In this document: positions 1 through 64,000 of the stretch, one piece after another | Layout: each line of letters opens with the position of its first letter | Numbering within the stretch: position 1 is the stretch's first letter | Origin: Planotetraspora kaengkrachanensis | GTDB lineage: Bacteria; Actinomycetota; Actinomycetes; Streptosporangiales; Streptosporangiaceae | Direction: 5' to 3' | DNA length: 64,000 bases | Assembly (NCBI RefSeq): GCF_016862895.1 | Contig: NZ_BONV01000009.1 | Coordinates: 62,001 to 126,000 of the forward strand | Program-made: the position numbers and the translations under genes | The notes under the pieces: generated by a model | The model's input: only the letters and a program-made list of their open reading frames with translations | The model's database searches: none | What the model was told of the DNA's origin: nothing

Positions 1-317
1 TCAGAATCGCCTTGCTCCACCACGTCACCTGGTCGGTCAACTCGATCTGCCACATGATCGGCGACCGGCCGTTCACGACGCGGGACAAGTCGGCGAACTT
101 CTGGCCGCTGGCGATCCTGAGCATGGGCGAGTCGTGGCACAACCTGCACCACGCCGACCCGACGTGTGCCCGGCACGGTGTGCGGCCCGGCCAGATCGAC
201 GTTTCGGCCCGGCTCATCTGGGTCCTGGAGAAGCTCGGCCTCGTCCACGACGTGCGGTGGCCGACGCCGGCTCGGCTGGCCCGCCTCTCACGCGTGGAGC
301 ACGCGCGAGACGCATGA
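1..317 (+). CDS. Acyl-CoA/fatty-acid desaturase, C-terminal fragment
   Basis: This is the last 104 or so codons of a membrane di-iron fatty-acid desaturase of the stearoyl-CoA delta-9 type; the rest lies before the window. The frame is open from base 3. The third His cluster of the family is visible as ESWHNLHHADP, preceded by a stretch containing HHVTWSVNSICH, which matches the conserved end of the catalytic core. The enzyme inserts a cis double bond into saturated acyl chains at the membrane, using two irons held by the His boxes. Upstream neighbours and the start cannot be seen. A compact GC hairpin follows the stop. Family assignment is secure; substrate position is not. Confidence 0.88.
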   Translation, partial: RIALLHHVTWSVNSICHMIGDRPFTTRDKSANFWPLAILSMGESWHNLHHADPTCARHGVRPGQIDVSARLIWVLEKLGLVHDVRWPTPARLARLSRVEHARDA

Positions 318-321
318 TTTC

Positions 322-337
322 GGAGCGGCTTCGCTCC
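322..337. terminator. Short hairpin after desaturase
   Basis: GGAGCG-GCTT-CGCTCC forms a six-bp stem with a four-base loop five bases after the desaturase stop. It could end the desaturase transcript and also that of the possible small gene on the other strand, which stops one base beyond it. There is no U-tract, which is normal in actinomycetes. Confidence 0.45.
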
Positions 338-463
338 TCAGTCGTCGTAGTCGGCGCGCGGCTGAACGATCCCGGGGCCGCCGGCGTGCGGTGTGGGCAC
401 GTGGTCCTCCGGAGGAGTAGGCAGGGCTGCGACGCAGGCCGGTGAGGCGGCCTCGTCCTCCAT
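338..463 (-). CDS. Possible small protein, 41 aa, unknown
   Basis: An ATG-started frame of 41 codons ends against the hairpin that follows the desaturase. The product would be acidic and Pro-rich (starts MEDEAASPAC, ends QPRADYDD), with no membrane segment and no recognised family. No Shine-Dalgarno sequence is visible before the ATG. The tail-to-tail position at a hairpin is the only support, so it may be spurious. Without it, the 307 bases between the desaturase and the aldo/keto reductase hold nothing else that I can identify. Confidence 0.25.
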   Translation of the reverse strand: MEDEAASPACVAALPTPPEDHVPTPHAGGPGIVQPRADYDD

Positions 464-624
464 GGACGCACGGTAGCGCGATCATCCGCTTCCCGATCAA
501 GGTATGGCCTCGCGGAGGGACGGGACCCGGTGCCCTCGATCTCCATGAGCCGCTCCTATCCTGCTCGGGCAGATCTACTCGGGCAGGTGTGCTCGGGCAG
601 GCCGTCGAAAGGGGAGCCGCACTC

Positions 625-1602
625 ATGGAACACACGCGTCTGGGAACCTCCGGTCTCGAGGTCTCGAAGGTGGTGCTGGGGTGCATGAGCTTCGGCGATC
701 CGAATCGCGGCACCCATGCCTGGTCGCTCGACCTCGATCAGGCCAGGCCGTTCATCCGCCAGGCGATCGAGGCGGGAATCACCACCTTCGACACCGCCAA
801 CGTCTATTCGGCCGGGACCAGCGAGGAGATCACCGGGAGGCTCCTCGGCGAGTTCGCCAGGCGTGACGAGGTGGTCATCGCCACGAAGGTCCACGGCCGG
901 ATGGGTCCCGGGCCGAAGGGCGGCGGCCTGTCCCGGGCCGCGATCCTCACCCAGGTCGACGAGAGCCTGCGGCGGCTGAACACGGACTACATCGACCTCT
1001 ACCAGATCCACCGCCGCGACCCGGCCGTGCCGATCGAGGAGACGATGGAGGCGCTCCACGATCTCGTCCGGGCGGGAAAGGTCCGCTACATCGGCGCCTC
1101 GTCCATGTGGGCCTGGCAGTTCGCCCAGGCGCAGTACACCGCCGACCTCAACGGCTGGACCCGCTTCGTGTCGATGCAGGACCAGTACAACCTGATCATG
1201 CGGGAGGAGGAGCGGGAGATGCTTCCGTTCTGCCTCGACCAGGGCGTCGGGGTGCTGCCGTGGAGCCCGCTGGCGCGCGGGCGCCTCACCCGCGACTGGG
1301 ACGCCACGACCCGGCGGAGCGAGAACGACGCGTTCGGCGGCAGGCTCTACCGTCAGGCGGAGGAGTCCGACCGGAGGATCGCCGAGACGGTCGGCGCCAT
1401 CGCCGGGGAGCGGGGGGTTCCCCGCGCCCAGGTCGCCCTCGCCTGGCTGCACCACCAGCCGGCGGTCACCGCGCCGATCGTCGGCGTGACGAAGATCGAG
1501 CACCTGACCGACGCGATCGCCTCGGTCGACCTTCGGCTCGACGCCGGCGAACTCGAGCGGCTCGAGGAGCACTACGTCCCCCACGCGCCCGAGGGCTTCT
1601 GA
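625..1602 (+). CDS. Aldo/keto reductase
   Basis: 325-residue TIM-barrel NADPH-dependent oxidoreductase of the aldo/keto reductase superfamily, expected to reduce aldehydes or ketones in the cytosol. The catalytic tetrad is complete: Asp56 and Tyr61 in FDTANVYS, Lys88 in VIATKVHG, and His129 in YQIHRRD. The C-terminal cofactor-binding part (PIVGVTKIEHL) is present. The ATG at 625 is chosen because GGGGAG lies about eight bases upstream and the family's usual N-terminus begins there; the frame itself is open further upstream. It is transcribed alone and converges on the MFS gene that follows. The natural substrate cannot be told; similarity is to the general stress/sugar AKR group. Confidence 0.9.
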   Translation: MEHTRLGTSGLEVSKVVLGCMSFGDPNRGTHAWSLDLDQARPFIRQAIEAGITTFDTANVYSAGTSEEITGRLLGEFARRDEVVIATKVHGRMGPGPKGGGLSRAAILTQVDESLRRLNTDYIDLYQIHRRDPAVPIEETMEALHDLVRAGKVRYIGASSMWAWQFAQAQYTADLNGWTRFVSMQDQYNLIMREEEREMLPFCLDQGVGVLPWSPLARGRLTRDWDATTRRSENDAFGGRLYRQAEESDRRIAETVGAIAGERGVPRAQVALAWLHHQPAVTAPIVGVTKIEHLTDAIASVDLRLDAGELERLEEHYVPHAPEGF

Positions 1603-1632
1603 CAGTCCGGGACGACGGGTGCGGGCCCGACC

Positions 1633-2862
1633 TCACCCGAGCCTGCGCACTGCCGGTACGACGAGCACGGCCAGGCCGGTGGTGATCTGCCAGATCGCCC
1701 CGAATCCCAGCACGGCCGTGGTCCCGGCCAGGGCGGCCACCGGTCCGGCCAGGGCCAGGCCGAGCGGCCCGAGGGCGAACGCCCCCACGGTGGTGAGGGA
1801 GGTGATCCGGGCCATGACCTCGGCCGGCAGGTGCCGCTGGTTGGTGGTCGCGTAGAGCATCCCGCAGACCGCCGAGCCGATCCCGGCCACGAACGCGGCC
1901 CCGGACACCGGCAGCACCGGGAGGCCCGCGGCGATGGCGCCCGAGGGCAGGGCCCAGCCCGCCGTGGCGACCGTCGCGACGACGAGGGGCCGGCGCGGGG
2001 TGCGGCGGCCCAGCGATCCCAGGCCGCCCACGACCGCGCCCGAGCCGTAGAACGCCATGATCACCCCCCAGTCGCGGGCACCGCCGAGACGCTCGTGCGC
2101 CACGACCGGTCCGAGCACGAGGAAGGGCGCCCATACGAGCAGGTTGAACAGCGTGAACTGCAACGTCGTCACCCACAGCCAGGTCCTCGACCGAAACTGC
2201 GCCCAGCCTTCGAGCAAGGACGCCGCCCCTCCCCCGGTGCCCGCCGCCCGCGAGGGCCGCTCCTGGACGCGCAGGGCGAGGAGGGCGACGGCGCTGACCA
2301 CATACGTGAGCGCGTCGACCGCGACGACCACGCCGGAGCCGGCCGTCGCCACGGCGAGCCCGGCGAGCGCCGGCCCCGCGACGGACGCCAGCGACCCGGC
2401 CATGCCGGCCAGCGCGTTGGCGTCACGCAGCTTGCCTTCGTACGGCTCGCCCGAGGCCGCGATCTCCGGGATGAGCGCACCGCGCGCGGGGGCGTAGAAC
2501 GACTCGCCCGCTCCCCACATCGCGAGCAGCACCACGAACGTCCAGACCGCGGGCCGTCCCGTCAGCAGCGACACGGCCAGCACGGCCTGCACGGCGCAGC
2601 GCAGCACGTCGGCGGCGACCATGACCCGGCGGGGCCCGAACCGGTCGGCGACCGCGCCGCCCACGAGCATCAGGACCACCATGGGGACGATCCGCGCCGC
2701 CATCACGTAGCCGAGGTCGGCCTCGGTCCCTCCTCCGTCGAGGACGGCGAAGGTCACCGCGACCGTCGCCATCGACGATCCCAGCAACGACGCCGACTCC
2801 CCGATGAAGAACAGCCTCAGGTCGTGATGTGCCAGTGCGGCCAGCCGTCGTGTCCTCGCCAT
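1633..2862 (-). CDS. MFS transporter (efflux type)
   Basis: 409-residue integral membrane protein with about twelve hydrophobic segments, of the major facilitator class related to EntS and macrolide exporters. The loop between helices 2 and 3 carries the MFS signature GGAVADRFGPRRVM. A second copy-like motif lies near residue 220. Such proteins export siderophores or drugs in exchange for protons, but the substrate here is not predictable. The start ATG at 2862 gives the normal short cytosolic N-terminus before the first helix. The gene converges on the aldo/keto reductase and stands alone. Confidence 0.87.
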   Translation of the reverse strand: MARTRRLAALAHHDLRLFFIGESASLLGSSMATVAVTFAVLDGGGTEADLGYVMAARIVPMVVLMLVGGAVADRFGPRRVMVAADVLRCAVQAVLAVSLLTGRPAVWTFVVLLAMWGAGESFYAPARGALIPEIAASGEPYEGKLRDANALAGMAGSLASVAGPALAGLAVATAGSGVVVAVDALTYVVSAVALLALRVQERPSRAAGTGGGAASLLEGWAQFRSRTWLWVTTLQFTLFNLLVWAPFLVLGPVVAHERLGGARDWGVIMAFYGSGAVVGGLGSLGRRTPRRPLVVATVATAGWALPSGAIAAGLPVLPVSGAAFVAGIGSAVCGMLYATTNQRHLPAEVMARITSLTTVGAFALGPLGLALAGPVAALAGTTAVLGFGAIWQITTGLAVLVVPAVRRLG

Positions 2863-3031
2863 GCCTCCTCACCCTGCGGGGTCACGGGCGGTCCTTCAAG
2901 ATTTCGGCTCAACAAGGTTGAGTCCCTTTACTGCATAGCGACGAGAGTGGCCGGACAGCCGCTGGGAGCTGCCGGGTTAGACTCCACATGCGCACCTGCG
3001 ATCCGGTCATTTACTGCGGAAGGGGCAATGG

Positions 3032-3841
3032 ATGACGTCGCCCCCGGCTCCCGTCGAATACGCGGTGGCGGTCGAGCACTACCTCGCCGCGCTGCGCCTG
3101 AGTGCGGCGTCCCGCCGCGTCTATCGGATCGCCCTGGCCACGTGGGCGTGGGCGCTCGTCGCGCGGACGCCGCCGGACGGGAGGGCACGCCGGGGCGCCG
3201 CCGCGCCGATCGTGCCGATGGCCCTGCTCGACGCCTCCGGCGCCGCGGGGCGGCTGGAAGACGCCCTCGCACGGCGGGCCGCCACGGCCGACCCGCGCAC
3301 CGTCAGCAGGGAGTTGTCCATCCTGCGCGGGGCGATCTCCTGGTGGCGGATGCGGGGCTGGATCGACGCGGATCCACTGGACGGGCTGCGCCCGCCCGCA
3401 ACGCCGTCGTCCGCGCCCTCCACGCTGACGCCGGCGCAGGTGACGGAGATCTTCGCCCTCCCGGCCCCGCTCCGCGAGCAGACCTGCTGGCGCCTGCTGT
3501 ACGAGACGACGGCCCCCATCGAGCGCGTGCTCGCGCTGAACGCCGACGACCTCGACCTGATCAGACGACGGGTGCGCGGAGAGCCGGGCATCCGCTGGCG
3601 AGCCGGTTCGAGCCGCCTGCTCCCCCTGCTGCTGGCCGGCCGTACGGCGGGGCCGGTGTTCCTGACGAGCAGGCAGGCGGCGGCGGGCACGGCGGCCCGC
3701 GACCGCTGCCCGGTCACCGGGCGGGGGCGGCTGTCCTACCGCCAGGCGGCCGAGCTCTTCGCCGCGGCCACCAGGCATCTCGACCCGGCGGGACGTGGCT
3801 GGACCCTTCGGCGGCTCAGGGCCGCCGGCGCGTCGGCGTAG
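3032..3841 (+). CDS. Tyrosine-recombinase-like protein lacking catalytic residues
   Basis: 269 residues that follow the layout of a phage-integrase family protein. There is an N-terminal SAM-like core-binding region (VEHYLAALRLSAASRRVYR, and TVSRELSILRGAISWWRMRG near residue 95). A catalytic-domain-like half follows, with WRLLYETTAPIERVLALNADDLDL. In true recombinases this stretch reads TGLRxSE; here the first catalytic Arg is Pro. Near the C-terminus WTLRRLRAAG resembles the HxLRH box but has Trp for His, and the chain ends before the nucleophilic Tyr. It therefore cannot do strand exchange and may be a DNA-binding relic or a regulator. AAGGGG lies seven bases before the ATG, so translation looks intact. 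Confidence 0.65.
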   Translation: MTSPPAPVEYAVAVEHYLAALRLSAASRRVYRIALATWAWALVARTPPDGRARRGAAAPIVPMALLDASGAAGRLEDALARRAATADPRTVSRELSILRGAISWWRMRGWIDADPLDGLRPPATPSSAPSTLTPAQVTEIFALPAPLREQTCWRLLYETTAPIERVLALNADDLDLIRRRVRGEPGIRWRAGSSRLLPLLLAGRTAGPVFLTSRQAAAGTAARDRCPVTGRGRLSYRQAAELFAAATRHLDPAGRGWTLRRLRAAGASA

Positions 3842-3849
3842 CCGGACGT

Positions 3850-5028
3850 TCAGGTCCGCCCGGGAGCGGCCCGCCGCCGCGGCCCGGGAAGCTCGAACAA
3901 CCACCTCGCGCGTGCCGCCAGGAGGCCGCGGTGGATCGCCAGGCTCAGGCCGATCACCACGGTGGTCAGCAGGATCGGGTATCCCGCGACCGCGAGCGCC
4001 TGGCCGTCCCCGCCCAGCCCGGACATCGGGCCGACGAGGAACCGGTGCAGCAGGGCGAGCAGCGGCATGTGGATGACGTAGATCGGCAGCGTCCGGCGGC
4101 CGAGGGCGGCGAGCGCGTCGCCCACGGCACGCCACCGGCTCACCCGGGCGGCGGCGGTGACGCCGAAGGCCACCGCCGCGACGGACACCGCCGGCCACAC
4201 CCCCACCCAGCGCTGGGCGCCGGCCACGGCCATGGCCGTCAGCGCCGCGGCGTACACGACGAAGGTCAGGGCGAGACGGCGGTTCGTCGCCGTCGCCGCC
4301 CACCGCTCGACGTGGGGCTTGAGGTACAGGCCACCGAGGAAGAACACCAGGTTCTGGTAGAAGCCGCCGCGGTCGCCCGGGGTGGCGAGCACGCCGGCGG
4401 CGGTGATGACGGACAGGGCCGCGGCGGCGGCGAGGACCACGGGCCGCGGCACCCGTCGCACGGCCTTGGCGAACGCGAAATAGAGCGCGAGGGCGTACAG
4501 GTACCAGAGGTTGGACGGGGTGATGGTGAGCTGCTCCACCAGTTCGGAAACGGAACCGGCGCGGGCGGTGAGGAAGTCCGGGACCGCCGCCAAGATCGCG
4601 GTATGGATGAGCAGCCAGACGGCGTACAGGTAGAGGAACTTCGCGATCCTGGACCTGCCCAGCACCCGCCACGGGCGGTTCACCGCGTTCGCGGCGAACA
4701 CCCCGGAGATCGTGAAGAACAGCGGCATCCGCAGCGGCAGGAGCTGCTCGCCCAGCGTTCCCCACGCACTGGGGACGGGCAGGCCGACATGCCAGCGGAT
4801 CTGCAGGTAGTCCTTGACGATGACGTGCCACAACACCACGAGGATGATGCACGCGCCCTTGGCGGCGTCCGCCCACTGCGCCCGCTGCCGGGGCGCGGCG
4901 GCGCCGGGCGAGGTCCGGGCGTTCCCTGCCTCCTCCACGCCGGGCGACCGGTCCCCGCCGGTCGGTGACCCCGCGAGGGCCGGCGGGCCGCCGGCGTTCC
5001 GGGCGGCGGTGCTGCCCTGCGTTCCCAT
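3850..5028 (-). CDS. Membrane acyltransferase, family 3
   Basis: 392-residue integral membrane O-acyltransferase. After a hydrophilic N-terminal region of about 50 residues, the family-3 opening motif appears: WADAAKGACIILVVLWHVI, with the His implicated in transfer, then the RMPLFFTISGVFA segment. About ten hydrophobic helices follow, with YVIHMPLLALLHRF near the end. Relatives acetylate sugars, peptidoglycan or secondary metabolites using cytosolic acyl-CoA. GGAGGAT lies directly upstream of the ATG at 5028. It is tail-to-tail with the integrase-like gene, eight bases apart, and divergent from the two-component genes. The acceptor is unknown. Confidence 0.85.
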   Translation of the reverse strand: MGTQGSTAARNAGGPPALAGSPTGGDRSPGVEEAGNARTSPGAAAPRQRAQWADAAKGACIILVVLWHVIVKDYLQIRWHVGLPVPSAWGTLGEQLLPLRMPLFFTISGVFAANAVNRPWRVLGRSRIAKFLYLYAVWLLIHTAILAAVPDFLTARAGSVSELVEQLTITPSNLWYLYALALYFAFAKAVRRVPRPVVLAAAAALSVITAAGVLATPGDRGGFYQNLVFFLGGLYLKPHVERWAATATNRRLALTFVVYAAALTAMAVAGAQRWVGVWPAVSVAAVAFGVTAAARVSRWRAVGDALAALGRRTLPIYVIHMPLLALLHRFLVGPMSGLGGDGQALAVAGYPILLTTVVIGLSLAIHRGLLAARARWLFELPGPRRRAAPGRT

Positions 5029-5175
5029 CGATCCTCCAGCGGCTGCTCATCGAGACTGGAGAAGCGTCGCCGCAGGGCGTGGGACGGCACATCGGCCCAC
5101 GGCGGGGTTCAATTCGGCGCCGACTATGACTTTCGACCGATATGGGATGTTCGCGCGCTGACTACTCTGGTCCCG

Positions 5176-6369
5176 GTGATGACTCCGCAGGTCCGGCACG
5201 GCTGGCGGCGCCTGGGCCAGGTGACCGGGCTCATGGTGATGGCGGTGCTCGGGATCATCGACCTCCGCTTCGGCATGCTCCAGCTGTATGACGACGCCGG
5301 CCGTCTGCTGTCCCTGATACGGGTGGGGCTGGCGGTCGTCACCGTGCTGGTCTGGCTGCCCGCGCACCCGCAGGGGTCCCGGCGCCTGCCGACGCTGGCT
5401 CTGCTGGTCGCCGCGGCGTCGATCGTCGTCACCGGAGCCACGATGGCCGTCGGGTTCGGCGCGACGGGGGTCTGGGGCTTCGCCGAGACCTGCGGCCTGT
5501 TCGCGAGCCTCTACGTGGTGGCACGCCGGGCGGCCCCCAGGCCGGCTGTGGGCGCGGTTCTGGCCCTGGGGCTCGCCCTCATAGTGCTGCCGTCGCGCGG
5601 TGTCACCGACGACTCGTACCTCATAGCCGCGCTCCTCCTCTCGCTCGGCGCGGCCGGCGCGACCGCCGGCGGGGCCTACATGCGGTACCTGGACCACGGG
5701 CGGGAGCGGGCTCTCGCCGCGGTCCGGGCCGAGCAGCGCGCCGAGTTCGCCAGGGAACTGCACGACTTCATCGCCCACCACGTCACCGGGATCGTGGTCC
5801 AGGCGCAGGGCGCGCGGTTCATCGCCGAGCAGGACCCGCGGCGGGTGATCCTCGCCCTGGAGCAGATCGAGCAGGCGGGCGCGGAGACGATGAACTCGAT
5901 GCGGCGGATGGTGGGCGTGCTCCGCGACCCGGACGCCGCGCCGGACGCGCCGTTGGCGCCGCTGGCCGGACTGGCGGATCTCGACTCGCTGCTGGCGGGC
6001 TTCAACGGTTCCGGCGCGCCGGCGGCCCGGCTGCACGTCGACGGAGACCTCAACGTGGTCCCCGTCGAGGTCTCCACCACGGCCTATCGGGTGGTGATGG
6101 AGGCGTTGACGAACACCCGCAGGCACGCGGACGGCGCCCGGTCGGTGGACGTGCAGGTCTTCCGCGGCCCGGAGTGGCTCTTCGTCCGGGTGACCGACGA
6201 CGGCGCCGCCCCGCGCGCGGCCGCGCCTCGTGGGCAACAGCGGTACGGTCTCATCGGCCTGACCGAACGGGTCCGGACGCTCGGCGGCCGGATCTCCGCC
6301 GGGCCCGGCGCCGCCGGCGGCTGGGTGGTCGACGCGGCGCTGCCGCTCAATCAGGGGGTGGCGCGGTGA
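5176..6369 (+). CDS. Sensor histidine kinase, NarL/DesK type
   Basis: About 397 residues. The N-terminal 165 residues hold about six hydrophobic helices with little extracytoplasmic sequence, which suggests sensing within the membrane. A HisKA_3 dimerisation domain follows, with phospho-acceptor His196 in FARELHDFIAHH. A HATPase domain ends the protein (N-box EALTNTRRHADG, G1 VTDDGAA, G2 YGLIGLTERV). The start is GTG at 5176 or the in-frame ATG three bases later. Its stop overlaps the response-regulator start (GTGA), so the two are translationally coupled. The signal is unknown; related pairs often control cell-envelope stress or an adjacent transporter, but none is adjacent here. Confidence 0.92.
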   Translation: MMTPQVRHGWRRLGQVTGLMVMAVLGIIDLRFGMLQLYDDAGRLLSLIRVGLAVVTVLVWLPAHPQGSRRLPTLALLVAAASIVVTGATMAVGFGATGVWGFAETCGLFASLYVVARRAAPRPAVGAVLALGLALIVLPSRGVTDDSYLIAALLLSLGAAGATAGGAYMRYLDHGRERALAAVRAEQRAEFARELHDFIAHHVTGIVVQAQGARFIAEQDPRRVILALEQIEQAGAETMNSMRRMVGVLRDPDAAPDAPLAPLAGLADLDSLLAGFNGSGAPAARLHVDGDLNVVPVEVSTTAYRVVMEALTNTRRHADGARSVDVQVFRGPEWLFVRVTDDGAAPRAAAPRGQQRYGLIGLTERVRTLGGRISAGPGAAGGWVVDAALPLNQGVAR

Positions 6370-7010
6370 TTCGCGTGATAGTCGCCGACGATCAGGCCAT
6401 GGTCCGGACCGGTTTCGGCATGATCATCGACAGTCAGCCGGACATGGAGATGGTCGGCGAGGCGGCGGACGGCATGGCCGCGGTCGCCCTGGCCAGGCGA
6501 CTGCGGCCAGACGTGGCGCTGCTGGACATCCGGATGCCCCGGATGGACGGCCTGGAGGCGCTGCGGCTGCTGGCGGGCAAGGGCGTCACCGACCCGATCA
6601 AGGTGGTCGTGGTGACCACCTTCGATCTGGACGAATACGTGCACACGGCGCTGAGCACCGGCGCGTGCGGGTTCCTGCTCAAGGACTCCGGGCCGTCGCT
6701 GCTCGTGGAGGCGGTCCGGGCCGCGGTGTCCGGCGACGCCCTGATCAGCCCGTCGATCACGGTACGGCTGCTGCGGCACCTCAGTCCCCCCGTCCCGGCG
6801 CACAACGACTCGGGCCTGTCGCCCCGCGAGCTCGACGTGGTGAAGCTGGCCGCCCGCGGCCTCACCAACGCCGAGATCGCCGAGCGCCTGTTCATCGCCG
6901 TCGGCACCGTCAAGACGCATCTGGGCAGCGTCCACATGAAGCTGGGCACGCGCAACCGGGTGGAGATCGCGGCGTGGGCGTGGGAACACCGCCTGGTCAA
7001 CGAGCTCTAG
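6366..7010 (+). CDS. Response regulator, NarL/LuxR type
   Basis: 214-residue partner of the upstream kinase. The receiver domain has the acidic pair Asp8/Asp9, phosphorylation site Asp54 in LLDIRMPRMDG, a Thr in VVVTTFD and Lys in FLLKDSGP. A LuxR-type helix-turn-helix fills the C-terminal 65 residues (SPRELDVVKLAARGLTNAEI). The start is the GTG at 6366, which overlaps the kinase stop codon by four bases. An alternative upstream start would add a long Arg-rich tail that is clearly a shadow of the kinase gene. It converges with the M1 peptidase gene 11 bases downstream. Targets are not evident. Confidence 0.93.
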   Translation: MIRVIVADDQAMVRTGFGMIIDSQPDMEMVGEAADGMAAVALARRLRPDVALLDIRMPRMDGLEALRLLAGKGVTDPIKVVVVTTFDLDEYVHTALSTGACGFLLKDSGPSLLVEAVRAAVSGDALISPSITVRLLRHLSPPVPAHNDSGLSPRELDVVKLAARGLTNAEIAERLFIAVGTVKTHLGSVHMKLGTRNRVEIAAWAWEHRLVNEL

Positions 7011-7021
7011 GGAGACAGGAC

Positions 7022-8494
7022 CTAGCGCCGACGGTCCTTCAGGGACTTCGGCGGGGTGGTCGGCGAGTCCAGCCAGGCGTCGATGAACGCGGTGAAGTCC
7101 TGGCCGGTCTGCTCGTTGACGAAGGCGGTGAAGGAGGCCCGGGTCTGCTGGGTGTTCCTGTGGTCCTGCGCCCAGTCGCGGGCGAGCGCGAAGAACTTCT
7201 TGTCGCCGATCACGCTCTGCAACTGACGGAGCATCGCCGCCCCGCAGATGTACACGTTGCTCATGGCGAACTCCGACGGCCTGGGGTGACCGGGCGGGCC
7301 GAACTCCTTGCGCAGGGCCGAGTCGGACTGCCGCAACCAGGCGTCCAGGGCGGCGTCCGTCGCGTGAGCCGTCTCCTTCTGATAGACCAGCTGGGCGTAC
7401 TGCGCCCAGGCCTCGTTGAGCCACAGATCCCGCCAGTCGGCCGGGGTGACGGCGTCGCCGAACCACTGGTGGGCGTACTCGTGCACGACGTCCAGCTCGA
7501 ACTGGTCCGCACCGTATGAGAACACGGCGGACCCCAGGGTGATCATCTGCTGGGTCTCCATCCCCGATTCGGAGTCCACCATGACGACGCCGCCGCTGGG
7601 GAAAGGATAGGGGCCGAACTTCTTCTCCAGCCAGGCCAGGTACTTCGGGGACTGCTTCAGGACGGGGAGGGCGCCCTTGTCGCCCGGCCGGTACCAGTAG
7701 GTCAGCGGCAGCCCGTGCGGGCCTTTCCCGGCGGCCTTCTTGTACTTCCCTACGGCGAGCGTCGTCAGGTAGGAGGCCACGGGATCGGTGCTCTGGTAGC
7801 GGAAGGTGTCGCCGTCCTGCCCCATGGGGGTGCCGCTCGCGATGCCGGACCAGCCCTTCGGCACCGTCACGGCGATGTCGTAGAGCGCCTCGTCGGACGG
7901 CTGGTCGTTCGCCGGATACCAGGTGAAGGCGCCGTACGGCTCCTGCATCGTCCACAGGCCGCCGTCCTTGCCGACGGTGAGCCCGAGCGGCGCGGAGTCG
8001 CTGCGCTTGGACGGCATCGGGGTGGTCGTGGGCCTGCCGTGATAGGCCACGACGAGGGTGAACGGACTGTCCGCGGTGACGGGGGTGGCGACGGTGAGCT
8101 TCTCCTTGGCCACCTTGCCGGTCGCGGGGGCGCCGTCGACCGTCAGCGAGTCGATGTCGTAGGGCTTGAAGTCGAGGCTGAAGGACGCCGCGTCCTTCGT
8201 CGGCCGGACCTGGAGGGTCGCCGTGCCGGTCAGCACACGCGTGGACGGCGACCAGTCGAGCGCCAGGTCGTAGTGGAGCACGTCAAGGGCGTCGGTGCCC
8301 CGCTCCGGGTAGATCGGGTCGGCGACGGGCGTCGAGCGTCCGGCCTGCCAGGCCGCGTACGCGTCCCCGGTCGGCGTCGGCGTCGCTGACGCGCTGACAG
8401 GTGAGGCGGGTGAGGTGGGGGTAAAAGGTTCGGCCGTGCAGCCGGTCATGAGCAATGCCGGCACGAGAACGGCGTAAAGGAGAGGGCGATTCAC
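7022..8494 (-). CDS. M1-family zinc metallopeptidase, lipoprotein
   Basis: 490-residue aminopeptidase-like enzyme tethered outside the membrane. The GTG start at 8494 gives a compact lipoprotein signal (MNRPLLYAVLVPALLMTGC, lipid-acceptor Cys19). An ATG 42 bases upstream is possible but makes an untypical signal. A beta-sandwich domain (about 60-250) precedes the thermolysin-like domain. That domain has the zinc motif HEYAH (338-342), the third ligand Glu361 in LNEAWAQY, and the substrate motif GMETQQ, where M1 enzymes usually have GxMEN. It lacks the long C-terminal domain of PepN-type enzymes. It is divergent from the Arg/Trp peptide gene, so a role in trimming an exported peptide is possible but only by position. 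Confidence 0.9.
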   Translation of the reverse strand: MNRPLLYAVLVPALLMTGCTAEPFTPTSPASPVSASATPTPTGDAYAAWQAGRSTPVADPIYPERGTDALDVLHYDLALDWSPSTRVLTGTATLQVRPTKDAASFSLDFKPYDIDSLTVDGAPATGKVAKEKLTVATPVTADSPFTLVVAYHGRPTTTPMPSKRSDSAPLGLTVGKDGGLWTMQEPYGAFTWYPANDQPSDEALYDIAVTVPKGWSGIASGTPMGQDGDTFRYQSTDPVASYLTTLAVGKYKKAAGKGPHGLPLTYWYRPGDKGALPVLKQSPKYLAWLEKKFGPYPFPSGGVVMVDSESGMETQQMITLGSAVFSYGADQFELDVVHEYAHQWFGDAVTPADWRDLWLNEAWAQYAQLVYQKETAHATDAALDAWLRQSDSALRKEFGPPGHPRPSEFAMSNVYICGAAMLRQLQSVIGDKKFFALARDWAQDHRNTQQTRASFTAFVNEQTGQDFTAFIDAWLDSPTTPPKSLKDRRR

Positions 8495-8824
8495 GGACGA
8501 AACCGTATAGGCCACGGCAAAAAGTCCGATACGCATTAAATACCCAGGCCGGAATGCGGCGGAAAAAGGGCCGCGCCGACGATCACCGCCCGGGGACCTC
8601 GAGACGTCCGTCCCGTGGGGCGAATCCTCGCCAGGCGCGGGCGACCGGCGCACCGCCGCGGGAAATGGCCTCTATGCGTTCGCCGCACGCGAGGTGTTTC
8701 CATCGTTCAGACCCATCGGTGGAAGTGAGCCTCCTCACGCACTCCCCGCATGGCTATTTATCCCTTTCTGGGGTTAATGTCGGAATTGGACCTACTCGGG
8801 GGAACCAACCAAAGGGAGGGATCG
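8495..8824. other. Divergent intergenic region upstream of peptide gene
   Basis: 330 bases between the M1 peptidase and the small peptide gene contain no supported gene. The part nearest the peptide gene is markedly AT-richer than its surroundings (around 8748-8800, with CTATTTATCC and GGGGTTAATG). This is a plausible promoter region for the peptide. AAAGGGAGGG ends four bases before the peptide ATG and is a strong ribosome-binding site. Confidence 0.4.
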
Positions 8825-8944
8825 ATGAGCCTAAACAAGATCTTCCCGACGAACCTCAGCATGTCCGAGGACAGCTGGGGCTGTTGCAGGAGACGTCGGC
8901 GCAGGCGCTGGCGTCGCTGGCGTCGTAGGCGCTGGTGGTGGTGA
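8825..8944 (+). CDS. Cys-Cys/Arg/Trp-rich 39-aa peptide, candidate RiPP precursor
   Basis: The strong AAAGGGAGGG site sets the ATG at 8825. The first 19 residues form a leader-like segment (MSLNKIFPTNLSMSEDSWG). The remaining 20 are CC followed by Arg blocks broken by single Trp residues, ending in WWW: seven Arg, Trp, two Arg, Trp, four Arg, three Trp. The net charge of that half is about +13. No homologous family is known to me. The ABC exporter starting 56 bases downstream makes an exported, possibly modified peptide the best reading (bacteriocin, signal or membrane-active peptide). No lanthipeptide, radical-SAM, YcaO or P450 gene lies next to it, so a disulfide or thioether involving the Cys pair is speculative. 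The Arg codons are mixed (AGG, AGA, CGT, CGG, CGC), which argues for selection on the protein. Confidence 0.72.
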   Translation: MSLNKIFPTNLSMSEDSWGCCRRRRRRRWRRWRRRRWWW

Positions 8945-8965
8945 CAACATCTGGAGGACCAGAAA

Positions 8966-8992
8966 GGAGCCGGCGGGTCACCCGTCGGCTCC
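8966..8992 (+). promoter_or_regulatory. Hairpin between peptide and exporter genes
   Basis: GGAGCCGGCGGG (8966-8977), loop TCA, CCCGTCGGCTCC (8981-8992): a twelve-bp stem with one G-U pair. GGAGG at 8953-8957 could also pair with CCTCC at 8993-8997, lengthening the structure. It lies eight bases before the exporter ATG and includes most of an AAAGGAG sequence. It may act as a partial terminator giving more peptide than exporter mRNA, or may limit exporter translation. Confidence 0.6.
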
Positions 8993-9000
8993 CCTCCTTC

Positions 9001-10767
9001 ATGGGCTTCTCGGCGGGTGCGGGGACGGACGCCCCCACGGTGGCGCCCATCGTCTCCATCCGGAAGACCTTCCGGCGGTTCTGGCCCTACACCCGGGGCC
9101 TGCGCCGGCTGCTCGTCCTCGGCGTCGCCGCCGCGATCCTGGCCACCGCCTGCGAGATCGCGGCGATCCGGCTCTTCGGGCTCATCACGGACGAGGTCCT
9201 CAGCACCCACGACCTCACCGCCTTCTGGGCGCCCGCGCTCGCCTGGCTCGGCCTGGCCCTGGTCGCGGCCGTGGCGTCCTTCGTCAGCGCGTACGGCGCG
9301 GCCGTGGGCGGGGAGCGCTTCCTGCTGCGCCTGCGCGACAGCGTGTTCGACCATCTCCAGACGCTGACCCCTGACTTCTTCGAAAACCGCCGGCTGGGCG
9401 ACCTGATGGCCCGGCTGACCGACGACATCGAGGCCATCGAGGAACTCGTGGCCTCCGGCCTGATCCGGCTGATCACCGCGGTGATCAGCGCGGTCCTGTT
9501 CTCCGCGGCCGCCTTCTGGATCAGGTGGGACCTCGCCCTGGTGACCTTCGCGATGATCCCGGCCTTCCTCCTGGTGTCCAAGGCCTTCGCCTCGCGGTTC
9601 AGGCGGGCGGCGGCGCGTGAGCGCTTCAGCAACGGCGTCATGAACAGCACCGTCGAGGAGGCCCTGTCGAACCAGTCGGTCGTCCAGGCCTACAACCGCC
9701 AGGCGGCCGAGGCGGGGCGTCTGCACGAGGCAGGCCGTGGCTGGCTGACCGCCAACCTCTGGCAGGCCAGGCTCTCCGCTCTGTACGGCCCCGCCGTACA
9801 GGTCATCGAGACCGTCTGCATGCTCGTGATCATCGGGTTCGGCGCGTGGGAGATCGCGGCGGGCCGGCTCACCCTCGGCGGACTGCTGGCCTTCGCCGCC
9901 TATCTGGCCTACCTGTATCCGGCGGTCCAGGGGCTCGGGGAGATCGCGCTCACCGTCTCCGAGGCGGGCGCGGGATCCGACCGCATCATGGAGGTGCTCC
10001 GCGCCCGTCCCGCCGTCACCGACCGGCCCGGCGCCCGCACCCCGAGCGCTCCGGTCCGCGGGCACATCGAGTTCCTCGACGTCGGCTTCACCTATCCCCG
10101 CCGGTCCCGGCCGACGCTGAGCGGCCTGTCGTTCAGCGCGCTGCCCGGCGAGCTCATCGTGTGCACGGGGCCGAGCGGCGCAGGCAAGTCGACCGTGGCC
10201 AAGCTGCTCCTGCGGTTCTACGACCCCACCGAGGGGCGGATCCTGCTCGACGGCACAGACCTGCGCGACCTGCCGAGCGACGTCCTGCGCAACCGCGTCA
10301 CCCTGCTCCAGCAGGAGAATCTCGTCTTCTCCGGGACGGTGCGCGACAACATCGCCTACGGCCGCCCGGAATCGAGCCAGGCCGAGATCGTGGAGGCCGC
10401 GGTCACGGCCGGCGCCCACGACTTCATCCGCGGGCTCCCCCAGGGCTACAACACGCCCATCGGCCAGCGGGGGCGCCTGCTGTCCGGGGGCCAGCGGCAG
10501 CGGATCGCGATCGCCCGGGCGATCCTGCGTGACACCCCGGTGCTGGTCCTGGACGAGCCGATGACCGGACTCGACGAGCCGACGGCGGCGCGGATCATGG
10601 AACCGCTCCGCAGGCTGATGTCCGGGCGCACCACCATCCTCATCACCCACGACCTCCGCCTCGTGCCTGACGCCGCTGAGAAGGTGGTGCTCGAGGCCGC
10701 CAGGGACTCCGGGCGGATCCGGCTCCGGCTGTCCCGGCAACACGGAACATCCGTCCCCAGCCCCTGA
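9001..10767 (+). CDS. ABC exporter, fused permease-ATPase
   Basis: 588-residue half-transporter expected to work as a homodimer in the membrane. Six hydrophobic helices occupy about residues 25-310. The nucleotide-binding domain has Walker A GPSGAGKST, Q-loop LLQQEN, signature LLSGGQRQR and Walker B VLVLDEP, all intact. No C39 peptidase domain is present, so leader removal, if any, needs another protease. The start is uncertain: ATG 9001 is the first ATG, but no good ribosome site precedes it except those buried in the hairpin; a GTG at 8935 would overlap the peptide gene. Position directly after the Arg/Trp peptide gene suggests that the peptide is its cargo. Confidence 0.88.
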   Translation: MGFSAGAGTDAPTVAPIVSIRKTFRRFWPYTRGLRRLLVLGVAAAILATACEIAAIRLFGLITDEVLSTHDLTAFWAPALAWLGLALVAAVASFVSAYGAAVGGERFLLRLRDSVFDHLQTLTPDFFENRRLGDLMARLTDDIEAIEELVASGLIRLITAVISAVLFSAAAFWIRWDLALVTFAMIPAFLLVSKAFASRFRRAAARERFSNGVMNSTVEEALSNQSVVQAYNRQAAEAGRLHEAGRGWLTANLWQARLSALYGPAVQVIETVCMLVIIGFGAWEIAAGRLTLGGLLAFAAYLAYLYPAVQGLGEIALTVSEAGAGSDRIMEVLRARPAVTDRPGARTPSAPVRGHIEFLDVGFTYPRRSRPTLSGLSFSALPGELIVCTGPSGAGKSTVAKLLLRFYDPTEGRILLDGTDLRDLPSDVLRNRVTLLQQENLVFSGTVRDNIAYGRPESSQAEIVEAAVTAGAHDFIRGLPQGYNTPIGQRGRLLSGGQRQRIAIARAILRDTPVLVLDEPMTGLDEPTAARIMEPLRRLMSGRTTILITHDLRLVPDAAEKVVLEAARDSGRIRLRLSRQHGTSVPSP

Positions 10768-10803
10768 CCCCTTCCGCGTCCCCCTTCCGCCTGCCCCTTC
10801 CGC

Positions 10804-11250
10804 GTGATCATGCACAGGCTCGCGCAAACGGCCTCCCACCTGCCCGCCCCCAAGCCGTGATCATGCACGAATTCGGCGGCATGCCGTTCGACCTGCGCGA
10901 ACGAATTTCGTGATCATGCAGAGAAGGCGGCACCCGTTGATAGAGGAGTGCCACCTTCTACGTTTGGACCGCCACGCATCGCCCGCCGGCCGTACATCCG
11001 CAGGACGGCTCGGCTGCTCACCGCCAGTGCATGATCACAGAGGCCGTCGATGCAGCTCTGCGCACGTCTTCCCGAACACGCGCATGATCACGAACAGCAT
11101 CGGCGCCGGTCAGCGCCCATGTCCGCGAACCCGCGCATGATCACCCACACCGTAAGCGCCGGTCAGCGCCCATGTCCACGAACCCGTGCATGATCACCCA
11201 CACTGTCGGCGCCGGTCAGCATGCACATCCACGAACCTGTGCATGATCAC
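10804..11250. repeat. Phased inverted arrays of a 12-bp motif, 53-bp period
   Basis: GTGATCATGCAC or close variants begin at 10804, 10857 and 10910. The reverse complement GTGCATGATCAC (or GCGCATGATCAC) begins at 11027, 11080, 11133, 11186 and 11239. Every step within each array is exactly 53 bp, about five helical turns, so the motifs lie on one DNA face. The two arrays point towards each other around a hairpin at 10922-10959. The last three 53-bp units of the second array are also similar outside the motif, which shows tandem duplication; the first array shares only the motif. Possible roles are an iteron-like protein-binding array, a regulatory or nucleoid site, or a non-autonomous element. 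The remaining bases of the 596-base gap (10768-11363) hold no supported gene. Confidence 0.85.
10922..10959. other. Central hairpin between the two 53-bp arrays
   Basis: AGAAGGCGGCAC (10922-10933) pairs with GTGCCACCTTCT (10948-10959), with one mismatch and a 14-base loop. It begins two bases after the last motif of the first array and separates the two oppositely oriented arrays. It may be a terminator for the exporter transcript or the symmetry centre of the array. Confidence 0.6.
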
Positions 11251-11363
11251 CCATTGTTCTCCACGACCCACATCACCGCGACTTTTCCTTGATCCGATGT
11301 ATCAGCCGGTCTCCCCGCCCTCTCTGAATAGGTCAGAGGAACTCAGCAGATGGAGGCTGGATC

Positions 11364-12437
11364 ATGACGGACAAGCCAACGCCCCGCCCCGCGAGAACGG
11401 GAGCCGGCAAGCAGGCCGAGCCCACGGGAGCCGAGGCCGCGGAAGCGGCCCTGGCCGTACCGGGAACCGTTCCCGGTGACGTCTCCGCCACCATGGAGGC
11501 CATCCGCGAGATGGGCGTGGCGACGGCAAGGGCGGAACCGCTCACGGTGGGCGAGACGGCCGCCGACTCGAACGTGGCCGACGAGATGACAGGCAACGGC
11601 GTCGCGTTCGGCGAGCTGGTGAAGAGCGTCGGGCTGGCCGTGGCCGCCGCGCAGTCGGAGCTGGACAAGAACCTCAGGGAGACGGCGAAGGCGCTGTCCG
11701 AGACGCAGATCGACGTCATCGCGGTCTTCGAGCAGCAGATCAAGGACGACGACGGCACGATGGACAAGGGCGAAGTCCACATGCAGAAGCTGCCCTTGAT
11801 CAACTACCTGATGCCGACCGCGTACCAGTGGAGGCGGGTCTACCTCGAGGCCGACGCCAACGTGCAGGAATTCAATTCCCGCAGCGGCTTCAACGTCCAG
11901 CAGCGCGCGTTCTCCGCGGGGGCGAGCGTCAGCGGCGGGTTCGGGCTCTTCGGCGGCGGGATGAACGCGTCCGCGAGCACCTCCTACAGCAACACCTCCA
12001 CCGGCGTCGACGCGTCCGTCAGCCAGGACCTCGCCGCGGGCAAGCTGCACATGGAGGCGACCCTCGAGCCCCGCTCCGACGTGCAACTCCCCCGGCCGTT
12101 CGTGCTGCAGAAAGGGCCCAGGCTCGAACTCCAGGTCGGCGCGCGTACCGACGTCCATCAGGACAACGACGAGACCAAGCCGGTGACCGCCCACAAGGTC
12201 GCGATCACCGCCGTGCTCAAGAAGACCGACGGCAGCCCGAACAACGACAAGAACCTGTCGATCACCATCAGCGAGCCGACGCTCAACTTCACCAGCCCCG
12301 GCAAGACGAACGCCCAGGGCGAGATGTCGGTCGACATCACCAGGAAGGTGGCGGCGCCCGATCAGGACCAGCCCGTGCAGGCCCTGGTCCGGGTCAGTTT
12401 CGGCCTGGTCAGCCAGTCCGCGGCCATCTCGGTCTGA
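11364..12437 (+). CDS. Unknown protein, DUF2589-like core with beta-rich C-terminus
   Basis: 357 residues, first gene of a five-gene operon. The first 70 residues are low-complexity and Ala/Glu-rich. A helical region follows (GVAFGELVKSVGLAVAAAQ, residues about 80-130), then a segment with KLPLINYLMPTAYQW and a Gly/Ser-rich stretch (about 190-220). The order resembles proteins of the DUF2589 type, which is a tentative match. The last 90 residues read as an Ig- or TTR-like beta domain. No signal peptide or membrane helix is seen. GGAGG lies about eight bases before the ATG. Eleven bases separate it from the lytic enzyme gene, which suggests that the products act together. Function unknown; a structural or pore-like component is only a guess. 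Confidence 0.75.
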   Translation: MTDKPTPRPARTGAGKQAEPTGAEAAEAALAVPGTVPGDVSATMEAIREMGVATARAEPLTVGETAADSNVADEMTGNGVAFGELVKSVGLAVAAAQSELDKNLRETAKALSETQIDVIAVFEQQIKDDDGTMDKGEVHMQKLPLINYLMPTAYQWRRVYLEADANVQEFNSRSGFNVQQRAFSAGASVSGGFGLFGGGMNASASTSYSNTSTGVDASVSQDLAAGKLHMEATLEPRSDVQLPRPFVLQKGPRLELQVGARTDVHQDNDETKPVTAHKVAITAVLKKTDGSPNNDKNLSITISEPTLNFTSPGKTNAQGEMSVDITRKVAAPDQDQPVQALVRVSFGLVSQSAAISV

Positions 12438-12447
12438 GGGGACGGGG

Positions 12448-13614
12448 ATGGCCGGGCTCACCGACTTCCACGGCTACCAGGACAGCGTCACCTGGCGTCT
12501 GGTCTCCTCCGGCGTGGAGATCAGCGGCACCGGCGTCGAGCGGACGCAGGGCAGCCCGCGCACCGTCACCCGGGTCTGGGACGCCTACTCCCGGCAGATC
12601 AACGTCTCGGCCAGGGCGTACCGGGTCCCCGCCGAACTGATCATCGCGACCATCTGCACGGAGTCCGGCGGCAACGCCGACGCGGTCAGGGAGGAGCCCG
12701 GCTACACCTCGGACGAGGCCACTCCGCACCGGGTGAGCGCCGGGCTCACGCAGACGCTCATCTCCACCGCCAGCGAGACGCTCCAGCTCAGCCTGGATCG
12801 CGCGTGGCTGCTCGTGCCGGGCAACTCGATCACGGCGGGAACGGCCTACATCGCGAAACAGGCCCGCGAGACCTCGCTCGACCCGCCGCTGGTGGCTGCC
12901 GCGTACAACGCGGGGCGGCTGCACTACCAGGGGGGCATGGGCAACCGCTGGAAGCTGCGGCAGTACCCGATCGGCACGGGAGCGCACGTCGACCGTTTCG
13001 TCCGTTTCCTCAACGACGCGGTCGCCGTGCTCCGCGAGCATCCCACCAGGCCGGCCGTCGGCCTGGACGTCCTGCTCGGCGGCTCGTCCCCGTCCCCGCC
13101 ACCGAGATCGGTCGCCGCCCCGCAGCCGACCGTCCGATGGGCGGAGCGGGCCGACCGCGCGGCGGTGCCCGCCTACGCGCTCGGCGTCCTGACCGACGTG
13201 CTGCGCGCGGCCGGGCTGTCCGACGCGCTGATCACCAGCACCCAGCGCTCACCGAGGGACCAGGCGCGGGTGATGTACGACAACTGCGAGCGGTACGGCC
13301 CCGCGGCGCAGAAGAAGCTCTACGGCTCGTACGGCGACCAGGTCGTCGACGTGTACGTCGCGTCGAAGGCCGCAGGCCGGGATCCCGCCACGATCAGGGC
13401 CGATATGGAGGGCAAGATCGTCGCTGTCGGGGCACAGAACGTGTCCAGGCACACGGCGGACCCGCGGGTGCTCACGGTCATCGACGTCGCCCCCAGCTCG
13501 GTGCGCGACCAGGCCGCCTTCGAGCGCGCGGTCAAGGCCGAGGGCCGGGTCGGGCGGTTCCTGCAACCTCCGACCGACCCCGCGTACCACCTCGAGATCC
13601 CGAGCCCGAGGTGA
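12448..13614 (+). CDS. Lytic transglycosylase (SLT) with M15-like C-terminal domain
   Basis: 388 residues with two apparent peptidoglycan-acting domains. Residues about 45-185 carry an SLT lysozyme-like fold with catalytic Glu in ICTESGGN, GLTQTLIST, and the YNAGRL motif. The C-terminal part (about 225-385) has the spaced motifs of M15 D,D-peptidases: STQRSPRDQARVMY, then SRHTADPRVLTVIDV, and the final YHLEIPSP, in which the His and Asp residues could bind zinc. Together they could cut glycan strands and peptide stems. There is no signal peptide, which is unusual for a wall hydrolase; delivery by another system, release on lysis or intracellular action are options. Its place inside an operon ending in a protease supports an effector or assembly role. 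Confidence 0.8.
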   Translation: MAGLTDFHGYQDSVTWRLVSSGVEISGTGVERTQGSPRTVTRVWDAYSRQINVSARAYRVPAELIIATICTESGGNADAVREEPGYTSDEATPHRVSAGLTQTLISTASETLQLSLDRAWLLVPGNSITAGTAYIAKQARETSLDPPLVAAAYNAGRLHYQGGMGNRWKLRQYPIGTGAHVDRFVRFLNDAVAVLREHPTRPAVGLDVLLGGSSPSPPPRSVAAPQPTVRWAERADRAAVPAYALGVLTDVLRAAGLSDALITSTQRSPRDQARVMYDNCERYGPAAQKKLYGSYGDQVVDVYVASKAAGRDPATIRADMEGKIVAVGAQNVSRHTADPRVLTVIDVAPSSVRDQAAFERAVKAEGRVGRFLQPPTDPAYHLEIPSPR

Positions 13615-13618
13615 CGGC

Positions 13619-13918
13619 ATGGAAGTCGCGCTGACCGATCTGCTCGCGGCCGCCGGCGACGGGCTCGTCGACGCGCAGCTGGCTCTCGACGAGCGCGGGC
13701 TGGACAGCCTGGACGCCTTCGGGGAGACCGGGATCACGCCCACCGTGCTGACGTGGTCGGCCGTCCGTTTCAGGATCCCCGTCGCGATGCGGCTGCTACC
13801 GAAACGCGAACCGGGACAGGCGACGGCCGCACTGGTCGGCCTGCCGTCCGGTGCCGGTGGCCACCTGACCGTCGGCCTGCGGTACCTGCCCGCGGAGCAG
13901 GGAGAGGGGGACGGATGA
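13619..13918 (+). CDS. Small protein of unknown function in protease-island operon
   Basis: 99 residues, starting four bases after the lytic enzyme's stop and overlapping the next gene by four bases (ATGA). The N-terminal half is predicted helical with a short repeat of acidic Leu-rich segments (VDAQLALDERGLDSLDAFGE). The C-terminal half looks like beta-strands (TAALVGLPS, HLTVGLRYL). There is no signal peptide, Cys or known motif. Tight coupling on both sides marks it as a real component, perhaps an adaptor or chaperone for the large scaffold protein translated next. Confidence 0.7.
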   Translation: MEVALTDLLAAAGDGLVDAQLALDERGLDSLDAFGETGITPTVLTWSAVRFRIPVAMRLLPKREPGQATAALVGLPSGAGGHLTVGLRYLPAEQGEGDG

Positions 13919-16050
13919 AGGGCACGCTGCTGAACCGGTCCGACCGGGCCGGGGTCGCCGACGCCGTGGTGAGCGCCTGGCAGGTCGGCGACCGCCCGGG
14001 CCGTCACCTGCCGATGGCGGCCGGCCCCACCGACGCGGACGGCCGGTTCGCGCTCGACGTCCCCGCGCTGCGCGGGGACGTCGTGCTGCGGGTGCACCAC
14101 GGCAAGGGGGCGGCCGACCTCGACCCGAGGGCGCTCGCCGCGGTCGTCCAGGTCCCGGTGGACGACCGGCGGGGCGGGCAGCCGGTGATCTGGCTGGACG
14201 ACGGGGGCGGCCGAACACGGCCGATCTTCGGGCGTGCCCTGATCGGCGAGGATCCGGCTCCTGAGCAGCTGACCGTGACGGCCTCCGCCCTCTCCGGCGG
14301 ACGGCAGAAGGCGCCGACCGGCCGGGGAGGGTGGTTCACCCTGCGGCTCACCGAGCCCGGCGTCCCCACCGAGCTGCGGCTCTCCCTGGAGGGCGACCGG
14401 CCTCGTGTGGGGACCTGGTCCGTCACCGAGCACGACGTCGAAGCGGACGTGGTCTTCTCCCCGGCCGGGAACTTCGCGGTCACGGGGACGGTGACGCGGA
14501 AGGCCGACGGATCGGGGCTTGGCGGTCTGCGGGTCGAACTGCTTGACCGGTCGGGTCTGTGGGCCAACCCGGTCGGCGACGCCACGACGAGCGATTCCGG
14601 CGACTTCGCGCTCGGCTTCGCCCAGGTGCTCGACACCCCGCCGGCGCCGACCTTCGCCGTCTGGTCGGGAGACCAACGCGTCGCGAGCGTCGACTGGCCG
14701 GCCGCGTGGGAGGACCGCGGGCTGCGCGCCGTCCGCCTGGTGCTCGACGTCGCCCCTGACCGGCCGGCCGCATACCAGCTCGACGGCCAGGCCCTGGACC
14801 GTGCCGCCCGTACCCCCGTGCCGGGTCTGCGGGTCGAGGTGTCCGGCGTCCGGTTCGACGTGCTGCTGAAGCAGGCCTCCACCGACGGCGACGGCCGGTT
14901 CTCCGTGAGCGTGCCGCCCGGCCCCGACGGCGGCCCGCCGGAGCTCGGCCTGCGTCTCTACCGGGGTGGAATCCGCGTCGGGGAACAGCAGGTCGCCACG
15001 GCCGCCTGGCACGCGGACGCCGCCACCGTGTTCTGCGAGGTGGACGTGCCCGCCGCCGCGCCGGCCGTCTTCCGCGTCTCCGGGCGGCTGGTCGACCAGG
15101 TCACCAGGTCCGGGGTGGCCGGCCTGCGCGTCGAGGCGTGGGACAAGGCCCCCCGGCCGGGTGGCCTGCTCGGCGCCGCCACGTACACCGCTCAGGACGG
15201 CACCTTCGACCTGGCCCTGCCCGCCGACGTCCCTCCCGCTCTGTTCTTCCGGCTCTACACGGCGGACGCCCTCGTGGCCACCCTCGACGACGAGGTCGGC
15301 TGGGACGCCGCGGGCACCGGCACGGTGCTCCTGGAGATCGCCGGTGTTCCCCGCCCCGACGGGGACGTCGTGCTGCACGAACTCGGCGAGACCATCGCCA
15401 CGGCCGTCAACCGGATGCAGAGCGAGCTCGCCCGGTATCCGAGCACGGTGGGCGCGTACGTGGTGGACGAGCTCGACCTCAGCGTTCCCGTGGCGGTGCA
15501 GCTCGACCGTCTCGGCCAGGTGCGCGCGAAGGTGGTCGACCGGGCGCCGGCCGACGAGCAGCTCGGGCAGATCCGGATGCGCGTGCGGCCCGTCCTCGGG
15601 GCGCGGCTGCCGAGCGCGGACCAGCTCGACCAGCCGCTGTCCGTGCTCACCGAGCTCAGCGCGGACGCCGTCGCCCGGCTCAACGCCCTGCGGGTCTACT
15701 CGGTGGAGGACCTCGCCAGGCTCGCCTGCGCCCCGGCGGGATCGGCGGCGCTCGCCGGCCTGAGCCTCGGCGTCGACCTCGCCGCGCTGCTCGACAAGGT
15801 GGCGCTGCTCTCCCTGACCGTCCTGCCGAGACCGGTGAGAGAGGCCCTCATCCTCCTCGGCGTCTCCAGCCCTCGGGCCTTCGCCGATCACCCGGACCCG
15901 GCGGCACTCGCCGCCGCGCTCAGCGTGCGGCTCGGCCAGGACATCGGCGTGGACGCGGTGACCGCCTGGGCCCGCCTCGTCCGCGACGGACTGGCCATCC
16001 CCCTCCCCACGATCACGGAAGAGACCATCGATGAACATCACGAACGGTGA
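13915..16050 (+). CDS. Repeat scaffold with transthyretin-like domains and helical C-terminus
   Basis: 711 residues. At least four tandem beta-sandwich units of the transthyretin or carboxypeptidase-regulatory type can be read. They start near GTLLNRSDRAGVADAVVSAW (residue 3), VTGTVTRKADGSGLGGLRVE (near 190), YQLDGQALDRAARTPVPGLR (near 285) and FRVSGRLVDQVTRSGVAGLR (near 385). Each is followed by a D-G-x-F strand pair such as TDADGRFAL and STDGDGRFSV. After about residue 480 the chain becomes helical, with two helix-hairpin-helix-like stretches (LNALRVYSVEDLARLA, LILLGVSSPRAFADHP) that could bind DNA or protein. No signal peptide. Start and stop overlap both neighbouring genes. Best read as a scaffold; family unknown. 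Confidence 0.78.
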   Translation: MKGTLLNRSDRAGVADAVVSAWQVGDRPGRHLPMAAGPTDADGRFALDVPALRGDVVLRVHHGKGAADLDPRALAAVVQVPVDDRRGGQPVIWLDDGGGRTRPIFGRALIGEDPAPEQLTVTASALSGGRQKAPTGRGGWFTLRLTEPGVPTELRLSLEGDRPRVGTWSVTEHDVEADVVFSPAGNFAVTGTVTRKADGSGLGGLRVELLDRSGLWANPVGDATTSDSGDFALGFAQVLDTPPAPTFAVWSGDQRVASVDWPAAWEDRGLRAVRLVLDVAPDRPAAYQLDGQALDRAARTPVPGLRVEVSGVRFDVLLKQASTDGDGRFSVSVPPGPDGGPPELGLRLYRGGIRVGEQQVATAAWHADAATVFCEVDVPAAAPAVFRVSGRLVDQVTRSGVAGLRVEAWDKAPRPGGLLGAATYTAQDGTFDLALPADVPPALFFRLYTADALVATLDDEVGWDAAGTGTVLLEIAGVPRPDGDVVLHELGETIATAVNRMQSELARYPSTVGAYVVDELDLSVPVAVQLDRLGQVRAKVVDRAPADEQLGQIRMRVRPVLGARLPSADQLDQPLSVLTELSADAVARLNALRVYSVEDLARLACAPAGSAALAGLSLGVDLAALLDKVALLSLTVLPRPVREALILLGVSSPRAFADHPDPAALAAALSVRLGQDIGVDAVTAWARLVRDGLAIPLPTITEETIDEHHER

Positions 16051-16750
16051 CCGGACCGGTGCCCCTCCTCTCGGCAGGCGCGCGCCCGCCGACTGGCGGC
16101 ACGTCGAGCGCTACCCCTACTCCGCGGTCGCCCCGGAGACGGTCGCGACGGTCGAGCGCGCCCTGCCGCTCCCGGCCTTCCGCCGCCACTACGACCAGCG
16201 GCGGGAGGGCGCGTGCGTCGGCTTCTCCTCGTCCTGGATGATGTCCGTGCTCAACCGGCCGCTCTACGACGCGCGCTGGCTGTGGTCGCGCGCCAAGGAG
16301 GTCGACGAATGGCCGTCGACCAATCCCGGTGACGACCAGGGCACCTCGGTCAGGGCCGCCATGGACGTCCTGCGCGACGAGGGCCACTGCCGGCTCTTCC
16401 GCGGCCTGCGCCAGGCCGTCTCGCTCACGGACGGCATCGCGGCCAACCGCTGGGCGACCACGGTCGACGAGGTCCGCACCTGCATCGCGAACGGCACCCC
16501 GGTCGTGCTGGGCTGCAACTGGTACTCGAACTTCGACCGTCCAGGCGACGGCGGCTGGATCGGCAAGGGCGACCTCGGCGCCGTCCGCGGCGGGCACGCC
16601 ATCTGCGTCTACCGAGCCTCCGACAGCCGCCAGGCGGTACGGCTGGTCAACTCCTGGGGGACCGCCTACCCGCTGGTGTGGCTGCCGTACGAGGTCCTGC
16701 AGCGCCTGATCGACGAGGACGGGGAGGTGACGCTGGTCACCGATCGCTGA
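16031..16750 (+). CDS. Papain-like (C1) cysteine protease
   Basis: 239-residue protease of the papain fold with all active-site elements: oxyanion Gln56 six residues before nucleophile Cys62 (DQRREGACVGFSSSW), His189 in RGGHAICVY, and Asn207 in LVNSWGTAYP. The short N-terminal region (about 45 residues) is too small for a typical inhibitory propeptide, and there is no signal peptide, so the enzyme should be cytosolic and active when made. The ATG lies inside the end of the scaffold gene (20-base overlap). It is the last gene of the operon and is followed by a perfect 15-bp terminator stem. C1 proteases are uncommon in bacteria, which makes the setting with S8 and CHAT proteases striking. Confidence 0.88.
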   Translation: MNITNGDRTGAPPLGRRAPADWRHVERYPYSAVAPETVATVERALPLPAFRRHYDQRREGACVGFSSSWMMSVLNRPLYDARWLWSRAKEVDEWPSTNPGDDQGTSVRAAMDVLRDEGHCRLFRGLRQAVSLTDGIAANRWATTVDEVRTCIANGTPVVLGCNWYSNFDRPGDGGWIGKGDLGAVRGGHAICVYRASDSRQAVRLVNSWGTAYPLVWLPYEVLQRLIDEDGEVTLVTDR

Positions 16751-16762
16751 CCCGCACGACGG

Positions 16763-16796
16763 CAGCGGGCCCGCGCGTCGCCGCGCGGGCCCGCTG
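16763..16796. terminator. Perfect 15-bp stem between convergent operons
   Basis: CAGCGGGCCCGCGCG, loop TCGC, CGCGCGGGCCCGCTG. It lies 13 bases after the C1 protease stop and 45 bases from the stop of the opposing gene, so it can end both transcripts. Confidence 0.85.
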
Positions 16797-16840
16797 TCAC
16801 GTTCGCCCGGATGACCCCGCGGGTCCCCCGCGGACCGCCC

Positions 16841-17308
16841 TCAGATGTTGATCCAGCCGGTGGCGATCCTGGTCCCCGTCTCCGTACGGCAGTGCAGGGA
16901 GAAGGGGCCGGCCGGAATGGGACGGATCGTGAAGCACCCGACGTCGTCCGTGGTCACCACGACGTCCTCGCCGGACAGGACCCGCACGTGGACGTCGAGC
17001 ACCTGGCACGGAACCACCTGACCGAGCACGGCGTCGGGGATGATCTCGAGTTCGAACGTCACCTCCGCGGACGAGAAGGTCAGCGCCCTCAGGGGCGCGG
17101 ACTCGTCCCTCCGGAGAGCGCCGGCACGGTCACCGTCGTACTCGGAGTCGTAGATGAGCGCGGCGAGCTCGCCGTCGATGTCCCGCCAGGCGAACATCGC
17201 CTTGCCCAGCTCGACGAACTCGGGCGGCACCTCGTCCGCCCCCAGAGCCATGGCGAGTTCGGCCAGCAGTTCGTCGTCTCTCCACTGTTCGGGCATGTGC
17301 TCAGGCAT
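16841..17308 (-). CDS. Small TTR-like protein coupled to sigma factor, possible anti-sigma
   Basis: 155 residues in two parts. The acidic N-terminal half is helical (RDDELLAELAMALGADEVPP, then GKAMFAWRDIDGELAALIYD) and resembles a small protein-binding region. The C-terminal half is a carboxypeptidase-regulatory or TTR-like beta-sandwich (VTTDDVGCFTIRPIPAGPFS). The gene overlaps the sigma-factor gene by eight bases, with a GGGAGG site upstream, and closes the operon. A cognate inhibitor or partner of the sigma factor is the obvious inference from coupling. The TTR-like fold is shared with the scaffold protein of the facing operon and ties the two together. No membrane helix, so it would act in the cytosol. 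Confidence 0.75.
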   Translation of the reverse strand: MPEHMPEQWRDDELLAELAMALGADEVPPEFVELGKAMFAWRDIDGELAALIYDSEYDGDRAGALRRDESAPLRALTFSSAEVTFELEIIPDAVLGQVVPCQVLDVHVRVLSGEDVVVTTDDVGCFTIRPIPAGPFSLHCRTETGTRIATGWINI

Positions 17309-17903
17309 CTCCGCCGCCTCCCGCGCTCCCGGCCGCGGGACCGAGAAAACCCTTCAGATGGGGGCTTCTGCGGAGCCTGGCGAGGCATCTGCCCCGGGTG
17401 GGACCGATGCCTCCGATGGACACGCACAGCCGTTCGGCGATCTCGCGGTACGACAGCTGCTGTTCCTGCGCGAGCAGGAGCAGCAGCTGCCGGCAGTGCG
17501 GGGGCAGCTGCGCGAAGGCCGCGCGAAGGGCGGCCCGGCGTTCGAACCTCTCCAGTTCCCGGCCGATCATCACCGACTCGTCGCCCATCTCCCTCTCGAG
17601 GTCGAGAGCGTGCTCGTTGCTCTCCCGCCTGCGTACTGCCCGCGAAGCGTGGAGGCATTCCCGCTGGGTGACGGTCGCCAGCCAGCCCGCGAACGCCTCC
17701 GGCTGCTGAAGCGATCCCAGTTTCTCCACCGTGCGCAGCCACACCATCTGAGCGACGTCATCCCTGTCCTGCCGGTTCAGCCGGTAACGATTGCAGATCG
17801 CCCACACGAAGGGCGCGTAGCGCTCCACGATGCGGCCCCAGGCGTCCTGATCGCCCTTCTGCGCTCGTACGACGAGGTCGGCGAGGGTGGAATCCTCTGC
17901 CAT
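17301..17903 (-). CDS. Sigma-70 family (ECF-like) RNA polymerase sigma factor
   Basis: 200 residues with regions 2 and 4. Region 2: VVRAQKGDQDAWGRIVERYA with core-binding NRQDRDDVAQMVWLRTVEKL. Region 4: FAQLPPHCRQLLLLLAQEQQ followed by the helix-turn-helix LSYREIAERLCVSIGGIGPT. The Gly-rich turn SIGGIGPTRGRCL is distinctive. AGGAGG lies four bases before the ATG. It sits 20 bases after the S8 protease gene and overlaps the small TTR-like gene. It probably directs transcription of this island, perhaps from the S8/CHAT intergenic region, but no matching promoter pair could be proved by eye. Confidence 0.9.
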   Translation of the reverse strand: MAEDSTLADLVVRAQKGDQDAWGRIVERYAPFVWAICNRYRLNRQDRDDVAQMVWLRTVEKLGSLQQPEAFAGWLATVTQRECLHASRAVRRRESNEHALDLEREMGDESVMIGRELERFERRAALRAAFAQLPPHCRQLLLLLAQEQQLSYREIAERLCVSIGGIGPTRGRCLARLRRSPHLKGFLGPAAGSAGGGGDA

Positions 17904-17923
17904 GGGACCTCCTATGCGGAAAC

Positions 17924-19237
17924 TCAGTGTTCGACGACGAAGGGCCGGACGTCTCCCTGGGACAGCGGGGAGGTCTCGCCGGGCTCGCGGACGAGCCGGA
18001 TCGCCTCCTGAACGCCGATCCGCCTGTCCTGAGCCAGCCGGGCGATCTCCCCGCTGGCGGCGGCCGCGGCGAACGAGGTCCCGCTCCAGATCGCGAACCC
18101 GGCGAAGCGGCTCAGCCCGGAGTCGACGAGCCCGCCCTCCTCGCGCACGCGGAGGCGGACGTCACCGTCCAGGTAGAGGCTGCGGACCTGTTCGCCCGGC
18201 GCGATGAGGTCGACCCAGGGCAGGTTGGGGCTGAAGGGCGCACGCTCCTCCAGCGAGCCGGCGGCGAAGGAACCGACGGCCACGACCTCGTCGCACGCGG
18301 CGGGCCAGACCGGCGTCGCGGCCGTGACCTGCCCGTCGTGCGACGGACGGGCGGCGCCGTGGTTCCCCGCGGCGGCGACGAGCAACATGCGGGGGGCGAG
18401 CCGCTCGACGGCCCGTGCGAGCACGAGCGGCACGGCGTGGTCGACGGTGGTGCAGCCGAAGGAGAGGTTCAGGAGATCCACGTCCTCGTCGAGGAAGCCG
18501 ATCATCTTCTTGGCGACGTCCCATGAGCTGACGCTGACGCCGTCGTCGCTGAGCACGGACCGGATCAGCAGTTCGGCGTCCGGCGCCCGCTGGAGGATCA
18601 GCCCGGCCACGAACGTGCAGTGCCCGGCCAGAGACGACGGCGGCTCCTGCGCGCCGGCAGGCAGCAGGGCGCCGCTCGATGCGAGATATCTGCCCGCCAG
18701 GGCCGGATGGGCGGCGATCCTGCTGTCCAGGATCGCGACCCGCACGGGCCGCGCGCCCGCGTCCGTCGAGCCGGGCAGCGCGAAGGCCTCGGCGGCCTGG
18801 GGGACCTCGATTCCCGCGCCCCCCGTGTACGGCGACCCCTCGACGCCGTCCAGCAGCCGGTGTTTGCCGACGGTGACGTTCCACCCGCCGTACTGGTCGC
18901 GGGCCCGCTTGCGCAGCGCGAACAGCAGCAGGTCCACCGCGGGCACCATCTCCCCCAGGTAGCCCCGGTCCTGCGCCGCCTGCGCCTCAGCGAGGAGCTC
19001 CGGATCAGCGCGGAGAACGGAGTCCACCGCCGGGAGACCGGGCAGGTCCAGCAGGGCCAGGCCGAGCGGTTCGCTCCTGTCGTGCTCCGCCCAGGCCTTG
19101 TCCGGGGCCGGATCGCCGCCGCGACCCGCCCATTCCTCGATCATGTCCGTGACCATCCGCTGGTGCGCCAGCTCCACGACGAACTGGTCGTCCGCGTAGG
19201 CCTCGCAGCCCGTTCGTATCTGCCGCTCGACGTTCAC
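17924..19237 (-). CDS. Subtilisin-like (S8) serine protease, cytosolic
   Basis: 437 residues. GTG 19237 is chosen because AAGGGG lies about seven bases upstream; an ATG 39 bases further up has no ribosome site. The N-terminal 160 residues are unlike classical propeptides and include a helical acidic region. The catalytic set is complete: Asp171 (VAILDSRI), His206 (LAGHCTFVAG), Asn292 (AAAGNHG) and Ser388 (WSGTSFAAA). The His motif has Cys where most family members have Gly (GHGTHVAG). No signal peptide or sorting motif, so it should act inside the cell. First gene of the S8-sigma-TTR operon, divergent from the CHAT gene 104 bases away. It may process or be triggered by other island members. 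Confidence 0.9.
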   Translation of the reverse strand: MNVERQIRTGCEAYADDQFVVELAHQRMVTDMIEEWAGRGGDPAPDKAWAEHDRSEPLGLALLDLPGLPAVDSVLRADPELLAEAQAAQDRGYLGEMVPAVDLLLFALRKRARDQYGGWNVTVGKHRLLDGVEGSPYTGGAGIEVPQAAEAFALPGSTDAGARPVRVAILDSRIAAHPALAGRYLASSGALLPAGAQEPPSSLAGHCTFVAGLILQRAPDAELLIRSVLSDDGVSVSSWDVAKKMIGFLDEDVDLLNLSFGCTTVDHAVPLVLARAVERLAPRMLLVAAAGNHGAARPSHDGQVTAATPVWPAACDEVVAVGSFAAGSLEERAPFSPNLPWVDLIAPGEQVRSLYLDGDVRLRVREEGGLVDSGLSRFAGFAIWSGTSFAAAAASGEIARLAQDRRIGVQEAIRLVREPGETSPLSQGDVRPFVVEH

Positions 19238-19341
19238 GTGAGGTCCCCTTCCGCGAGACGGAATACCCGCACTCATACAGAGGAGTGTTATCTCCGGTTT
19301 GATACATCACGGCCCGAGAACTATCCGGCACACTTCGGGAA

Positions 19342-22011
19342 GTGAACACGACGGAGGCCGATCCCGCCAGAGAGATGCTGCGGCTGGCCGAGGCCGACCC
19401 CGCACGGCTGACGGCGTGGGCGGCCGACGTCACCGCCGGGGCGCGCGCGAAGGGCGACCTCATCCTGGAGTCGATCGCCGAGCGCGCGCTCGGCATCGCC
19501 GCCGTCCATCTGTACGACCTCAGGACCGCGACCGGACATCTGCGCGCGGCGATCAGGCTCGGCCGGCGGGCCCGGTCGCCGGCGACCGCCGCGGAGGCGA
19601 GGATCAGGCTCGCCTTCGTGCTGAGCCTGAGCGGCCGCCCCCACCAGGCGCTGCGCGAGATCGACACCGCGCTGCCCGATCTGCAGGGCACGGCCCGCGC
19701 GCGGGCGGACGCCCAGCGTGCCGCGGTCTTCAACCATCTCGGCAGGCTCGGCGACGCGCTCGCGTGTTACCGGGCGGCGGTACCCGTCCTGCGCCGGGCG
19801 GGTGACCACCTGTGGCTGCAGCGGGTGTTGTCGAACCGGGCGATCGTGCACGGGTACCGGCACGAGTTCTCGGCGGCGGAGGCCGACCTGCGCGAGGCCC
19901 AGGAACTGTGCAGGGAACTCGGCCTCGACCTGTCACTGGCGATCGTCAGGCTCAATCTGGGCTGGGTGTCCGCCGTGCACGGCGACATCCCGACCGCGCT
20001 GAGCCATCTCGACGTGGCCGAGGAACGTTTCCGCACGCTCGGCACCCACCAACTGGGCTGGTTGCTGATCGACCGCAGCGAACTGCTGCTGTCGGCCGGC
20101 CTGGTCGCCGAGGCCAGGGCCGCTGCGGAGGAGGCCGTCGAGGAACTCCAGCGGCGCAACCGCGTGATCGGCCTGCCGGAGGTACGGCTGCTGCTCGCGC
20201 GCGCGGCGATCCTGCAGGGCGACCACGAGCGTTCCCTCCAGGAGGCCCGGCGGTCCGTCGTCGAGTTCGGCCGGCAGCGACGGCGCGAATGGTCCGTCCT
20301 GGCGCGATTCGTCGTCCTGCGGTCGGAAGCGCTCCGCACGCCGGGCGACCCGGCTCTCGTCGGCGCGCTGGAACGCTCCGCGACCGCGCTCGCCGCCGCG
20401 CACTGGCCCGCGAGCGCGGTCGAAGCCCGGCTGCTCGCGGCTCAGACGGCCTTCGATCGCGGGGCGACCGCCCGGGGCCGCCGCTCGCTCGAGGAGGCGG
20501 CCAGGCGACGCCTGCACGGGCCGGCACTCCTCCGCGGCCGCGCGTGGCAGGCCGAGGCGCTCCTCCGCATGGACAGGGGCGACGTTCGCGGTGCGGCCAC
20601 CGCCGTCCGGGCGGGCCTGCGCGTGCTCGACGAGCACCGTGCCACCCTGGGCGCCACCGACCTGCGCGCCTACGGCTCACAGTTCCGCGCCGAACTGGCC
20701 GCGGTCGGCCTGCGCATCGCGCTGCGTGGAGGCAGGCCGGAACGGGTCCTCACCTGGGCGGAACAGGCGCGGGTGAGTCATCTGCTCACGCGCCCCGCCC
20801 GGCCTCCCGACGACCCCGCGCTGGCCGCGACGCTCACCGAACTGCGCGCGACCGTGCACGAGATCCAGGACGCGCGCGAGGCGGGCCGCGACAGCGCCCA
20901 CCTCGTCCGGGACCAGATCTCGCTGGAGCGCAGGATCCGCGACCACTGCCGCCGCCGGCCACCGGTCAGAACGCCGGCGAACCGCCCCGTGCCCGTCGCC
21001 CTCCTGCGCGAGCGGATCGGAGACGGCGCGCTCATCGAGTTCTTCCAGCTGGCCGGTCGCCTGCACGCGGTCGGCGTCGTCGCCGGGCGCCTCCGGGTGG
21101 AGTCGCTCGCGCCGCTCGCGCCGGTCCGCGACCTGATCGACCGGATTCCGTTCGCGCTGCGCCGCCTGACCGGCCGCGTCCCGGCCGCGAGCAGGTCCGC
21201 GGCCCAGGCGATGCTGCGCGACGCCGCCGCGCAGCTCGACGCGATGCTGCTCGGACCCTTCATGGACGCCGTCGCGGACCGCCCACTGGTCGTGGTCCCC
21301 AGCGGACCGCTGCAGTCTCTCGCGTGGTCGGTCCTGCCGTCGTGTTCCGGGCGCGCCGTGACGGTCTCCCCCTCAGCGACGTTGTGGCACGCCGCCGCCC
21401 AGGCTCGGGACGCGGGCGGGCACATCATGGCGGCCGCGGGGCCCGGGCTGCCCGGCGCGCGGGCCGAGGCGGAGACGGTCGCCTCCCTGCACGGGGCGCC
21501 CTGTCTGCTGGTCGGATCGGGGGCGACGGCGGACCGGGTCCTCGACGCCCTCGACGGATCCCTCTTGGCGCACCTGGCCGCGCACGGCCGCCTCCACGCC
21601 ACCAACCCGCTGTTCTCCTCTCTCCTGCTCGCCGACGGCCCGCTGACCATCTACGACCTGGAGCGGCTGCACCGGCCGCCGCACATGGTCGTCCTGGCGG
21701 CCTGCGACAGCGGGAGGTCGGTCGTGCGCGCCGGAGACGAGCTGCTCGGCCTGAGCGCGACGTTCCTCGAGCTGGGCGCACAGACGATCATCGCGCCCGT
21801 CGTCTCCGTCCCCGACGCCGAGACCGCACCGGTCATGGTCGGCGTGCACCGGCTGCTGCGCGAAGGGCATTCCGCGGCGGAGGCCCTCGCCCGGGCTCAG
21901 CAGGCCGGCGGCAAGGACGCAATGGCCGCGTCCGCGGGCTTCGTCTGCATGGGAGCGGACACGACGTTGCCGCTCCAGGGCGGGCAAAGAGGGGCCAAAG
22001 CCATGCTCTAG
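19342..22011 (+). CDS. TPR-CHAT protease (caspase-like)
   Basis: 889 residues. About residues 1-460 are tandem helical hairpins of the TPR type, suited to sensing a peptide or protein partner. The C-terminal part from about 560 is a CHAT domain of the caspase/separase clan. It carries catalytic His748 in LAHLAAHGRLHATN, Cys788 in VLAACDSGRS and the QTIIAPVVSVPD strand, so the dyad is intact. CHAT proteins of this layout are known from bacterial conflict and cell-death systems, including the TPR-CHAT protease of type III-E CRISPR. The GTG start has only a weak upstream purine run. It is divergent from the S8 protease and followed 11 bases later by an ABC exporter pair. Confidence 0.9.
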   Translation: MNTTEADPAREMLRLAEADPARLTAWAADVTAGARAKGDLILESIAERALGIAAVHLYDLRTATGHLRAAIRLGRRARSPATAAEARIRLAFVLSLSGRPHQALREIDTALPDLQGTARARADAQRAAVFNHLGRLGDALACYRAAVPVLRRAGDHLWLQRVLSNRAIVHGYRHEFSAAEADLREAQELCRELGLDLSLAIVRLNLGWVSAVHGDIPTALSHLDVAEERFRTLGTHQLGWLLIDRSELLLSAGLVAEARAAAEEAVEELQRRNRVIGLPEVRLLLARAAILQGDHERSLQEARRSVVEFGRQRRREWSVLARFVVLRSEALRTPGDPALVGALERSATALAAAHWPASAVEARLLAAQTAFDRGATARGRRSLEEAARRRLHGPALLRGRAWQAEALLRMDRGDVRGAATAVRAGLRVLDEHRATLGATDLRAYGSQFRAELAAVGLRIALRGGRPERVLTWAEQARVSHLLTRPARPPDDPALAATLTELRATVHEIQDAREAGRDSAHLVRDQISLERRIRDHCRRRPPVRTPANRPVPVALLRERIGDGALIEFFQLAGRLHAVGVVAGRLRVESLAPLAPVRDLIDRIPFALRRLTGRVPAASRSAAQAMLRDAAAQLDAMLLGPFMDAVADRPLVVVPSGPLQSLAWSVLPSCSGRAVTVSPSATLWHAAAQARDAGGHIMAAAGPGLPGARAEAETVASLHGAPCLLVGSGATADRVLDALDGSLLAHLAAHGRLHATNPLFSSLLLADGPLTIYDLERLHRPPHMVVLAACDSGRSVVRAGDELLGLSATFLELGAQTIIAPVVSVPDAETAPVMVGVHRLLREGHSAAEALARAQQAGGKDAMAASAGFVCMGADTTLPLQGGQRGAKAML

Positions 22012-22022
22012 CGTGATCGACC

Positions 22023-23543
22023 ATGAAGGCGGCTCGGTACCTGTGCTGGCTGGCCTGGGCGCAGAAGGGCCGAGTCGCGCTGGGCGCGACGCTGGGAACC
22101 CTCTGGATGGTGGGCCTGACGCTCCCGCCGTACCTGCTGTCCAGGGCTATCGACGACGACCTGGCGCCCGGCTGGGTGCTGGCGCTGCTCGGCGCCGGCC
22201 TGGTCAACGCCTGGCTGGCGATGTTGCGGCACCGCACGATGACCAAGATCCGGATGGACGCCAACTTCCGCACCGTGCGCGCCCTGGTCGAGCAGATCAA
22301 CAAGCTGGGCGCCGACCTGCCCAGGCGCACTTCGACGGGCGACGTGGTGACGATCGGCATCGGCGACGTCGTCACCATCGCCGCCTCGCTGACGGTGACC
22401 GGCCCCGGCGTGGGCGCGGTGATCAGCTACGGCGTGGTGGCGGCGCTGCTGCTGCAGGTCTCCGTGGTGCTGGCCGTGGTGGTGCTGCTGGGCGTGCCGC
22501 TGCTGGCGATCCTGCTCGGCCCGCTGCTCGGGCGGCTGATGAAGGTGCAGAACGGCTACCGCGAGAACCAGGGCAGGCTGACCACCCGCCTGGTCGACCT
22601 GATCGAGGGGCTGCGGGTGCTCAACGCCTTCGGCGGCAAGGACACCTACGCCGAGCGGTACCGCGCCGACTCGGCGAGCCTGCGCGAGCAGGGTTACCGG
22701 GTGGCGTCGCTGACGAGCTGGATCGGCGCGCTGGGCGCCGGATTGCCCGCCCTCTTCCTGGCCGCCGTCACCTGGCTGGGCGCCCGGCTGGCGGCCGAGG
22801 GGGCGATCACGGTGGGCGAACTGGTCGGGGTATACGGGTACATCGCCGTGCTGGTGGTGCCGGTCGCCTCCTTCATCGAGAGCAGCTTCCAGATCAGCCA
22901 CGGCCTGGTCGCCGCCCGCCAGGTCACCCGCTTCCTCGCGCTGCGCGCCGGGGAGCGGCCCCGGCCCGCCGGGCCGGAGGTCGCGCCGGGGAGCCTGGTG
23001 GGTCTGGTCAGCGCCCGGCCCGAGGAGAGCGTGGCGCTGCTCGAAGGGCTGGGCGGGTTCGACGGCACCTCCCTGATCGCCGACCACGACGCCGCCCTGT
23101 TCGCGGGCACGCTGCGCGAGGTCCTCCAGGGCAGGGGCGAGGCGGACGACGAGGCCGTCCACCGCGCCGTGCACGTCGCCGCGGCGCAGGACGTGGTCGC
23201 AGGGCTGCGCCACGGGCTCGACTCGATGATCGAACCCGACGGCCGCAACCTGTCGGGCGGCCAGCGTCAGCGCGTGCGCCTGGCCCGGGCGCTGCTGGCC
23301 GAGCCCGAGGTGCTGCTGGCCGTGGAGCCCACCTCCGCCCTGGACGCGCACACCGAGTCCCTCCTCGCGGGGCGGCTCCGTGCGGCACGCGCCGGCCGCA
23401 CGACGGTCGTGGCCACCACCTCGCCGCTGCTGCTCGCCCAGGCCGACCAGGTGCTGTTCATCGAGGATGGGCGGGTGACCGCCGCCGGCACCCACCGCGA
23501 GCTGATGGAGTCCACCCCCGCCTACCGGTCGGTGCTCGCATGA
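22023..23543 (+). CDS. ABC exporter subunit with degenerate ATP site
   Basis: 506-residue half-transporter, first of a pair. Six membrane helices fill about residues 15-295. The nucleotide-binding domain is reduced. Where Walker A should be, the sequence reads GLVSARPEESVAL without GKS/T. Walker B ends VLLAVEPTSALD, with Val instead of the Asp that normally binds magnesium. The signature NLSGGQRQR is perfect. It therefore cannot hold ATP in its own Walker site but can complete the partner's. The start lies 11 bases after the CHAT stop without a clear ribosome site, so it may be co-translated. Its stop overlaps the partner's start (ATGA). Cargo unknown. Confidence 0.88.
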   Translation: MKAARYLCWLAWAQKGRVALGATLGTLWMVGLTLPPYLLSRAIDDDLAPGWVLALLGAGLVNAWLAMLRHRTMTKIRMDANFRTVRALVEQINKLGADLPRRTSTGDVVTIGIGDVVTIAASLTVTGPGVGAVISYGVVAALLLQVSVVLAVVVLLGVPLLAILLGPLLGRLMKVQNGYRENQGRLTTRLVDLIEGLRVLNAFGGKDTYAERYRADSASLREQGYRVASLTSWIGALGAGLPALFLAAVTWLGARLAAEGAITVGELVGVYGYIAVLVVPVASFIESSFQISHGLVAARQVTRFLALRAGERPRPAGPEVAPGSLVGLVSARPEESVALLEGLGGFDGTSLIADHDAALFAGTLREVLQGRGEADDEAVHRAVHVAAAQDVVAGLRHGLDSMIEPDGRNLSGGQRQRVRLARALLAEPEVLLAVEPTSALDAHTESLLAGRLRAARAGRTTVVATTSPLLLAQADQVLFIEDGRVTAAGTHRELMESTPAYRSVLA

Positions 23544-25294
23544 ACCGCGACCTGCCCATCGCCGACCGCCGGCAGGTGCGGCGGGCCGCTCTGCGCCTGG
23601 TCAGGCGCGACGTGCCGGGCTTCACCGCGACGCTGCTGCTCAACAGCCTGGCGGCCGCGGCCGCGCTGGTCAGCCCGTGGTTGCTGGGCCGCATCGTCGA
23701 CTCCATCAGCGCCGGAGGCGCGGTCGACCTGCTCGCCGCGATCGCCGTGGGCGCGGCGCTGGCCCAGCTGGTCCTGTCCAGGTACGCCGAGAAGATCGGC
23801 ACCCGCTTCAGCGAGCGTGTCCAGGAACGCATCCGCGCGGAACTCCTCGACCGCGTGCTGGCCCTGCCCGCCGCCACGGTCGAGCACATCCGCACCGGCG
23901 ACCTGACCGCCCGCGGAACCACCGACGTGGCCGTCGTCGGCCGCACCCTGCGCGACGCCGCCCCCGCGATCCTCGTCTCGAGCCTGCAGGCGCTCTTCCT
24001 GATCGTCGCCGTCTTCCTGGTCGACCCGGTCCTGGGCGCCTGCGGCCTGCTCGCGCCGGCCGGGATCGTGGCCGCCTCCCGCTGGTACCTTCGCCGCGCC
24101 CGCCCCGCCTACCTGGAGGAAGGCGCCGCCCGCTCGGAGCTGGCCGAGCACCTGGCCGCCAACGCCGCGGGCGCCCGCACCATCGAGGTCCTGGGCCTGC
24201 AGGCCAAGCGAACGCGGGCGGCGGAACGGGTGATCGAGCGCAGCCGGGCCGCCCAGTTGCGGACCCTCTTCCTGCGCAGCGTGCTCTGGCCCTCGGTGGA
24301 GGTCTCCTCGCTGCTGCCGCCCGTGCTGGTGCTGCTGCTCGGCGGGGTGCTCCTGGACCGCGGCCAGGTCACGCTGGGCGCGGTCGTCACCTGTGTGCTC
24401 TACCTGCGCCGGCTCGGCCAGCCGATCGAGACGATCCTGGTCTGGCTGGAGCAGCTGCAGAGCAGCGGCGCCTCCTTCGCCAGGATCGAGGGCCTCGCGA
24501 CACCGGCGCGGGAGGAGGTCGCCGCCGCGGCTCCGCAGGGCGACCGCATCGAGGCGTGCGGCGTGCACTTCGCCTACGAAGGCGGCGACGACGTGGTGAC
24601 CGGCGTCGATCTGACCGTGCGGCCCGGCGAGCGCCTGGCCGTCGTCGGCCCCTCGGGAGCCGGCAAGTCCACCCTGGGCAAGCTGCTGGCCGGCATCGAC
24701 CGGCCCCGTCTGGGCACGGTCACCGTCGGCTCGGTGCCCGTCGCCGACCTCTCCCCCGCCCGGCTCCGCGAGCACGTCGTCCTGGTCACCCAGGAACAGC
24801 ACCTGTTCCTCGGCACCGTCCGCGACAACCTCCTGCTGGCAGATCCGACGGCCGGCGACGACCGCCTGGGCAAGGCGCTGGCGGCGGTCGGCGCCGACTG
24901 GGTCGCCTCGCTCGACGACGAGCTGGGGTCCCAGTCGTCCGGCACCACTCTCGGCCCGGACCGGGTCCAGCAGCTCGCCCTGGCCAGGGTCATCCTGGCC
25001 GACCCGCACACCGTCATCCTCGACGAGGCCACCGCCATGCTCGACCCCCGTACGGCCAGGCGCGCCGAACGCTCGCTCGCCGCCGTCCTGGAGGGGCGGA
25101 CCGTCATCGCGATCGCCCACCGCCTGCACACGGCCGGCGACGCCGACCGGGTGGTGGTCATGGACGACGGCCGGGTGGTGGAGGTCGGAGCCCACGACGA
25201 ACTGGTCGCGGCGGGCGGGGTGTACGAGGCGCTGTGGAGGTCGTGGCACGGCTCGCGGAGTGTCGGCGCCGAACACGATTGTCCGCCGCGCTGA
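23540..25294 (+). CDS. ABC exporter subunit with non-canonical signature
   Basis: 584-residue partner of the preceding subunit. Six helices are followed by an ATPase domain with intact Walker A (GPSGAGKST), Q-loop (VTQEQH) and Walker B (VILDEA). The signature LSGGQ is replaced by TTLGPDRVQQLALAR. In a heterodimer, its Walker motifs and the partner's LSGGQ build one good ATP site, and the second site lacks every key element. Asymmetric exporters such as TAP or TM287/288 follow this plan, though usually less extremely. It starts by a four-base overlap and ends just before a perfect 14-bp terminator. It may export a peptide product of the protease island, inferred from position only. Confidence 0.88.
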   Translation: MNRDLPIADRRQVRRAALRLVRRDVPGFTATLLLNSLAAAAALVSPWLLGRIVDSISAGGAVDLLAAIAVGAALAQLVLSRYAEKIGTRFSERVQERIRAELLDRVLALPAATVEHIRTGDLTARGTTDVAVVGRTLRDAAPAILVSSLQALFLIVAVFLVDPVLGACGLLAPAGIVAASRWYLRRARPAYLEEGAARSELAEHLAANAAGARTIEVLGLQAKRTRAAERVIERSRAAQLRTLFLRSVLWPSVEVSSLLPPVLVLLLGGVLLDRGQVTLGAVVTCVLYLRRLGQPIETILVWLEQLQSSGASFARIEGLATPAREEVAAAAPQGDRIEACGVHFAYEGGDDVVTGVDLTVRPGERLAVVGPSGAGKSTLGKLLAGIDRPRLGTVTVGSVPVADLSPARLREHVVLVTQEQHLFLGTVRDNLLLADPTAGDDRLGKALAAVGADWVASLDDELGSQSSGTTLGPDRVQQLALARVILADPHTVILDEATAMLDPRTARRAERSLAAVLEGRTVIAIAHRLHTAGDADRVVVMDDGRVVEVGAHDELVAAGGVYEALWRSWHGSRSVGAEHDCPPR

Positions 25295-25295
25295 C

Positions 25296-25329
25296 CGGCG
25301 GCCGGCCGGCGGGAACCGGCCGGCCGCCG
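25296..25329. terminator. Perfect 14-bp stem, bidirectional
   Basis: CGGCGGCCGGCCGG, loop CGGGAA, CCGGCCGGCCGCCG. It begins one base after the ABC gene stop and lies 15 bases before the SDR stop on the other strand. Confidence 0.85.
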
Positions 25330-25344
25330 AGCGGCTGGTCCGGG

Positions 25345-26106
25345 TCAGACGGCCCAGCGGCCGCCGTCCACGTGGAGGGTCGCCCCATGAATGAAGCTCG
25401 ACCGCGGCGAGGCCAGGAACGTGATCGCCTCGACGATCTCCTCCGGCGTCCCGGGACGGCCGGCGGGCAGGGTCCGCGCGAGGGCGTCCAGGTCGTCACC
25501 CATGGAAGCGGTGCCCTCGGTGCGCGTCGGCCCCGGGCTCACGGCGTTGACCCGCACCCCCCGCGGGCCGAACTCCGCCGCCCATGACTTCGTCAGCAAC
25601 ACGACCGCCGCCTTGCTCGACCCGTACAGGGCGTAACCGGCGTGGCCGTACTCCGCGACCATCGTGGTCACGTTGACGATCGAGCCCCGGCCGCGCCCCG
25701 CCATGGCCGGGGCGAGCTCGGCCACCAGGAAGTACGGCGCCTTCACGTTGACCCCGTAGACCGCCTCGAAGTCGGGCTCGCTCGTCTCGGTCGTGGGCCC
25801 GAACGGGTAGATGCCGGCGTTGTTCACCAGCACGTCCACCTGCCCGAGCAGCCCGGTCGCGCTGTGCGCGAGCGAACGCGCGGACGCCTCGTCGCGCAGG
25901 TCGGCCGCGACGAAGTGCGCCCGGCCCCCGAGCGCCCGGATGTCCTCGACCGCCTGCTTGCCCCGCACCTCGTCACGGCCCGACAGGACCACCTCGGCGC
26001 CGAGCCCGGCCAGCGCCCGGGCCGCCTCCCTACCGATGCCGCTGGTGGCTCCGGTCACCAGAGCCCCCATGCCCGCCAGCTCCGCGGTCGCCACTCGTCC
26101 GGTCAT
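25345..26106 (-). CDS. SDR-family NAD(P)-dependent oxidoreductase
   Basis: 253-residue Rossmann-fold dehydrogenase or reductase. It has the nucleotide motif VTGATSGIGR, NNAG at the centre, and the catalytic Tyr and Lys in YALYGSSKAA. It ends in the usual LHVDGGRWAV. ATG 26106 is preferred because AGGGGTG lies eight bases upstream; a GTG nine bases earlier is possible. The gene follows a LysR gene on the same strand (184-base gap), so that regulator may control it. The 184-base gap holds a short CCGTCGC/GCGACGG hairpin and nothing coding. Substrate unknown. Confidence 0.9.
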   Translation of the reverse strand: MTGRVATAELAGMGALVTGATSGIGREAARALAGLGAEVVLSGRDEVRGKQAVEDIRALGGRAHFVAADLRDEASARSLAHSATGLLGQVDVLVNNAGIYPFGPTTETSEPDFEAVYGVNVKAPYFLVAELAPAMAGRGRGSIVNVTTMVAEYGHAGYALYGSSKAAVVLLTKSWAAEFGPRGVRVNAVSPGPTRTEGTASMGDDLDALARTLPAGRPGTPEEIVEAITFLASPRSSFIHGATLHVDGGRWAV

Positions 26107-26289
26107 GCCTTTCACCCCTGATCATTGGTTCGTGTTCCGCCGTCGCACTGCCTGCGGCGACGGCCTCGCGGGGTGTAAGGGCGAAGCCGTCCGCGAACTT
26201 CCGAAACTTTCATAGCGGCGGCTTATGGCGGCCATCGGCAAGGCTTGGAGCGCTCGCCGGCCGCCCCGTGCGACCGGCCGCCGCAGAGC

Positions 26290-27189
26290 TCAGGAGACTC
26301 CGGGCTCGTCGAAGCCCGCGATGAGGTTGGCCAGGTCGCGGCGGCGTGAGGCGGCGGGCCAGACCGCCCAGGTCCGCCGCACCAGGGGGTTGCCGATCAG
26401 AGGGGACCAGGTGACGGTGTCGGGCAGCGTCTGGGCCCAGTTCGGCGGCGCGAGCGCGAAGGCCTTTCCCGTGCCGACGGCGGCCAGTTTGACCTCCGCG
26501 ATCAGCGCCTGGCCCTCGGGGGCCGGCGGGCCGATGTCCACGCCGTGGCTGCGGAGGATCGCCACCACCTCGTCGTACCACGCGGGGCTCCCGGACCGGG
26601 GGAAACTCAGCCATTCCAGACCACTGAGCGTCTCCAGGCGGATGCCGTCGGGACAGGAGATCTCCGCAGCCTGCTCGGCTGACAGCAGCACCCCCAGGTT
26701 CTCCCTGACCACCAGCATCGCGTCGAACTCGGGCCCTCCCGGCCGCTCGCGGAGCAGGCCCGCGTCGAGTTCGCCCGCCCTCAGGGCGGCAACCTGCGCG
26801 GCCGTGGACAGGTGCAGGGCCTGCACCCGGGTCTCCGGGCAGACGGCGGCCAGCCGGTCCAGCGCCGGACCGAGGAGATCAGTGGGCAGTTCCAGGGGAA
26901 CCCCCAGCCGCAGGACCCCCGCCCCCTCGGTCGAGTACGCCGCCATCGCCCGCAGTGCCTGATCATGCCGTGCGAGGACGGCACGCGCCTCGGCGAGCAG
27001 GGTCGTGCCCGCCTCGGTGGGCGACACCCCGGTGCTGCTGCGTACCAGCAGCTTGACGCCCAGTTGGCGTTCCAGTGCGCTGATCGTCTGCGAGAGCGCC
27101 GGCTGGCTGACATGCAGCCGCCGCGCCGCCGCCGACAGTCCCCCGTCCTCGACCACGGCGACGAAGGCACGCAGTTCCCGCAACTCCAT
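26290..27189 (-). CDS. LysR-family transcriptional regulator
   Basis: 299 residues. The N-terminal winged helix-turn-helix is standard (RELRAFVAVVEDGGLSAAAR, then SQPALSQTISALERQLGVKL). The effector-binding domain begins near residue 90 and matches periplasmic-binding-protein folds. ATG 27189 gives the usual MELRELRAF start. Downstream on the same strand is the SDR gene, its likely target, although LysR proteins more often control divergent genes. No T-N11-A site was fixed with confidence. The effector is unknown. Confidence 0.9.
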   Translation of the reverse strand: MELRELRAFVAVVEDGGLSAAARRLHVSQPALSQTISALERQLGVKLLVRSSTGVSPTEAGTTLLAEARAVLARHDQALRAMAAYSTEGAGVLRLGVPLELPTDLLGPALDRLAAVCPETRVQALHLSTAAQVAALRAGELDAGLLRERPGGPEFDAMLVVRENLGVLLSAEQAAEISCPDGIRLETLSGLEWLSFPRSGSPAWYDEVVAILRSHGVDIGPPAPEGQALIAEVKLAAVGTGKAFALAPPNWAQTLPDTVTWSPLIGNPLVRRTWAVWPAASRRRDLANLIAGFDEPGVS

Positions 27190-27282
27190 CCGCCCATGGC
27201 ACCACACGCCCGCGAGGAGTCCGCAGGCAGGCGGCCTCCGGCACGCCGCGCGGCTCCGGAGCCCGGCTCACCCGGCTGCGCG

Positions 27283-28023
27283 TCAGGATCGGCGGCGGCC
27301 GACGAGCAGGTCCGCCATGGCCGGCAGGTCCGGCGCGACGAGGTCGGGCCGGGGCAGGGAGGCCACGGGCAGTGGCGCGTTGCCCGGCCGGGTGATCAAC
27401 CCGGCGGCGAAGCCGGCGCTCTGCGCCCCGATGGTGTCCCAGACGTGCGCCGCGATCATGCGGCACGAGGACGGCGGCACGCCCAGTTCCCGTGCCACCA
27501 GGTGGTAGCACTGCGGGGCGGGCTTGTAGGCGCGGACGGTCTCGACGGTGAACTGCCGCTCGAAGAACCGCGCGAGACCGGCGTGCTCGAGCGGGGTCGG
27601 CCCCCGTGGGTCTGAGGGCGAGTTCGTCAGCGTGACCATGCGGAATCCGGCGTCCTGGAGCCTGGTCAGGCCGTCCTCCACGTCGGGATGGGCGGGCATG
27701 GTCCGCATCGCCCGCCTGATCTCCTCGACGTCGGCGTCGGTCACCTCCACGCCGTGGACGTCACCCACCATCTTGAGCAGGCCCTGGCCCAGGGTGAAGA
27801 ACCCCTCGTACAGGCCCGACAGGGTGACGGTCATCGAGTACATGAACAGGTGGCCGAGCCACTCGCGCATGACGCGCCGGTCCCCGAAGATCTCCTCGAA
27901 GAGCGGGTTCATCGACTCGAAGTCGATCAGCGTCTCGTTGACGTCGAACACGAGCAGCGACGGCTCGCCGCCGCTCCACTCGTCGTTCGAGGGCCGGCTC
28001 GTCCGGGTCACGGCGTGATTCAT
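27283..28023 (-). CDS. Haloacid dehalogenase-type (HAD) hydrolase
   Basis: 246-residue HAD-superfamily hydrolase of the type II haloacid-dehalogenase kind. Nucleophile Asp and second Asp lie in LLVFDVNETLID, where the second position is Asn, typical of dehalogenases rather than phosphatases. Motif II is TLTNSPSD, Lys of motif III is in YKPAPQCYHL, and motif IV region is MIAAHVWDTIGAQSAG. A helical cap is inserted after motif I. The ATG at 28023 has GGGGGAG four to ten bases upstream. Likely cleaves a C-Cl or related bond of a 2-haloacid, though the family is broad. No obvious operon partner. Confidence 0.86.
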   Translation of the reverse strand: MNHAVTRTSRPSNDEWSGGEPSLLVFDVNETLIDFESMNPLFEEIFGDRRVMREWLGHLFMYSMTVTLSGLYEGFFTLGQGLLKMVGDVHGVEVTDADVEEIRRAMRTMPAHPDVEDGLTRLQDAGFRMVTLTNSPSDPRGPTPLEHAGLARFFERQFTVETVRAYKPAPQCYHLVARELGVPPSSCRMIAAHVWDTIGAQSAGFAAGLITRPGNAPLPVASLPRPDLVAPDLPAMADLLVGRRRS

Positions 28024-28361
28024 GATCTCCCCCACGGCCGGAGGCGCTCATCCCGGCCACCGGCCGGTCGGCATCCGGCCTTCCCCCGGCCGTACCCGGG
28101 GGCCTCGCCGGAAAACTGCGGCACCGTCCGGCGGTGCGCGAGCCGCTCCTCCCAGTCCGTGCCCGGTGCCCGGGCGGCACGCGGCCTGCGAGCCGATCTC
28201 GACATTTGTAGAAAACGCCGCGATCAAGAGAGAACGGCCGTCCAAAGACATTCGGTGCCTTCAACCCATAGCGTCAAACGGGCCGACTTTACGGTCCCTT
28301 TACCTTCGCGCGAGGCCGGTCCCCGGCCCCGGGCGCCTGATCGCTAGGGGAAAGCTTGCCG
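28024..28361. other. Intergenic region before S15 peptidase
   Basis: 338 bases between divergent genes. No supported gene. The half nearest the S15 peptidase is AT-richer (around 28200-28310, including TTGTAGAAAAC and ACTTTACGG) and probably holds its promoter. AGGGGAAAG lies about eight bases before the ATG at 28362. Confidence 0.35.
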
Positions 28362-30308
28362 ATGTCCATACCGCGCCGAACGACGGGCCCTGCGGCACCG
28401 ACCGCCCTACGGAGTCTTCGATCAGCACGTGGCGCCGCCGCGGCGCTGGGTCTCGCCGTCACCGCGACCCTCACGGGAGTCGCCGCGAGCCCGGCCCCCG
28501 CCACGGCGAACGCCGCCGTCGGGCCGGTCTTCGAGAACGGCATGGCCCAGCCGGTGTTCTCGACGAACAGAAACGACTGGATCCGCCAGGAGGTGTGGGT
28601 CGAGACCCCGATCGACAGCGACGGCGACGGCCGCAATGACCGGGTGCACGCCGAGGTCACCCGGCTCCAGGAGACCGAGACGGCCGGCCTGAAGTCGCCT
28701 GTCGTCTACGAGGCCAGCCCCTACTACGCCGGCGGCAACCCGATCACGAACCACGACGTCGATCACGAGCTCTACGAGCCGACGCGTCCCGGCAAGGGCG
28801 GGCACGACCACGGTTCGGTGCTGGAGCCGTGGGCGGACGAGCGGCTGGCCGCCGCGGGCTCCGACGGGACCGGCGCCTTCGCGAAGGCCGCGGACACGGG
28901 CCCGCAGCCGGCGATCAGCACCAGCCACGAGTCCAACTGGCTGCCCCGCGGGTTCGCGGTGGTCCACGCCGAGTCGCTGGGCAGCGGCAAGTCCGACGGC
29001 TGCCCGACCACCGGCGGGCGCAACGAGACCATCGGCGCCAAGTCCGTCGTCGACTGGCTGAACGGCCGCGCGAAGGCCTATGACGCCACGGGAGCGCAGG
29101 TCAAGGCCACGTGGACGACCGGCAAGGTCGGCATGATCGGCACCTCCTACAACGGCACGCTGCCCAACGCGGTCGCGAGCACCGGTGTCAAGGGGCTCGA
29201 GGCCATCGTGCCGATCTCGGCGATTTCGAGCTGGTACGACTACTACCGCGCGAACGGCGCCGTCGTCGCCCCCGGCGGCTACCAGGGCGAGGACACCGAC
29301 GTCCTCGCGGAATACGTCTACACCCGCGCGGACAGTCAGATCTGCCGCAGTGTGATCGACGACCTGGCGAAGGCGCAGGACCGGACCACCGGCGACTACA
29401 ACGCCTTCTGGGACGAGCGCAACTACATGAACGACGTGCGCAACGTCCACGCCGCGGTGCTGGTCGCGCACGGGCTCAACGACTGGAACGTCAAGACCAA
29501 GCAGGCCGCGCAGTGGTACGAGGCGCTCGCGGCCCGCAAGGTGCCGCACAAGATCTACCTGCACCAGGGCGGGCACGGCGGCTCCCCCAGCCTCGACGTG
29601 CTCAACCGCTGGTTCAGCCGCTACCTGTGGGGCTACAAGAACGGCGTCGAGAACGACCCCCGTGCGCTGATCCAGCGCGAGGACCGGACGCTGGTTGAGT
29701 ACCCGGAATGGCCCGATCCTGCGGCTCACAACGCCACGCTCAACCTGGCGCCGGGAGCGGACGGGGCCGCGGGCGTCCTCACCCGTGACAAGCCGCGCCA
29801 CCACGGCAAGCCGGTGACCGAGACGATCGTCGACGACGCGACCCAGACGGCCGAGACCCTCGCCGCCGCGGCGACGTCCGACAACCGCCTGGCCTACCAG
29901 TCGGGCACGCTGACCGGCGCGGTCAGGCTCAGCGGCACACCGCTGGTGTCGCTGAAGATGTCCTTCGGCCAGCCGTCTGCGAACGTCACGGCGCTGCTCG
30001 TGGACTACGACCAGACCGGCAAGGCGAAGGTCATCACCCGGGGCTGGACGGATCCCCAGAACCGCAAGTCGATCTCCCGGACCGAGCGGATCAAGCCGGG
30101 CAGCCCGTACCGGATCGACGTCGACATGCAGCCGCACGACTACGTGTTCGCGGCGGGCCACCGGATCGGCGTCGTGGTGCTGTCGAGCGACCACGACTAC
30201 ACCATCCGGCCCACCCCCGGCGCGACGCTCAACCTCGACACGGCGCACAGCACCGTCAAGCTGCCGATCGTCGGCGGAGCCGACGCGTTCACCTCGGCGA
30301 ACGGCTGA
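28362..30308 (+). CDS. Secreted Xaa-Pro dipeptidyl-peptidase, S15 family
   Basis: 648-residue secreted serine peptidase that removes X-Pro dipeptides. A long N-terminal export signal runs to about residue 50 (hydrophobic AAALGLAVTATLTGVAAS, cleavage near ATANA). The alpha/beta hydrolase domain contains nucleophile Ser in GMIGTSYNGT, Asp in AHGLNDWNVK and His in HQGGHGG. The C-terminal jelly-roll typical of X-Pro peptidases follows from about residue 450 and ends with the DHDYTIRPTPGATLNLD motif. ATG 28362 is preferred over an in-frame TTG six bases earlier because of its ribosome-site spacing. A perfect 13-bp terminator follows. Confidence 0.92.
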   Translation: MSIPRRTTGPAAPTALRSLRSARGAAAALGLAVTATLTGVAASPAPATANAAVGPVFENGMAQPVFSTNRNDWIRQEVWVETPIDSDGDGRNDRVHAEVTRLQETETAGLKSPVVYEASPYYAGGNPITNHDVDHELYEPTRPGKGGHDHGSVLEPWADERLAAAGSDGTGAFAKAADTGPQPAISTSHESNWLPRGFAVVHAESLGSGKSDGCPTTGGRNETIGAKSVVDWLNGRAKAYDATGAQVKATWTTGKVGMIGTSYNGTLPNAVASTGVKGLEAIVPISAISSWYDYYRANGAVVAPGGYQGEDTDVLAEYVYTRADSQICRSVIDDLAKAQDRTTGDYNAFWDERNYMNDVRNVHAAVLVAHGLNDWNVKTKQAAQWYEALAARKVPHKIYLHQGGHGGSPSLDVLNRWFSRYLWGYKNGVENDPRALIQREDRTLVEYPEWPDPAAHNATLNLAPGADGAAGVLTRDKPRHHGKPVTETIVDDATQTAETLAAAATSDNRLAYQSGTLTGAVRLSGTPLVSLKMSFGQPSANVTALLVDYDQTGKAKVITRGWTDPQNRKSISRTERIKPGSPYRIDVDMQPHDYVFAAGHRIGVVVLSSDHDYTIRPTPGATLNLDTAHSTVKLPIVGGADAFTSANG

Positions 30309-30324
30309 TCCCGATCCCGACGGC

Positions 30325-30354
30325 AGGGCGGGCCGCCACCCGGCGGCCCGCCCT
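30325..30354. terminator. Terminator after S15 peptidase
   Basis: AGGGCGGGCCGCC, loop ACCC, GGCGGCCCGCCCT: a perfect 13-bp stem. Just after it, 30380-30417 holds three to four tandem copies of an 11-bp unit (CTGATCCTGCG) of no evident function. Confidence 0.85.
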
Positions 30355-30435
30355 CTTCCGCGCCCTCATCGCGCTGCTCGTCCTGCACTGATCCTGCGCT
30401 GATCCTGCGCTGATCCCGTGCGGATGCCACGGTCG

Positions 30436-31182
30436 TCACCCGTCGCCGCGCTCGGCGGCGCGGTGGCCGAGGACGACCTCGCCGTCGACGACGGTCCAGG
30501 AGAGCCCCTCGACGGGGCCGGAGAGCGCGGCCTTGAACCGCCGGCTCACGTCGTCGACCAGGACCTCGGCCTTTCCTTCTGTCAGGGCGATCAGGACGTC
30601 CCTGGCGACTCGGCGGGGGTCGTTCTTGACCACCGCGAGGCTGCTCGTCATCTCGGTGTCGGTGTAGCCGAAGTGGACGCCGAGCACCTGGGTGCCCTGC
30701 CCGGCCAGTTCGACGCGCAGCGCGTTGGTCACCGACCACAGCGCCGCCTTGGACGCGCCGTACGCCCCGGCGCCCGCGGCCCACGACAGGGCTGAGTGGA
30801 TGTTCACCAGCGCGCCGCCGCCGTTCGCGGCAAGGACCGGCGCGAAATGCTGGGCGACGCGCAACGGGCCGAAGACGTTGGTGGCGAACACCGCCTCGAC
30901 GTTCGCGACGTGCTCCGCCACGATCGGCCCCCTGGCGGGCAGTCCGGCGTTGTTGACCACGATCGAGACGTCGCGTGCGTGCCGGGCCAGCGCCGCGACC
31001 GCCCGCTCGTCCGTGACGTCGAGAGCGACCGGCTCGATCCGGTCGTCACCGGCCGGTACGGGCCGGCGCGAGGTGGCGTACACCTTCGTGGCGCCCAGGT
31101 TCAGGAACTCGGCCACGAACGCCTGGCCCAGCCCACGCCGTCCGCCGGTGACCAGCACCGCGGCTCCCTCGATGACGGTCAT
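30436..31182 (-). CDS. SDR-family oxidoreductase
   Basis: 248 residues, classical SDR. Nucleotide motif VTGGRRGLGQ, VNNAGLPARG, and the catalytic pair in YGASKAALW. ATG 31182 is used because the family N-terminus (MTVIEGAAVLVTGG) starts there; upstream codons would add an Arg-rich tail. GGAG lies about 14 bases upstream, so initiation may be weak. The upstream region contains copy R1 of the 70-bp repeat, 121 bases before the start. The substrate is unknown; the sequence is closest in feel to short-chain reductases of xenobiotic or polyketide carbonyls. Confidence 0.88.
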   Translation of the reverse strand: MTVIEGAAVLVTGGRRGLGQAFVAEFLNLGATKVYATSRRPVPAGDDRIEPVALDVTDERAVAALARHARDVSIVVNNAGLPARGPIVAEHVANVEAVFATNVFGPLRVAQHFAPVLAANGGGALVNIHSALSWAAGAGAYGASKAALWSVTNALRVELAGQGTQVLGVHFGYTDTEMTSSLAVVKNDPRRVARDVLIALTEGKAEVLVDDVSRRFKAALSGPVEGLSWTVVDGEVVLGHRAAERGDG

Positions 31183-31302
31183 CGGCTTCGGGGGGCTCCG
31201 GTGCGGCCGAGGACGGCCTCCCCTTCCCCGCCCGGGCCGGTGGCGCCTGCATATGGCCTGTTCATGTGGGCTCACCCCATGGATTCGGCTGATCGGGGTT
31301 CC

Positions 31303-31371
31303 ATCCTGCCCTCGACGCCGACCTCGGGAGATGAAGAGACACGCTGCCGATAATCGCGATCAGCGATGCCC
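31303..31371 (+). repeat. 70-bp dispersed repeat, copy R1
   Basis: First of three copies (others at 32507 and 34268). It aligns without gaps to R3, and the last part AATCGCGATCAGCGATG is identical in both. The block around ACCTCGGGAGATGAAGAG corresponds to the palindrome-like ATCTCNNGAGATGAACAA of the other copies. It sits upstream of the SDR gene and abuts the thioesterase stop. Confidence 0.7.
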
Positions 31372-32181
31372 TCAGGCCGGCATGCGGATCGCCGCGAGCT
31401 GTGTGGCCTGGGCGACCAGGCGGTCCTTGCTGTCCCAGGCGTACACGGTCTCGTCCATCCGCCCTTTCGTGACGTCCGCGGCGTACGTGCGGACGCGGAG
31501 CGGACCGGGCGCGGGGACCCGGCGGATGTAGGCGCTCATCTGGATGGTGGGAGCCCAGCCCGGGAGGTCGAGGTCGAAGCCGGCCGACGGGACGGGGTCG
31601 AGGGCGACGAGCAGCGAGAGCGGATCCCAGTCGGAGCCGTCGGCGAGGCGGTGCCAGCCCGCGACGACCCCGCGGCGGGACGGCGATCCGGACAGGAATC
31701 CGAGGTGATCGGGGTCCAGTCGCTGCTCGACCACCTCCATCAACGGCACGGGGAATTCTCCGCCAGGCACCACGAGCGGGGTGCGCGGGCACTCGTGCTC
31801 CTCGCGAAGGTCCACCGGCTCCAGTCCCGCCCACCAGGCTCCGGCCTCCTCCAGCCGCTCCAGCGTGATCAACGCCTCGACCCGGACGGCGCCGCCTTGG
31901 GTCAGGCGGGCTCGCGCCTGGGTGGTGCTCCTCCCGGTCCGCAACGACTCGACGTGGATCTCGGCCGAGCCCGGGGTGGGCGCGGCGACGAAGAGCCCGC
32001 TGACCACGCTCGGATGCGGATGATCTCCGCCGACGCCGTCACATACCGCGCGGCCCATCACCGCGAGCAGGTAACCGCCGTGCAGTTTCCCGCCCACGCT
32101 CCACTGCGGATCCAGGTCGGCCTCGTAGGCGTCGCCGCGACGCACGACCGACACAGCTTCCCGAAACGCGCCCATATCCAT
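31372..32181 (-). CDS. Acyl-CoA thioesterase-like double-hotdog protein
   Basis: 269 residues consistent with two fused hotdog domains (thioesterase-like, TesB-related). The first domain has the WSVGGKLHGGYLLAVMGRA helix, the second SDWDPLSLLVALDPVPSAGF, where hydrolases of this fold keep an Asp. Such enzymes cleave acyl-CoA thioesters in the cytosol. The start is ATG 32181 or ATG 32175, with GAGG placed better for the second. The gene precedes the SDR gene on the same strand, 189 bases apart with repeat R1 between them. Confidence 0.83.
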   Translation of the reverse strand: MDMGAFREAVSVVRRGDAYEADLDPQWSVGGKLHGGYLLAVMGRAVCDGVGGDHPHPSVVSGLFVAAPTPGSAEIHVESLRTGRSTTQARARLTQGGAVRVEALITLERLEEAGAWWAGLEPVDLREEHECPRTPLVVPGGEFPVPLMEVVEQRLDPDHLGFLSGSPSRRGVVAGWHRLADGSDWDPLSLLVALDPVPSAGFDLDLPGWAPTIQMSAYIRRVPAPGPLRVRTYAADVTKGRMDETVYAWDSKDRLVAQATQLAAIRMPA

Positions 32182-32211
32182 CCTCGTTTGTTCCTGAATA
32201 CGACGTACACG

Positions 32212-32400
32212 TCATCCAACCGAACCTGTTTGGGACCGAGCCGCTTCTCCTCCGCCGCGGAGAAGGACTAGAGCCCCGCGCGTCATCGGACCCGGACGCC
32301 CGCCCGGAAAGATCCGGCCCTCCTCGACGAGGACCGTACTCGGCCCGTGCAGGCTCGTACCGTCGAACATCCGTCCGGCGTGGATCGCGAGAGAGATCAT
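32212..32400 (-). pseudogene. Amidohydrolase N-terminal remnant
   Basis: The first 30 codons read MISLAIHAGRMFDGTSLHGP and then a strand ending LVEEGRI. This is the typical opening of imidazolonepropionase-like amidohydrolases (IRAGRLFDG...VLVEDGRI). After that the sequence loses similarity and stops, and the metal-binding HxH motif that should follow near residue 60 is absent. It is therefore a truncated relic, not a functional enzyme. It lies in the 387-base gap between the thioesterase and the LysR gene. Confidence 0.5.
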
Positions 32401-32506
32401 GATCGAAGACTGCCGGCGCTCGTTCCGCAGGGGTCGACCGACCCGATCACCGGTATCACCGTTGGCATAAATCCGCCTTTAATGACTAGTTCGGACATTG
32501 AGGTTC

Positions 32507-32575
32507 AAATGCTGTCGTGGATGGAGATCTCAGGAGATGAACAAATGAGCTATCGGTAATCGCCGCCGGTGATAG
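32507..32575 (+). repeat. 70-bp dispersed repeat, copy R2
   Basis: Second copy, ending at the start codon of the LysR gene. Against R3 the first 56 positions align without gaps with about ten differences. Several are synonymous in the shared frame that spells EIS-x-DEQM-x-YR, which hints at a coding origin. The core GAGATGAACAAATG is identical in R2 and R3. Confidence 0.75.
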
Positions 32576-33498
32576 AGCCTGGAACGGTGGAGTTGAGACA
32601 TCTGGCGGCCTTCGTCGCCGTGGCGGAGGAAGGCGGTTTCACCCGCGCGGGCGAACGGCTGCACCTGGTCCAGTCGGCGGTCAGCGCCGCCGTGCGCAAT
32701 CTGGAGCGCGAACTGGGCGTCACGCTGTTCGAGCGGACCACGCACATGGTCGAGCTGACCGACACGGGCCGGCTCCTGCTCGCCGAGGCACGGCGCACGC
32801 TCAGCGCCGCCGAGGCCATGCGCGGCGTCGTCGACCAGTTGAGCGGCGGACTGCGAGGCACGGTACGGCTCGGCGTCATGCAGTCCCAGCGCCCGCCCTG
32901 GGTCAGCGTCCCCAGGCTGCTGGCCGGCTTCCGCGCGAACTACCCGGATGTGAACGTGGAACTGCGCTGCGGCGCCAGCGCCGCGCATGCGCGGGACCTG
33001 CGTGAGGGCCGCTTGGACCTGGCCTTCGTTGCGCTCCCGGCCGGGACGGCGCGCGATCTGACCCTCACGCCGATCACGAGCCAGGTCATGCGCCTGGTCT
33101 GCCCTCGTGACCACGGGCTCGCCGGTCGCGACGGCGTCGACCTGCACGAACTGGCCGACGAGGTGTTCGCCGACTCTCCCGCCGACTGGGGCCACAGAAT
33201 CGCCGTCGACCGCGCCTTCGAGACGGCGGGCGTCGAGCGCAAGGTCCATTACGAGGTCGGCGACATGGCGAGCATCGTCGAGTTCGTTCACTTCGGGCTC
33301 GCGGTCGCCGTCCTGCCGCCATCGGTCGTCGACCCGGCGGCCGGCGTGTGTCTCGTCTCGATCCGCGAGCACGCGCCGTCCTTCTCCGCCTCGATCGCCG
33401 CTCCCGCCGACCGCGAGCTCACGCCGGCGGCACGCGCCGTGTTCGAGGCCATCCGGACGGCCGCCGCCGCCGAGCGCCGCGATTCGGTTCTCCCCTGA
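32569..33498 (+). CDS. LysR-family transcriptional regulator
   Basis: 309 residues with a standard LysR helix-turn-helix (ELRHLAAFVAVAEEGGFTRA, then VQSAVSAAVRNLERELGVTL) and a full effector domain. GTG 32569 or GTG 32587 (VELRHLAAF) may be the start; neither has a good ribosome site. The 70-bp repeat R2 runs into its start, and other copies lie upstream of the SDR (R1) and between the cupin and GNAT genes (R3). This makes a regulon read by this protein plausible, but it is not shown. Confidence 0.9.
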   Translation: MIEPGTVELRHLAAFVAVAEEGGFTRAGERLHLVQSAVSAAVRNLERELGVTLFERTTHMVELTDTGRLLLAEARRTLSAAEAMRGVVDQLSGGLRGTVRLGVMQSQRPPWVSVPRLLAGFRANYPDVNVELRCGASAAHARDLREGRLDLAFVALPAGTARDLTLTPITSQVMRLVCPRDHGLAGRDGVDLHELADEVFADSPADWGHRIAVDRAFETAGVERKVHYEVGDMASIVEFVHFGLAVAVLPPSVVDPAAGVCLVSIREHAPSFSASIAAPADRELTPAARAVFEAIRTAAAAERRDSVLP

Positions 33499-33571
33499 GC
33501 CGCGCCGGGCGGCGGCGGTCAGGACGGCCCTTCGGCCGGTCCTCGAAATCGTCAGGTGGGACCTTCCGCCC

Positions 33572-34093
33572 CTACAGGTTCTCCTCCGGGAGGAGGACGG
33601 AGCCGTAGCGCATGGCCAGTCGCGTCAGCGGCTCGTACCGCTCAGGCCCCCAGAGAGTGGGCTGTTCACCGGGCCGCGGGTCGTCTCCGCCCTCGACGAA
33701 GGCTCCCTCCGGACCGCCGGGTGTGAACAGGAACAACATCCGGGCAGGGTGCACACCGACGTTTTTGAACCGGTGGCGGTGTCCCCGTGGGATGAAGACG
33801 AAGTCACCCGGCTTGCCGATGAAGGTGCGGTCGCCGTCGAGGAACTCCAGTTCTCCGGAGAGCAGATAGAACGCCTCGTCGACGTCGGTGTGGATGTGCG
33901 CCACCGGCCCGGCGCCCGCCGGGATCGAGCCCTCGATGAATCCGAGCGAACCGTTGCTCTCCTTCGCGAGGATCTTGAGCGTGTAGACGTCGCCGACCAC
34001 CCACTTGGTGATGCCCTCTCCCGCGGGCACATGGATGGCGCCGGGCCTGAACTGCTGGTCGGTCCCGTCCGGAACCTGGAAGGGAAGACTCAT
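33572..34093 (-). CDS. Cupin-domain protein
   Basis: 173-residue single-domain cupin. Metal ligands are in cupin motif 1, VAHIHTDVDEAFYLLSGELE (His, His, Glu) and motif 2, GDFVFIPRGHRHRFKNVG (His). Small cupins of this shape include quercetinase-like dioxygenases and sugar or small-molecule binding proteins. AAGGAG lies about eight bases before the ATG. It is divergent from the GNAT gene with repeat R3 between them. The reaction cannot be predicted. Confidence 0.88.
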   Translation of the reverse strand: MSLPFQVPDGTDQQFRPGAIHVPAGEGITKWVVGDVYTLKILAKESNGSLGFIEGSIPAGAGPVAHIHTDVDEAFYLLSGELEFLDGDRTFIGKPGDFVFIPRGHRHRFKNVGVHPARMLFLFTPGGPEGAFVEGGDDPRPGEQPTLWGPERYEPLTRLAMRYGSVLLPEENL

Positions 34094-34444
34094 GGGATTC
34101 TCCTTGGCCGTGCGGTTCGCTGGTCGTCCGTACGCTTCAAGCGGGCGTGGTGAGATCTCGTCGGCGACGGGACGAGCGGGTGCCGCGTGACGGCCGAGTG
34201 CTCTCGCCGGCCGGCCGTATGGGCGTCGCGGGCGACTCAGGACCGCGGATGTGATGTTTCGGGCTATAAATGCTGCCGCGAACGGAAATCTCGCGAGATG
34301 AACAAATGCGCTACCGGCAATCGCGATCAGCGATGACCCGGTGCGCCGCGGACGGCAGGCGACCGGGTCACGCGCCGTGTGGCGTCACGGCGGTCCCCGA
34401 AAACCCGATTGCGCCGTTCATCCCATCACTGCTCGGATGTACGA
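34094..34444. other. Intergenic region holding repeat R3
   Basis: 351 bases between divergent cupin and GNAT genes. Apart from the R3 repeat at 34268-34336 no gene is supported. R3 contains a perfect palindrome ATCTCGCGAGAT at 34288-34299 and would be placed upstream of both genes. Confidence 0.4.
34268..34336 (+). repeat. 70-bp dispersed repeat, copy R3
   Basis: Third copy. It shares its 5' 56 bases with R2 and its 3' 17 bases (AATCGCGATCAGCGATG) exactly with R1, so it is closest to the ancestral form. Contains palindromes ATCTCGCGAGAT and ATCGCGAT. Confidence 0.75.
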
Positions 34445-35227
34445 ATGAATCACGACGAGGTACTTGCGACGTTCGACGCCCAGATGCGCAGGAACGCCCG
34501 GCCCGACGGGCCTGGAGCCCGGGTCGACAGGACGGACACGACGACGCGGCAGACGGGCGGGGAGAGCGGGTGGAACGGCGTCCTGTGGTCCGGCCTCGAC
34601 GCGGAGTCGGCGGACCCGGTGATCGCCGAACAGGTGGAGCACTTCACCGGGCTGGGGCTGGAGTTCGAATGGAAGCTCTACGCCCATGACCTTCCCCACG
34701 ACCTGCCCCAGCGGCTTCTCGCGGCCGGGTTCACCGCCGAGCCGCAGGAGGCGCTGATGGTGGCCGAAGCCGATCGGCAGTCGACCGCCGCCACCCCTCC
34801 CGAGGGGATCACGCTGCGCGAGGTGACCGACGAGGCCGGGGTGGACCTCATGGCGGTCGTCCACGATCAGGCCTTCGGCACCGACGGCTCCAGGATCAGG
34901 CGGCAACTGCTCAAGCAGCTCACCGAAGCCCCCGAGACGGTCGTCGCGGTCGTCGCCATGGCCGGCGACGTGCCGGTCAGCTCGGCACGCGTGGAGTTCG
35001 TGCCGGGCACGGACTTCGCCGGACTCTGGGGCGGCGGCACCGTCGCCGCGTGGCGTGGTCGGGGCATCTTCCGCACGCTGGTCGCCTACCGCGCCCGCAT
35101 CGCCGCCGAGCGCGGCTACCGCTACCTGCAGGTGGACGCGTCCGACCAGAGCAGGCCGATCCTCGCCCGTCTGGGTTTCGCCCAGCTGAGCACCACCACG
35201 CCGTACGTGTATCAGCCGAAGAGCTGA
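34445..35227 (+). CDS. GNAT-family N-acetyltransferase
   Basis: 260 residues. The C-terminal half holds the acetyl-CoA fold: strand SSARVEFVPG, then motif A in VAAWRGRGIFRTLVAYRARI with the R-x-x-G-x-G/A pyrophosphate loop, and the final RLGFAQLSTTTPYVYQP. The N-terminal 110 residues are a variable domain. Transfers an acetyl group to an amine of an unknown metabolite or antibiotic. The ATG at 34445 is the first start that gives this layout; its ribosome site is weak. No operon partner. Confidence 0.87.
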   Translation: MNHDEVLATFDAQMRRNARPDGPGARVDRTDTTTRQTGGESGWNGVLWSGLDAESADPVIAEQVEHFTGLGLEFEWKLYAHDLPHDLPQRLLAAGFTAEPQEALMVAEADRQSTAATPPEGITLREVTDEAGVDLMAVVHDQAFGTDGSRIRRQLLKQLTEAPETVVAVVAMAGDVPVSSARVEFVPGTDFAGLWGGGTVAAWRGRGIFRTLVAYRARIAAERGYRYLQVDASDQSRPILARLGFAQLSTTTPYVYQPKS

Positions 35228-35452
35228 CACGCCGCCGGGACGGCCAGGCCCGGGTGTCCTTCCATCGACCGACCGCCCTCGCGCACACCCGGGGGCCATG
35301 GCCTCCCGGAATCACGCACCGGCGAGCAGTACCAGACGGCCCAAGGGCCGTGGGCGGGCCGGCGTGGATAGGCTGTCAGCGTGTCCTCGCCACAGGTGGG
35401 GTTGTGCTGATCGGGCTGGTCGAAGCCCGGGTCTCTGACAGAACGGAAGAGC

Positions 35453-36577
35453 GTGGAAGCCGCTACGCGGGGTGACGTTGGTCTGGATCGCGTATCGGCT
35501 GGAACGCGGTCGAAGAAGCTGTTGTTGCGTGCGCTCGCGGGCGAGCGGACGGAGCGGCCGCCGATCTGGTTGATGCGGCAGGCCGGACGCTATCTGCCGG
35601 AGTATCACCGTGTGCGCGAGGCTGCCGGTGGGATGGTGGGGCTGTGCAACTCGCCCGAGCACGCGGTCGAAGTCACCTTGCAGCCGATCCGACGTTTCCC
35701 GCTGGATGCGGCGATCCTGTTCGCGGATCTTCCGCAGATCGCGGCCGCGCTCGGCCAGAGCCTGGAGTATCTGGTCGGTGATGGCCCGGTTCTGACGCCC
35801 CCGATCCGTTCGGCATCGGACATCACCGAGTTCTTGAGCGCGTCCGGCCTCCATGAGGAGTTGGCCCCGATTTACGAGACGGTCCGGCAACTCACGAGGG
35901 CTCTGCCTGAGGAGGTGGCGTTGATCGGCTATGCCGGTGCGCCTTGGACGGTCGCGACGTACATGGTCGAGGGGCGCGGGGGGGCCAGCTCGGAGCATGC
36001 CGTTGTCAAGCAGTGGGCGCTGAGCGACCCGGCGGGCTTCCAACCCTTGATCGACTTGCTGACCGCGGCCATCATCGAGTTCCTGGACCGTCAGATCCAG
36101 GCCGGTGCCGAGGCGATCCAGTTGTTCGAGAGCTGGGCTGGGATACTCCCGGACCCGTTCTTCCAACGCTGGTGTGTCAAGCCGGTCGCCGCCATCGTCG
36201 CGGCGCTGAAGGCGAAGCACCCTGGTGTTCCCATCATCGCTTTCCCGCGTGGTGCCGGGCTCGCGTACGACGGCTTTGTCCAGGCCACCGGTGTGGACTG
36301 CGTCGGGCTCGACTCGACGGTTCCGCTGGAATGGGCTGCGCAGAAAGTACAAGGCGAACTGGGCCGGTGTGTGCAGGGCAACCTCGATCCTCAGCTCTTG
36401 GTCGCGGGCGGCCCGGCGCTGGAAGCCGAAACCCACCGCATCCTGCACACTCTCGGCAGTGGCCCCTTCGTGTTCAATCTCGGACACGGCATCGTCAAGA
36501 CCACGCCTCCGGAGCATGTTGCCGCGCTCGCCCAGCAGGTACGGTCCTGGGCCACACCCCTGGCGTATCAGGAGTGA
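35453..36577 (+). CDS. hemE: Uroporphyrinogen decarboxylase
   Basis: 374 residues, full-length HemE, which removes four carboxylates from uroporphyrinogen III to give coproporphyrinogen III. Signature 1 is PPIWLMRQAGRYLPEY and signature 2 lies in GYAGAPWTVATYMVEG. The catalytic Asp is in ILFADLPQIA, where most homologues have FSDI. The sequence reads more like alphaproteobacterial HemE (FPRGAGLAYDGFVQATGVD, VQGNLDPQLLVAGG) than actinobacterial. Codon third positions are poorer in G/C than in neighbours. No other heme gene is near, and an IS21-like relic follows 45 bases later. All this suggests acquisition by transfer. The GTG start has GGAAG upstream with short spacing. Confidence 0.93.
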   Translation: MEAATRGDVGLDRVSAGTRSKKLLLRALAGERTERPPIWLMRQAGRYLPEYHRVREAAGGMVGLCNSPEHAVEVTLQPIRRFPLDAAILFADLPQIAAALGQSLEYLVGDGPVLTPPIRSASDITEFLSASGLHEELAPIYETVRQLTRALPEEVALIGYAGAPWTVATYMVEGRGGASSEHAVVKQWALSDPAGFQPLIDLLTAAIIEFLDRQIQAGAEAIQLFESWAGILPDPFFQRWCVKPVAAIVAALKAKHPGVPIIAFPRGAGLAYDGFVQATGVDCVGLDSTVPLEWAAQKVQGELGRCVQGNLDPQLLVAGGPALEAETHRILHTLGSGPFVFNLGHGIVKTTPPEHVAALAQQVRSWATPLAYQE

Positions 36578-36622
36578 ACGGGGTCCGGTCGCGGCGGCAC
36601 TGGTAGGGCTGCTGGGCCGGCT

Positions 36623-36702
36623 CTAGGCGATCATCTCCTGCCTGGTGTGGGCGAGCCGGTAGGAGTCGGTGCCGGTTTCGATGATGGTGCCGTGGAAGGT
36701 CT
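36623..36702 (-). pseudogene. IS21 istB-like C-terminal remnant
   Basis: The minus strand reads TFHGTIIETGTDSYRLAHTR followed by six codons and a stop. The tail with I-x-x-x-G-x-SYRL is typical of the end of IstB ATP-binding helper proteins of IS21-family elements. Nothing upstream continues it, since the prolyl iminopeptidase begins within a few bases. A short palindrome (CTCTGATTCAGAG) lies at the junction. Probably a scar of an insertion event. The match is from memory and short. Confidence 0.4.
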
Positions 36703-36707
36703 CTGAT

Positions 36708-37682
36708 TCAGAGGTCTCGAATCGCCTGCCCATGTCTGCTCCCGAAGCCGTCCAGGGCGGCAAGGACCTCCTTGCGCATGGTGTCGCTGCCGGTGTGCCC
36801 TGAGTCGTCTACCACGACCAGTCTCGCGTCGGGCCAGGCTCGGGCCAGTTGCCAGGCGTTCTCTAGCGGCCCGCCCACGTCGAAGCGGCCATGGATGAGT
36901 ACGCCGGGGATGCCGGCCAGCTTGTGCGCGTTTCGCAGCAAGACACCTTCCTCCAGCCAGGCGGCGTTGGAGAAGTAGTGGCTGCAGATGCGGACGAAGG
37001 CCAGCAGAGCGGCCGGCGGCCGGTCGCTGTAGGCGTTCGGCTTGCCGTTGACCTCCAGGGAGATCACCGCGTCCTCCCACGCCACCCAGTCGTGAGCGGC
37101 CTTGGCCCGTACGGCGGGGTCGGGGTCGGACACGAGCCGCGCATAGGCGGCGAGCAGGTCTCCGTCGCGCTCGGCCTCCGGGACGCCCTCGCGGAAGCGC
37201 AGCCACTGCTCGGGGAAGAAGCGGCCCACGCCGCGGTAGAGCCAGTCGATCTCGGATCGGCGGGTCATGGTGACGCCGGTGAAGACCATCTCCGACACCC
37301 GCGCGGGGTGGGCTTCGGCGTAGGCGAGCATCAGCGTGGACCCCCACGACCCACCGTAGAGCAGCCACCGGTCGACACCGAGGTGCTCGCGCAGCCGTTC
37401 CATGTCGGCGACCAGGTGGTGGGTGGTGTTGGTGGTCAGATCGGTGGCCGGGTCGCCGGCGTGGGGCAGGCTCCGGCCGCAGTTGCGCTGGTCGAACAGG
37501 ATGATGCGGTAGCGCTCGGGATCGAAGACGCGGCGCTGACCCGGCCTGCAACCCGAGCCGGGGCCGCCGTGGACGACGAGCGCGGGCTTGCCCTCAGGGT
37601 TGCCGCAGACCTCCCAGTAGACCAGGTGGCCGTCGCCGGTGTGGAGGTGCCCGTGGTCGTGAGGCTCGATCGGGGGATACAT
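36708..37682 (-). CDS. pip: Proline iminopeptidase
   Basis: 324-residue alpha/beta hydrolase of family S33 that releases N-terminal proline. The oxyanion region LVVHGGPGSGC, nucleophile in LYGGSWGSTLMLAYAE, Asp in LIHGRFDVGGP and His in VVDDSGHTG give the full triad. The helical cap between strands 6 and 7 is present. Length and order match the family. The ATG at 37682 gives the usual MYPPIEPHDHGHL start. It is divergent from the GNAT gene and tail-to-tail with hemE across the istB-like relic. Confidence 0.93.
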   Translation of the reverse strand: MYPPIEPHDHGHLHTGDGHLVYWEVCGNPEGKPALVVHGGPGSGCRPGQRRVFDPERYRIILFDQRNCGRSLPHAGDPATDLTTNTTHHLVADMERLREHLGVDRWLLYGGSWGSTLMLAYAEAHPARVSEMVFTGVTMTRRSEIDWLYRGVGRFFPEQWLRFREGVPEAERDGDLLAAYARLVSDPDPAVRAKAAHDWVAWEDAVISLEVNGKPNAYSDRPPAALLAFVRICSHYFSNAAWLEEGVLLRNAHKLAGIPGVLIHGRFDVGGPLENAWQLARAWPDARLVVVDDSGHTGSDTMRKEVLAALDGFGSRHGQAIRDL

Positions 37683-37798
37683 CGCTCAAAAATACTTGTG
37701 CGCTCACCCCAACAGGCGCAGCATGGCGCGCCGCGCCGACCGGGCGGCGGTCGAGAGGAAATTATTTCCAGCGCCTCTCGGGCTGTTAGCCTGCGCGC

Positions 37799-38338
37799 AT
37801 GTCAGACCTGGGGCCCATCGCCTGGCCGCCTGAGCCGATCAAGACCGAGAGACTCGTGCTCCGTGAGCCCGAGGCCCGGGACCGTGCGACGTTCATCGAA
37901 CTGCTGGCGTCGCCAGAGGTGCACACCTACCTCGGCGGCCCCCGCCCGCGTGATGAGCTTGAGCGCGAGATGCCCGGAGCGCCCGAGCGGTGGCCCGGCA
38001 ATTTCGTCGTTGATCTCGACGGGGCGATGATCGGCCAGATCCTGCTCAGGAGAGCAACGGAGCACCGTCGCCCGGCTGCCGCGGGGAAGGCCGATCTCGG
38101 CTACCTGTTCCTGCCGCGAGCGTGGGGATTCGGGTACGCCGCCGAGGCGTGCGCGGCGGCACTCGACTGGTTCGACGGCGTCCTTCCCGGCGAGCCGGTG
38201 GTGCTCACCACCCAGACCGCCAACGTCGGCTCGATGCGCCTCGCGGCAAAACTGGGGTTCACCGAGGTAGAGCGTTTCCAGGCCTGGGACGCCGAGCAGT
38301 GGCTCGGTCTGCGGTCCCCGGCCACGCCGTCCGCTTGA
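37799..38338 (+). CDS. GNAT N-acetyltransferase, RimJ-like
   Basis: 179 residues with the RimJ/RimL-type opening PIKTERLVLREPEARDRATF, the strand DLGYLFLPRAWGFGYAAEAC that forms the acetyl-CoA loop, and the final TANVGSMRLAAKLGFTEVER. Members acetylate ribosomal proteins, aminoglycosides or small amines. Start by ATG 37799 with no strong ribosome site. A fragment of another coding sequence overlaps its stop codon. Confidence 0.88.
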   Translation: MSDLGPIAWPPEPIKTERLVLREPEARDRATFIELLASPEVHTYLGGPRPRDELEREMPGAPERWPGNFVVDLDGAMIGQILLRRATEHRRPAAAGKADLGYLFLPRAWGFGYAAEACAAALDWFDGVLPGEPVVLTTQTANVGSMRLAAKLGFTEVERFQAWDAEQWLGLRSPATPSA

Positions 38339-38489
38339 GCCCAAGGTCGCCAGGTCGGCCCACCTCCGCAACGTGGACACCTACGCCCTCCTGGCGTCAG
38401 GGTTCGCCATCGGCACCACCACAGAGTTCGAGATCCACCCGGCGCTCGTCGTCTACCTCCGCCACCGCGTGGCGCGCCAGTCCCCCTGA
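38337..38489 (+). pseudogene. Unassigned coding remnant
   Basis: Overlapping the GNAT stop, an open stretch of 50 codons reads like the end of a real protein (HLRNVDTYALLASGFAIGTT, TEFEIHPALVVYLRHRVA) but has no start. I do not recognise the family. The following bases to 38669 may hold another C-terminal relic on the minus strand (GRRAAAVFIALYLLSTAVQH), so this 330-base gap looks like a graveyard of gene ends. Confidence 0.3.
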
Positions 38490-38669
38490 TCCAGGCGATG
38501 CCGGCGCGCCGCAGGTGCCGTCGCGGACAGGCGGGTCACAGGTGCTGGACGGCCGTGCTGAGCAGATAGAGGGCGATGAAGACGGCCGCCGCGCGGCGGC
38601 CCCGGGAGGCGCCGAGGGCGGCGGCCCCTCCCCCGCACCATCGCGAACTCCTTGTGCAGGTGAGACAGA

Positions 38670-39044
38670 TCAGTGGGAGGCGATCCACCAGGCAGAAAGC
38701 AGGTGGACGAGGGCGCACACTCCGGCGCCGACGGACATGCCGAGGTGGCGTCGCATGACGCCGAGCACGCAGTCGCCGACCTGGGCCAGGCCGAGGACGA
38801 TCAGCATGGCGGTGAGTCCGGCCGAGTCTCCACGAGCGAGCATCACCAGGGCGACCGCGCTGAGCGGGACGGCGCGCACCGCGTACGCCCTGGCGTAGAA
38901 GTCGACACCTGCGGTGATCGGGGCGCCCTTGGGCAACCCCAGGCCCGGCCTCATGACCCCCGCCACGGAGGAGACCCCCGACAGGAGCGCCACGGCGGCG
39001 TTGGCGCCCGCGATCACATGGTGAGCGGCGAAGACGACGTTCAT
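38670..39044 (-). CDS. DUF4267-like small membrane protein
   Basis: 124 residues with four hydrophobic segments (residues about 5-25, 50-70, 75-90 and 100-120). It resembles DUF4267 proteins. GGAG lies six bases before ATG 39044; an upstream ATG would add a hydrophilic tail. It is divergent from a MarR gene across 59 bases that contain a 25-bp operator-like palindrome. It is the likely target of that regulator. Function unknown. Confidence 0.8.
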   Translation of the reverse strand: MNVVFAAHHVIAGANAAVALLSGVSSVAGVMRPGLGLPKGAPITAGVDFYARAYAVRAVPLSAVALVMLARGDSAGLTAMLIVLGLAQVGDCVLGVMRRHLGMSVGAGVCALVHLLSAWWIASH

Positions 39045-39057
39045 TCTATCTCCTCGT

Positions 39058-39082
39058 GAATCATTCAAACTCTGAACGATTC
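39058..39082. promoter_or_regulatory. MarR-type operator
   Basis: GAATCATTCA-AACTC-TGAACGATTC: ten-bp arms with one mismatch, in the short region between the divergent MarR and DUF4267 genes. Centre about 35 bases before the MarR ATG, a good place for repression of both promoters. Confidence 0.75.
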
Positions 39083-39103
39083 TGAAACGCTATCATTGCA
39101 CTC

Positions 39104-39550
39104 ATGGACGACGTCAAGGGTTCGGCCGGGCTGCCTGCGACGGTGGTGTTCCGCCTGGGCACGCTGGGCGCACTGGCCGGTGACCGGTTCGCGGAGAAGA
39201 TCGAGGTCTATGACCTCAAGGTCAAGCACGTGGGGCTGATGACGGTGCTCAGCCTCGGCCCCGCCGTGTCGCAGCAGGACCTGGCCGCGAAAATGGGTGT
39301 CGCCCCCAGCCTCGTGGTCTCACTGGCCGACCACCTCGAAACGCTCGGGGCGGTCCAGCGAGTCCGCGATCCGCAGGACCGGCGGCGCCAGGTGCTCACC
39401 CTCACCGCGCACGGCCGGGATCTGCTGGACAAGTGCGCGACCGAGGCCCGCGCCCTCGACGAAGAGTTCACGGCCGCCCTCGCCCCCGATCAGGTCGCGG
39501 CGCTCCGGCAGGCGCTCTCGGTGCTCAGCGCGGAGGCGGGCCTGCCGTAA
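39104..39550 (+). CDS. MarR-family transcriptional regulator
   Basis: 148-residue winged-helix repressor. Helix-turn-helix at about residues 55-85 (VSQQDLAAKMGVAPSLVVSL), wing DPQDRRRQVLTLTAHGRDLL, and helical dimerisation ends. It should bind the palindrome directly upstream and repress itself and the divergent membrane-protein gene until a phenolic or similar ligand binds. The start ATG is 21 bases after the operator. Confidence 0.9.
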   Translation: MDDVKGSAGLPATVVFRLGTLGALAGDRFAEKIEVYDLKVKHVGLMTVLSLGPAVSQQDLAAKMGVAPSLVVSLADHLETLGAVQRVRDPQDRRRQVLTLTAHGRDLLDKCATEARALDEEFTAALAPDQVAALRQALSVLSAEAGLP

Positions 39551-39617
39551 GGGCCGGCGCAACCGGCTCCGGCACCTGGGCGACATCCCCTGACTAGCGG
39601 GGTCGTAAGTTGTCAAC

Positions 39618-40454
39618 ATGGACGGCAAGAGTCCTCTTGGGGAGTTCCTGCGTGCTCGACGCCAGACCACGACCGTCGATCAGGTAGGGCTGCCGAACAT
39701 CGGCAGCCGCCGGACGCCCGGATTACGCAGGGACGAGGTCGCCATGCTGGCCGGCGTCAGCGCCGACTACTACATCCGGCTGGAACAGGGGCGGGAACGC
39801 AATCCGTCGGATCAGGTGCTCGACGCCTTGGCACGGGTCTTCCAGCTCGACGCGGAGGCGACCGAGCACCTTCACGATCTCGCGCACCACCGGGCATCCC
39901 GACGCGAACCTGTCGGTCCAAGTGACCAGTTGCGCCCGTACGTCCTGCGGTTCATGGAGGGCTGCGATCACGCGGTCGCGTTCGTGCTGAACCGCCGCCT
40001 TGACTTCCTGGCCAGGAACCCACTGGCCGCGGCCCTCTACGACGGGATGGAGGGCCGCGACAACCTGCTGCGGCTGCTCTTCCTCAATCCCGTCGCGCGG
40101 GAGTTCTACCTGAACTGGAGACAGCAGGCCGAGGACTCGGTGGGCCATTTCCGGGCAGCGCTGGGAGCGGGCGGAGACGACCCGTTCGCCCAGGATCTCG
40201 TCGAGGAACTCTCGCGCGGGAGCGAGGACTTCCGGCGGATATGGGCCCGCCACGAGGTCCGCTCGAGGACACACTGGTCCATCTCCTATCGCCACGGTGT
40301 AGTCGGCGAAATGACCCTTCACTACGAGATGTTCCGCGTCGGCAGCCCCACCTCCCAGCAGCTCATCGTCGGCCAGGCCGAGCCGTACACCCCCTCCGAA
40401 CGCGCGTTCCGCGAACTGGGCAGGCTCGCCGGGAAGACCGCCGATCAGCGTTGA
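39618..40454 (+). CDS. XRE-family regulator with MmyB-like ligand domain
   Basis: 278 residues. N-terminal helix-turn-helix (GLRRDEVAMLAGVSADYYIR, residues about 33-60) with the LEQGRERNPSDQVLDALARV motif. The rest matches the MmyB-like ligand-binding domain (NPLAAALYDGMEGRDNLLRL). Such proteins often govern an adjacent SDR gene, as here: an SDR lies downstream on the other strand, although convergent. No operator identified. Confidence 0.9.
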   Translation: MDGKSPLGEFLRARRQTTTVDQVGLPNIGSRRTPGLRRDEVAMLAGVSADYYIRLEQGRERNPSDQVLDALARVFQLDAEATEHLHDLAHHRASRREPVGPSDQLRPYVLRFMEGCDHAVAFVLNRRLDFLARNPLAAALYDGMEGRDNLLRLLFLNPVAREFYLNWRQQAEDSVGHFRAALGAGGDDPFAQDLVEELSRGSEDFRRIWARHEVRSRTHWSISYRHGVVGEMTLHYEMFRVGSPTSQQLIVGQAEPYTPSERAFRELGRLAGKTADQR

Positions 40455-40508
40455 CGGGCGGCCTCGGCGACGCGCCATCAGCTGACGATCACGCACAGTC
40501 ATCTGGAA

Positions 40509-40543
40509 ATCCGGCGATCTGGGGCATCCCCGTATCGCCGGAT
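40509..40543. terminator. Bidirectional terminator hairpin
   Basis: ATCCGGCGAT and ATCGCCGGAT form a perfect ten-bp stem whose loop contains a nested GGGG-CAT-CCCC. It lies between the convergent XRE and SDR genes. Confidence 0.75.
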
Positions 40544-40593
40544 CGCGGCCGAACTCCCCTGAGCGCCTGCCGTACGGCCCGGCGCCCGGGTGG

Positions 40594-41427
40594 TCAACGT
40601 GCGTCGATGTCGGTGCCGCTGCTGAGCAGGGCCCACGCGTCCAGGGAGGCCCGGTCCGCGTCGAGGCCCTCACGGAACGCGTCCACCGCGTCCCGGCCGA
40701 GCAGGAGAAGCGCCGGCGGCTCCGGCGACCCGACAGCGGCGATGATCGCCTGTGCCGCCTTCTCCGGGTCTCCGGGCTGGGTGCCGTGAATCGTGTCGTT
40801 CTCCTTGCGGCGCCTTCCCGCGGTCTCGGCGTAGTCCGCGATGGCCTCGGCGGACTGGGTGAGCGAGCGCCCGGCGAAGTCGGTGCGGAACGCACCGGGT
40901 TCGACGGCGAAGGCGGTGATGCCCAGGGGCGCCAGTTCCTTGCGCAGCGAGCCGGTCATGCCCTCGAGGGCCGCCTTCGTCGCCGCGTAATACCCGGAGC
41001 CCGGAGGCGTCGTCCGGGCCCCGATGGAGGAGATGTTCACGACGGTCCCGGAGCGCCGGGCACGCATCCCCGGCAGGACGGCCTTGATCATGGCCACCGC
41101 GCCGAAGAAGTTGGTGGCGAACAGGTGTCGCACGTCCGCGTCGTCCCCTTCCTCGACGGCGGCGCGATAGCCGTACCCGGCGTTGTTCACGAGAACGTCG
41201 ACGGCGCCGAAGCGCTCCCCTGCGCGGCGCACCGCGTCCTCGACCTGGGTCTGCTCCGTCACGTCGAGGCTGAGGGCGAGGGCGGCTCCGGGGTGGGCGT
41301 CGGCGAGGTCGCGCACGCCCGACAGGTCGCGGGCGGTGACCACGGCGTTGTCGCCGCGAGCGAGGACGGCTTCTGCGAGGGCCCGTCCGAGGCCGGTCGA
41401 GCATCCGGTGATCAACCAGGTGGACAT
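40594..41427 (-). CDS. SDR-family oxidoreductase
   Basis: 277 residues with ITGCSTGLGRALAEAVLARG, VNNAGYGYRA and the catalytic YYAATKAALEG. This kind resembles ketoreductases of the DltE/retinol-dehydrogenase-like type and is often paired with MmyB-type regulators. ATG 41427 fits the motif distance; AAAGGAA lies about 11 bases upstream. Separated from the acetamidase gene by 127 bases on the same strand. Confidence 0.9.
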   Translation of the reverse strand: MSTWLITGCSTGLGRALAEAVLARGDNAVVTARDLSGVRDLADAHPGAALALSLDVTEQTQVEDAVRRAGERFGAVDVLVNNAGYGYRAAVEEGDDADVRHLFATNFFGAVAMIKAVLPGMRARRSGTVVNISSIGARTTPPGSGYYAATKAALEGMTGSLRKELAPLGITAFAVEPGAFRTDFAGRSLTQSAEAIADYAETAGRRRKENDTIHGTQPGDPEKAAQAIIAAVGSPEPPALLLLGRDAVDAFREGLDADRASLDAWALLSSGTDIDAR

Positions 41428-41554
41428 GATGATCGGTTCCTTTCCCTGCGGCGCCGGGTCGTCGTGGGCCCGCGAGGACATTCTTGGCGAGGGTGACGGG
41501 TGGCCTGGCACCGGGGGGCTGCCGGCGCCCCGCTCAGGAGCCCGGCTGCGCGCG

Positions 41555-42640
41555 TCAGGGAACGAGGGACTTGGCGATGTAGGCGACGACGACCTTGTTG
41601 CCGTCGACAGCTTCTGCGACGACGAAGTCCACGGCGATGCTGCACAGCGCGTAGGCGTCGGCGATCGTCAGCGCGCCCTCCGTGGCCTCGACGAGATGGG
41701 CGACGGCCTCCTCGACGGCGATCCGCAGCGCGACGTCGAGGTCGGCGTCGATCCCCATGCACCAGAAGTACTCGTCGCTCTCCGCGCGCGGCCACTCCAG
41801 GCCCCCGCCCTTGCGGACGACGAACTGCACGGTGACCGCCATCGAGTGCTCGACCGCGGTCTGGTCGACCTCACCGTGGCCCTGCGCGCCGTGCGTGTCG
41901 CCGGTGTAGAACATGCCGCCCGGCTGGAAGACCGGCAGGTACAGGGTCGTACCGGCGACGAGGTCGCGGAAGTCCAGGTTGCCGCCCCACCGGTCCGGCG
42001 GGTTGGCGGAGACGAAGCCTGCCGACGTGGGCGGTGCGACTCCCATGATCCCGGCGAACGGCTTGAACGGGACCTTGATTCCGTGGCCGAACGTGTAGTG
42101 GCGGCCCGACTCGTCCAGCCGGAGCAGGCGGGTCGACGCCGTGTCCAGCAGATCGCCGCAGACTCCCGCGCCCGGGCCGGTGCTGTTCACGCCGTACGGG
42201 ACGCGCGGGGAGACATCCAGGATGCGGATCTCCAGGGTGTCTCCCGGTTCGGCGCCCCTCACGTGGATCGGCCCGGTGAGAATGTGGCCGCTGGAGCCGG
42301 CCGGGCGGGGGTTGGCCGCGACCTCCGCCAGTTCGGGCAGCACCTGGTCGGCGGGCACGCCCAGCCTTTCGAAGTAGGCGACCGGCCCCTCGGCGGCGGA
42401 CACTCCGGCCTGGTTCACCGCGTCGATCCTGACGACCGTGCCGGAGTCCACTGTCAGCACCGGCATCCGGTCGGTGGGAAAGTGACCCCAGATCGCGGTC
42501 TCTGGGGTGGTCCTGAGCACGACAGGCTCCACCCGGCCGGGCGACGGCCACGGTGTGACCGCCTCCACGGCGCCGAGGGATTCCAGCGCGGGAGGCCGAT
42601 CAGGCTCTGCGGGGGTCGCGGACGGCTTGGGCGGTCTCAC
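41555..42640 (-). CDS. Acetamidase/formamidase-family hydrolase
   Basis: 361 residues. The family core appears as VDSGTVVRIDAVNQAG, the GDTLEIRILDV strand, and the strongly conserved GGNLDFRDLVAGTTLYLPVF, then GDTHGAQGHGEVDQTAVE with metal-binding His and Asp residues. Hydrolyses short amides (formamide, acetamide) to ammonia and acid in the cytosol. GTG 42640 is chosen for GGAGG about nine bases upstream. An upstream extension would be Arg/His-rich and unlikely. The upstream 257 bases carry a 28-bp direct repeat and nothing else. Confidence 0.87.
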   Translation of the reverse strand: MRPPKPSATPAEPDRPPALESLGAVEAVTPWPSPGRVEPVVLRTTPETAIWGHFPTDRMPVLTVDSGTVVRIDAVNQAGVSAAEGPVAYFERLGVPADQVLPELAEVAANPRPAGSSGHILTGPIHVRGAEPGDTLEIRILDVSPRVPYGVNSTGPGAGVCGDLLDTASTRLLRLDESGRHYTFGHGIKVPFKPFAGIMGVAPPTSAGFVSANPPDRWGGNLDFRDLVAGTTLYLPVFQPGGMFYTGDTHGAQGHGEVDQTAVEHSMAVTVQFVVRKGGGLEWPRAESDEYFWCMGIDADLDVALRIAVEEAVAHLVEATEGALTIADAYALCSIAVDFVVAEAVDGNKVVVAYIAKSLVP

Positions 42641-42727
42641 GTGAGTCGGCCTCCGGAGGAGAGGAAAGGCGTCATGAGTTTCATCAGGGCGCGTTTCGTC
42701 ATGATGTCGCCCCTTTGATACCGCATG

Positions 42728-42801
42728 ACGAACGCGCCCCCGCGACTCACCCGGCCCGCCGCGCGTGCGGACCACGAACGCGCCCCCGCGACTCCCCCGG
42801 C
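42728..42801. repeat. 28-bp direct repeat, two copies, 46-bp period
   Basis: Copies at 42728-42755 and 42774-42801 differ by one base. Each begins ACGAACGCGCCCCCGCGACT. They lie between the acetamidase start and the phospholipase stop (gap 42641-42897). Possibly regulatory or a replication-slippage product. Confidence 0.7.
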
Positions 42802-42897
42802 AAAGTGACCTATTCGGTGGCCCGGCCCCTCCCCGCTGGCCCGGTCGCGGTGCGTCCGAACGCGCTGGGAGGGGCCGGCCGACGATGCGGCGGTGAA

Positions 42898-45084
42898 TCA
42901 GCCGGTGATGCTGGGCTCACCGGTCTCGAGGTGGCCGACGAACCGCTGCGACCAGGACGGGTCGGAGCTGACCGTGACGGTCACGTCGTACCAGCCGTCG
43001 CTGTCCTTCAGCGGGTTCAGCGACCACTCGTGGCTGTCGTGCCCGCCGACCTTCACGGTGTGCGGCCTGCCCGACATGTAGTTGTTGTACGTGATCGTGA
43101 ACGTCACGGACGTCTTGCCGTGGTTGTGCAGCTCCAGCGTCAGCTTCGGCTTCTTGTCCGACCTGCCGTCGTAGTAGGACGCCTCCACCTCGAGGTCCTT
43201 GCCCGCGGCCGCGACGTCACCGGTGAACCGGCGCAGGAAGCGGTTCGGCCCGGTGACGGTGAGGTCGTACTTCGTGTCACCGGCGGAGGCGCCCACGGCG
43301 CCGGTGCCCGACGCCGTCGCGTGGGCCCCGACGGTGTACTGGCCGGGGAACGCGGCCGGGTACTGCGCGAGCGTCGGGACTCCGGCCCGGTTGTTGTACA
43401 CGGCGAAGTGGCTCGCCTTGGCCGCGAACGGGGCCACGTTGCTGAACTTCAGGTTCGCCACGACGCCGGACGGCCCGCTGGTGAACCCGGCCAGGTTGGC
43501 GTTCGGCTGGTACGGCAGCGGGCGGGCCGGCTTGGTCCCCTTCTCCTGAGTCGGCATCGTGTTGTCGCCCGGCAGCGGGGTGTACCGGGTCTCCGGGACG
43601 AGCGCCCCGGTCTGCGGGAGAAGCGGCATGCCGTAGACCGGCTTGTCGAAGTCGAAGGCGCCCGTCAGGTCGCCGCAGACCTTGCGCCGCCAGTCGCTGA
43701 TGTTGGGCGAGATGGCGGGCTTGCCGAGCGCGGTGGTCCACTTCTCCATGAACTGGATGACCGAGGTGTGGTCGGAGACCTCCGAGGTCACCCAGCCGCC
43801 GCGGGTCCAGGGCGAGATGAGGATGAGCGGCACGCGGAACCCGAGCCCGACCGGGAGCGGAGCGGTGACGCCGTAGGCGCCCATGGTGCCGGAGACGAAC
43901 TCGTCCGCCTCGCCCGGCGCCGGCATGGGCGGCGGGACGTGGTCGAACTGGCCGTCGTTCTCGTCGTAGTTGATGATCACCAGGGTCGAGTTGAACACGT
44001 CCGGGTCGGCGTTCAGGGCCTCCATGACGCCGCGCAGGAAGTACGCGCCGTTGCTCGGCGCCGTGACCGGGTGCTCGGAGAAGAACTGGTTGTTCACGAC
44101 CCAGTTCACCTGCGGCAGCGTGCCGTTGACGACGTCGGCGCGGATCGCGGCGATGAGGTTGTCGGCGTTGCCCGACAGGCCGGTGATCGGCTCGGGGACG
44201 TTCTTCACGCCGTTGTCGTAGTAGACATTGCCCGGAGCGGCGGTCCCGCCCTGGGTGGGGTCGAGCTTGGCGAAGGTGTCGAAGTACTCCAGGCCGTTGT
44301 CGCCGTAGTCGTCGGCGCACTGGTAGACCCGCCAGCTGACGCCCGCCCCCTGGAGCGTCTCCGCGTAGGACTTCCACGGCAGGAACTTGCCGCGCTCGTC
44401 GCCGCCGTCGTAGGCGGTGAAGGCGCCGTGCTTGTGGTCGGCGTTGATCGTGCCGCTCCACAGGTAGGTGCGGTTGGGCCCGGTCGCGCTGAGCACGGAG
44501 CAGTGGTAGGCGTCGCCGACCGTGTAGGCGTCCGCGAGGGCGTAGTGGAACGGCAGGTCGTGGCGGTCCATGTAGCCCAGCGTGGTCGGGCCGCCCTTGG
44601 CGTAGTACCAGCCGTTCATCAGCCCGCCGTACCAGGCGCCGTGCTGGTCGGTCCAGCCGTGGCTGGTGCCGCCGTAGTTGGCCGCGCCGAGCTCGGCGCT
44701 CGGCGGCGTCGCCCCGCTCCAGGTCTTCGCCCCGCTCAGCCGCCACGGGTACTGCGTGTCAGCCCCGACCGTGATCGTTTTCGGCTGTTCCCACACGGTC
44801 TTGCCACCGGGGAGCATGATGGTCGAGCGGTCACCGAAACCGCGCACTCCCTTCATGGCGCCGAAGTAGTGGTCGAAGCTGCGGTTCTCCTGCATGATCA
44901 CAACGACATGCTTGATGTCACGGATGTCGCCGTACGGCTTGTGATGGTGGCCAGGCTTGTGTTGGTCGGGCTCGTGCTGCGTGGAGGCTTCGGCGGCGCC
45001 CGCGGGCAACGCGGCGCCGACGGCGGCGGCTCCGGTCACGGCGGCGGCGGTGCCGAGGAAGTTTCTCCGGGACAAGTTGGACAT
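42898..45084 (-). CDS. Phosphocholine-specific phospholipase C, Tat-exported
   Basis: 728 residues. Twin-arginine signal in MSNLSRRNFLGTAAAVTGAA, so it is exported folded. The catalytic phosphoesterase domain (about 50-480) has HVVVIMQENRSFDHYFGAMK with metal-binding Glu and Asn, and later IINYDENDGQFDHVPPP. Two C-terminal DUF756-type beta-domains follow (about 500-720). It hydrolyses phosphatidylcholine or sphingomyelin outside the cell, often for phosphate supply. ATG 45084 has GGAGG ten bases upstream. It stands alone; no Pho-type site was identified in the 186 bases upstream. Confidence 0.93.
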   Translation of the reverse strand: MSNLSRRNFLGTAAAVTGAAAVGAALPAGAAEASTQHEPDQHKPGHHHKPYGDIRDIKHVVVIMQENRSFDHYFGAMKGVRGFGDRSTIMLPGGKTVWEQPKTITVGADTQYPWRLSGAKTWSGATPPSAELGAANYGGTSHGWTDQHGAWYGGLMNGWYYAKGGPTTLGYMDRHDLPFHYALADAYTVGDAYHCSVLSATGPNRTYLWSGTINADHKHGAFTAYDGGDERGKFLPWKSYAETLQGAGVSWRVYQCADDYGDNGLEYFDTFAKLDPTQGGTAAPGNVYYDNGVKNVPEPITGLSGNADNLIAAIRADVVNGTLPQVNWVVNNQFFSEHPVTAPSNGAYFLRGVMEALNADPDVFNSTLVIINYDENDGQFDHVPPPMPAPGEADEFVSGTMGAYGVTAPLPVGLGFRVPLILISPWTRGGWVTSEVSDHTSVIQFMEKWTTALGKPAISPNISDWRRKVCGDLTGAFDFDKPVYGMPLLPQTGALVPETRYTPLPGDNTMPTQEKGTKPARPLPYQPNANLAGFTSGPSGVVANLKFSNVAPFAAKASHFAVYNNRAGVPTLAQYPAAFPGQYTVGAHATASGTGAVGASAGDTKYDLTVTGPNRFLRRFTGDVAAAGKDLEVEASYYDGRSDKKPKLTLELHNHGKTSVTFTITYNNYMSGRPHTVKVGGHDSHEWSLNPLKDSDGWYDVTVTVSSDPSWSQRFVGHLETGEPSITG

Positions 45085-45270
45085 TGACTCAAGACCTCCG
45101 GATACGAAAGACGTGCCCGAAGATCGTGGACCCCCGACCTTGCCCGGGAGCGACGGCAAACCGAAGCCCGAATTGCCGCTTGCGCAAGACCAGGGGTGAC
45201 GCGAGCGCCGGATGGGGCTCGGCGAGCCGGGCGACGCCACGTGGGGACGGCCGGCTCGCGGGCCCTTCAC

Positions 45271-45573
45271 CTAGCCGTTCAGGGGCACCACCCCGGCGGA
45301 GTACGAGCCGACCAGGGTGGCGTCGTCGCGGTGGGGTCCGGCGGCCAGCCGGTCGCCGAGGCCGCGCTGGAACTCCTGGAAGGCGGCCAGGCCGGGCAGT
45401 CCCTCACCATCGACCACGTGGACGAAGGTGACGCCGTCGGCCAGCCGGAACGAGCTGTAGTGCAGGCCGGGCGGCGCCGTGCTCGCCAGCTCAGCGAAGA
45501 CGGCCTCGATCAGGCGCTGGTTCTCGTCGGCGGCCTCCGGCCTGGTCTGGTAGCGGATCACTGCTGTGGTCAT
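45271..45573 (-). CDS. ABM/EthD-like ferredoxin-fold small protein
   Basis: 100 residues of the dimeric alpha-beta barrel type (antibiotic biosynthesis monooxygenase-like): VIRYQTRPEAADENQRLIEA, GLHYSSFRLADGVTFVHVV, ending GSYSAGVVPLNG. Could be a small monooxygenase or a stress-related ligand binder. GAGGAG is six bases before ATG 45573. Divergent from the MFS-sigma operon, with nested palindromes between, so it probably belongs to the same response. Confidence 0.75.
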   Translation of the reverse strand: MTTAVIRYQTRPEAADENQRLIEAVFAELASTAPPGLHYSSFRLADGVTFVHVVDGEGLPGLAAFQEFQRGLGDRLAAGPHRDDATLVGSYSAGVVPLNG

Positions 45574-45628
45574 CACGTTCTCCTCGGTCGTCGGTCGTCA
45601 CTTCTTCTGACCACGGCGCCACCGCGAT

Positions 45629-45685
45629 CTCATCGCCGCGATGAGTTCGCTCCCCCGCCGCTGTCAGTACCGGTGAGAGCGAACT
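45629..45685. promoter_or_regulatory. Nested palindromes in divergent promoter
   Basis: CTCATCGC-C-GCGATGAG at 45629-45645 is a perfect 17-bp palindrome. AGTTCGCTC at 45644-45652 and GAGCGAACT at 45677-45685 form a second, wider inverted repeat. Both lie between the divergent ABM-like and MFS genes and are candidate operators. The regulator is unknown. Confidence 0.6.
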
Positions 45686-45698
45686 TCTGGAGGACTTT

Positions 45699-47123
45699 GT
45701 GAGCGGCAGGGAACGGACGACCATGGAGCAACGCCGGGTGCTTGCCCTGGCCTCGGCCGGCTCGGTGATGGTGGCGCTCGACGCCTTGGTGGTCGCGGCG
45801 TCGCTGACCACCATCAGGCAGGATCTCGGCGCCTCGATCGAACAACTGGAATGGACGGTGAACGCCTACAGCCTCAGCCTCGCGACGCTGCTGGTGACCG
45901 CCGCCGCGGTCGGCGACAGGTGGGGCCGGCGCCGGACGTTCGCGGCCGGACTCGCCCTCTTCTCCGTCGCGTCGGGCGTCTGTGCGCTGGCGACCTCGGT
46001 GCCGATGCTGATAGCCGCACGGACCGTCCAGGGAGTCGGCGCGGCGATCGTGATGCCGATGGCGATGAGCCTGCTCGGCGCCGCCTTCCCGCCCGAACGC
46101 CGCGGGCAGGCGATCGGCGTCTTCAGCGGACTCACCGGTCTGGCGGTGCTCGGCGGTCCGGTGATCGGCGGCGCCGTGACCGAAGGGCTCGCCTGGCAAT
46201 GGATCTTCTGGATCAACGTGCCGGTGGGTTGCCTGGCGATCGCCCTCGTGTTCCGGTGGATCCCCGAGAGCACGGGAGCGGCTCGCCGGCTCGATCCGGG
46301 CGGAGCGGCCCTGATCACTCTCGCCGTTCTCGGCGTCGTCTGGGGCGTCGTACGCGGGGCCGTGGCGGGCTGGAACAGCCCGGAGGTGATCGGCTCGTTC
46401 GTGCTCGGATGTCTCCTGCTGCTGGGGTTCCTGGCCTGGGAGAGCCGCGCGCCCCAGCCGATGGTGCCGCTCGCGTTCTTCCGGTCGAGGGCGTTCTCCG
46501 CCGGCAACGCGGCCGGCTTCCTCCTGACCGCGGCGCTTTTCGGCGCCGTGTTCTTCCTCGCCCAGTTCATGCAGGCCGCCTTCGGCTCCGGTCCGTCGCA
46601 GGCCGGGCTGCGGCTCCTGCCATGGACGGCCACGCTGTTCCTGGTGGCGCCCGTCGCCGGCCGTCTGGTGGATCGGATCGGTGAACGTCCGCTGGTGGTG
46701 ACCGGGCTGGCCCTGCAGGCGGCAGGCATGTTCTGGATCAGCCGGATCAGCGGCGGCACCGTCCGGTACGCCGAACTGGTGCCGCCGCTCATCGTGGCGG
46801 GTTGCGGCGTATCGATGGCGATGCCCGCGACGCAGAGCGCCACCATCGGAGCGCTGCCCCGCGAGGCCGTCGGCATCGCCTCCGGCGTCTACAGCATGAT
46901 GCGGCAGCTCGGCGGCGTCGTCGGAGTCGCCGTTCTGGCAGCGGTGTTCGCCGCCGCCGGAGGTTACGCGTCCTTCACCGCCGGATTCAGCCGAGCCTTG
47001 GCCGTCTGCGGCGTACTGTCGTCGCTCGGGGCACTCGCCGGACTCGGGATCGCCGTGCGGCGTACCACGACACGTCCGGGCGCACTGGTCGCCCGGCAGG
47101 AGCCGGTCGAGGAGTTGCGGTGA
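45699..47123 (+). CDS. MFS drug exporter, DHA2 (14-helix) type
   Basis: 474 residues with about fourteen hydrophobic segments. Motif A in GDRWGRRRTFAAGLAL, motif C region GLTGLAVLGGPVIGGAV, and the DHA2-type LDPGGAALITLAVLG segment. Exports cationic drugs or metabolites against protons. GTG 45699 has GGAGG five bases upstream. Its stop overlaps the sigma-factor start by four bases, so exporter and sigma factor are co-translated. Confidence 0.9.
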   Translation: MSGRERTTMEQRRVLALASAGSVMVALDALVVAASLTTIRQDLGASIEQLEWTVNAYSLSLATLLVTAAAVGDRWGRRRTFAAGLALFSVASGVCALATSVPMLIAARTVQGVGAAIVMPMAMSLLGAAFPPERRGQAIGVFSGLTGLAVLGGPVIGGAVTEGLAWQWIFWINVPVGCLAIALVFRWIPESTGAARRLDPGGAALITLAVLGVVWGVVRGAVAGWNSPEVIGSFVLGCLLLLGFLAWESRAPQPMVPLAFFRSRAFSAGNAAGFLLTAALFGAVFFLAQFMQAAFGSGPSQAGLRLLPWTATLFLVAPVAGRLVDRIGERPLVVTGLALQAAGMFWISRISGGTVRYAELVPPLIVAGCGVSMAMPATQSATIGALPREAVGIASGVYSMMRQLGGVVGVAVLAAVFAAAGGYASFTAGFSRALAVCGVLSSLGALAGLGIAVRRTTTRPGALVARQEPVEELR

Positions 47124-48106
47124 ACCTCGAGGACGAGTTCGCACAGTACCGGGGCGAGCTGCTCGCCCACTGCTACCGGATGTCCGGGTCCCTGCACGAC
47201 GCGGAGGACGCGGTGCAGGAGACGTACCTGCGGGCGTGGCGGGCCTTCGCGGAGTTCGAGCACCGCTCGTCGGTCCGGACCTGGCTCTACCGGATCGCGA
47301 CCCGGGTCTGCCTGAACGCCCTGCAGCACAGCAGCCGCCGGATGGTGCCGTCGGCGTTGGGAGCCCCCGGCACCGACCCGGACGACCTGGAGACGCAGGC
47401 CCTGGAGACCGGCTGGCTGGAGCCGTTCCCCGACCTGCTGCTGAGCGCCGACCCGGCTCTGGTCGTGGGGACTCGGCAGAGCCTCAGACTGGCGATGGTC
47501 GCCGCGCTGCAGCACCTGCCGCCTCGGCAGCGCGCGGTCCTGATCTTGCGTGACGTGCTCGCCTGGCAGGCCTCCGAGGTCGCCGGTCTGCTCGACACGA
47601 CCACCGCGGCGGTCAACAGCGCGCTCCAGAGGGCCCGTGCCGAGCTCGCCAGGCTCGCACCCGCCGAGGACCAGTTCAGCGAACCGGGCGAGCCCGCACG
47701 CCGCGCCCTGCTCGACCAGTACGCCAAGGCCTTCGAGACGGCGGACCTGGCCGCCCTGGAAGGTCTGCTGACTGAGGACACCAGGTGGGAGATGCCGCCG
47801 ATCCCGACCTGGTTCCGCGGCCGCGCCGACGTGCTGCGCCTGCTCAGGGCGAAGTTGACGCCGGGAGAGGGTCTGCGCGTCATGGTGGAGACGACCGCGA
47901 ACGGGCAGCCGGCGTTCGCTAAGTACACCCGCGGCCGCGACGGCGTCTTCCATGCGCACTCGATCCAGGTGCTGACCTTGACCGGAGCAGGCGTGTCCTC
48001 GGTGCTCGCCTTCCACCGGGCGGACCTGTTCAGCTCCTTCGGCCTCCCGATCGACCGTCCTCCGGAGAGCGCGGCCCCCCTTGAACACGTCCAGGCGGGG
48101 TTGTAA
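47120..48106 (+). CDS. ECF sigma factor with SnoaL-like C-terminus (SigG/SigX5 type)
   Basis: 328 residues. Region 2 (FAQYRGELLAHCYRMSGSLH, DAEDAVQETYLRAWRAFAEF), region 4 (ALQHLPPRQRAVLILRDVLA and WQASEVAGLLDTTTAAVNSA), then a SnoaL/NTF2-like domain from about residue 195 (LLDQYAKAFETADLAALEGL, EDTRWEMPPIPTWFRG). In such sigma factors the extra domain replaces an anti-sigma factor and may bind a ligand. Starts at GTG 47120 by overlap with the exporter. It probably senses a compound and raises exporter expression. Confidence 0.9.
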   Translation: MNLEDEFAQYRGELLAHCYRMSGSLHDAEDAVQETYLRAWRAFAEFEHRSSVRTWLYRIATRVCLNALQHSSRRMVPSALGAPGTDPDDLETQALETGWLEPFPDLLLSADPALVVGTRQSLRLAMVAALQHLPPRQRAVLILRDVLAWQASEVAGLLDTTTAAVNSALQRARAELARLAPAEDQFSEPGEPARRALLDQYAKAFETADLAALEGLLTEDTRWEMPPIPTWFRGRADVLRLLRAKLTPGEGLRVMVETTANGQPAFAKYTRGRDGVFHAHSIQVLTLTGAGVSSVLAFHRADLFSSFGLPIDRPPESAAPLEHVQAGL

Positions 48107-48134
48107 GACGGGTCGTGAGCGGAAGGAGCCCGGC

Positions 48135-48497
48135 ATGGATCACACGGAGGCACGGCGGTTCGCCGAGGAGTGGGCGGCGGCCTGGAACTCCCACGATCTC
48201 GACCGGATCATGACGCACTACGCCGATGACGTGGTCTTCCGGTCGCCGCTGGCCGCACGGATCATCGAGGGGTCCGACGGCGTCGTCCGCGGCGCCGAGG
48301 CCCTGCGCGCGTACTGGGCCGAGGGACTGCGCCGCAATCCCGGCCTGCGGTTCGAGGTCGTCGCGGTGTACACCGGCCTGGACACCATCGTGATCGCCTT
48401 CCGGCATCAGACCGGACGACCGGCCGCCGAGGTTCTCACCTTCCGCGACGGCCTGATCGTCTCGGGCATGGGCGCCCTCGGCCCGGACGGTCCCTGA
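48135..48497 (+). CDS. SnoaL-like (NTF2-fold) protein
   Basis: 120 residues of the NTF2 cone fold: FAEEWAAAWNSHDLDRIMTH, YADDVVFRSPLAAR, and VVAVYTGLDTIVIAFRHQTG. May bind or isomerise a small hydrophobic molecule. AAGGAG lies about eight bases before ATG 48135. Third gene of the MFS-sigma operon. The sigma factor's own NTF2-like domain makes a shared ligand likely. Its stop codon abuts the stop of the opposing permease gene with no bases between. Confidence 0.86.
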   Translation: MDHTEARRFAEEWAAAWNSHDLDRIMTHYADDVVFRSPLAARIIEGSDGVVRGAEALRAYWAEGLRRNPGLRFEVVAVYTGLDTIVIAFRHQTGRPAAEVLTFRDGLIVSGMGALGPDGP

Positions 48498-50357
48498 TCA
48501 CGCGAGCTCGGCCCGGAGAGTCTCGGTGACGGGACGGCGGCCGCCGAGGCGGGCGGGAACAGCGGTGAGCGCCGCCACCACGAGCACGGTCGCCGACACC
48601 ACGGCGAGCAGTTGCCAGAGCGGCGGAAGCGTGACCCTGTCCCCGTCTCCGCCGGTGATCGCGTTGATGGCGTGGAACAGCGCGAAGCCTCCCGGGAAGA
48701 CGCCCAGGACGGCTCCGGCGAGCGCGGGGAGCAGCTGCGCGACGGCCAGCGCCACACTCACTTGACCAGGGGTCGCGCCGAGGGCTCGCGCCAGGGCGGA
48801 GGACCGCCGGTTGTCGAGCGCCGTCGCCCACGTGATGAACACGACGTTGACCGCCGCCAGGGCGAACAGTGTGACCATCACGACAAGGAGCACCTGGCGC
48901 AGCCACCCGGCCTGGGCCTCGTCCACTCCCGCGGCGAGCGGGTCGGCGGCGAGGAAGGCGTCGAGTATCAGTGCGACGTAGATCCCGCTGACCGTGACCG
49001 CGACGCCGACCACATTCAGCAGGACCCGCCGCGGCCGGCGGGCGGCGACCCGCAGGCCGAGAAGCAGCGGGACGGGCAGCCGCGCCGAGATCGCGATCAG
49101 CCGACCGCTGCGGCGGGGCGGGCGTGCCGAGCCGGCCAGCGCGCCGACGGTGCTGGAGCGGGCGGCGCGCACGGCGGGCACAAAGGTCGCGACCACCGCG
49201 ACCCCGAGTGCCACGGCGGTCACGGAAACGACCGTGGACATGGTCATCGGTGGTGTACCCGCCCTGCCGATGAGGCCGGCGCCTGCCTCGGCGAGCAAGG
49301 GAGCGGTGAGCGAGCCGGCGGCCAACCCGGCCGCGGCCGCGACGACGGCCACGAGGACGTACTCCGCGAGCAGCGCGGCCGCGACCAGGCTCGGTGTGCC
49401 GCCGACCGCCTTGAGGAGTCCGACGCGTCTGGTCTGATCGGCCATCCGGCCGCCGACCAGCACCGAGACACTGGCCACGGCGAGCAGACCGAGGAGCCAG
49501 GCTCCGAACAGCAGAAGGATCTGGGCGTCCGCGGCCGATTCTGTGGCCTCTTCGCGAATGTCCACCCAGGACTCCAGGCGTGGAGCGCCCCGGCTCTCCC
49601 GAGTGTTCGCTTCGGCGAACGCCTGGGCCTCAGCCGGGTCGGCAAGCTTCAGGTTCATCACGTACGACAGGGAACCCGGATCCGGGGAGAGGCTCCGCGC
49701 ATCCGCCTGGGTGACCCAGACCAGACCTGGATTCTTCAACACGCCCGCAGGCAGCCCGGACAGCTCCTCGGGAGTCGCGCCGCTCGCGCAACCTGCGGCG
49801 ACGAGGCAGGACGTCTCCGGATAGGGGGTGACGGCGGCGGTTACCGCCACGCCGATGACCTCGAACGACCGGCCGCCGAGAGTGACCGGATCGCCCACGC
49901 GCACATCGAGCGCGTTGGCGAAGGCGGACTCGACCACCACACCGCCGTCACTGACCCAGCCACCCTGGGTCACCTCGGGCTGGTCGACCGGCGCGGGCGC
50001 GGAGTCGCGCCCCATGACCTGCACATCCGACGTCCGGCCGGATGCCTGGAGTTCGGCCGGGGTGACGGGGTACGGCCCGCTGTGGTCGACGACGCCGGGA
50101 GCGCCGGCCAGTTCCGCCAGACCGGAAAGCTCGGTGGGCCGGCCGCCGGGGTTCACAGCGCTGCCGGCGACCACGTCGGGCCCGTTGGTCGCCCCCCTGG
50201 TGCTCTGGTACGGATCGTTGGCCGCCTCACGCATGACGAGCCCGAGCGTCAACGTCGTGGTGGCCGCCATGATGGCGAGCAGCAGCAGTACGGTCTCGAC
50301 GCGGCGCCGCCGGAGGTCGCGCACGGCGAGGCGGCCTACGAGCAGGATGCGGCCCAT
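48498..50357 (-). CDS. FtsX/MacB-type ABC permease
   Basis: 619 residues. One N-terminal helix (about 20-40), an extracytoplasmic domain of about 240 residues, three helices (about 290-410), then a second FtsX-like unit with four helices (about 450-610). Conserved FtsX elements are GRMADQTRRVGLLKAVGGTP and its repeat TALDNRRSSALARALGATPG. Likely works by mechanotransmission with the ATPase encoded just upstream, perhaps expelling lipids or peptides. ATG 50357 lies five bases after the ATPase stop. Confidence 0.9.
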   Translation of the reverse strand: MGRILLVGRLAVRDLRRRRVETVLLLLAIMAATTTLTLGLVMREAANDPYQSTRGATNGPDVVAGSAVNPGGRPTELSGLAELAGAPGVVDHSGPYPVTPAELQASGRTSDVQVMGRDSAPAPVDQPEVTQGGWVSDGGVVVESAFANALDVRVGDPVTLGGRSFEVIGVAVTAAVTPYPETSCLVAAGCASGATPEELSGLPAGVLKNPGLVWVTQADARSLSPDPGSLSYVMNLKLADPAEAQAFAEANTRESRGAPRLESWVDIREEATESAADAQILLLFGAWLLGLLAVASVSVLVGGRMADQTRRVGLLKAVGGTPSLVAAALLAEYVLVAVVAAAAGLAAGSLTAPLLAEAGAGLIGRAGTPPMTMSTVVSVTAVALGVAVVATFVPAVRAARSSTVGALAGSARPPRRSGRLIAISARLPVPLLLGLRVAARRPRRVLLNVVGVAVTVSGIYVALILDAFLAADPLAAGVDEAQAGWLRQVLLVVMVTLFALAAVNVVFITWATALDNRRSSALARALGATPGQVSVALAVAQLLPALAGAVLGVFPGGFALFHAINAITGGDGDRVTLPPLWQLLAVVSATVLVVAALTAVPARLGGRRPVTETLRAELA

Positions 50358-50362
50358 CGCCC

Positions 50363-51109
50363 TCAGTCCTCCAGTCCGACGAGGGCGCCGAGCCGCCCGG
50401 TGGTGCCACCGGACAACCTGGTCTCGTCCACCAACGCGCCGTCGCGCATCGAGAGCATCCGGTCCGCGGTGGCCGCGATCCGCGCGTCGTGGGTGACGAC
50501 GACCAGCGTCTGCCCGGACGCGTGGAGGCTCTCGAAGAGGTTGAGGACGTCCAGGGTGGCAGCGCTGTCCAGATTCCCGGTCGGCTCGTCGGCGAGGACG
50601 ACCGACGGTTCGTTGCTCAACGCCCGGGCGACCGCGACCCGCTGCCGCTGGCCGCCGGACAGCGCGGAGGGCAGGAAACGCGCCCGGTCGGCGAGCCCGA
50701 CCCGCTCGAGGAGTTCCTCCGCACGCCGCCGCGCGGCCCTCGGCGAGCGTCCGGCCAGCAGGGCCGGCAGTTCGACGTTCTCCACGGCTGTGAGCTCCTC
50801 CATCAGGTGGAAAGCCTGGAAGACGAAGCTGACGCCGGTCCGCCTCATCCGGGCCAGGGCCCTTTCGCCGATGTCGTCGATGCGACGGCCGTTCAGCGAC
50901 ACCTCCCCGCCCGTAGGCCGGTCCAGCCCTCCGAGCAGTTGCAGCAGCGTGGACTTCCCGCAGCCGCTGGGTCCCATCACCGCCACCGTCTCTCCCGCGC
51001 GGATGTCGAGATCGACCCCGTCGACGGCGCGCACCGCTCCCTCCCCCTTGCCGTAGTCCTTTCGCAACCCGCGGGCGCGAAGCACGGGCGTGTCGGCGGC
51101 GTCGCTCAC
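50363..51109 (-). CDS. ABC ATPase, MacB/LolD type
   Basis: 248 residues with Walker A GPSGCGKST, Q-loop FVFQAFHLMEEL, signature SALSGGQRQR, Walker B VVLADEPTGNLD and switch VVVTHD, all intact. Energises the FtsX-type permease downstream. Start overlaps the PadR stop by four bases (ATGA), so regulator, ATPase and permease form one operon. Confidence 0.93.
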   Translation of the reverse strand: MSDAADTPVLRARGLRKDYGKGEGAVRAVDGVDLDIRAGETVAVMGPSGCGKSTLLQLLGGLDRPTGGEVSLNGRRIDDIGERALARMRRTGVSFVFQAFHLMEELTAVENVELPALLAGRSPRAARRRAEELLERVGLADRARFLPSALSGGQRQRVAVARALSNEPSVVLADEPTGNLDSAATLDVLNLFESLHASGQTLVVVTHDARIAATADRMLSMRDGALVDETRLSGGTTGRLGALVGLED

Positions 51110-51633
51110 GATCCACTCCTTCGGGGGGTCCAGTTCTTCTCACACGCCTCGAGCCAGCGCAGGTCCGCCTGCAGCCGGAGCACGATGCCCTCCAGCAACA
51201 GCGCCGCGTCCGAACGCCCCGGTTCGGCCATGGCGGCGCGCTGGGCGTCACGCAGCCGGCGCAGCAGCTCCCGACGCTGGGTGTCGACGATGGTGATCGG
51301 GTCGGCTAGCCCGGACATCGCGGCCGCGATCAGCTTGAGATGGAACTCCGCGAGGTCCGGCCTCGGCCAGCCCACCTCGGCGATCCACTCCGCGACGCGC
51401 CGCTGGCCCTCGGGGGTGAGCGCGTACACCTTGCGATCCGACCGGTCGGCGTGATCGGCGGACATGTCGACCGCCAGCAGGCCGGCCTTCTCCAGCCGGG
51501 TCAGCGTGACGTAGATCTGCCCGGCGTTCATCGCGTCACCGAGGGGTCCGAGCGCGTCGCGCAGCCGCGCGCGTAGCTGGTAGCCGTGCGAGGGCTCCTT
51601 GGCGAGCATCGCCAGCACGACTTCCTGCCGCAT
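51106..51633 (-). CDS. PadR-family transcriptional regulator
   Basis: 175 residues. Winged helix at the N-terminus (MRQEVVLAMLAKEPSHGYQL, NAGQIYVTLTRLEKAGLLAV) with wing RKVYALTPEGQRRVAEW, and a helical C-terminal Vir-type dimerisation domain. It is the first gene of an operon with an ABC exporter and sits 12 bases from a perfect ten-bp inverted repeat, so it most likely represses its own operon until a toxic ligand binds. Confidence 0.92.
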   Translation of the reverse strand: MRQEVVLAMLAKEPSHGYQLRARLRDALGPLGDAMNAGQIYVTLTRLEKAGLLAVDMSADHADRSDRKVYALTPEGQRRVAEWIAEVGWPRPDLAEFHLKLIAAAMSGLADPITIVDTQRRELLRRLRDAQRAAMAEPGRSDAALLLEGIVLRLQADLRWLEACEKNWTPRRSGS

Positions 51634-51644
51634 CGGGACCCCTC

Positions 51645-51673
51645 TAACCGTTAGCCGTTATATCTAACGGTTA
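51645..51673. promoter_or_regulatory. PadR-type operator
   Basis: TAACCGTTAG-CCGTTATAT-CTAACGGTTA: perfect ten-bp arms, nine-base spacer, 12 bases upstream of the PadR ATG. The AT-rich TTATAT core also gives a plausible -10 element, so binding would block the promoter. Confidence 0.8.
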
Positions 51674-51750
51674 TCCGCTGATGCGCCACCGCTGTCAAGC
51701 CTGCGCCATCAGGCCGCCGCGCGGCCGGCGGAGGCGGAGGTGCCGTCGCG

Positions 51751-52439
51751 CTACCAGCCGCCGAGGGTGCGCAGGGCGACGTCCAGCCGGGAGGCCAGCT
51801 CCTTCACGGTCGTGCCGTACGTCTCGAGCACCGTGACGCCTTCCGGCCCGATCCGGAAGACCGCCAGATCGGTGTAGAGGCGGCTCACGCAGGCCGGTCC
51901 GGTGAGCGGATAGGTGCATTCGGGGACGAGCTTGGGCGTCCCGTCCCTGCTGAACAGCGTCATCATGACGAACACGTTCTTGGCGCCGATGGCCAGGTCC
52001 ATCGCGCCGCCGACGGCGGGAATGGCGCCGGGGGCGCCGGTGTGCCAGTTGGCCAGGTCGCCGCGTTCGGATACCTGGAAGGCGCCGAGGACGCACACGT
52101 CGAGGTGGCCGCCGCGCATCATCGCGAAGGAGTCGGCGTGGTGAAAGTACGACGCGCCCGGCAGCTCGGTCACCGGGATCTTGCCGGCGTTGACGAGGTC
52201 GTGGTCGATCTCGTCGCCCTCGGCGGCCGGTCCCATGCCGAGCATGCCGTTCTCGGTGTGCAGAACGATCCCCGCGTCCGCCGGGAGGTGGTCGGCGACC
52301 ATCGTCGGCTGGCCGATGCCGAGGTTGACGAATGAGCCGCGCGGGATGTCCCGCGCGACGACGGCCGCGAGCTCGTCCCTGCTGAGCGGGCCGCGGTCGA
52401 GGTGCTCCGCCGTACGGCCTGCGGGCTCCGGGGCGACGG

Positions 52440-52443
<4 letters not shown>
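51751..52443 (-). CDS. pcaJ: 3-oxoadipate/3-oxoacid CoA-transferase, subunit B
   Basis: 230 residues. The active-site Glu lies in VLHTENGMLGMGP, and the N-terminal SFVNLGIGQPTMVADHL motif is standard for the beta subunit. Transfers CoA from succinyl-CoA to beta-ketoadipate. Start overlaps the stop of subunit A by four bases. Third gene of the pcaF-I-J order. A role with acetoacetate is possible because the families overlap; the thiolase next door and IclR context favour beta-ketoadipate. Confidence 0.85.
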
Positions 52444-54301
<1,858 letters not shown>

Positions 54302-54330
54302 GCCTCCCCTTCCTCATCTGTTTGGCATGC

Positions 54331-54353
54331 GAACAATGGTTCTCTCAGTGAAC
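54331..54353. promoter_or_regulatory. Candidate IclR operator before pcaF
   Basis: GAAC-AATG-GTTC (54331-54342) overlaps GTTCTC-TCAGT-GAAC (54339-54353). The second form recurs upstream of the transporter's binding-protein gene at 57900, with similar distance to the start codon. Confidence 0.55.
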
Positions 54354-54421
54354 GAACCCAGGGTATTCGAGCCCCTTCACGGTCGATTCCGACCAGAGCG
54401 CGAAGCGACGGCCGCCGCCGG

Positions 54422-55225
54422 TCACTCCTCTCCGTCACCCGCAGCCGAGGGCGAAGGCAGCCCCCGCTTGGCGGCCTGGATCTGCTCCTGGACGTGGGTG
54501 CGGAGCGCGGTGAACCGCGGATGGCCGCGCGTGTGCAGCTGGTCGCGGGTGTCCGGCAGGTCGACGGTGAGCTCCTCCCGCACGACTGTAGGCGAGGAGG
54601 ACAGGATCAGGACACGCTGCCCCAGGTAGACGGCCTCGTCGATGTCATGGGTGACGAAGAGGATGGTCACCCCGAGCTTGTGCCACAGCGCGCGGACCAG
54701 GTCCTCCAGATCGGCCCGGGTCTGCGCGTCGACGGCCGCGAAGGGCTCGTCCATCAGCAGCACCTCGGGTTCGAAGGCGACGGCCCGGGCGATCGCCACG
54801 CGCTGCTGCATCCCCCCGGACAACTGCCAGGGGTAGGCGGACTCGGCGTCGGCCAGCCCCACCGCGGCGAGGGCCTCGGTGACGAGCTCCCGCCGGCGGG
54901 CCTTCGGCAGCCCCTTCTGGCGGAGCGGCAGATCGACGTTCTCACCGACACGCAGCCAGGGGAACAGGCTCCTGCCGTACTCCTGGAAGACCACCGCCAT
55001 GCCGGGCGGCGGTCCGGTGACCGGCCTGCCCTGCAGCAGCACCTCGCCGGAGGTCGGCGTGAGCAGGCCGGCGACGCACTTGAGCAGGGTGGTCTTGCCG
55101 CATCCCGACGGTCCCACCAGGCAGACGAGCTCTCCGGCGGACAGCGTGAACGTGAGGTCGCGAATGGCCTCGACCTGGCGTGCGCCTCCGTTGTAGACCT
55201 TCTTCAGGCCGCGCACATCCAGCAT
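54422..55225 (-). CDS. ABC ATPase, nitrate/sulfonate/taurine type
   Basis: 267 residues with Walker A GPSGCGKTT, Q-loop VVFQEYGRSLFPW, signature QLSGGMQQR, Walker B VLLMDEPFAAVD and switch FVTHDIDEAV. SsuB/TauB-like import ATPase for the two permeases upstream. The start is 36 bases after the second permease. Operon order: binding protein, permease, permease, ATPase. Confidence 0.92.
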   Translation of the reverse strand: MLDVRGLKKVYNGGARQVEAIRDLTFTLSAGELVCLVGPSGCGKTTLLKCVAGLLTPTSGEVLLQGRPVTGPPPGMAVVFQEYGRSLFPWLRVGENVDLPLRQKGLPKARRRELVTEALAAVGLADAESAYPWQLSGGMQQRVAIARAVAFEPEVLLMDEPFAAVDAQTRADLEDLVRALWHKLGVTILFVTHDIDEAVYLGQRVLILSSSPTVVREELTVDLPDTRDQLHTRGHPRFTALRTHVQEQIQAAKRGLPSPSAAGDGEE

Positions 55226-55261
55226 GGGCGTTTTCCTTTCCGGGGAACTGGGAGGGCGTGG

Positions 55262-56035
55262 TCACGACCGCTGCGAGCGGCGCAGACCGTGGTACCAGCT
55301 GAGTGCGCGGCTCTCGACGAGGCGGAACACCAGGGACAGCAGGAAGCCGAGAATTCCCAGCAGCAGGATGCCGCTCCACATGCTCGGGATGGCGAAGCTG
55401 CGCTGGAACTGCACGATGGCGAAGCCCAGCCCGTTGCTGGCGGCGAACATCTCGCTGATGACCATCAGGATGATGCCGAGGGACAGGGCCTGCCGCATGC
55501 CGGCGAAGATCTGCGGGCTCGCCGAACGCAGCACCAGGTGCCGGAGCCGGGCCACGCCGCCGATGCCGTAGGAGCGGGCGGTGTCGAGCAGGACGCCGTC
55601 GACGGCGCGCACACCTTCCACCGTGTTCAGCAGGATCGGCCAGACACAGCCGAAGACGATGACCACGATCTTCATCACGTCGCCGATGCCGGCGAACAGC
55701 ATGATGATCGGCACGAGGACGGGCGGCGGGATCGCCCGCAGGAACTCGAGCGCGGGCTCGGCGAACGCGCGGATCCGGGGAGAGGACCCGATGACGACGC
55801 CCGCTGTCACGGCGATGACCACGGCGGCCAGGTAGCCGCACAACAGGCGGAGCACGCTGGGCAGGACGTCGGTGACCAGCCGGTCGCCGGTCCACACCTC
55901 ACCGAACGAGCTCAGAATCACCCGCAGCGAAGGGAAGTAGAAGTTCTCGCTGCTCCCGGTGGCCAGCCACCAGACGGCGAACAGGACCACAGGCAGTGCG
56001 AGGGCGGCGGCCACCTTGCGCGCGATCGCGGTCAT
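55262..56035 (-). CDS. ABC permease, SsuC-like
   Basis: 257 residues, six helices, with the cytoplasmic EAA loop (DTARSYGIGGVARLRHLVLR). BPD_transp_1 type importer subunit, probably paired with the other permease. Start overlaps the stop of the preceding permease by four bases (ATGA). Confidence 0.9.
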   Translation of the reverse strand: MTAIARKVAAALALPVVLFAVWWLATGSSENFYFPSLRVILSSFGEVWTGDRLVTDVLPSVLRLLCGYLAAVVIAVTAGVVIGSSPRIRAFAEPALEFLRAIPPPVLVPIIMLFAGIGDVMKIVVIVFGCVWPILLNTVEGVRAVDGVLLDTARSYGIGGVARLRHLVLRSASPQIFAGMRQALSLGIILMVISEMFAASNGLGFAIVQFQRSFAIPSMWSGILLLGILGFLLSLVFRLVESRALSWYHGLRRSQRS

Positions 56036-56880
56036 GCCGCCACCTCTCCACGTACCGACTGGTGCCAGGCGAGCGTCCGGCGCTCCACCGCGCGAGCGCC
56101 GAGGTTGACCAGCACGCCGAGCAGCCCGGTGACGGTCACCAGCGCGTACATGTCGGGGACGGCGTTGGAGGTCTGCGCCACCGCGATGCGGGCGCCCAGC
56201 CCTGGTGCGCCGATGACGAGTTCCGCGGTGATGGCCAGGACCAACGCGACGGCGGCGGCCAGCCGGACACCCGTCATCACATAGGGCAGCGCGGTCGGCC
56301 ACAGGACGTACCTGACCCTGGCGATTGTGGACAGCCCGTAACTGCGCGCCGTCTCGTCGGCGACCGGGTCCACGTCCTGCACGCCGTACAGGACCTGGAC
56401 GAGCACCTGCCAGAACGACGCGTACACGACGAGCAGCAGGGTGGAGCGGATGTCCGTGCCGAACAGCAGTACCGCGAGGGGGATCAGGGCGACCGAGGGG
56501 ATCGGCCGGAGGAACTCGATCGTGGAGGCGGTGTACTCGCGCAGCAGCGGGACCGCGCCGATCAGCACGCCGAGCGCCGCCCCGGCGACGGTGGCGATCA
56601 GCAACCCCAGGGCCCAGCCTTTGAGCGTGTCCCCCAGCGCGACCCAGAACGCCTGGTCGGTCACCTCGGCGGCCAGGGCCTCGGCGATGCGGCTGGTCGG
56701 CGGGAAGTACTTCGACGAGACCAGGCCGACCCGGGGAACGATCTCCATCACCGCGAGAAGCGTGCCCAGACCGGCCAGGCCCAGCCAAGCGGCGGAGCCT
56801 CGGCGCCGGCCGCGACGTGCGTCCCCCGAGGCGGGGGCGGCCGTCTGACCGCCCCCGCTCGTTCGCTCGATCAATGTCAT
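56032..56880 (-). CDS. ABC permease, SsuC-like
   Basis: 282 residues with a 30-residue basic N-terminus, six helices and EAA loop (DETARSYGLSTIARVRYVLW). Similar in layout to the next permease; the two probably form a heterodimeric channel, which differs from the single-permease Ssu/Tau systems. Start overlaps the binding-protein stop by four bases. Confidence 0.9.
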   Translation of the reverse strand: MTLIERTSGGGQTAAPASGDARRGRRRGSAAWLGLAGLGTLLAVMEIVPRVGLVSSKYFPPTSRIAEALAAEVTDQAFWVALGDTLKGWALGLLIATVAGAALGVLIGAVPLLREYTASTIEFLRPIPSVALIPLAVLLFGTDIRSTLLLVVYASFWQVLVQVLYGVQDVDPVADETARSYGLSTIARVRYVLWPTALPYVMTGVRLAAAVALVLAITAELVIGAPGLGARIAVAQTSNAVPDMYALVTVTGLLGVLVNLGARAVERRTLAWHQSVRGEVAA

Positions 56881-57842
56881 GGAAGAAGCTTGTCCAGATC
56901 GGGGGCCTTCGTGAAGAGCCCGTCCTGCTGGCCGAGCTTGGCGAGCTCCTCCAGCGAGGCCCGGTTGGGCTGGGCCGGCCACTTGGGGAGGACCAACGTG
57001 GACAGGGTCGCGGCGTCGATCTTCGTGTACGTGGACAGGACCTTGCGCACCTCGTCGGGGTGGGCGTCGGCGTAGGTCAGCGACTCCTGCATGGCCTCCT
57101 GGAACCGCTTGACCAGGTCCGGGTTGTCCGCGAGCAGCTTCTCGGAGGTGAAGTAGAGCGCGACGGTCAGGTCCGGTGCGACGTCGACGAAGTTGGACGC
57201 GATGATCCTGCCGCCGGCCGCCTTCACCGCGGCCAGTGACGGCTCGACCACCCACGCCGCGTCGACCTGCCCGGCGTCCAGCGCCGCCGGCATCTGCGCG
57301 AACGCGATCTCGACGAACTCCACCGTGCTCGGGTCGCCGCCGGCCTTGCGCACCGACGCGCGCACCGAGGTGTCGCCGATGTTCTTCAGGGTGTTCACCG
57401 CGACCTTCTTGCCGGCCAGGTCCTTGGCGGACTGGATCGGGCTGTCGCCCTTCACCACGACGGCGCCGAAGTCCTCGCCGTCCTTGCCGGTCGAGTTGTT
57501 CCCGTTGGCGACACCCTTCAGAGGCACGCCCTGGGTCTGGGCGATCATCAGCGAGGTCACGTTGCTGAAGCCGAACTGGAACTGCCCGCTGACCACGCCC
57601 GGCACGATCGCCGCGCCGCCCTGGCCGCTCTCCAGCGTGAGGTTGATCTTCCTGTTGCTGAAGAAGCCCTTTTCCTTCCCCAGATAAATGGGCGCCACGT
57701 CGACGATCGGGATGACCCCGACCTTGACGTTGTCGACCTGGTTGCTTCCTCCTGTGCCGGTCGAAGGGCTGGAGGACCCGCATGCCGCCGATGCGGCGAT
57801 GAGTGCCGCGGCGACAGCGAGTCGGGTGATCAGACGACGCAT
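56877..57842 (-). CDS. ABC substrate-binding lipoprotein, SsuA/NMT1 type
   Basis: 321 residues with a lipoprotein signal (MRRLITRLAVAAALIAASAAC, Cys21 by counting). Two-lobed binding protein: VKVGVIPIVDVAPIYLGKEK, then GKKVAVNTLKNIGDTSVRAS and DAGQVDAAWVVEPSLAAVKA. Relatives bind sulfonates, nitrate, thiamine precursors or aromatic acids such as phthalate. In this setting an aromatic acid is the best guess. First gene of the importer operon. Confidence 0.9.
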   Translation of the reverse strand: MRRLITRLAVAAALIAASAACGSSSPSTGTGGSNQVDNVKVGVIPIVDVAPIYLGKEKGFFSNRKINLTLESGQGGAAIVPGVVSGQFQFGFSNVTSLMIAQTQGVPLKGVANGNNSTGKDGEDFGAVVVKGDSPIQSAKDLAGKKVAVNTLKNIGDTSVRASVRKAGGDPSTVEFVEIAFAQMPAALDAGQVDAAWVVEPSLAAVKAAGGRIIASNFVDVAPDLTVALYFTSEKLLADNPDLVKRFQEAMQESLTYADAHPDEVRKVLSTYTKIDAATLSTLVLPKWPAQPNRASLEELAKLGQQDGLFTKAPDLDKLLP

Positions 57843-58182
57843 AGACCCTCCCTGGGCGATTCCCCCGCTGTCATGATTGTGTGCGTATGCCGCACGTAAG
57901 TTCTCAAACGGAACCTATGGTGCACCCTTTCCGGGGTCAATGCTCATGTCGAAGTTGTTACAGACGTGGATAATCGCCCATCTGAGGGAGGAGATTGAGG
58001 GTTTGACGCTCCGCCTGCACGGACCTTAGGCTCGCGACGAGATCGCACGAACGTGCGCGTGGCGAACTCATCTGGTGATCGGTCCCCCGACACGGGTCTC
58101 GCCGCCCGCGGCCGCGTGCGAAATCCGGTACGCGACCGCGCTCCAGTAGGCTGACAGCGCACTGGGGACAAATGGAGGCCCG
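57843..58182. other. Divergent promoter region, importer and IclR
   Basis: 340 bases without a gene. Besides the GTTCTC-N5-GAAC site at 57900, it holds GTGCG-TATGC-CGCAC (57881-57895) and CGCAC-GAAC-GTGCG (58044-58057), the same arms in opposite order, which may be autoregulatory sites of the IclR protein. GGAGG lies six bases before the IclR ATG. Confidence 0.45.
57900..57914. promoter_or_regulatory. Candidate IclR operator before importer operon
   Basis: GTTCTC-AAACG-GAAC, 58 bases upstream of the binding-protein start. Same half-sites and spacing as the site before pcaF. Confidence 0.55.
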
Positions 58183-58968
58183 ATGACCGACCGGGAACGT
58201 GGCGCCCACTTCGTCCAGTCCCTGGAGCGCGGGCTCGCCGTGATCCGTGTCTTCGACGCGGAGAATCCGGCCCTCACACTCAGCGAGGTCGCCGCCAGGT
58301 CGGATCTCACCCGGGCCGCCGCCCGACGGTTTCTGCTCACCATGGTCGATCTGGGCTACATGCATTCGGACGGCCGGCTGTTCAGGCTCAGCCCGCGGGT
58401 GCTCGAGCTGGGGTATTCGTACCTGTCCAGCCTGTCGTTCCCGGAGATCGCCGAACCGCAGCTGGAGCGGCTGGTCGCCGAGGTGAAGGAGTCGGCGTCG
58501 ATGTCGGTGCTCGACGGAGACGACATCGTCTACGTGACCCGGGTTCCGACCAGCCGCATCATGAGCGTGTCCATCATGGTGGGGACGCGTTTTCCCGCCT
58601 ACGTCACGTCGATGGGCCGTGTACTCCTCGCCAATCTCCCCGAAGAGGAGGTGGACCGGCGGCTCAAGCAAGCCCGGCTGGAGTCGCGCACGTCCCGCAC
58701 CATCACCTCCGAGCAGGCTCTGCGTACGGAGTTGCAGCGCGTCCGGACGCAGGGGTACGCGATCGTCGACCAGGAACTCGAGGAGGGGCTGCGCTCTGTC
58801 GCGGCGCCCATCCGCTCCCGCACCGGCGCCGTCATCGCGGCCGTCAACATCCCCGTGCACGCGGCCCGTTACACCGTCGATTCGATGCGGCGGGACCTGG
58901 TGCCGCCGCTGCTGGCCACGGCGGCGCGGATCGAGGCCGACCTGCGAGTGATAACCCCGCACCGCTGA
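58183..58968 (+). CDS. IclR-family regulator, PcaR/PobR-like
   Basis: 261 residues. Winged helix-turn-helix (LTLSEVAARSDLTRAAARRF) and the IclR effector domain (ASMSVLDGDDIVYVTRVPTS, LPEEEVDRRLKQ). The layout, with FVQSLERGLAVIRVFDAENP at the start, is that of PcaR, PcaU and PobR regulators, which respond to beta-ketoadipate or protocatechuate and often activate. It likely controls pcaFIJ and the divergent importer through the GTTCTC-N5-GAAC sites. Confidence 0.9.
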   Translation: MTDRERGAHFVQSLERGLAVIRVFDAENPALTLSEVAARSDLTRAAARRFLLTMVDLGYMHSDGRLFRLSPRVLELGYSYLSSLSFPEIAEPQLERLVAEVKESASMSVLDGDDIVYVTRVPTSRIMSVSIMVGTRFPAYVTSMGRVLLANLPEEEVDRRLKQARLESRTSRTITSEQALRTELQRVRTQGYAIVDQELEEGLRSVAAPIRSRTGAVIAAVNIPVHAARYTVDSMRRDLVPPLLATAARIEADLRVITPHR

Positions 58969-59013
58969 GCACCGGCGGCTCGTGCCTGATCACCCTCGAG
59001 AGATGGCGGACGG

Positions 59014-59769
59014 TCACGCCGCCCCCGCGGACCTCCGTGAGCGAAGATGCGCGCTGATCGCGGACGCCGCCGCCCGGAGCGCAGGCAGCCCGGAACCGAC
59101 GTTCGTCCGATGACTGGGGATGACGAGACCCACGGCGGCGACGACCGAGCCGGCGGCCCCCGTGACGCCCACGGCCACCGAGGCGGCGCCGAGCGTCATC
59201 TCCTCCCGCGTCCAGGCGACCTCGGTGCGCCGGATCTCCGCGAGCTGGGCCGCCAGGCGGGTGGGATCCACGACGGTGTAGGGGGTGAGGCGCTCCAGCC
59301 TGCTCAGCGCCGCGCGCTGCTCGTCGGCGGGCGCCCAGGCCAGCAGCGCCTTGCCCACCGCGGTGGCGTGGAGCGGCAGCGTCCCGCCGGGCCGGGACAC
59401 GACTCGGACCGATCGGACCCCGCCCAGGCGCTCGACGTAGAGCGCCTTGAAACCGTCGCGGACCGCGAGGTGGACGGTGTCGCCGGTGACGGCGCAGAGA
59501 TCCTGGAGGTACGGCAGAGCCGCCTCCCGCAACTCCACGTGCATGGCGGACAGCAGCCCGAGATGCCAGAGCCGGGTGCCGATCTGGTACGTGCCGTCCG
59601 CCCTCCGTTCCAGGGCGTGCCAGTCCACGAGTTCCTGGACATGCCGGTGGGCGGTGGCCAGTGGCAGGTTCGATCGCCGGGCGATCTCGGTCAGGTTCAG
59701 TCGCCGATGACGCACGTCGAACGCGTCGAGTATCGAGAGAGCACGAAGCGTCACGGACCTGCCGGCCAT
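59014..59769 (-). CDS. IclR-family transcriptional regulator
   Basis: 251 residues. Helix-turn-helix LNLTEIARRSNLPLATAHRH, effector domain with DTVHLAVRDGFKALYVERLG and GKALLAWAPADEQ. ATG 59769 has GAGGAGG seven bases upstream; upstream codons are an unlikely Arg-rich tail. Divergent from the tannase-family gene, which it probably controls, and convergent with the other IclR gene. Confidence 0.9.
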   Translation of the reverse strand: MAGRSVTLRALSILDAFDVRHRRLNLTEIARRSNLPLATAHRHVQELVDWHALERRADGTYQIGTRLWHLGLLSAMHVELREAALPYLQDLCAVTGDTVHLAVRDGFKALYVERLGGVRSVRVVSRPGGTLPLHATAVGKALLAWAPADEQRAALSRLERLTPYTVVDPTRLAAQLAEIRRTEVAWTREEMTLGAASVAVGVTGAAGSVVAAVGLVIPSHRTNVGSGLPALRAAASAISAHLRSRRSAGAA

Positions 59770-59843
59770 GGGCGGCCTCCTCTCCATTCGCGCCCGCATG
59801 TGGCGCGCCGTCCGCAACATACCTGAAACACGTCGCATTTGGT

Positions 59844-59862
59844 ACGGCCTACGGACGGCCGT
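59844..59862. promoter_or_regulatory. Palindrome between IclR and tannase-family genes
   Basis: ACGGCC-TACGGAC-GGCCGT, six-bp arms, in the 197-base divergent region. A plausible operator for the second IclR protein, but the arms are short and GC-rich. Confidence 0.4.
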
Positions 59863-59966
59863 GCGCAAGCCGAACTTTTTGCGCCTTCCATCTTCCGGAA
59901 GCCCTTCGTTGCCGCGATGCGCCGGGCGGGTGACGGTGTTCACCACCCCCCACAGGAAGGACGAGG

Positions 59967-61511
59967 ATGAGACGCAGACGCACGCTTCTCGCGGGCTTGG
60001 CGGCGCTGCTCGGCGCCGTGCTGGTCGTGACGAGCGGAGCCGGCGCGAGCGCCGCCGGCTCCAGTCGGCCGGCCCGCTCCTGCGCGAGCCTGGCAGCGGT
60101 GAGCCTCCCCCACACCGTCATCGTGAGCACGACGTCGGTGGCGGCCACCACGTCCGTGCCGGGGTACTGCGCAATCCAGCTGGTGGTCACCAACCCTCCG
60201 GCGAACGACCAGGTCAAGGTCGGCGTGTGGTTGCCCAGCGAGAACTGGAACGGCCGCTTCCAGGCGGCAGGCGGCGGAGGATTCTCCGGCGGCTCGCCCA
60301 CCGCCGTACCGGCCGCGGCCCTGCGGGACGGCTACGCCGCCGCGGCGACCGACACCGGGCACGCGGGCGCGAGCGGAAGCTTCGCGCTCAACTCGGACGG
60401 CACGCTCAACTGGCAGCTCATCGCCGACTTCGGCTACCTGGGCGTCCACGAGATGGCCGTGGCGGCGAAGGAGCTCGTCAAGAGGTTCTACGGCACCGCC
60501 TCCTTCTACAGCTACTTCAACGGCTGCTCCACGGGCGGCAGGCAGGGGCTGATGGAGGCGCAGCGTTACCCCACCGACTTCGACGGGATCGCCGCCGGTT
60601 CTCCCGCGGTCAACTGGACCAAGGTGCACCCCGCCCAGTTCTGGGGCCAGTTGCAGATGATGCTCGCGGGCAACGCCGTCCCGCAGTGCAAGCTCGCCGC
60701 GGCCACCCAGGCGGCGATCACCTCCTGTGACCCCCGCGACGGGGTCACCGACGGGATCATCGGCGACTGGAAGGGCTGCCGGTTCGACGCCCGCACGCTG
60801 ATCGGCACGGAGACGGCCTGCGGCACCGTCACCGCGTCCGACGCCGACCTGATCAACAAGATGTGGGAGGGCCCGCGCGACGCCGACGGCGAGTTCCTGT
60901 GGTACGGCCTCGAGCGCGGCGCCAGCCTGTCCAGCCTGAACAACACCGCGGGCGGCACGGGCGTGCCGTTCGGCATCGGGCTCGACTGGTTCAAGTACTT
61001 CCTGACGCAGAACCCGGGCCTCGACTGGCGGACCATCACCTACGACCGGTACCTGCTGCTCTTCCAGCAGTCAGTCCTCCAGTACCAGGCCGTCATCGCG
61101 ACCGACGACCCCGACCTGTCGGCGTTCCGCGACGCCGGCGGCAAGGTCGCCTTCTGGCACGGCACCGCCGATCCGCTCATCTTCTTCCGCGGCACGGTGG
61201 ACTACTACCAGCGACTGGAAGAGGCGATGGGCGGAGCCAAGAGCACGGAGAAGTTCGCGCGGTTCTTCGTCGCTCCCGGCGTCGGGCACTGCGGGGGCGG
61301 CGACGGCGCCGCTCCGGCCGACCTGATGAACGCGGTCGTCCAGTGGGTCGAGCACGGCAAGGCCCCCAAGCAGCTCACCGGGCAGAAGACCGACTCGTCG
61401 GGCAACGTCGTGATGACCCGCCCGATCTGCCAGTACCCGACCGTGGCCAGGTACAAGGGACACGGCGCCACGACGGACGCCAGGAACTTCACCTGCGCCA
61501 AGAGTTTCTAG
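59967..61511 (+). CDS. Secreted tannase/feruloyl-esterase family hydrolase
   Basis: 514 residues with a cleavable signal (MRRRRTLLAGLAALLGAVLV, cleavage near ASAAG). Nucleophile Ser in NGCSTGGRQG, Asp in HGTADPLIFF and His in PGVGHCGGGDG. The Cys before the Ser and the Cys after the His form the disulfide typical of the family. A lid domain with paired Cys (about 250-300) is present. Hydrolyses esters of gallic, ferulic or related acids outside the cell. The released aromatic acid could enter by the neighbouring importer and end in the beta-ketoadipate genes. Confidence 0.92.
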   Translation: MRRRRTLLAGLAALLGAVLVVTSGAGASAAGSSRPARSCASLAAVSLPHTVIVSTTSVAATTSVPGYCAIQLVVTNPPANDQVKVGVWLPSENWNGRFQAAGGGGFSGGSPTAVPAAALRDGYAAAATDTGHAGASGSFALNSDGTLNWQLIADFGYLGVHEMAVAAKELVKRFYGTASFYSYFNGCSTGGRQGLMEAQRYPTDFDGIAAGSPAVNWTKVHPAQFWGQLQMMLAGNAVPQCKLAAATQAAITSCDPRDGVTDGIIGDWKGCRFDARTLIGTETACGTVTASDADLINKMWEGPRDADGEFLWYGLERGASLSSLNNTAGGTGVPFGIGLDWFKYFLTQNPGLDWRTITYDRYLLLFQQSVLQYQAVIATDDPDLSAFRDAGGKVAFWHGTADPLIFFRGTVDYYQRLEEAMGGAKSTEKFARFFVAPGVGHCGGGDGAAPADLMNAVVQWVEHGKAPKQLTGQKTDSSGNVVMTRPICQYPTVARYKGHGATTDARNFTCAKSF

Positions 61512-61519
61512 CCCGTCCC

Positions 61520-61555
61520 GACGTGGCTCCGGCGGTGTGACGCCGGAGCCACGTC
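61520..61555. terminator. Perfect 15-bp bidirectional terminator
   Basis: GACGTGGCTCCGGCG, loop GTGTGA, CGCCGGAGCCACGTC, between the convergent tannase-family and GH2 genes, nine bases after the first and one base from the second. Confidence 0.87.
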
Positions 61556-61556
61556 C

Positions 61557-64000
61557 TTACGGCCGGGTCACCGTGCGGGGGACGTTGTAGCCCTCCACCC
61601 GCAGGGCGGGCCGGTCGGAAGGCAGCGCCTCAGCCGGCCAGGAGAGGGTGACTGCCCGCGACTCCCCGGGCAGCAGCCACAGGTAGTTGTCTCCGTAGAG
61701 GGTCGGCAGCACCCGCCCACCGGTCCGGTCGTCCAGGAGCGACAGCCGGACCATCGCCGCGACCACCGGGCCGTCGTTCGTGACCGTCGCGGTGAGCGAG
61801 CGGCGCGTCCCGGTCGTGGCCTCCCGCGCGGCGCGGGCCGACACCTGCGCCTGAGGGACGTCGTTGAGCGCCCTCATGTGGGCGGCCTCCCGGTACCGCC
61901 AGTACACGTTCTCCGACAACACGCGGCCCTCGGCGTCCTCCAGGGTGAGCCGGAGGAGATGGAGGTCGGGCATGCCGGGCGCCCACCCCGCAGTGAACGC
62001 CCTCTCCGTGGCCGACGGTGGCACGTCGACCCGCGTCCGCCGGGAGGCGCCGAGCGGCCGGCCGGCGAGGTCGAAGGCGGCCGCCGTCACCGTCACGCCG
62101 GTGAGCGCCCGAGGGGTGTGGTTCACGGCGACGACCCGCCACTCCTGCGGATCGGCCTGGACGTGGACCGGCTCGCACGCCTTTCTGGCTCCGAAGTAGG
62201 CGCCGTTGACGTCGAAGTCGTAGTCGTACGTCTGCCAGACCGTGCTGTGCCAGGCCGGGTGGGACATCCAGAGCATGAGGCCGCTCGCGTCCCGCCACAG
62301 GTGGGCGTTCCACGCCTCGAACATGGCGCGGAAGTTCTCGTAGTTCACGAACTGGGCCTTGCGCGTGAAGTCGTCCAGCCCGGAGGCCGCGCCGAGACGG
62401 ACCTCGATGGCGGCCTGGTAGTCCAGCGTCGCCTGGTTCCCCTTGGCACTCCAGTCGTGGTGGTACCACGGGCCGCCGATCGGCCACTCCGGCCCGCCGC
62501 CGACGAGGGAGCGCATGCTCTCCGCCGTCGGCACCACGGGCATGCCGATCTCGGTGTGGAAGCCGAAGACGCCGCCGTACGTGGACGGCGAGTGATAGCG
62601 GTCCGGCTCGATCCAGCCGTACGGGCCGCCACCGCTGACGACGCCTCCGGCCGAGTTGCTCTGGTACAGCGCGGCGGGCGCCTCCCCTTCGACGGCCTCG
62701 CGCATGCCCTTGTCGACCGGGCCGGGCGGGTCGCCCTCGTTGGCCCCGCACCACACCGCGACGCTCGGGTGGATGCGGTAGCGGCGCACGGTGTCACGCG
62801 CCAGATCCAGGAACGCCTGGTGGTCCGGCGGATCCATGGCCCACGCGTTGGGGAAGTCGTTCCACACGAGCAGGCCGTGCTCGTCGCAGGCGGCGTAGAA
62901 CTCCTCGCGGGTGCTGCTGCCCACCCAGTTGCGGATCATGGTGAAGTTCATGTCGCGGTGCATCCGCACGGCCGCGTCCATCCGCTCGGGCGGCATGCGG
63001 CGCAGCAGTTCGTCCCAGCCCCAGTTGCCGCCCCGGCAGAAGACCCGGACGCCGTTGACGCTGATCTTCAACGGGACCGTGCCGCCGCCGGAGGACGGCG
63101 GTTCGTATTCGTAGCCGAACTGGCGGATGCCGAACCGGGTGGTGCGCCGGTCGCTCTCCACGCCGTCGACCGCGGCGACCACGGTCAGGTCGTGCAGGAC
63201 GGGCTCGCCGTATCCGTTGGGCCACCACAGCTCGGGATCGCGCAGGCGCAGCCGCCCGTACGCGGCGGGGGTGAAGGCGACGTCGGCGGTGGCGCCGGCG
63301 GGAAGGGCGACGGTCTGGGAGAGCTGGACGTCGCCGAACGCGGCGGACACGGTCATCCGCCTGTCCGAGGTGCCGGCGTTGCGCACCGGTACGACGATCG
63401 TGACCTCGGCGGTGCGGGTGTCCGGCAGGTCGGGGAGCGTGGTGTCCACGCGGGGGTCGCCGATGACCGCGTCGCCGGTCGAGCGGAGCCGCACGTGGTT
63501 CCAGATGCCCGCGGCGCGGTCGCGTACGGCCGGCATCCAGTCCCAGCCGGAGGAGGCCAGGTAGGTCGGCGAGTTGCGGTTCATCATGTCGGCCCCGGCG
63601 TCCACCCATGACCGGCCGGCCGGTCCCTTGTCGGCGGGGCTGCCGGGGAAGGGCATCGGGGTGATCTTCACCGCCAGGACCTGTTCACCGCCGGCGGCCA
63701 GCAGCTCCGTGACGTCGTGCGCGGCCCGCGCGAAGGGGTAGGTGAGCGTCCCGGTCCTGCGGCCGTTGAGCCAGATGTCGGCCGTGTGGTTGACGCCGTC
63801 GAACTCCAGCCAGATGTGGCGGCCGGGGCCTGCGCGCAGTTCGACGGGCAGGCGGAAGCCGCGCCGGTACCACCACGAGTGCCGCGAGAGCGCCTCGGGG
63901 ATGTGGAGGTTGCCGAACCCGGCCACCGGGTCGGGCAGGCGGCCCTGGTCCACCAGCGAGGTGAGCACGGTTCCGGGGACGGTGGCAGGCAGCCAGCGGC
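61557..64000 (-). CDS. GH2 exo-glycosidase (exo-beta-glucosaminidase-like), 5' end missing
   Basis: At least 814 codons; the frame stays open to the window edge (ATVPGTVLTSLVDQGRLPDP at the visible start), so the N-terminus and any signal peptide lie beyond. Domains in order: sugar-binding jelly roll (WWYRRGFRLP, HTADIWLNGRRTG), Ig-like domain, TIM barrel with acid/base Glu in WCGANEGDPPG and likely nucleophile Glu in GFHTEIGMP, then two C-terminal beta-domains. The order matches exo-beta-D-glucosaminidase and beta-mannosidase relatives, which trim chitosan or mannan ends. Confidence 0.9.
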   Translation of the reverse strand, partial: RWLPATVPGTVLTSLVDQGRLPDPVAGFGNLHIPEALSRHSWWYRRGFRLPVELRAGPGRHIWLEFDGVNHTADIWLNGRRTGTLTYPFARAAHDVTELLAAGGEQVLAVKITPMPFPGSPADKGPAGRSWVDAGADMMNRNSPTYLASSGWDWMPAVRDRAAGIWNHVRLRSTGDAVIGDPRVDTTLPDLPDTRTAEVTIVVPVRNAGTSDRRMTVSAAFGDVQLSQTVALPAGATADVAFTPAAYGRLRLRDPELWWPNGYGEPVLHDLTVVAAVDGVESDRRTTRFGIRQFGYEYEPPSSGGGTVPLKISVNGVRVFCRGGNWGWDELLRRMPPERMDAAVRMHRDMNFTMIRNWVGSSTREEFYAACDEHGLLVWNDFPNAWAMDPPDHQAFLDLARDTVRRYRIHPSVAVWCGANEGDPPGPVDKGMREAVEGEAPAALYQSNSAGGVVSGGGPYGWIEPDRYHSPSTYGGVFGFHTEIGMPVVPTAESMRSLVGGGPEWPIGGPWYHHDWSAKGNQATLDYQAAIEVRLGAASGLDDFTRKAQFVNYENFRAMFEAWNAHLWRDASGLMLWMSHPAWHSTVWQTYDYDFDVNGAYFGARKACEPVHVQADPQEWRVVAVNHTPRALTGVTVTAAAFDLAGRPLGASRRTRVDVPPSATERAFTAGWAPGMPDLHLLRLTLEDAEGRVLSENVYWRYREAAHMRALNDVPQAQVSARAAREATTGTRRSLTATVTNDGPVVAAMVRLSLLDDRTGGRVLPTLYGDNYLWLLPGESRAVTLSWPAEALPSDRPALRVEGYNVPRTVTRP

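Follow-up and report, generated by a model that had tools for sequence, protein, structure and literature searches.

In a 64,000-nucleotide stretch of Planotetraspora DNA (the window), a 39-codon gene for a peptide with a tail of cysteine, arginine and tryptophan was found directly upstream of an ABC exporter, and pairs of a strongly basic small peptide with this type of exporter recurred in many actinobacteria, in part with tails of other compositions. The peptide is probably the cargo of this exporter, that is, a ribosomally made, apparently unmodified and strongly basic secreted polycation. This reading of the sequences was preferred because it explains together the pairing, the tandem copies of the peptide gene, the constraint on its amino acids and the acidic residues of the exporter.

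The peptide gene and its surroundings in the window

Features of the locus are listed in Table 1. Direct translation of the peptide gene gave MSLNKIFPTNLSMSEDSWGCCRRRRRRRWRRWRRRRWWW followed by a stop, with residues 20–39 consisting exclusively of Cys, Arg and Trp. The exporter frame is open throughout and matched the Pfam families ABC_membrane (PF00664) and ABC_tran (PF00005). Judging from the codons available, exporter translation probably starts at GTG 8941 (which overlaps the peptide stop), ATG 9001 or GTG 9040; measured from the peptide stop, the frame keeps one register in 71/91 loci, which is compatible with a start at GTG 8941 or further 3'. An earlier note on this DNA had described a good ribosome site, a product divided into a leader-like and a compositionally biased half, and a complete ABC exporter directly after it, all of which agreed with the present annotation.

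Table 1. Coordinates of features at the peptide-exporter locus (positions in the window)
Feature	Position	Strand	Basis
Promoter-like element ATTTAT-N8-GGGGTTAATGTC, preceding the peptide gene	8756-8781	+	pattern from two paralogous loci
Shine-Dalgarno sequence GGGAGGG, ending 4 nt before the ATG	8814-8820	+	read directly
Peptide gene, 39 codons, proposed exporter cargo	8825-8944	+	conservation, pN/pS, controls
Leader-like head MSLNKIFPTNLSMSEDSWG, M-S/T-x-x-K-hydrophobic-x-P motif	8825-8881	+	motif present in some family members
Cys/Arg/Trp-only tail CCRRRRRRRWRRWRRRRWWW	8882-8941	+	translation; family tail pN/pS 0.13
ABC exporter, membrane and ATPase domains, without a peptidase domain	8935-10767	+	open frame, Pfam
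Terminator-like hairpin GGAGCCGGCGGG-TCA-CCCGTCGGCTCC	8966-8992	+	inverted-repeat test against shuffles

Contig C1 of this genome has a second peptide-hairpin-exporter locus, with the peptide MSISNVFPTGARTPSSWGSWGGGWRRCGCRRRWRCRRRRCWW and an exporter in two pieces that is 75–79% identical to the exporter of the window. The pattern ATTTRY-N8-10-GGGKKNANTGTC, written from both paralogous loci, occurred at only those two places in the genome (the second copy at G000:C1:446359-446385), and the reversed control pattern gave 0 matches there. From its sequence, the element in the window is probably a promoter, and its restriction to both paralogous loci suggests a dedicated regulator or sigma factor. 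By visual inspection, further peptide genes of the family are preceded by similar elements. Neither the promoter-like element, nor the hairpin, nor the paralogous locus was part of the earlier note.

When ORFs of at least 90 codons within ~5 kb were compared, the exporter alone was common to all 60 long loci, the next commonest neighbour being present in 21 of 60, and neither a constant modifying enzyme nor a constant peptidase was found near the pair in this set. The earlier statement that no modifying enzyme is adjacent was thereby extended from one locus to 60. An M1 peptidase is encoded divergently from the peptide gene (7022-8653, minus strand), as previously described, but the trimming role proposed for it was not supported: with tblastn, M1 was detected at 4/111 loci (30 of the 111 having only ~1.5 kb of flank), all of them in Planotetraspora, two upstream and two downstream of the exporter. 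At the latter two (L105, L106) it is downstream and convergent, at ~3359-4825 in exporter orientation. With the gene divergent and upstream in one pair of Planotetraspora genomes and convergent and downstream in the other, the neighbourhood has been rearranged, and M1 was ruled out as a constant component of the system by its presence at 4/111 loci.

Further features of the window were recorded separately. The repeat GTGATCATGCA occurs three times after the exporter at 10804, 10857 and 10910 (+), with an exact spacing of 53 bases, and three times inverted at 11028, 11187 and 11240 (-), two of these 53 apart; one more inverted copy lies at 44891. A HisKA_3 histidine kinase (5176-6369, plus) and an SLT transglycosylase (12448-13614, plus) are encoded nearby. 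Another ABC exporter-like frame at 23648-25174 (G000:C9:85648-87174) is ~30% identical to the exporter studied here, with no strongly basic small ORF upstream.

NCBIfam gave 0 matches for two and then six peptides and Pfam 0 matches for four family peptides, in agreement with the earlier note, in which no named RiPP or antimicrobial family was known for the pattern; since the tested peptides have no curated family match, automatic annotation may overlook the system. An Rfam element at the locus was ruled out by 0 matches in 8400-9200.

Distribution, composition and constraint of the peptides

The peptide ORF is present in 5/5 Planotetraspora genomes. Used as a query, the 39-residue peptide matched 11/297 genomes of the host's taxonomic family at E≤0.01, five being Planotetraspora itself; three of the six other matches (L018, L019, L021) do not resemble a family peptide, and G141, one of those six genomes, has a family peptide elsewhere (L160). 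The exporter search of the same 297 genomes yielded 85 places in 80 genomes and 17/68 genera at E≤1e-120. The close-locus set comprised 91 loci, namely 84 of these places (G091:C271, at a contig edge, was left out) and seven loci from named genomes, five of which duplicate a peptide among the 84, giving 81 distinct peptides. A small ORF is located upstream of the exporter in 91/91 close loci, where, as throughout, loci, exporter groups and pN/pS pairs are related sequences and counts are not independent events. Among Nonomuraea genomes, 53/54 contain the exporter, each with a single match at E≤1e-150, the sole exception at this threshold being G575. Named records carrying the pair include Nonomuraea gerenzanensis and a Streptomyces nigrescens plasmid; the plasmid-collection records of both have no features annotated at the locus.

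A class-level search of 296 genomes found an exporter match at E≤1e-110 in 20, of which 18 lie outside the host's family; one place (G377:C18) was left out. Twenty further, distant loci were taken from other families, and 17/20 have a basic small ORF upstream, e.g. MSFHKIAPVKKAAKPVPAPKKKTPKKHAPKRRPIAHKG, MPLKKILPPPPKPKKHKKPLPPPLPKKPFHG and MRHHFPVRSHGRRRHRNDWDDDNNRSWWWRRRHHHHRHHHHDN; at loci with several basic ORFs under the filter, the pick was made by resemblance. At the three other distant loci, candidates came from a broader post hoc search run without a matched control: divergent from the exporter in L212, downstream on the same strand in L223 (MARNYFTPREAGGDWWWHRRRRWHRWHRHHWWRHRRWDDGSGGGW) and downstream on the other strand in L222.

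Tails of the Cys/Arg/Trp/Gly type were assigned to 83/91 close loci and other, mostly basic tails to 8/91. Under the tail filter (at least 70% Arg/Trp/Cys/Gly over the last 20 residues) 82 loci pass; the peptide of L182 is also of this type but lies further upstream of the exporter. The last 25 residues of the 73 distinct Cys/Arg/Trp/Gly peptides contain 33% Arg, 24% Gly, 20% Trp and 15% Cys, with at least one Cys in 73/73. The divergent tails (L169-L176) are composed of Arg/Tyr/Phe, Lys/Pro/His or Gly/Phe/His/Arg, and seven of these eight peptides are without Cys and five without Trp. In the head, Pro at position 8 was observed in 34/73 and Lys at position 5 in 22/73 distinct Cys/Arg/Trp/Gly peptides, and heads such as MSFHKIAP and MPLKKILP occur in peptides from other families; the motif is faint or missing in many Nonomuraea peptides. 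Some members are barely charged, the lowest net charge being -1.

Control ORFs were required to have an ATG, a purine-rich site and 25–65 codons within 500 bases upstream of a gene. By this filter, ORFs of the Cys/Arg/Trp/Gly type were found in 0/431 control gene-upstream regions vs 81/91 exporter loci, and ORFs with a net charge of at least 8 in 7/431 controls, 73/91 close loci and 16/20 distant loci. Other ABC exporters of the same genome had an upstream ORF of charge 8 in 1/15 cases, and among 25 distant ABC exporters (25–51% identity, mostly other phyla; L053 and L060 without upstream sequence) no upstream ORF exceeded a charge of 6, which one reached.

A cause at the DNA level needed testing because codons for Cys, Arg, Trp and Gly can share a G at the second position. 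Across 11 close pairs of equal length, which overlap and are hence not independent, the tails showed 53.5 synonymous differences per 193 sites and 24.5 non-synonymous differences per 674 sites (pN/pS 0.13), compared with a pN/pS of 0.39 in the heads. A purely nucleotide-level constraint was ruled out by the tail values themselves (pS 0.28 vs pN 0.036), and some tails contain Phe, Tyr, His or Lys, the codons of which have no middle G. As read from these substitutions, the tail constraint is on amino acids. The earlier note had called the 39-codon ORF a real gene and its repeat non-random; both claims stand through the Planotetraspora orthologues, the 0/431 controls and the tail pN/pS, which replace its argument from mixed Arg codons. 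Its proposed check of frame conservation in relatives that keep the exporter has now been run and found the frame conserved.

Hairpins, tandem genes and the exporter clade

In 78/81 distinct loci, an inverted repeat that outscored dinucleotide shuffles (p≤0.05) lies within 70 nt of the peptide stop, at a median distance of 11 nt; in L161, L163 and L171 no inverted repeat after the stop beat the shuffles. Pairing of the peptide ORF with the 5' arm gave a mean z of -0.57 (10% of loci below -1.65) and with the 3' arm a z of +0.08. Mean pairing energies were -18.4 and -19.0 kcal/mol for ORF and arm vs -29.8 kcal/mol between the arms.

One peptide query matched 12/147 genomes of the Streptomyces-like order. 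Tandem peptide genes are present in 5/12 Streptomyces-like (genus g85) loci, with five genes in L226, three in L227 and two each in L232, L233 and L234; a second gene seen at first in L229 was dropped under a stricter filter. These peptides are rich in Lys, Pro and Ala, are alike within each array and precede one exporter, with a purine-rich site before each gene. Two peptide genes were also found in L224 and near L173. The strongest hairpin follows the last gene in 5/5 arrays (score at least 38 with p 0.00 in four, 22 with p 0.20 in L232), and the inner, second gene of L226 has a hairpin with score 21 and p 0.02. Such arrays with the strongest hairpin last resemble a cargo operon and are unexpected for an attenuator leader. 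An exporter with the expected geometry lies downstream in 9/12 Streptomyces-like loci; in L229, L235 and L236 an intact-looking peptide ORF is followed by exporter remnants only, with parts missing or broken, and the peptide can therefore outlast the pump.

The 106 distinct exporters formed one clade (support 0.999), apart from paralogues in the genome of the window and exporters from other phyla, and those partnering Cys/Arg/Trp/Gly peptides formed one subclade (support 0.98). In the membrane half, acidic residues specific to the clade stand at positions 166, 169, 199, 241, 292 and 306 (P0002 numbering). Basic residues were gained in the clade at 216 and 311, and an acidic residue at 256 and a basic one at 276 were lost. 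Position 169 is acidic in 90/91 close and 20/20 distant loci vs 1/39 other ABC exporters, and position 292, which falls inside a hydrophobic peak, in 83/91 and 19/20 vs 1/39. The other ABC exporters are basic at 169 in 16/39 and at 199 in 20/39 cases. Membrane halves carry a mean net charge of -0.5 for the 83 partners of Cys/Arg/Trp/Gly peptides, -0.9 for the eight of divergent peptides, +2.7 for 17 distant exporters, +5.7 for the three without an upstream peptide, +5.3 for 15 own paralogues and +10.6 for 24 exporters of other phyla, with ranges overlapping those of own-genome paralogues (-7 to 12). On this alignment evidence the acidic positions fit a polycation path. They may instead stem from one ancestral event, and the three exporters without an upstream peptide carry identical acidic positions.

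Interpretation and comparison with known systems

According to the cargo reading, the low-complexity peptide would be exported by its own ABCB/MsbA-type half-transporter, probably through recognition of the short head, in which many members have the motif M-S/T-x-x-K-hydrophobic-x-P. The tail would supply mainly positive charge and aromatic or cysteine side chains, so that turnover among Cys/Arg/Trp/Gly, Arg/Tyr/Phe, Lys/Pro/His and Lys/Pro/Ala would be possible while the acidic residues of the membrane half are kept. The peptide gene would probably be driven by one promoter, and the hairpin would probably let only a share of the transcripts extend into the exporter, so that much more peptide than pump would be made. 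The secreted polycation would attach to anionic wall polymers, membranes or DNA and could act as an antimicrobial or an envelope component. An exporter present in almost all Nonomuraea genomes agrees poorly with a weapon and points to an envelope or developmental function, whereas the scattered tandem arrays of the Streptomyces-like order (12/147 genomes by one peptide query) favour a weapon.

Several observations weigh against the cargo reading: the exporter remnants in 3/12 Streptomyces-like loci, the weak or absent head motif in many Nonomuraea, the little-charged members, the gain of two basic positions (216, 311) with loss of the acidic 256, and the same acids in three peptide-less exporters. 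Moreover, a hairpin placed after the small ORF and ahead of the exporter is also compatible with attenuation, where the small ORF would be a regulatory leader on which slowed ribosomes, especially under ribosome-targeting antibiotics, control read-through into a drug exporter. Ribosomes move slowly through stretches of R, P, K or W. Pairing of the ORF with the 5' arm is slightly above shuffles, and the order of small ORF, hairpin and ABC exporter has a precedent in bmrB (PMC4191407). This alternative was nevertheless considered unlikely, as the amino-acid-level constraint spans the tail, arrays reach five peptide genes with the strongest hairpin at the last, candidates are divergent or downstream in 3/20 distant loci (post hoc), pairing between ORF and arms is weaker than between the arms, and the hairpin is placed differently from that of bmrB (see below).

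Two further proposals concern the product. An intracellular peptide that binds nucleic acid, the ribosome or the exporter itself, with something else as exporter substrate, would agree with the three intact peptide ORFs beside decayed exporters and with an Arg/Lys-rich composition, which is typical for nucleic-acid binding; the pairing with one exporter clade across many contexts and the clade-specific acidic residues make it decidedly improbable. A cargo that is a RiPP, its Cys, Trp or Arg side chains altered by an enzyme encoded elsewhere, has in its favour the leader-like head with a distinct tail and the Cys in all 73 distinct Cys/Arg/Trp/Gly peptides, and was judged quite remote given the lack of an enzyme common to the 60 long loci and of a universal modifiable residue, as 7/8 divergent peptides are without Cys and 5/8 without Trp. 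One DNA bias towards a middle G could give all four tail residues in a chance open frame of GC-rich DNA, an explanation of almost negligible probability that conservation (5/5 Planotetraspora orthologues), the 0/431 controls, the tail pN/pS and the tail residues whose codons have no middle G already refute.

Beyond the exporter-cargo pair itself, it is conceivable, and put forward tentatively, that these loci constitute an actinobacterial polycation secretion system with an exporter clade whose membrane path is adapted to positive charge and short low-complexity peptides selected for bulk charge and aromatic or cysteine content. With equal reserve, selection for bulk charge and not for a fixed sequence would let the alphabets CRWG, RYF, KPH, KPA and WRH be exchanged between lineages. 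If the cargo reading is true, an undescribed secreted-peptide system exists in actinobacteria, a main source of antibiotics, and its exporter is found in nearly every Nonomuraea genome searched; natural Arg/Trp/Cys peptides would resemble chemists' designs, and the exporter could show how highly charged chains pass through an ABC pump.

Class II bacteriocins are unmodified and have a dedicated ABC exporter, and the pair in the window likewise places a small cationic product beside its own ABC exporter without a modifying enzyme. It differs in that the exporter has no C39 peptidase (ABC_membrane and ABC_tran span the protein), the window peptide has no Gly-Gly and the family, by eye, no common Gly-Gly head end, the low-complexity tail changes in composition and the exporter occurs in 53/54 Nonomuraea genomes. 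A co-encoded modifying enzyme, as in RiPP loci, was not found as a shared ORF of at least 90 codons within ~5 kb of the 60 long loci. Arg/Trp-rich antimicrobial peptides include indolicidin, tritrpticin and synthetic RW peptides; the likeness to them is in Arg and Trp composition, whereas the present peptides are bacterial, have their own exporter and have relatives without Trp.

With one transmembrane and one ATPase domain per chain (Pfam; PDB relatives), the exporter is of the ABCB/MsbA type and shares domain order and sequence family with these pumps, including the yeast a-factor exporter (PDB 7qkr), known as Ste6. Since a-factor is exported by such a pump, pumps of this type are able to carry peptides; unlike the yeast protein, the present exporter is a half-transporter with clade-specific acids in its membrane half and a strongly basic proposed cargo.

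In Bacillus subtilis, the small ORF bmrB controls the ABC exporter bmrCD and contains a terminator (PMC4191407). A small ORF and a terminator-like hairpin precede an ABC exporter here too, but compared with that description the hairpin lies after the stop and not within the ORF, some ORFs are in tandem, the constraint is at the amino-acid level, and three loci have a candidate peptide downstream or divergent. The single upstream leader ORF of an attenuator is seen in most single-peptide loci, but not with tandem genes (5/12) or with the candidate elsewhere (3/20, post hoc). Pairing of a small peptide with a dedicated ABC exporter is a known kind of arrangement in general; of this peptide family and the turnover of its composition, titles and abstract openings of open-licence literature contained no description.
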